A stretch of 19,661 nucleotides of DNA from a bacterium (GTDB taxonomy: Bacteria; UBP15; UBA6099; JAJRTR01). The stretch spans positions 1 to 19,661 of the forward strand of contig JAJRTR010000184.1 of NCBI GenBank assembly GCA_024278215.1, read 5' to 3'. The position numbers and the translations under genes were made by a program. Below are positions 1-19,661 of the stretch, piece by piece. Numbering within the stretch: the stretch's first letter is position 1; every line of letters begins with the position of its first letter. The notes under the pieces are model-generated. The model was not told the DNA's origin and did no database searches. It saw nothing but the letters and a program-made list of their open reading frames with translations.

Positions 1-700
1 AACTATCGAGATGATACACAGTCCGCATTTCATGGAAGCTGAGGATGCGACGAACTGTGTCCTCTACTCGAACCCGCTGCATCTGGAGTTGCTTGAGATA
101 TGCGGAATGGCCGGTGTGGACTTCATACTTAATGTTGTATTGAACGACGCACGCGACCTTTGCGGTGTGTTTGCCGGACATTACGACAGGGCGCATACGG
201 CGGGTGTAAGTTATGCAAAAAGATATAATGAAATAGAAATAAAAGAAACTGTAGAGGTCGTCATCACAAGCAGTGCAGGCTATCCGCTGGACAAAACATA
301 TTACCAGACAATCAAGGGGATGTGCGGAGCGGAGAAACTGGTAAAAACAGGCGGTACGATAATTATTGTTTCCGAGTGCTCCGAGGGCATGGGCAATAAA
401 AGCTTTGTCAAATGCCTGAAGGACTTCAGAAATATAGACAACATAAATGATTATGTGAAACACCTGAGTCTTCCCGCAAACTTTACGCCCGATCAGTGGC
501 AGGTAGAGAAAATGTTGCAGCCGCTGCGGAAAGCTGAAATCATGCTTGTGACAGACGGCCTGACTAAAGATGAACTCGACATCACCGGTGCCACGGCGAT
601 GCCAACCGTTGAAGCGGCGCTCGCCAAGTGCCGCCGCATATACGGCGACGACATGACAATAGCCGTCATTCCCGAGGGTCCCTACGTTATTCCTGTTTGA
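1..700 (+). CDS. LarA-family (nickel-pincer lactate racemase-like) protein, 3' part
   Basis: The reading frame is already open at base 2 and has no convincing start inside the window, so this is the C-terminal part of a gene that begins upstream; the ATG at 11 is internal. About 233 residues are visible. They match the C-terminal half of the LarA family (DUF2088-type), which uses a nickel-pincer nucleotide to racemise or epimerise 2-hydroxyacids in the cytoplasm. The tyrosine-glutamine-x-x-lysine stretch in 'KTYYQTIKG' corresponds to the substrate-binding Tyr/Gln/Lys of LarA, followed by a glycine-rich 'GGTIIIVSECSEGMG' strand typical of the family. The catalytic histidines and the lysine that anchors the cofactor would lie upstream of the window. 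It is a paralogue of the complete larA-like gene at 7785-9068, with only distant similarity. The substrate cannot be predicted. Confidence 0.85.
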   Translation, partial: TIEMIHSPHFMEAEDATNCVLYSNPLHLELLEICGMAGVDFILNVVLNDARDLCGVFAGHYDRAHTAGVSYAKRYNEIEIKETVEVVITSSAGYPLDKTYYQTIKGMCGAEKLVKTGGTIIIVSECSEGMGNKSFVKCLKDFRNIDNINDYVKHLSLPANFTPDQWQVEKMLQPLRKAEIMLVTDGLTKDELDITGATAMPTVEAALAKCRRIYGDDMTIAVIPEGPYVIPV

Positions 701-817
701 GCCGTGTGGCAATTTGCGCATATCCCGGTGGGAGACAGGTTTTCAACCAGCCGCTATCTGGAACGCAGGTGTTTATACGCCGCAAATACAATTCAAAGCG
801 ACACGGGAGAGTGAAAA

Positions 818-1657
818 ATGGCATCAAGAATCAAGATCATCACTGACAGCACATCCGATATAACACCTGATTCTGCAAGGCAATCCGGTATATGTGTTGT
901 GCCCCTGAACGTAAACTTCGGTAATAAAACTTTTAAGGACAAGATAGACATCGACAGTGCTGCATTTTGTGAATTACTCGGGAAGTCGGATAATATGCCG
1001 ATGACTTCATTGCCGTCTCCCGGCGATTTTGCACAGGTTTATAAAAAATATGAGTTGGAATATGACGCAATTGTTTCCATACATATATCATCGCGCTTGA
1101 GCGGCACTTATCAGTCCGCGTGTACGGCAGCGGAAGAGATTTCGGGATGCAGAGTTTTTACAATGGATAGTGGACTTGTGTCGTCTGCGCTTCAACTTGT
1201 AGTGTTGCGGGCGGCGCGTGCTGCGGCAGCCGGCTGTGAACTGGATGATCTGTTGAAAAATATCCGTAATGATATTAAAAACACAACAATATATTTCATG
1301 CTCGACACGCTGGAATACCTTAAAAAGGGAGGCCGCATCGGAGCGGCCGGTCGAATGGCAGGCAGTATGCTGAATATAAAACCGATATTGTCTGTTGAGG
1401 ACGGTGTGATCACACCTGTTGCAAAGGTGAGATCGAGAAAACAGGCGGTAAGACGTGTTATGGAGTTGCTGGATTCTCGCCCGGAAGTTCCTCGAATGGC
1501 GGCGGTGGGTCATGCCGTCGAACCGGACGAAGCGCAGAAAGTTATTGATATTCTTGCGGATAAATACCACGGTATCGAGATTATCAAGTCCGAGATAGGC
1601 CCGGTGATAGCGACACATACCGGGCCGGGCGCTGTCGAAGTTTCGATGATTTACTAG
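818..1657 (+). CDS. DegV family protein
   Basis: A 279-residue protein, the usual DegV length. DegV proteins bind a single fatty acid between two alpha/beta lobes, and some (FakB) present fatty acids to a fatty acid kinase. The N-terminal 'KIITDSTSDI' (6-15), the 'TSLPSP' loop (63-68) and 'SSRLSGTYQS' (91-100) are the family's ligand-head-group signatures. 'LEYLKKGGRIG' and the C-terminal 'GPVIATHTGPGA' are also typical. The ATG at 818 follows a good ribosome binding site (GGGAGAG about 5 bases upstream). It lies 117 bases after the LarA-like gene on the same strand, so co-transcription is possible. No FakA-type kinase gene is visible, so a role in exogenous fatty acid use is inference. The stop codon TAG (1655-1657) abuts the conserved end of palindromic element A. 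Confidence 0.93.
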   Translation: MASRIKIITDSTSDITPDSARQSGICVVPLNVNFGNKTFKDKIDIDSAAFCELLGKSDNMPMTSLPSPGDFAQVYKKYELEYDAIVSIHISSRLSGTYQSACTAAEEISGCRVFTMDSGLVSSALQLVVLRAARAAAAGCELDDLLKNIRNDIKNTTIYFMLDTLEYLKKGGRIGAAGRMAGSMLNIKPILSVEDGVITPVAKVRSRKQAVRRVMELLDSRPEVPRMAAVGHAVEPDEAQKVIDILADKYHGIEIIKSEIGPVIATHTGPGAVEVSMIY

Positions 1658-1836
1658 CCCGCATATTTCACCAATACGGGTTGAAAATAGGGTGAAAGCC
1701 TTATAATGCAAGGCGTGGCAAGTGAGTGGTGCGGGAGCATACTGTTAGTATGTGGCCGGTCCCGAGCCGCTGCCACAACACCGTAGAATGGGCGTTATCA
1801 CGATTTTCCATATTTCTTTGTGAGAAATCCGGGATA
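1655..1836. repeat. Palindromic element A with terminal inverted repeats
   Basis: A non-coding element of about 176 bases between two convergent genes. Its ends form an inverted repeat: 1658-1688 and the reverse complement of 1803-1833 agree at 21 of 31 positions without gaps, beginning CCCG(C/G)AT and including TCAC and GAAAAT. The interior (1708-1791) folds into nested stems: GTGGCA 1715-1720 with TGCCAC 1771-1776, CGGGA 1732-1736 with TCCCG 1760-1764, and CATACT 1738-1743 with AGTATG 1747-1752 around a GTT loop. No open reading frame of interest is inside, so it would be non-autonomous. From memory, related palindromes with TAGCCCGCATTTCTCAC-like ends occur in other bacteria; this was not checked. 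The left end overlaps the DegV stop codon. Confidence 0.75.
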
Positions 1837-1883
1837 GAAGGTGCTTTGCGCATATTACGGCAGGAGCATTTTCCTCCCAGCCA

Positions 1884-2567
1884 CTAAGCAGGAGTATGAG
1901 TATTCGAGGAGGGTGGAAAGAAACGGCGGAGTTCGTCGAGACTGTCGACGAGGGCAACATGTTCAATTTCTCCGAAATCTTCCCTTTTGAATGTAGTAAT
2001 GCGAGCGGCGAATTCGACGCCGCTTCCGGCAGCGAGTTCACCGTCGATAAGCGTATCGCCGACAAAAAGCATTTTGTTTCTCGCTACATCCAGTTCTTCA
2101 GCGATGCGGCCAATATGTTGTTTGCCTTTGAACATGTGTTCTGCGGCTCCCAGTACACAATCGAACATGTCGAAGGCAACAGCGCTGATGTATTCCTCGA
2201 CAAGCGAATGTTCGGTTGAAGATGATATCGCCGTCATGTATCCGTTGGCCCTGATGTATTCTATAAACGGTATTACATCGGGGAAAAAGGGGACATCGTT
2301 TATATAGTCGATATGGCGAGCCTTGAACTCTTCGATGACTCTGTCGTTTCTCGGGTCACCGGGAAATAATTTCCGTATTTCAGTCGCGAAGGGCAGTCCG
2401 GCAGTTTTCATGTACATCTGTTTTGCCTCTTCGGGTGAAATGTCGTTGTGATGAATGCAGATGGATTCGACCGCAATTATTGCGTATCTTTCCATCGTGT
2501 CCACCAGAGTGCCGTCAAGATCGAATATGCAGATTCTATATCCGCCACTGTTATCTGTCTGTACCAC
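1884..2567 (-). CDS. HAD-superfamily hydrolase, phosphoglycolate phosphatase-like
   Basis: A 227-residue haloacid dehalogenase-family phosphatase. Motif I is 'FDLDGTLVDT' (15-24), with Asp16 as nucleophile and Asp18 as acid/base. Motif II is the 'AISSS' strand (113-117), a lysine of motif III lies near 'FKGKQ' (146-150), and motif IV is 'FVGDTLIDGE' (168-177). A helical cap sits between motifs I and II, as in the phosphoglycolate phosphatase/beta-phosphoglucomutase subgroup. Such enzymes dephosphorylate small cytoplasmic metabolites; the substrate cannot be told from sequence. The start is GTG at 2567 with AGAAGG about 14 bases upstream, which is rather far. It begins 32 bases after the lipoprotein gene ends, so the two probably share the promoter at 3824-3852. 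Confidence 0.88.
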   Translation of the reverse strand: MVQTDNSGGYRICIFDLDGTLVDTMERYAIIAVESICIHHNDISPEEAKQMYMKTAGLPFATEIRKLFPGDPRNDRVIEEFKARHIDYINDVPFFPDVIPFIEYIRANGYMTAISSSTEHSLVEEYISAVAFDMFDCVLGAAEHMFKGKQHIGRIAEELDVARNKMLFVGDTLIDGELAAGSGVEFAARITTFKREDFGEIEHVALVDSLDELRRFFPPSSNTHTPA

Positions 2568-2599
2568 TTTATATGTTGAGCCCTTCTAATTCAAATCTA

Positions 2600-3811
2600 T
2601 CAACCGCAACACGGCGATTGATCGTTTTCTTTTTCGATCAGGACATCCCTGTCCCTTATCGGTTCGTTGCCTGTGGTCCTGTCATAGTAAGCGCGAAGTG
2701 CGTGTGCCGCTTTTGTGAGTGCGTCATTGTATTCGTAGAGCTGGTATCTGTTGTTGCGAATGATATAAGCGAGTTCGTCGAAAGCTTTGCGTACCCAGCC
2801 GGCCTCCAACTCGTCGTCGGGAAGAGCTACTGTGAGGAAATCCATCGCGAGGCCCGTGTACAACACTTCTTCGGCCGGTTCGCCGGTCTTTGGTCCTTTA
2901 TACCATTCGGCAGTGAAGATTCCCTGCTTGTTGCGGTTCTGCTCAAGTGTATCGATAACCCTGTTGACGCGCTCCTGGGCCTGCCCCCATACACCCTGGA
3001 GTTCAAGGCTGTCAATCGTCGGCTTCACAATGTTGATGTCTTCGTTACGTTTTGAAGCCGCCTTGAACTTTGCGAACTCTTCTTTCAACAGATTTTTCTT
3101 GTACTCGCGCAGAGCCACCGCAATACCGTAGTTCTCCATAAGCCCGTTATATGAGCCCCATGAAATCGGTCTTTCCAGTGCGACCTGCATAATGTCTTCG
3201 GACGAAATGATATTTCCTTTGACATTCATCCACGAAGATTTCAGCATGTGTGAATATGCCATCAGCATAAGTGTCCAGCCGAGTTCGTTGCCGTCGGGTC
3301 CGGCGACCGGTTCTTTGTTTTTACGTAGTCTCTCCACATCGAGCATTCGCATCGAGCGACGTATGAAAGTATTGATACCGACCATCTGGCCCTTACCGCT
3401 GAGCAACGATAGACTCGCGTCCGCCCCGGCTTCGGCGAATATCGAGACAAATTCATCCCTGTGCCGTTCGCCTTCCATGTCGCCGGCTTTTGCACTGAAA
3501 AAGCCGCCTTCTTCGTCCTCACGTACCAGTCCCGGAATCCCGTTGCCCGCTATGTAGCTCGCCGCCTGCAATCTTTCCTGCGACACTGCATCCAATATTA
3601 CATAGCGCATTCCGACAGCATAGATTCCGTTCATCATCTTCCAGGGGGCATCGTTTGTCGTCACAGGCATCCTGTATACGATTTCCATCGTGTCTTTCAC
3701 TTTGCCTTTGACTCCGCCGCCTCCGCACGAACTGCATATTATCAACAGAATCACTGCGAATAAAAACGATGTCCCCTTTGCAAAGGTCATCTCTTTTGTC
3801 GAGTATCTCAT
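2600..3811 (-). CDS. Predicted lipoprotein of unknown function
   Basis: A 403-residue protein not recognised as a known family. The N-terminus has a short basic region, a hydrophobic core (about 15-26, 'SFLFAVILLII') and a possible lipobox 'CSSC' with Cys29 as the lipidated residue, followed by a glycine-rich linker. This predicts an exported, membrane-anchored protein. The rest is mostly helical and contains hydrophobic repeats such as 'GWTLMLMAYSHML', suggesting an all-alpha fold. No catalytic motif was identified. The start at 3811 (ATG) lacks a clear Shine-Dalgarno and lies only a few bases after the predicted transcription start. An in-frame ATG at 3790 would shorten the signal peptide and is an equally good candidate. 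It is first in a probable two-gene unit with the HAD phosphatase. Confidence 0.7.
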   Translation of the reverse strand: MRYSTKEMTFAKGTSFLFAVILLIICSSCGGGGVKGKVKDTMEIVYRMPVTTNDAPWKMMNGIYAVGMRYVILDAVSQERLQAASYIAGNGIPGLVREDEEGGFFSAKAGDMEGERHRDEFVSIFAEAGADASLSLLSGKGQMVGINTFIRRSMRMLDVERLRKNKEPVAGPDGNELGWTLMLMAYSHMLKSSWMNVKGNIISSEDIMQVALERPISWGSYNGLMENYGIAVALREYKKNLLKEEFAKFKAASKRNEDINIVKPTIDSLELQGVWGQAQERVNRVIDTLEQNRNKQGIFTAEWYKGPKTGEPAEEVLYTGLAMDFLTVALPDDELEAGWVRKAFDELAYIIRNNRYQLYEYNDALTKAAHALRAYYDRTTGNEPIRDRDVLIEKENDQSPCCG

Positions 3812-3823
3812 GGATATTATTCT

Positions 3824-3852
3824 ATCATATATTGTTCCGACTTAAAAAACAA
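3824..3852 (-). promoter_or_regulatory. Predicted sigma-70-type promoter for the lipoprotein/HAD unit
   Basis: On the minus strand, TTGTTT (complement of 3847-3852) and TATGAT (complement of 3824-3829) are separated by 17 bases. The -10 matches the consensus at five of six positions and the -35 carries TTG. The start of transcription would fall near 3817, only about 6 bases before the ATG at 3811, which favours either near-leaderless translation or use of the ATG at 3790. Confidence 0.5.
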
Positions 3853-3867
3853 AAAACAAATTGTATT

Positions 3868-4045
3868 GAGCCAATTGCAAAATAATGTTCGAAGCGAGAT
3901 CGAACGAAATTATTAAGAAGCAAGGCAGATGTGCAAAATCCCCGCAGGCGTATCGTGGAGTACGTTGCGGAAGATTTTGCGCCGACAACGCGGTTATGGA
4001 TAATTGCAGTCGACCGCAGCAGAATCAGAATTTTGCAATTGGCTC
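3868..4045. repeat. Palindromic element B with perfect 16-base terminal inverted repeats
   Basis: GAGCCAATTGCAAAAT at 3868-3883 is exactly the reverse complement of 4030-4045, giving a 178-base element. Its interior has a long nested hairpin: GCAAAATC 3933-3940 with GATTTTGC 3973-3980, CGCA 3943-3946 with TGCG 3966-3969, and CGTA 3949-3952 with TACG 3961-3964. The core shares landmarks with element A at nearly the same spacing: GCAAGGC before the hairpin, then ACAAC and ATGG after it. No credible protein is encoded. With element C it fills most of the 440-base gene-free stretch 3812-4251. It looks like a non-autonomous, hairpin-bearing mobile element, though a structured RNA is also possible. 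Confidence 0.75.
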
Positions 4046-4090
4046 TAAAAATAATGTGAATATTGCAGCCTGAAGGATATAATATCTTAA

Positions 4091-4202
4091 CTTGTGCGTT
4101 TTTGAAACATGTGCAGAATTTCCTGGGGACACGATCCGGAATTAAAGGGCAAATTCCGATCATGTCCCCGAAATTCTTACGAAATATCTGAATTCGCACA
4201 AG
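4091..4202. repeat. Palindromic element C (REP-like, GGGGACA hairpin)
   Basis: The outer inverted repeat is CTTGTGCG at 4091-4098 and CGCACAAG at 4195-4202. Inside it a strong imperfect hairpin pairs 4116-4143 with 4152-4176, with a loop of about 8 bases; the left arm contains GGGGACACGATC and the right arm GATCATGTCCCC. The GGGGACA-type palindrome resembles REP-like sequences mobilised by tyrosine transposases of the IS200/TnpA-REP group, recalled from general knowledge and not checked. No transposase is encoded nearby. It lies 45 bases from element B and ends 49 bases before the radical SAM start codon, so it could affect the leader of that gene's mRNA. Confidence 0.7.
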
Positions 4203-4251
4203 ATGCAGTTCAGTATTATTTGAAATCGGGATTTGAGAGATGTAAAAGTCG

Positions 4252-5643
4252 ATGAAGGTTTTTGTTGCGCATTGCGGGCCGAACAAATCCGAATACAAGT
4301 TTCACTCGCCGCCTATAGGGCTGATGTATCTTGCTGCTTATCTCGAGCGCGAGTTTCCCGGCATTACAATCGAACTGATGGATATGAAGGTGTCATCCGG
4401 AGGTCCGGAGGAAGTTGCAGACAGAGCATCGGAGTTCGACCCGGATATTATCGGTCTCGGCGCTATGACTGTACATGCGCCGCAATTGAATAAAACGGCG
4501 GAATGTGTGCGGAAAAGACTGCCGGACCCCCTCATTGTCGCGGGTGGTCCACACGCGACATGCTTCGCGGGTAAGGTGCTCGATCACACAAACGCTTTCG
4601 ATGCCGCTGTGCTGGGCGAGGGCGAAAAAGCTCTTGCCAATATTGTCCGCGCATACTCGAACGGCGGCTCTATTGACGACATCAATGCAGTGGCCACAAG
4701 GAAACATCTCGACTTCTCCGAGCGTGATATTATTGATAATCTCGATGATCTTCCGTTTCCGGCATGGGATAAGATCGATATAACGGAATACTTTAAATAT
4801 CCGAGCTTCACAATACTCGGCAAACGAAAATACATGGCGCTCTTCACGTCGCGCGCATGCCCATACCACTGCATATATTGCCACAACATTTTCGGCAATA
4901 AATTCAGGCCCCGAAGTCCGGACAGCGTTATCGAGGAAATAACGATTCTCGTGGAAAGATACGGTATCAGGGATTTCGATATTCTCGACGATGTTTTTAA
5001 CCTGAATAAAGCACGCGCCGCGCAGATTTGCAACAGGATAATCGAAGCAGGGCTCGACATCCAGTTAGCTTTTCCCAACGGACTCCGTTCGGACCTGCTG
5101 GACGAGGAAATGATAACACTGCTGCGCCGCGCGGGCACGACATACATCAGTTTCGCCATCGAAACAGCCAGTCCGCGGCTCCAGAAACTCATTCGCAAAA
5201 ATCTCAAGCTCGAACGCGCCGCAAACTCGATCCGCATCGCTAACAAACTGGGAATCCTCTGCAACGGTTTTTTCATGCTCGGGTTTCCGACGGAGACGGA
5301 AGACGAATTGAAAATGACCATTGATTTCGCGACAACATCGAAACTGGATGTCGCGCACTTTCTCAAAGTAACGCCCTTCGAGGGAACACAACTTTACGAT
5401 CTCGTGGACGACGAAACAAGGAAGGTTTTCGAGGACCACCCGGAATATCTCAATTACGAGGACAGAACTTTTAATCTCAGTGAAGTGCCGGGACCGAGGT
5501 TCCGCAGAATATTCAGATCAGCACTGATGAAATTTTATCTGAACCCGATACGGATACTCAGGATTTTCGCGCACCATCCCCACTGGACAAACCTTATCCA
5601 GTTTATCCCCACCGCGCTGAAACGTGTTTTCATCAAGGGCTGA
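4252..5643 (+). CDS. B12-binding domain radical SAM protein
   Basis: A 463-residue protein of the cobalamin-binding radical SAM class (BchE/P-methylase-like layout). Residues about 1-140 form a Rossmann-like B12-binding domain ('PPIGLMYLAAYLE', 'DIIGLGAMT', 'VAGGPHAT', 'VLGEGEKA'), without an obvious DxHxxG motif. The radical SAM core follows, with the iron-sulfur cluster motif C203-x3-C207-x2-C210 in 'RACPYHCIYC', then 'FDILDDVFNLN' and 'GFFMLGFPTET'. The C-terminal tail, 'FYLNPIRILRIF', is common in this class. Such enzymes methylate unactivated carbons, rearrange rings or modify lipids in the cytoplasm; the substrate is unknown. The ATG at 4252 has only a weak GAGAG about 12 bases upstream. 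The gene follows element C and precedes a DNA methyltransferase by 49 bases. Confidence 0.92.
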   Translation: MKVFVAHCGPNKSEYKFHSPPIGLMYLAAYLEREFPGITIELMDMKVSSGGPEEVADRASEFDPDIIGLGAMTVHAPQLNKTAECVRKRLPDPLIVAGGPHATCFAGKVLDHTNAFDAAVLGEGEKALANIVRAYSNGGSIDDINAVATRKHLDFSERDIIDNLDDLPFPAWDKIDITEYFKYPSFTILGKRKYMALFTSRACPYHCIYCHNIFGNKFRPRSPDSVIEEITILVERYGIRDFDILDDVFNLNKARAAQICNRIIEAGLDIQLAFPNGLRSDLLDEEMITLLRRAGTTYISFAIETASPRLQKLIRKNLKLERAANSIRIANKLGILCNGFFMLGFPTETEDELKMTIDFATTSKLDVAHFLKVTPFEGTQLYDLVDDETRKVFEDHPEYLNYEDRTFNLSEVPGPRFRRIFRSALMKFYLNPIRILRIFAHHPHWTNLIQFIPTALKRVFIKG

Positions 5644-5692
5644 ACATTGTTGAAAACAACAGTAATAAAATCAGGAAAGAGAATATCGCACT

Positions 5693-6661
5693 TTGAAAAA
5701 TAATCCACTGCCCAGGCTGGACAAAGACATCCAGCTCAGAAAGAAACTGCTCGAACACTGTCGTCTCGGACCGGGGGAGCTATGGGAGGATGAAGCCGCC
5801 GGCCACAGGGTCGGCTGCCTCGACGCCACGGACCCGGATGCGATAGCCATGCTGATGGACGGCGACCGCGCCACGCTCGCTGTTCACGATCCTCCTTACA
5901 ACCTCATTGCTTTCGACGAAAGAAGTATAGACGCTTACATCGGCTGGTGCAGGTTATGGATAGAAAACACATACGCGGCGCTTGCGGATGATGCTTCCAT
6001 GTATATATGGCTCGGCGCAGACCAGAACGACGGTTTCCAGCCGCTGCCCGACTTCATGATAATGATGCGCGGCTTCGACGCTTTCGCGCCGCGATCATTC
6101 ATCACTGTGCGTAACCAGCGCGGCTACGGCACACAGAAAAACTGGATGGCCGTCAGGCAGGAACTACTGTACTATACAAAAGGGAAACCGCGTTTCAAAG
6201 TACTGTATACAGACATCCCGAAAATATTAAAAGGCTACTATAAAACAGTTGATGGTCGCGTTCAGGAAAACATCGAAAGAAGCAGGTCCGACAACATACG
6301 GCCCGGAAATGTATGGGTGGATATCCAGCAGGTTTTTTACAGGATGGAAGAAAATGTTTCCGGCTGTTACGCCCAGAAACCATTGAAGTCGATAGACCGA
6401 ATAGTCGAATCCGGCAGCGAAAAAGGCGATACGGTGATAGATTTTTTTTCGCACTCGGGAACAACATTGGTGTCGTGCGAAAAACTCGGGCGAAGATGCC
6501 GCACAATAGACAACGATCCGGTATTCTGTGAAGTTACGATCAGGCGGCTCGAACATTTCAGGAAAACCGGCAGAACAGGATGGCAGAACAGCCACCCGTT
6601 CGAGGATGTTATTCCCGATAAAAACAATGCCGAAAACCGCGACGACAAGGGGCGGATGTAA
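5693..6661 (+). CDS. Orphan beta-class DNA methyltransferase (N4-cytosine/N6-adenine)
   Basis: A 322-residue DNA amino-methyltransferase. The catalytic motif IV 'DPPYN' (66-70) comes first and the AdoMet-binding motif I comes near the C-terminus ('VIDFFSHSGTT', 248-258), which is the beta-class order. The target recognition region lies between, including 'RNQRGYGTQKNW'. Motif I reads DFFSHSGTT rather than the usual DPFxGSGTT; similar variants exist in this family to my recollection. It transfers a methyl group from S-adenosylmethionine to adenine N6 or cytosine N4 in DNA. The start is TTG at 5693 with AGGAAAGAG upstream. No restriction endonuclease is visible, so a solitary epigenetic or host-adapted phage-type role is likely. 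The frame is intact across the T8 run at 6442-6449. Confidence 0.88.
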   Translation: MKNNPLPRLDKDIQLRKKLLEHCRLGPGELWEDEAAGHRVGCLDATDPDAIAMLMDGDRATLAVHDPPYNLIAFDERSIDAYIGWCRLWIENTYAALADDASMYIWLGADQNDGFQPLPDFMIMMRGFDAFAPRSFITVRNQRGYGTQKNWMAVRQELLYYTKGKPRFKVLYTDIPKILKGYYKTVDGRVQENIERSRSDNIRPGNVWVDIQQVFYRMEENVSGCYAQKPLKSIDRIVESGSEKGDTVIDFFSHSGTTLVSCEKLGRRCRTIDNDPVFCEVTIRRLEHFRKTGRTGWQNSHPFEDVIPDKNNAENRDDKGRM

Positions 6662-6670
6662 CTGTTTTTC

Positions 6671-6693
6671 CCCGCATTTGTGAGAAATCCGGG
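6671..6693. repeat. Minimal remnant of an A-type element (fused ends)
   Basis: A 23-base imperfect palindrome between the convergent methyltransferase and DUF3866 genes. Its first seven bases (CCCGCAT) equal the left end of element A (1658-1664), and its last 17 (TTTGTGAGAAATCCGGG, 6677-6693) equal the right end of A (1817-1833). It can fold as CCCG/CGGG and ATTT/AAAT stems around GTGAG. The adjoining TTA at 6694-6696 is the DUF3866 stop codon read on the minus strand. It reads as an element whose interior was lost, or a minimal form of the repeat. Confidence 0.6.
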
Positions 6694-7788
6694 TTACAGT
6701 TGTGTAATAAAACCATATCCGGTGCGGGCGGCGGCACCGCAGGCGAGGAAGAACGCGGGTTCGTCTTCCACGCCGCGTCCCATGGTTGTCACACGAATGT
6801 CGTATTCGTGCATAGCTTCTATTGCGCAGGAACCGTCTTCTGTGCGCACTTCATGTTTTTTGTCGATGTTGTTGTCCTCAATTTGTTTTTCTATGAACCT
6901 GGTTTCGCGCGGCCCGAGTTTCGGCATCGCGACAACCGCCGGTGCGATCGCCGCGACATTCAACGATGTAATCGTATGCCTGCTTATTCCCCTGTGTCGC
7001 GGTCTTTCATCCTTGAATCCGATGCGCGGCACGATAATCGGTCTGCCGCCGAGTGAATGGACGGCATTTATCCATTCTCCTGTTTCAAGCGCCGTGGTGC
7101 CCAGGTCTGTGCCTGTGCCGACGATGCCTACTCCCATGGAAACGACGGCGACATCCGCGTCCAGCGCGGAGCGTGCGGCAGCGAGCGCGGAGAACTTGTT
7201 TACCGTTTCGATATCTCCTCCGAATGCGTTTCCGCAACTTATAACGGATGTTATGATTTGTCGTTTTTTCAGTGCTTTCAATGTTCTGCTGAAGGCGACC
7301 GGCAGGCAGGCGGCGTCCGTCATTATGTATGCGACATTGAGATCGCTGCCCGAAAGGTGCTGCAATGCCGCGCTCACCGGTGCTGCCATGCTGTGCAGTT
7401 CGGCGATAATCACCGGCATTGCGTCCAGCGACTCGAATGATAGTATCTTGTCGCGCCACGGGCTGCCTTCCTCCTCCGCGCTCTGTACGCTGAATTGCAG
7501 AGGAGTGTAGCGGAGTTTCATGATGTGGCCGGCGTAATGATGATTGCAGCCGCCTTCCGGCCTGTCGAGGTTCGCCATGACGAAGTGGCGCCCCCCGGAG
7601 CCGAGCCCCAGGCCGACTGCGGTGACATTCAGCAACACAGCATCGCCTTCGGCTGCAATGCCTGTAAGTGGCGGATAATTTACAGCACGCGCCTTGCAGC
7701 CGCCGACTTCCACGATCAGTTTCTGGATGTCGTCTTCGCTTTCGACAACTTCAATTACTGTGCCTGTCTTTCGTTCGATAGGGTTCAT
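6694..7788 (-). CDS. DUF3866 family protein
   Basis: A 364-residue protein that I recognise as DUF3866, a family of unknown biochemical function. Its signatures are present in order: 'AVNYPPLTG' (35-43), 'GDAVLLNVTAVGLGLGSGGRHFV' (48-70, in two blocks), 'GHIMKLRYTPLQ' (87-98), 'MPVIIAELHSM' (124-134), 'YIMTDAACLP' (154-163), 'GNAFGGD' (186-192), 'MGVGIVGTGT' (218-227, with Val where the family usually has Pro) and 'RHRGISRHT' (264-272). No transmembrane segment is evident, so it is probably cytoplasmic. Its ATG overlaps the larA-like stop codon as ATGA (7785-7788), so translation is probably coupled. It is the last gene of the Sir2 unit, and its stop codon abuts the element remnant at 6671-6693. 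Confidence 0.88.
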   Translation of the reverse strand: MNPIERKTGTVIEVVESEDDIQKLIVEVGGCKARAVNYPPLTGIAAEGDAVLLNVTAVGLGLGSGGRHFVMANLDRPEGGCNHHYAGHIMKLRYTPLQFSVQSAEEEGSPWRDKILSFESLDAMPVIIAELHSMAAPVSAALQHLSGSDLNVAYIMTDAACLPVAFSRTLKALKKRQIITSVISCGNAFGGDIETVNKFSALAAARSALDADVAVVSMGVGIVGTGTDLGTTALETGEWINAVHSLGGRPIIVPRIGFKDERPRHRGISRHTITSLNVAAIAPAVVAMPKLGPRETRFIEKQIEDNNIDKKHEVRTEDGSCAIEAMHEYDIRVTTMGRGVEDEPAFFLACGAAARTGYGFITQL

Positions 7789-9068
7789 AATATTCGGCCA
7801 ACCGGCAACGGAACTGTATTCGCCGCATCCGGTATTATAATCCCGTTGCCGCCGAGTTCCATAATTTCGGACATTGCCTGATCTGCGTTTTCCGCCTTTT
7901 TCGCTCCTGTGAGTTGTACATCCGATTCTGGAAGCGATGTGACGAGTATCACCCGTGCCGCAGCTGTTTTCTCGATGATTCTCATTGCAGTGTGTCCGTG
8001 TACGACATATTTATTTCGGAGCGCGTTTTCGATTACGCCGATGCCGCCCATTCTGAACCAGTCGCTGAAGCAGGGTGGGCCGAGTCCGGCGGTGCATTCC
8101 GCGAAAAGCACAATCGTGCCGCCTTTGCGCACTGCCCTGAAGGCATTGTCGAGTGATTTGTGCGACTGATAGAAGTTGATATCGCAGGGATGACCGCCGC
8201 AGGACGCGACAACCCAGTCGGCACGTTGTGTGATTTTCGCCCTGGCATATTTTCGCATATTTGCGCAGGCTGATTCGTGGGCGCGAAGGGGAGAGCCTGC
8301 ATGAAATTCCGCAGGTGCGCCGCCGGTACCCATAATCACGTTTATTCCGAACGAAACATCGACAAAAGCCAAAGCTTCGATCATGTCGCAGTGTATCGGG
8401 TTTCCTGCGAGTTTCAGTGTCGAGGCCTCATGCCGCGTGCCGCCGCCGGGCGCTAGATTAAGGGCGTGATTGGCGAGAATAGTTTCCCTTGCGGCGATGC
8501 CGGGCATTATGCTTTTGCGGCCACCGCTGAAACCTGCATAGTAATGAGGCATTACAACGCCTGTAATAATAAGGTTTGCCGCATCCGTCGCATGACGGTT
8601 TATGCTTACGCGTGTTCCGAGGGAGGTAGTCCCGACATGAAGCAGATTGTCGCCATCGTCGCAATCATGGTCGATCATTTCGACACGGGCGGCGACATCC
8701 GATCCGACAACAGCGCGTTTCTCGTCTTCCGTATGACCATAGTGGGTCCCGGTGGCGAAAAGTATTTTTATCTTATTGTTCGTCACACCCAGGCGGTTGA
8801 GCCTGTCGAGCAGCCGTGGAAGCCAGGCGCGAACGCCATACTTTCTTGTCTTATCTGAAAGCACAATGCAGGTCGGTCCGCCATTTATTATACAATTGTC
8901 GAAAGGCGCGCCGATGCTGTTCTTGTCGAGGGCATCATCGAACGCCGACAAAATTTCATTCTTATCTGTATAGCCGCATGGTAAATCGGGCTGTATAATC
9001 TGAGCCCTGGATGCAATATTATCGGGGATATTATAAACTTTATTTCCGAGTTTTATTGAAACGCCCAT
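7785..9068 (-). CDS. LarA-family nickel-pincer racemase/epimerase-like protein
   Basis: Taking ATG 9068 as the start gives 427 residues, close to the 424 of Lactobacillus plantarum LarA. Key LarA residues then fall almost at the reference numbering: Arg75 in 'SDKTRK', His109 in 'ATGTHYGH', His175 in 'PHYYAGFSGG', Lys185 in 'GGRKSIMPG' (covalent cofactor attachment), His201 in 'ANHAL' (nickel ligand), and Tyr300, Gln301 and Lys304 in 'FYQSHKSL'. LarA enzymes racemise or epimerise 2-hydroxyacids through a hydride-transfer step on the nickel-pincer nucleotide. A GTG at 9083 would add five residues but has no ribosome binding site, whereas ATG 9068 follows AAGGCAGGG. The gene starts within the last 29 bases of the receiver/HATPase gene. 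The cofactor synthesis genes larB, larC and larE are not in the window. Confidence 0.9.
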   Translation of the reverse strand: MGVSIKLGNKVYNIPDNIASRAQIIQPDLPCGYTDKNEILSAFDDALDKNSIGAPFDNCIINGGPTCIVLSDKTRKYGVRAWLPRLLDRLNRLGVTNNKIKILFATGTHYGHTEDEKRAVVGSDVAARVEMIDHDCDDGDNLLHVGTTSLGTRVSINRHATDAANLIITGVVMPHYYAGFSGGRKSIMPGIAARETILANHALNLAPGGGTRHEASTLKLAGNPIHCDMIEALAFVDVSFGINVIMGTGGAPAEFHAGSPLRAHESACANMRKYARAKITQRADWVVASCGGHPCDINFYQSHKSLDNAFRAVRKGGTIVLFAECTAGLGPPCFSDWFRMGGIGVIENALRNKYVVHGHTAMRIIEKTAAARVILVTSLPESDVQLTGAKKAENADQAMSEIMELGGNGIIIPDAANTVPLPVGRIL

Positions 9069-9882
9069 TGACCCTGCCTTCACCGCTCAAAAATCTTGTA
9101 AGGCGCACAGTGGAGCCACCATCCAAATATTTTATGCTGTCAACAAGTTTGCTGACAAGGAAGAGACCGCGGCCCCGGTCACGGCAGATACCTTCATCAT
9201 CAGTCGGGTCGGGTATGTTATCGACTTCAAACCCTTCTCCTTCGTCATTTATCTCGAATTCGAGTCTGTCGTCGTAGATATGGCAGAAAATGTTCACAGT
9301 TTTGTCTGGGTCCATCTTGTTGCCGTGTTCGATGGCGTTGATGCCGAGTTCGTGGAGAGCAAGTTTGATTTCCCATATTTCGTCCGGCGCAAGGTCGGTG
9401 CGAAGAAACAATTGCCCGATGAGTTCGTTGACTTTTTCGATGTAACTGAACCTGCTCTCGAAGTGGAAAGAAATCTCGTGTTTGATGCCGAGTTCCTCGT
9501 GGCTGCGCCTGCTTTTCTCGATAGTATTCCGAATTGAAGTCAGCAGATCAGCTATCTCGAATGGTTTGGAGATATAAGAGTCCGCCCCTGTCTTAAGTCC
9601 TGTGATCTTGTCTTCCTCGGTGCTTTTCGCAGACAGCATCAGGATGGGAATGGCATTGTATTCGCGCTGTATTTTAAGCCGCTGGCAAACTTCGTAACCG
9701 TCGATTTTCGGCATCATAATGTCGAGTATGATGAGGTCGTATTTGTTTTCATGCACCTTTTCCAGTGCATCGGCGCCATCGTAAGCACAATGAGGCTCGA
9801 AACCTTTGAAGGTCAGGTATCGTGACAACATGTTACACAAGTCTATGTCGTCGTCAACTATCAGAATTCGTTGTTTAGCCAT
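9040..9882 (-). CDS. Response-regulator receiver domain fused to RsbW-like HATPase
   Basis: A 280-residue two-domain regulator. Residues 1-120 form a CheY-like receiver with the acidic pocket Asp10-Asp12, phosphoacceptor Asp54 ('LIILDIMMP'), Ser84 and Lys106. Residues about 140-265 form a GHKL ATPase of the RsbW/SpoIIAB anti-sigma kinase type (HATPase_c_2), with an N-box 'ALHELGINAIEHGN' (175-188), a G1 box 'DEGEGF' (213-218) and a G2 box 'GRGLFLVSKL' (237-246). No dimerisation/phosphotransfer histidine domain is present, so it is not a histidine kinase. By analogy the receiver would switch a serine kinase or protein-binding activity, but no anti-sigma antagonist, PP2C phosphatase or cognate sensor kinase is in the window. 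There is no Shine-Dalgarno ahead of ATG 9882, which lies 8 bases after the Sir2 stop. Confidence 0.9.
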   Translation of the reverse strand: MAKQRILIVDDDIDLCNMLSRYLTFKGFEPHCAYDGADALEKVHENKYDLIILDIMMPKIDGYEVCQRLKIQREYNAIPILMLSAKSTEEDKITGLKTGADSYISKPFEIADLLTSIRNTIEKSRRSHEELGIKHEISFHFESRFSYIEKVNELIGQLFLRTDLAPDEIWEIKLALHELGINAIEHGNKMDPDKTVNIFCHIYDDRLEFEINDEGEGFEVDNIPDPTDDEGICRDRGRGLFLVSKLVDSIKYLDGGSTVRLTRFLSGEGRVNGRFNKTRK

Positions 9883-9890
9883 TGTTTATT

Positions 9891-10640
9891 TCAAATCATT
9901 TCAGTGATGCGTGGAAGCGCGGTTTCCACAGTTTCCCTTAGTACAACATCCGCCATAGAATCAACATAAGTCGGCTGCAAATTTACTACAATAAGTTTCG
10001 CTCCGTAGCTGCGTGCCATGCGCGGAAGCATTGATGCCGGGGCGACGGTAAGTGACGAACCTACTACTATCAGGACGTCGCATTCTTCACAGTCCTGCTG
10101 GGCCTGCATAAGAACTTTGAGCGGAAGTTGTTCTCCGAACAGCACCACATCCGGCTTAATGATTCCTCTGCGTTCGCAGTCGCAACGAGGCACATCGCTG
10201 TTTTCGAGCTTTTCCTTAATATCCCCGGAAGTATACTGTTTTCTGCATTCCATGCAAAAAGCCCGGTCGCCGTTCCCGTGCAATTCGAGCACATTCTTCG
10301 AGCCGGCCTTCCGGTGAAGATTGTCGATGTTCTGGGTGACCACACAGTGAAGGCGGCCTCCGGATTCCCATTCGGCAAGTGCGAAGTGGGCCGGGTTCGG
10401 TTCGGCGGCTGCAACTATTTTGGCGAGTGGACCCATGAACTGATAGAACTTTTCCGGCCTTTTCATGAACGAATCAATTGTTGCCACTTCTATCGGGTCG
10501 ATCTTTTCCCACAACCCCGACCCCGGGCTCCTGAAATCAGGGATCCCCGACGGGGTGCTGATACCGGCACCGGAAAGCGCTACGGTTTTTCGCGAGCCGC
10601 GTAATAGTGCCGCTGCTTTTTTGAAAAGTTTTTCACGCAT
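9891..10640 (-). CDS. Sir2-family NAD-dependent protein deacylase
   Basis: A 249-residue sirtuin. The NAD-binding and catalytic motifs are 'GAGIS' (24-28), 'GIPDFR' (32-37), 'TQNIDNLH' (102-109), catalytic His121 in 'ELHG', 'VVGSSL' and a C-terminal 'VVNL' strand. The zinc ribbon uses Cys129, Cys132, Cys153 and Cys155 (C-x2-C and C-x-C). The helix after 'FYQFMGPL' lacks the Tyr-x-x-Arg pair of desuccinylases, so deacetylation is the more likely activity. It removes acyl groups from lysines with consumption of NAD+, in the cytoplasm. It is the first gene of the minus-strand unit that continues into the receiver/HATPase, LarA and DUF3866 genes. The ATG at 10640 has no clear Shine-Dalgarno. It starts 51 bases after the thioredoxin-like gene ends, so read-through from that gene is possible. 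Confidence 0.95.
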   Translation of the reverse strand: MREKLFKKAAALLRGSRKTVALSGAGISTPSGIPDFRSPGSGLWEKIDPIEVATIDSFMKRPEKFYQFMGPLAKIVAAAEPNPAHFALAEWESGGRLHCVVTQNIDNLHRKAGSKNVLELHGNGDRAFCMECRKQYTSGDIKEKLENSDVPRCDCERRGIIKPDVVLFGEQLPLKVLMQAQQDCEECDVLIVVGSSLTVAPASMLPRMARSYGAKLIVVNLQPTYVDSMADVVLRETVETALPRITEMI

Positions 10641-10691
10641 TATTGTTGTTTGAAATAATAAAATAAATGCTTCAATAACTCAGCCGCCATA

Positions 10692-11471
10692 TTATTTTGC
10701 CGAAGCTTTTTTAACAGACATCCCGGCACCGAGACTTTTGAAATACCTCTTGAAGTCATTATAGCCTGCCGGGTAGCCGGTGCGTTTCCTGATGACGCCG
10801 TTGCCGTCGAGCAGAAGAATCACCGGCACTCCATTAATGAAGTAGTTCTGTGCCATGGAATTCTCGTAATCAATGTTGATGGTGACGACATTGACTTCTC
10901 TGGAAAAATCGTTTTCGAATCTATCTATCTCCGGTCGTGTGCGCTTACAATAGCCGCACCATTTGGCCATAAAGAATAGAAGTTGCGGCATTTCTTTTTT
11001 AATACCTTCAGCGAGTTTCTTCTGGCTTTCGGACGTTTTTGTATTGCTTGTCAGGGCCGCTTCGAGTTGTTTTTCCGTAAAGTCTACAATCCAGACTCCC
11101 GACACGCCACGGTCGGGCCGCACAAGAAAAACAGAGGGGACATACTCGACGCCGTAACTGTAACGCAGTTCGCTGACTTTCATTGCGTCGATGGAAACGA
11201 CTTGCGCGCCATGTTTTTTTGCAAGTTTTTCCACCATGGGTATTTCATCTGCGCTGTCTTCAACAATGTCGGAATAAAAATAAATGAACACAGCCTTGTC
11301 GGCTCTCAGGGCGGTGCCGATTTTCTGTGACGATTCATCGAGTGTCGATGTTGCCGGCTTTTTCTCTACAGCGGGAACTCTTTGCGTCATAACCGTCATG
11401 AAGACAAACAGGAAAACGCATAATGTGAACGTTTTGTGGATTGTATATGTTTTGTTAATCAAGATAGACAT
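10692..11471 (-). CDS. Exported tandem thioredoxin-fold protein
   Basis: The chosen start, ATG 11471, has GAAGGAG just upstream and gives 259 residues; a longer frame to a TTG at 11531 has no support. Residues about 12-30 are a hydrophobic signal peptide or membrane anchor. Two thioredoxin-like domains follow. The first (about 50-140) keeps the cis-proline ('YVPSVFLV', Pro112) but has no CxxC. The second (about 155-248) has the active site 'WCGYC' (Cys172, Cys175) and cis-proline 'GVPVILLL' (Pro216). It probably reduces or isomerises disulfides, or buffers thiols, in the periplasm. The degenerate first domain may bind a substrate or partner. It is transcribed divergently from the acyl-CoA dehydrogenase gene. 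Confidence 0.85.
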   Translation of the reverse strand: MSILINKTYTIHKTFTLCVFLFVFMTVMTQRVPAVEKKPATSTLDESSQKIGTALRADKAVFIYFYSDIVEDSADEIPMVEKLAKKHGAQVVSIDAMKVSELRYSYGVEYVPSVFLVRPDRGVSGVWIVDFTEKQLEAALTSNTKTSESQKKLAEGIKKEMPQLLFFMAKWCGYCKRTRPEIDRFENDFSREVNVVTINIDYENSMAQNYFINGVPVILLLDGNGVIRKRTGYPAGYNDFKRYFKSLGAGMSVKKASAK

Positions 11472-11487
11472 TGCTCCTTCAACACAT

Positions 11488-11496
11488 ATTATAGCA
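11488..11496 (-). promoter_or_regulatory. Predicted extended -10 promoter for the thioredoxin-like gene
   Basis: The minus strand reads TGCTATAAT here: a perfect -10 hexamer with the TGn extension. No good -35 lies at 16-18 bases, which an extended -10 can tolerate. Transcription would begin about 10 bases before ATG 11471, right at the ribosome binding site, so the leader would be unusually short. Confidence 0.4.
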
Positions 11497-11594
11497 ATAA
11501 ATTGGAATAGGGCCATATTTTTAAATATCAAATTTCATAACAGGGAACCTGGCAGACAGCATATTTTCTAAATACGTAAAATAGGAACAACCTG

Positions 11595-11623
11595 TTCAAT
11601 TTCGATGAATTAAGTGATATAAT
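11595..11623 (+). promoter_or_regulatory. Predicted promoter for the acyl-CoA dehydrogenase gene
   Basis: A perfect TATAAT (11618-11623) carries the TGn extension (TGA directly before it). A weak -35-like TTCAAT (11595-11600) sits exactly 17 bases upstream. The predicted transcript leader is about 90 bases and ends in a strong ribosome binding site, GGAGG (11708-11712), 8 bases before ATG 11721. Confidence 0.6.
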
Positions 11624-11720
11624 TCCGTGGTTTGAGCTGTATTTCTCATGTGCAGAAATGATATTGTGATAACGTACTGAAATGAAACAAAAAATTTTTA
11701 TCATAATGGAGGACTGAATT

Positions 11721-13601
11721 ATGGCAGACTACAAAGTGGACTTAAGGGACGTGAAATTTGTCCTGAACGAGTATCTTGGATTGGAAAAATTGTGTGAGTT
11801 TTCGAGGTTCAAGGAACTCGATTTCGACGCGGACATGCTGAACGACATGATGCAGCAGGGTCTGAAATTTGCGCAGGAAACACTTGCTCCGATCAACAAG
11901 GAAGGCGACGAAGCCGGCGCAAAAAATGAAAACGGACAGGTGATAGTGCCGAAGTGCTACCACGAACCATACTGGACGTATGTCAATAACGGGTGGGGCG
12001 CGACGACCTCGAATCCGGAGTACGGCGGAATGGGCCTGCCGGAAATTATCAACACATGCGTCGGTGAATTCTTCTCCGGCTCGAACTGCTCGTTCGCTAT
12101 GATGCCGGGGCTGACAAAATCGGCCGCGTATGTTATCGACTCGTGCGGAAGCGATGAGCAGAAAGAGAAGTATCTTGAAAAAATGTACACGGGCGTATGG
12201 GCGGGAACGATGTGTCTTACTGAACCGCAGGCAGGCTCGGACGTGGGCGCCAGCAAGACTATGGCATACCCGATCGAAGGTAAAGAAAACTGCTACAAGA
12301 TTGTCGGCAACAAGCAGTTTATCACTTTCGGCGACAACAATATCACTGAAAATGTCATACATCTTGTGCTCGCTCGCACACCCGGCGCTCCCGCGGGTAC
12401 GAGGGGCATCGGCCTCTTCATCGTTCCCCGAAACAAGATCAACGAAGACGGCTCGTCCGGCGAAAGCAATGATGTGGCATGTCCGAGCATCGAACATAAA
12501 ATGGGCATCCACGGCTCACCGACCTGCGTGCTGAACTTCGGCGACAACGACAACTGCGAAGGCGAACTTATCGGCGACATCTACAGCGGAATGAAATATA
12601 TGTTCATCATGATGAACGAAGAACGACTGATGGTCGGCATGCAGGGCATGGCGATGGCCGGTGCGGCCTATATGGCGGCGCTTAAGTACTCCCAGGAACG
12701 CCAGCAGGGTTGCCACATCACAAAGATGAGAGAACCCGACGCGCCCAAGGTCACCATCGACCAGCACCCGGATGTGCGCAGGATGCTCATGACGATGAAA
12801 GCTTATACGGAAGGTATGCGCGCGCTGCTCTACACTACAGGCCAGTATATTGATTATGGACACTGGAGCGACGACGAGGAAGAGAAGAAAAAATACAGCG
12901 GCTTCGTCGAACTCCTTACCCCGATATGCAAAGCCTACTGCTCGGACACGGCTTTCAGGGTCACCGAGATGGCAATGCAGACACATGGCGGATACGGCTA
13001 CTGCTCCGAGTATCCGGTGGAACAGTATTGTAGCGACACAAAGATCACTTCAATATATGAAGGTACGAACGCTATCCAGGCGCTCGACCTTCTCGGTCGC
13101 AAACTGCCCATGAAGGGCGGCTCGGTGATGATGAGTTTCGTGCAGGAAATAAATGAGAGGCTTGGTAAGCTGAAGGACAATGAAGCAACTGCCGATATGG
13201 CCGCCAGGCTTTCCGATGCTCTGAACAAAACGCAGGCTGTCATCATGAAATTCATGGGGCTGTCCAAGGAAAAGAGCTTGCAGGCATACGTCCCGTTCAT
13301 CAACGCCTGCGACCTGCTGGAGATGCTCGGCGACTTCCTCTGCGGGTTCTTCCTCGCCGAAGAGGCCGCCATAGCCGACGGTAAGTTCAAGGCTATCTGC
13401 GCGGAAAAAGGCGCATCGGACGACGCGGCTGTCGCCGCGCTTCTGAAAGACAGCGAAGAGGCTAAATTCTACTATTCAAAAGTGCAGACAGCGGACTTCT
13501 TCATGAACAATCTTCTGCCGCGCGTGCACTGGAAAGAATCAGCGATAAATAATTTGAACACAGCATGTATGAATGACGTGTTCCCTAACCTCGTCGACTG
13601 A
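11721..13601 (+). CDS. Acyl-CoA dehydrogenase, large PF12806-type (DmdC-like)
   Basis: A 626-residue flavoprotein of the long acyl-CoA dehydrogenase subgroup. The N-terminal helical domain (about 35-155) is followed by the beta domain with the FAD/substrate motif 'CLTEPQAGSDVG' (165-176) and 'YKIVGNKQFIT' (192-202). The C-terminal helical domain contains 'MQTHGGYGY' (419-427) and the catalytic base Glu447 in 'SIYEGTNAIQALDLLGRK'. A further domain (about 480-600) matches the acetyl-CoA dehydrogenase C-terminal-like extension seen in 3-(methylthio)propanoyl-CoA dehydrogenases. It would oxidise an acyl-CoA to the 2-enoyl-CoA and pass electrons to an electron-transfer flavoprotein. Substrate chain length cannot be read from sequence. 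It has its own promoter, ribosome binding site and terminator, so it is monocistronic. No ETF or other beta-oxidation genes are nearby. Confidence 0.93.
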   Translation: MADYKVDLRDVKFVLNEYLGLEKLCEFSRFKELDFDADMLNDMMQQGLKFAQETLAPINKEGDEAGAKNENGQVIVPKCYHEPYWTYVNNGWGATTSNPEYGGMGLPEIINTCVGEFFSGSNCSFAMMPGLTKSAAYVIDSCGSDEQKEKYLEKMYTGVWAGTMCLTEPQAGSDVGASKTMAYPIEGKENCYKIVGNKQFITFGDNNITENVIHLVLARTPGAPAGTRGIGLFIVPRNKINEDGSSGESNDVACPSIEHKMGIHGSPTCVLNFGDNDNCEGELIGDIYSGMKYMFIMMNEERLMVGMQGMAMAGAAYMAALKYSQERQQGCHITKMREPDAPKVTIDQHPDVRRMLMTMKAYTEGMRALLYTTGQYIDYGHWSDDEEEKKKYSGFVELLTPICKAYCSDTAFRVTEMAMQTHGGYGYCSEYPVEQYCSDTKITSIYEGTNAIQALDLLGRKLPMKGGSVMMSFVQEINERLGKLKDNEATADMAARLSDALNKTQAVIMKFMGLSKEKSLQAYVPFINACDLLEMLGDFLCGFFLAEEAAIADGKFKAICAEKGASDDAAVAALLKDSEEAKFYYSKVQTADFFMNNLLPRVHWKESAINNLNTACMNDVFPNLVD

Positions 13602-13626
13602 AATTATTCATGACAAAGCAGATAAT

Positions 13627-13659
13627 AAAAACCCCGGCGCATTCTGGCCGGGGTTTTTT
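13627..13659 (+). terminator. Rho-independent terminator after the acyl-CoA dehydrogenase gene
   Basis: ACCCCGGC (13631-13638) pairs perfectly with GCCGGGGT (13647-13654) around an 8-base loop, extended by flanking A and T runs. A run of six T residues follows at 13654-13659. It starts 25 bases after the stop codon. Confidence 0.9.
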
Positions 13660-13676
13660 GGGGATATAGTCATAGT

Positions 13677-15803
13677 ATGTCGAATGGAATCCTGACAGCG
13701 CTTCTCGCGCCCGTGGAGTACAAGCCCGACCCTTTCGTTCCCGATTTTCGCGAGATAATAATATTTTTATGCGTCGGCCTGGTGGTCGCAACGGTAATCT
13801 TCCTTGCCGGTCGGCATATCGTCAGGTATGGCTTAGCATATCAGGATAAGAACAGAACATCATTTCCTGTTATATATTGGCTTTACCCTTCCATTATCGG
13901 GATCGCGGCTTTTTTCATAATCCATCCGTTTATAAATGTGGAGTCCATACATAACATGGAGGACCTCTATATCGGCTATCCACGCGGGACGGGCCTGCTC
14001 GTACTGCTGTTTCACGATATGATTTACAACCATCTCCCCTTTTTCAGACTCGCCGTCTCCTTGCTGTCACTTTACAGCGACGATATTATTGCGATAAGAA
14101 CAATGAGCCTGATCGTACACTGCGCCACGGTTGTTCCTTTCTACAATCTCGCAAGGTCTTTATATGGCCGGCGCGCCGCATGGCTTTCGGCAATTTTGTT
14201 TACGCTTGCGCCTCTGACTCTGTATTATTCGAAAGTGGCGTTGCCGTACAGTTGGCTGAGATTCTTTTCGACGTTGTTTATCTGGTTGTTTTTTGTTCGC
14301 CTGCGTGACAGCCGTGCAAGCCACTGGCCGTTGATAGCCGCCGGTGTGCTGGGATGCTACGTCCATCAATTCTTTTTCCTGATAGTCGCGGGATCGTTTG
14401 TGACACTCGTGATCACTTCCGACAGCAGGGAAGAAAGAGTGCGGCGCATACGGAATTTCGCGTCGGTGTACGGATACATGATGATATTCGCATCGCCGCT
14501 CGCTGTCATGCAGATTTTGCTAATATCGACAAATATGACTCTTCTGGCATCCGGTGTTACCACGCTGATTGGGTTGGTTCCCTATGCTGTGAATCCTTCC
14601 CTGGCGGCCCTGAGAGACGCCGTGGCGTTTCCCGGTATGTTCTTCGTTCTCAGCTCGGCGAGATCGTCTTTCATTGCGGGAATTGTGGTAATCGTCATTG
14701 CTGCTGTTGCCTTCTCGTTTCGTTCGAACCGCAAGTCGCCGCTTTTCATCATGACCGCCTGCGTGACGGCCTTGTATCTTGTGTTGACGCTTTTCTATCA
14801 CAATGTTGTGTTCAGCGGCGGAATGAAAGGCTGGATACCTATGTGGAGACACGGGTTGGAGATAGCCCCACTGCTTTTTCTTCTCGCGGCGGGTTTGATG
14901 AAGCAGGCATTTTCTTCAGGAAAGGGAAAGTTCGTTTATGTGTTGTTCGGGATGATTTTTCTTGTCCAGAGCGCATCGGCGGCAAGAATTCTTAAAGGGC
15001 CGAATGTGCCAGACGCACGCGGTGCGGCAAAGCATGTAATGTCGCACGTTCGTGACGGAGACGCTGTTATTTCGCTGCCCAGTCCTATCGTTCTGAGTTC
15101 AACTTTTGATTACTACTTTTTTCCACGCGAGACAGATGTCGGTGAATATCCCCGATGGATCGCGCTGAAAGAAAACACCTCGATTCTGGCGGATTGCAGT
15201 GATGAATTCGTGACGTATAAATCACTGTCGCAAGTGCTTTTTATACGCCGGATATGGAAGCTCGAATTTGATTCCAGGTATTTCGGTATATTCCCGGAGT
15301 TCGCCAAAAATAGAATCGGGAACTTCGACACGGCTTTCAATAACTGGCGTGTCGTCGGCGAGAAGAGACTTCCCTTTGTCACGTTGCGCCTTATGGAAGC
15401 GCCGCCGCCCGCTTTTCCGACGGGAGACACCCTGATAATCGAAGCCGGCGTCAACGACCTGAGATTCGTGCGTGGAACTAAAGAAAGTGTATTCATCTCA
15501 AGTGAAAGCAGAACCATAACCGGCGATGGAGAGCTTGTGATACCGACGGCTGTTGACAGAAATATTGAAAAGGTGGAATTGCTTTACGGTAACAGCGTAA
15601 AAAAAACAGTTGACATTTCGCCGAGGAATTCACGAGTATACGCCTCTTTTGAAAAGGGCGGCCTTTATCTGATTTCATTGAAAACCGCCGAGGGAATCGA
15701 ATATGACACGATAAAAGTTTCCTTCGTGCCGGCGAAGCAAACGCTCCGGCAATATCCACGGACCGGTACCTTGCCAATCGCCCTCCCGGCGAATATTCCC
15801 TGA
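13677..15803 (+). CDS. Membrane glycosyltransferase, GT-C fold (PMT/ArnT-like)
   Basis: A 708-residue protein with about ten hydrophobic segments in the first 450 residues and a soluble C-terminal region of about 250. The first large loop carries an acidic pair, Glu95-Asp96 ('HNMEDLYIG'), where GT-C enzymes have their catalytic or metal-binding acid. The following pattern, 'LPFFRLAVSLLSL', 'AIRTMSLIVHCATVVPFYNLARSLYGRRAAW' (in pieces) and 'LAPLTLYYSKVALPYSW', is typical of PMT_2/GT39-like enzymes. These transfer sugars from polyprenyl-phosphate donors on the outer face of the inner membrane. The acceptor is unknown. The start ATG 13677 lies only 17 bases past the terminator U-run, with no clear ribosome binding site or promoter, so the true start may be later. 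Confidence 0.8.
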   Translation: MSNGILTALLAPVEYKPDPFVPDFREIIIFLCVGLVVATVIFLAGRHIVRYGLAYQDKNRTSFPVIYWLYPSIIGIAAFFIIHPFINVESIHNMEDLYIGYPRGTGLLVLLFHDMIYNHLPFFRLAVSLLSLYSDDIIAIRTMSLIVHCATVVPFYNLARSLYGRRAAWLSAILFTLAPLTLYYSKVALPYSWLRFFSTLFIWLFFVRLRDSRASHWPLIAAGVLGCYVHQFFFLIVAGSFVTLVITSDSREERVRRIRNFASVYGYMMIFASPLAVMQILLISTNMTLLASGVTTLIGLVPYAVNPSLAALRDAVAFPGMFFVLSSARSSFIAGIVVIVIAAVAFSFRSNRKSPLFIMTACVTALYLVLTLFYHNVVFSGGMKGWIPMWRHGLEIAPLLFLLAAGLMKQAFSSGKGKFVYVLFGMIFLVQSASAARILKGPNVPDARGAAKHVMSHVRDGDAVISLPSPIVLSSTFDYYFFPRETDVGEYPRWIALKENTSILADCSDEFVTYKSLSQVLFIRRIWKLEFDSRYFGIFPEFAKNRIGNFDTAFNNWRVVGEKRLPFVTLRLMEAPPPAFPTGDTLIIEAGVNDLRFVRGTKESVFISSESRTITGDGELVIPTAVDRNIEKVELLYGNSVKKTVDISPRNSRVYASFEKGGLYLISLKTAEGIEYDTIKVSFVPAKQTLRQYPRTGTLPIALPANIP

Positions 15804-15869
15804 CATCATATTTCACGGTAACTGTTCACGGCCCCACGTGGACTCACAAATGACGTCGGTTTCATTGCA

Positions 15870-16778
15870 TCATTCCGTCAGTGCGGCTACAAGGTTGCGC
15901 AGGGTGTTGTTCACAGGAGCGCGCAGGCCGTGTTTTCGCGCGGCGGCGACGACATAGCCGCATATATAGTCGATCTCGGTCTGTCTGCCCGCCGCCACGT
16001 CCTGGTGCATTGAAGAAATATTTTTTGCGGTTCTGCGCGCTACCCCCTCGACAAGTTCGACGGCGTTTAAGTTGCCGGGGTCCACACCTTCCGCGCGTGC
16101 GATTCCCTCTGCTTCCAAAACCGCGGAACAAAGGATGTCGTGTGCCGACTGTCTGTCGAGTATTTCTCCGTTTTTTATTCGCAGAAGCGCTGTAACAGGA
16201 TTGATGCCGACATTTATCAGAAGTTTTTTCCAGAGCAGTCCACGCACATTCCCTGTTGTTGTAGTGTTTATTCCCGCATTGTTCAGCGTGGCCGAGAGTT
16301 CCCGAACCCGCTCCGAGTCCGAACCGTCGAACTCGCCGATGCTTGTCTCCCCGCTGCCCGCATGCCTGATATGACCTTCAGCGAGAAGTGTAGCGCCTTC
16401 GGATGTCGTGCCCGCCAACACCTTTTCCGCACCGAAAATGGCCATAAGAATTTCAGCGTTTCCCATACCATTCTGCATTGTCATCACCCATGCGTCACTA
16501 CGAACACAGTCCGCAAGACGTGTCGCGGCGGCGCGTGTCGAGTATGCTTTCACCATGAATATCACGCCATCGCTGCCACTTACGACCGCCGGGTCCGCGG
16601 ACGTACTGATTGCGTGTGTCTCCCGTTTTTCACCGGTCTCGACGACAACACCCTGTTTTGATAATCGCCCGGCGCGTTCCGCTTTATAGTCGACAAGCGT
16701 AACATCCGTACCGGCGGCGGATAATTTCGCGGCGAACAGGCATCCCATCGAACCCGGTCCGACTATTGATATTTTCAT
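15870..16778 (-). CDS. 2-dehydropantoate 2-reductase-like protein (ApbA/PanE family)
   Basis: A 302-residue NADP-dependent reductase. The Rossmann motif 'GPGSMG' (7-12) begins the N-terminal domain, followed by 'VKAY' (Lys77) and 'QNGMGN' (Asn103). The helical C-terminal domain has 'WKKLLINVGINPVTAL', whose Lys185 aligns with the catalytic lysine of E. coli PanE, and 'SMHQDVAAGRQTEIDYICG' with Glu268. These residues match ketopantoate reductase, which makes pantoate for coenzyme A, but many family members have other 2-keto substrates. No panB or panC is nearby, so the precise role is open. A perfect AGGAGG ribosome binding site overlaps the stop codon of the upstream peptidase (TAGGAGG), which indicates coupled translation. 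Confidence 0.9.
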   Translation of the reverse strand: MKISIVGPGSMGCLFAAKLSAAGTDVTLVDYKAERAGRLSKQGVVVETGEKRETHAISTSADPAVVSGSDGVIFMVKAYSTRAAATRLADCVRSDAWVMTMQNGMGNAEILMAIFGAEKVLAGTTSEGATLLAEGHIRHAGSGETSIGEFDGSDSERVRELSATLNNAGINTTTTGNVRGLLWKKLLINVGINPVTALLRIKNGEILDRQSAHDILCSAVLEAEGIARAEGVDPGNLNAVELVEGVARRTAKNISSMHQDVAAGRQTEIDYICGYVVAAARKHGLRAPVNNTLRNLVAALTE

Positions 16779-16791
16779 GGCTGTCCTCCTA
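16779..16791 (-). promoter_or_regulatory. Ribosome binding site overlapping the upstream stop codon
   Basis: On the minus strand the M20 peptidase stop TAG (complement of 16789-16791) runs directly into GGAGG, forming TAGGAGG six bases before the ATG of the PanE-like gene. A ribosome terminating on the first gene therefore covers the initiation site of the next. Confidence 0.85.
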
Positions 16792-17907
16792 CAAGTCTTT
16801 CACACTCTCAATTATTTTCAATACCCACTCGGAGATCGTCTCCAACTCGGATATTGAAATCTCTTCGTCTGTCGTGTGGCAGTTTCTCATTGCAGTGCCT
16901 ATGGGTATGGTGGGAACACCATGTTCGTTGAAAATATTTGCGTCGCTTCCGCCGCCCGCTGCTTTTATTACAGGGTCTATGCAAAGTTCACTGGCGGCGG
17001 TGCATGTTGCCCGGATAACCGGCGAATCCGCGTCGATTTTGTATTGCCTGTATTCATGCTTGAGTTCAATCTCGAAACGCGCGCCGAATTCCGACGCGGC
17101 TCTTTCCACCGCACTTCGCATATCAGCGATCTGCTTTTCAAGCTTTTGCGGATTGTGGCTTCGCGCCTCGGCATCTATTACGACGGAATCAGGCACAATG
17201 TTTGTTGCGCGTCCACCCTTTATGACACCTACGTTGGAAGTGGTTTCATCGTCAATGCGACCGATATTCATGCGGGCGATCGCGCGGGATGCGACCTGGA
17301 TAGCGTTGATGCCCTTTTCAGGCTCCATGCCCGCGTGTGCCGAACGTCCGAATATTTTCACTATCAGCGTGTCGTGAGCGGGCGCGGCGTTGTAGACGAG
17401 GCCCGCCGGGCCGGGGCAGTCGAGGGAGAGCCCGAAATCTGCCGCGAACAACGCGGGGGCGGCGTTGCGCGCGCCCAGCAGTCCGATCTCTTCGGCCACT
17501 GTGATCGCGAGCAGCAGGTCTCCGTGTGGTATTTGCTTCTCGCCAAGCCGCGTCACCGCCTCGATAATGACCGCAAGTCCTGCTTTGTCGTCGCCGCCGA
17601 GAACCGTCCCGCCAGCCGACCGGATAATATCGTCCTCGATAACCGGCTCGATACATGTGCCCGGTTTTACTGTATCCATGTGCGCGTTCAGCAACAGCGA
17701 CGGCGCGCCCGCCGCGTCGCCTTTTATCCTCACAAACAGGTTGCCGCAGTTGCCGCCGATCTTTTCGCTTGTGTCGTCTTCTGTTATTTCCGACGTGAAA
17801 GGCGCGAACTTTCCCTTGAGATAATCGCATACCGCGCGTTCATTCTTCGATTCACTGTCTATCTTTATAAGCTCCAGAAACGTTTCTATCAGTCTGCTGT
17901 GCCGCAT
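16789..17907 (-). CDS. M20-family metallopeptidase, PepT-like
   Basis: A 372-residue zinc-dependent exopeptidase of the M20 family, close in layout to PepT/YqjE-type enzymes. Metal ligands and catalytic residues are visible: His76 and Asp78 in 'AHMDTV', bridging Asp106 in 'GGDDKAG', catalytic Glu139 and ligand Glu140 in 'VAEEIG', Asp163 in 'SLDCPG', and His344 in 'NCHTTDEE'. The dimerisation/lid domain lies between, with 'GRSAHAGMEPEKGINA' (187-202). It probably cleaves small peptides in the cytoplasm; specificity is not predictable. ATG 17907 has GGAG about 11 bases upstream. The next gene, PanE-like, begins 10 bases after its stop. Confidence 0.92.
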   Translation of the reverse strand: MRHSRLIETFLELIKIDSESKNERAVCDYLKGKFAPFTSEITEDDTSEKIGGNCGNLFVRIKGDAAGAPSLLLNAHMDTVKPGTCIEPVIEDDIIRSAGGTVLGGDDKAGLAVIIEAVTRLGEKQIPHGDLLLAITVAEEIGLLGARNAAPALFAADFGLSLDCPGPAGLVYNAAPAHDTLIVKIFGRSAHAGMEPEKGINAIQVASRAIARMNIGRIDDETTSNVGVIKGGRATNIVPDSVVIDAEARSHNPQKLEKQIADMRSAVERAASEFGARFEIELKHEYRQYKIDADSPVIRATCTAASELCIDPVIKAAGGGSDANIFNEHGVPTIPIGTAMRNCHTTDEEISISELETISEWVLKIIESVKDL

Positions 17908-17936
17908 AAAAACATGTTCTCCATTTCACAAAAGGC

Positions 17937-17958
17937 AACAGGGCGAATCCGCCCCGTT
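17937..17958 (-). terminator. Possible weak terminator hairpin after the YdcF gene
   Basis: AACAGGGCG (17937-17945) pairs with CGCCCCGTT (17950-17958) with one mismatch around a 4-base loop, overlapping the end of the YdcF gene. In the minus direction it is followed by TTGCCTTTTG rather than a solid U-run, so it may only attenuate read-through into the M20 gene, whose start is 30 bases on. Confidence 0.35.
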
Positions 17959-18583
17959 AATATTTGAATACATAATAAAGCATCTTTACATACTCCAGAA
18001 TTATTGTGATGAAGTCGTCTTCCTTATTCCACCAGCCTTCGAGTGAAATCTGCGCCATATCTTCAGGTACAGGCGCATAAATGAGTTCGGCATTATAGTC
18101 TTTAAATACTTTATTTGCGGTATACCTGATACGTCTCATATGGAACGGCGAACTGACGAGTATGGCCGAATGGAGATCATTCTTTTTCATAAATTCTTTC
18201 AGTCCGACTGTCTCCTCAAAGGTGCTGGTGCCGACGTGAATCTGAGCTGTGTTTTTATAAGGAACACCTCTTTTAACAAGAACGCGCTGGTTAAGCATTT
18301 CGTCGTTGTAATATAGTCCCAGAGCGAGAAGATCATGATTGACCAGTATGCCGCCGGTAACAACCAGAGGTGCGTATCCTTTATTATAAAGTTCGGCGGC
18401 GTAGGCGGAACGTATGATTGTCGATCCCCCGTATACATATATAAGATCGGCCTTTTTCAGTGGCGATTCGATCTTAAGCCAGCGTCCCATTTTATTCGGG
18501 ATGTATCCGCTGACGAATCCGGCGGCAAGGGCAAGCATGATTACGATGAAGGTTATAAATAATATGATCTTTTTCTTTCGCAT
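17957..18583 (-). CDS. YdcF/DUF218 family membrane-anchored protein
   Basis: The start is placed at ATG 18583, giving 208 residues and putting a basic then hydrophobic N-terminal anchor at residues 1-26 ('MRKKKIILFITFIVIMLALA'). The longer frame up to 18670 would run into the upstream cytidylyltransferase gene and adds no hydrophobic segment. The DUF218 core is clear: 'ADLIYVYGGS', 'RSAYAAELYNKGYAPLVVTGG', 'TSTFEETVGLKEFM' (conserved acidic residues) and 'AILVSSPFHMRRI'. Relatives (YdcF, SanA, ElyC) sit in the inner membrane and affect envelope or polyprenol-linked glycan assembly; the biochemical role is not settled. It begins 13 bases after the cytidylyltransferase stop, so the two are co-transcribed. 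Confidence 0.85.
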   Translation of the reverse strand: MRKKKIILFITFIVIMLALAAGFVSGYIPNKMGRWLKIESPLKKADLIYVYGGSTIIRSAYAAELYNKGYAPLVVTGGILVNHDLLALGLYYNDEMLNQRVLVKRGVPYKNTAQIHVGTSTFEETVGLKEFMKKNDLHSAILVSSPFHMRRIRYTANKVFKDYNAELIYAPVPEDMAQISLEGWWNKEDDFITIILEYVKMLYYVFKY

Positions 18584-18596
18584 AATCAGTCCGGTA

Positions 18597-19301
18597 TTAT
18601 TTCGATCCTTTCGATTCGTAGCGAAAGCCGCGCGCGAGCAATTCTTCGATTGAAATATCAGGGTCGGCAATACGCGGCGCGGCGATTCGCTCGACTTTCT
18701 CGAACTCCTCGAGCGTATCCACAGTTACGCGTTTGCCTTGGAATATTTCAGGGAAGTCATGCCTGAAAAACTGTACGTTGCATTTCGCGGGCGGCTTATA
18801 GAGGTACAGCGTTACGTGTTCGCGCATCGACATGTCTTTGCACTCGCGGTCCGCCATGCGAAGAGATTCCGACTGAACGATCTCACCGAAAATACCGAGC
18901 GGCAGTCCGGACGGCACAGTATAGTCGGCCCCGGTTCGCAGGTGTTCCGCTACAGTCGCGTCGATTATAAAAGGGTCCGTGAGCGGATTATCGCCCGTGA
19001 TCCGCACTACGGTATCTGCGGGCCATCTGTCCAGGCAACCGCAATATCGACCGAGCACATCGTCGACATCGCCGCGGAAAACGTCGAAGCACGCGTCGCG
19101 GCATATCCTCTCGACTTTGTCGTCGTCGTCGCGCGTCGTAGTTGCCACCACAACTTTGTCCATCAATTTCGACCTCGCAACATTTCGCAGCAGGAATTCG
19201 ATCATCGGCATGCCGTTGAAGTCTCTTGCAACTTTGCCTTTAAGCCGCATGGAGTTATATCTCGCCTGAACTATGCCCAGAACATCCGCTTTTTCAGTCA
19301 T
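18597..19301 (-). CDS. SpsF-like cytidylyltransferase
   Basis: A 234-residue nucleotidyltransferase of the CMP-sugar synthetase group, nearest to the SpsF/NeuA-like branch. Visible motifs are 'QARYNSMRLKGKV' (12-24, nucleotide-binding loop), 'VVVATTTRDDDD' (50-61), 'FRGDVDDVLGRY' (75-86) and 'RITGDNPLTDP' (100-110). It is expected to activate an acidic or modified sugar as a CMP derivative for surface polysaccharide synthesis or flagellin decoration; the sugar cannot be named. The ATG at 19301 has no strong ribosome binding site. It lies 22 bases after the end of rarA and 13 bases before the YdcF gene. That pairing suggests a small envelope-glycan module attached to rarA. Confidence 0.88.
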   Translation of the reverse strand: MTEKADVLGIVQARYNSMRLKGKVARDFNGMPMIEFLLRNVARSKLMDKVVVATTTRDDDDKVERICRDACFDVFRGDVDDVLGRYCGCLDRWPADTVVRITGDNPLTDPFIIDATVAEHLRTGADYTVPSGLPLGIFGEIVQSESLRMADRECKDMSMREHVTLYLYKPPAKCNVQFFRHDFPEIFQGKRVTVDTLEEFEKVERIAAPRIADPDISIEELLARGFRYESKGSK

Positions 19302-19323
19302 GTTTACACTATTCTTCGCAGTC

Positions 19324-19661
19324 TTATTCAGTATTTCCTTTTTTTGTGTGTCCGCGCCAGAATTCGAGACGCTTCTTTATGTTCTTTTCGTGTCCCTGTT
19401 CCGAGGGGCTGTAATAAACGGTTCCCGCCAGTTCGCCGGGGAAATATTCCTGCCCTACAAAGTGGCCGGGGAAGTCGTGCGGATATTTGTAGGCGTCCTT
19501 CTTGACTTTTTCTTTAGTGAAGTCGTAGTTGCGCAGGTGTAGCGGGACAGGGCCGTGCGCTTTTCCCTGCACATCGGCGAGCGCCTTGTGCATCGCCTTA
19601 TAAGCAGCGTTGCTTTTTGTGCATGTCGCGAGGAAAACGCAACATGAAGATAATGGTATGC
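19324..19661 (-). CDS. rarA: RarA/MgsA replication-associated recombination ATPase, C-terminal part
   Basis: The frame stays open to the right edge of the window, so this is the last ~112 residues of a longer gene. 'TKSNAAYKAMHKALADV' followed by 'GPVPLHLRN' and 'YKYPHDFPGHFVGQEYFP' is the characteristic C-terminal tetramerisation/MgsA domain of RarA, a clamp-loader-like AAA+ protein that acts at stalled replication forks. The ATPase domain lies outside the window. The stop at 19324 is 22 bases before the SpsF-like start, so the gene is probably the head of the minus-strand unit. Confidence 0.92.
   Translation of the reverse strand, partial: IPLSSCCVFLATCTKSNAAYKAMHKALADVQGKAHGPVPLHLRNYDFTKEKVKKDAYKYPHDFPGHFVGQEYFPGELAGTVYYSPSEQGHEKNIKKRLEFWRGHTKKGNTE

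Follow-up and report, generated by a model that had tools for sequence, protein, structure and literature searches.

A conserved thioredoxin–sirtuin–REC/RsbW-like gene core and its probable lineage-restricted extension by LarA-family and DUF3866 genes

The window analyzed in this study, meaning the whole stretch of DNA examined, is one entire contig of 19,661 bp (G000:C162) from a bacterial genome of 4.55 Mb that is 95% complete. An earlier note, made from the sequence alone, had described a compact unit of four genes in this window. The four open reading frames exist, all on the minus strand, and belong to the families claimed for them, with Pfam scores far above the cut-offs. In the direction of reading, they encode a Sir2-family NAD-dependent protein deacylase (9891–10640; 249 aa; PF02146, 184.8 bits); a response regulator with a receiver (REC) domain and an RsbW-like HATPase domain, here called RRH (9040–9882; 280 aa; PF00072, 104 bits; PF13581, HATPase_c_2, 84.6 bits); a LarA-superfamily protein, here called LarA2 (7785–9068 from an ATG, or 7785–9083 from a GTG that gives 432 aa), in which both Lar_N (PF09861, 183 bits) and LarA_C (PF21113, 44.6 bits) are above the cut-off; and a DUF3866 protein (6694–7788; 364 aa; PF12982, 398.6 bits). 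The coordinates agree with the spacing given in the note. Sir2 and RRH are separated by a gap of 8 nt; RRH and LarA2 overlap by 29 nt when LarA2 is started at the ATG at 9068, which is preceded by an AAGG-like stretch, and by 44 nt from the GTG at 9083; LarA2 and DUF3866 share a 4-nt ATGA overlap; and coding is nearly continuous from Sir2 to DUF3866. The four genes are therefore packed as described, but the start of the unit had been missed, as it lies one gene earlier, at a gene for an exported, two-domain, thioredoxin-like protein (Trx) with a signal-like N-terminus and a WCGYC active site (10692–11531, minus strand; PF00085, 71 bits). This gene shares the strand of Sir2 and ends 51 nt before it, so the packed run consists of five genes, which, judged by spacing and strand, may share one transcript. 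A divergent gene for an acyl-CoA dehydrogenase-like protein begins at 11721. At 4252–6661, a B12-binding-type radical SAM gene precedes one for an N6/N4 DNA methylase, and no restriction gene is evident next to the latter.

The Sir2 protein retains the GAGxSxxSGIPDFR-type motif, the TQNIDNLH motif (TQNID), and the catalytic HG; it scored 283.7 bits against the NF001753 model, for which the cut-off is 243, and was also above the cut-off of PF02146. In the alignment of RRH, the N-terminal REC domain carries its phospho-acceptor aspartate in LDIMMP, and the C-terminal RsbW-like HATPase domain has both the N and G boxes, with the N-box ELGINAIEHGNK conserved.

Six further genomes of the same order (G001–G006) were used for comparison. 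Five of them (G001, G002, G003, G004, and G006) carry RRH; four of these belong to one genus of family f2 and the other to family f3. In all five, the RRH ortholog is 62–65% identical to that of the window and adjoins Sir2 in the same direction, the Sir2 ortholog is single-copy and 60–66% identical, and a thioredoxin-like ortholog lies directly upstream of Sir2. The order Trx–Sir2–RRH, on one strand, is thus found in three families, the window's family included, and the genes overlap or nearly touch in the relatives, as in G002 (Trx, 275–1060; Sir2, 1060–1794; RRH, 1810–2661). The sole relative with neither RRH nor Sir2, G005, is represented by a genome that is 80% complete. With the exception of LarA1 (see below), which occurs at a distance, none of the other tested window genes was found beside Trx–Sir2–RRH in the five relatives, and because the surroundings are not conserved, these three genes form an isolated island of kept order. 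In the f2 genomes for which the downstream sequence was read (G001, G003, and G006), the gene 3′ of RRH is on the opposite strand (a DUF4416 gene in G001), so the module ends at RRH there. Outside the order, a search of approximately 380 genomes gave four matches to RRH at E < 1e-33, three of which are REC–HATPase proteins with 32–42% identity (G560, G683, and G534); no Sir2 gene was found within 1.5 kb of these three full-length RRH-like proteins. From family to family in this order, most gene neighbourhoods are rearranged, as would be expected if every adjacency in the run, even that of Sir2 and RRH, came from random packing of a gene-dense genome and had no functional meaning. The retention of Trx–Sir2–RRH in three families, at 60–66% protein identity and in surroundings that are not kept, makes this explanation quite improbable, and the comparison supports the Sir2–RRH pairing as a conserved association.

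The two remaining genes of the run have a different distribution. LarA2 keeps the residues equivalent to H108, H174, K184, Q295, and K298, which include both catalytic histidines and the NPN-binding lysine, and its GTH, PHYYAGFSGGRK, and YQSHK motifs were aligned with those of MAR2, a solved LarA apoprotein, and 30 Firmicutes-type LarA proteins. Its scores are below every NCBIfam equivalog cut-off (LarAH10, 368 vs. 540 bits; LarAH6/MAR2, 337 vs. 500 bits), and by these profiles LarA2 is a divergent subgroup nearest to LarAH10/malate racemase. LarAH10 is a hydrophobic 2-hydroxyacid racemase/3-phenyllactate racemase (PMC11770544) of the LarA superfamily (PMC7583248; PMC11770544). LarA2 resembles LarAH10 and LarAH6/MAR2 in having both domains and the catalytic residues, and the genome has a LarC gene at another locus (435 bits; C64:36489–37622); given this catalytic set and the genomic LarC, an NPN-dependent isomerase activity is plausible for LarA2. 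At the first catalytic histidine (8735–8765), LarA2 reads GTHY (GTHE in its G002 relative), whereas the compared Firmicutes LarA proteins read G-x-HR, and the family name should therefore not be taken as a guide to its substrate. It also has HGHT where part of the compared Firmicutes LarA proteins have G-G/A-HK. The only homolog of LarA2 in the order is a fragment at a contig end in G002, with 53% identity over 136 aa.

A second LarA gene, LarA1, is cut by the contig edge, and its C-terminal part lies at 11–700 on the plus strand (PF21113, 110.9 bits); the LarA1 and LarA2 proteins are about 25–30% identical. LarA1 orthologs are found in G001, G003, and G004, convergent with RRH and approximately 11 kb downstream of it, and the arrangement in the window is the same. 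Judged by this position, LarA1 is outside the unit and is the conserved far flank of a variable interval. The genes between RRH and LarA1 in these three genomes have nothing in common with those of the window, so LarA2 and DUF3866 occupy an interval that varies between families.

The DUF3866 protein matches its Pfam profile over the full length (positions 1–318 of 318; cut-off, 25 bits) and contains the conserved motifs LHS, MTD, GGD-E, MG-G-G, R-H-G-S, and MGR. The gene is single-copy, and in a phylogenetic tree the sequences of the window and five order relatives form one clade with support of 100/99, by which DUF3866 is vertically inherited in the order. A foreign origin of LarA2–DUF3866 was rejected on this ground and because GC and GC3 are unremarkable. 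The upstream neighbour of DUF3866 differs by family, being a gene for a PMT_2 protein in f2, dnaA in G002 (from reading the translation), and LarA2 in the window. The predicted structure is of moderate confidence (mean pLDDT, 73), with residues 54–104 unreliable, and suggests a beta-rich N-terminal part and, C-terminally, a three-layer domain that appears SIMIBI-like: residues 124–364 of the model matched ParA/FtsY-type folds with Z ∼10 and an rmsd of 3.9 Å over 180 residues. Despite this fold resemblance of the C-terminal two-thirds, assignment to the SIMIBI P-loop NTPases (ParA/FtsY/MeaB) is at most tentative, given the moderate confidence of the model and the Walker A motif GxxxxGK[ST] being present in none of 68 DUF3866 sequences. 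The loop after the first strand of the three-layer domain bears the almost invariant LHS motif. Among PDB sequences, only chance-level matches to DUF3866 were obtained. A list of essential C. difficile genes includes one member of the family, CDR20291_1057, to which no pathway is assigned (PMC12548448).

The earlier note had proposed a common metabolite for LarA2 and DUF3866, with Sir2 and RRH regulating the racemase's activity or its acylation, making the four genes a single metabolic-regulatory unit; the tight spacing and the 4-nt overlap favour such a unit, and recurrence of the LarA–DUF3866 adjacency beyond this lineage was to be checked. DUF3866 was found in 185 of the 299 genomes of the Firmicutes-type phylum and in 69 of the 149 genomes of the Actinobacteria-type phylum. 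Its neighbourhoods were read in 89 distinct genomes, made up of 40 loci with flanks of ∼7 kb, 59 loci with flanks of 1.5 kb (together L018–L076 and L077–L116), three named genomes, and the five order relatives; the 59 loci represent the top-scoring DUF3866 matches and are not a random sample. DUF3866 had no LarA homolog beside it in any of these 89 genomes, and among the Firmicutes-type LarA genes, the 30 closest have no DUF3866 gene within their 1.5-kb flanks. In 38 genomes with both genes, the two are on different contigs in 31 and on the same contig but at least 0.8 Mb apart in seven (coordinates compared by eye), and many genomes with DUF3866 have no strong LarA match. Among the adjacencies of the four-gene run, whose complete failure to recur the earlier note had taken as the mark of chance packing, Sir2–RRH recurs in all five RRH-carrying relatives, whereas LarA–DUF3866 and RRH–LarA were found nowhere else. 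Because the LarA–DUF3866 adjacency is non-recurrent, the idea of a shared metabolite is unsupported; LarA and DUF3866 are not homologous either, showing no profile similarity (probability, 0.2%). Furthermore, the Sir2–RRH unit, with Trx, exists in genomes where no LarA follows, and we found no evidence for control of LarA acylation by Sir2 and RRH. We therefore regard the four-gene metabolic-regulatory unit as very improbable.

A second possibility is that LarA2–DUF3866 is a genuine, selected operon of the window's family only, added to the Trx–Sir2–RRH promoter for the same stress induction. The ATGA overlap and the near-continuous coding from Sir2 to DUF3866 speak for it; as the G002 relative of LarA2 shows, the LarA subgroup in question is an old one within the order; and since the window's own family is represented by one genome, the pair might be conserved within that family. 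However, the arrangement is known from that single genome, the only DUF3866 gene of G002 follows dnaA, and the LarA2 gene of G002 follows a gene whose protein has no Pfam match, not RRH. We consider a selected, family-limited operon unlikely.

The neighbours that DUF3866 does have elsewhere are of another kind. In the Firmicutes- and Actinobacteria-type genomes, sequence clustering and Pfam searches placed an M20 hydrolase gene directly upstream and a NUDIX gene directly downstream, with SpoIIM, XerD, and a metalloenzyme-superfamily protein as further neighbours, nearly all co-directional, in contrast to the window, where DUF3866 stands behind LarA2. M20 was found within 1.5 kb upstream of DUF3866 in 33 of the 59 loci, often touching or overlapping it (L027, L031, and L032). 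The recurrent neighbour of this family, which includes a listed-essential member, is thus an M20 hydrolase rather than LarA, and the M20/NUDIX/SpoIIM/XerD neighbourhood looks like a better route to DUF3866 function. The window itself has one strong M20 homolog (16789–17907), on the same strand as DUF3866 and approximately 9 kb upstream of it, next to a gene for a PanE/ApbA-like reductase (15870–17907 for the two, minus strand). In G001, the M20 and PanE-like genes adjoin each other and run in one direction, and in G005 they are near each other on one strand; in G001, G002, G003, G004, and G006, M20 and DUF3866 are on separate contigs. Given its distance, its pairing with the PanE-like gene in the order, and the separate contigs in the relatives, this M20 gene was rejected as the partner of DUF3866 here, and its nearness to DUF3866 may be accidental.

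Based on these results, the run is probably a composite operon, in which an old Trx–Sir2–RRH core was extended at its 3′ end by LarA2 and DUF3866 in this lineage only, the two genes having joined behind the core inside the variable interval between RRH and LarA1. Several points count against this reading. With one genome of the window's family compared, the LarA2–DUF3866 pair might be kept throughout that family; an ATGA overlap of 4 nt is usually the sign of an established translational coupling; the five core-bearing relatives represent only two other families, with four of them in one genus; and no gene for a STAS protein, a sigma factor, or a histidine kinase adjoins the core in the window. 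In a composite operon, LarA2 would probably isomerise a 2-hydroxy acid via the nickel-pincer cofactor, and DUF3866 would work independently of it, both being co-expressed with the core simply by read-through. As for the core, its domain architecture and the analogy with TciR and RsbW suggest that phosphorylation of the receiver aspartate gates the RsbW-like domain of RRH, which could then bind or phosphorylate a target encoded at another locus, either a STAS protein or a sigma factor. More speculatively, NAD+ and acylation status might feed into this response through the sirtuin, and its redox side might be the task of the exported thioredoxin.

The closest described counterpart of RRH is TciR of Vogesella indigofera, a regulator with REC and RsbW-like domains that was reported in 2025 without a known mechanism; according to that study, there was no functionally characterised protein of this architecture before TciR (PMC12826045, doi 10.1128/jb.00364-25). 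RRH has the same domain order, REC followed by the RsbW-like ATPase, a match judged by architecture. Whereas TciR is paired with the gene of its cognate histidine kinase, tciK (PMC12826045), RRH is grouped with genes for a sirtuin and an exported thioredoxin, and genes for a STAS protein, a sigma factor, or a histidine kinase are absent next to Trx–Sir2–RRH in the window. RRH shares an RsbW-like GHKL ATPase with RsbW/SpoIIAB and with SypE of Vibrio fischeri (as described in PMC12826045); unlike the RsbW/SpoIIAB partner-switching systems, it has no STAS, sigma factor, or PP2C phosphatase gene beside it in this order. It is conceivable, though tentative, that Trx–Sir2–REC/RsbW is an undescribed signalling module in which the sirtuin and the phospho-gated switch share a target, joining NAD+/acylation status with two-component phosphorylation; our literature search for a sirtuin, a thioredoxin, RsbW, and a response regulator in combination found nothing relevant. 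The four-gene metabolic account would in this way give way to a testable three-gene signalling module, and the TciR-like REC–RsbW regulators gain a conserved pair of neighbours, the sirtuin and the thioredoxin. In the distant genome G683, the REC–RsbW-like homolog (L201:1067–2319), which is 32% identical to RRH, has a STAS-domain gene directly 3′ of it, an arrangement that fits partner switching.
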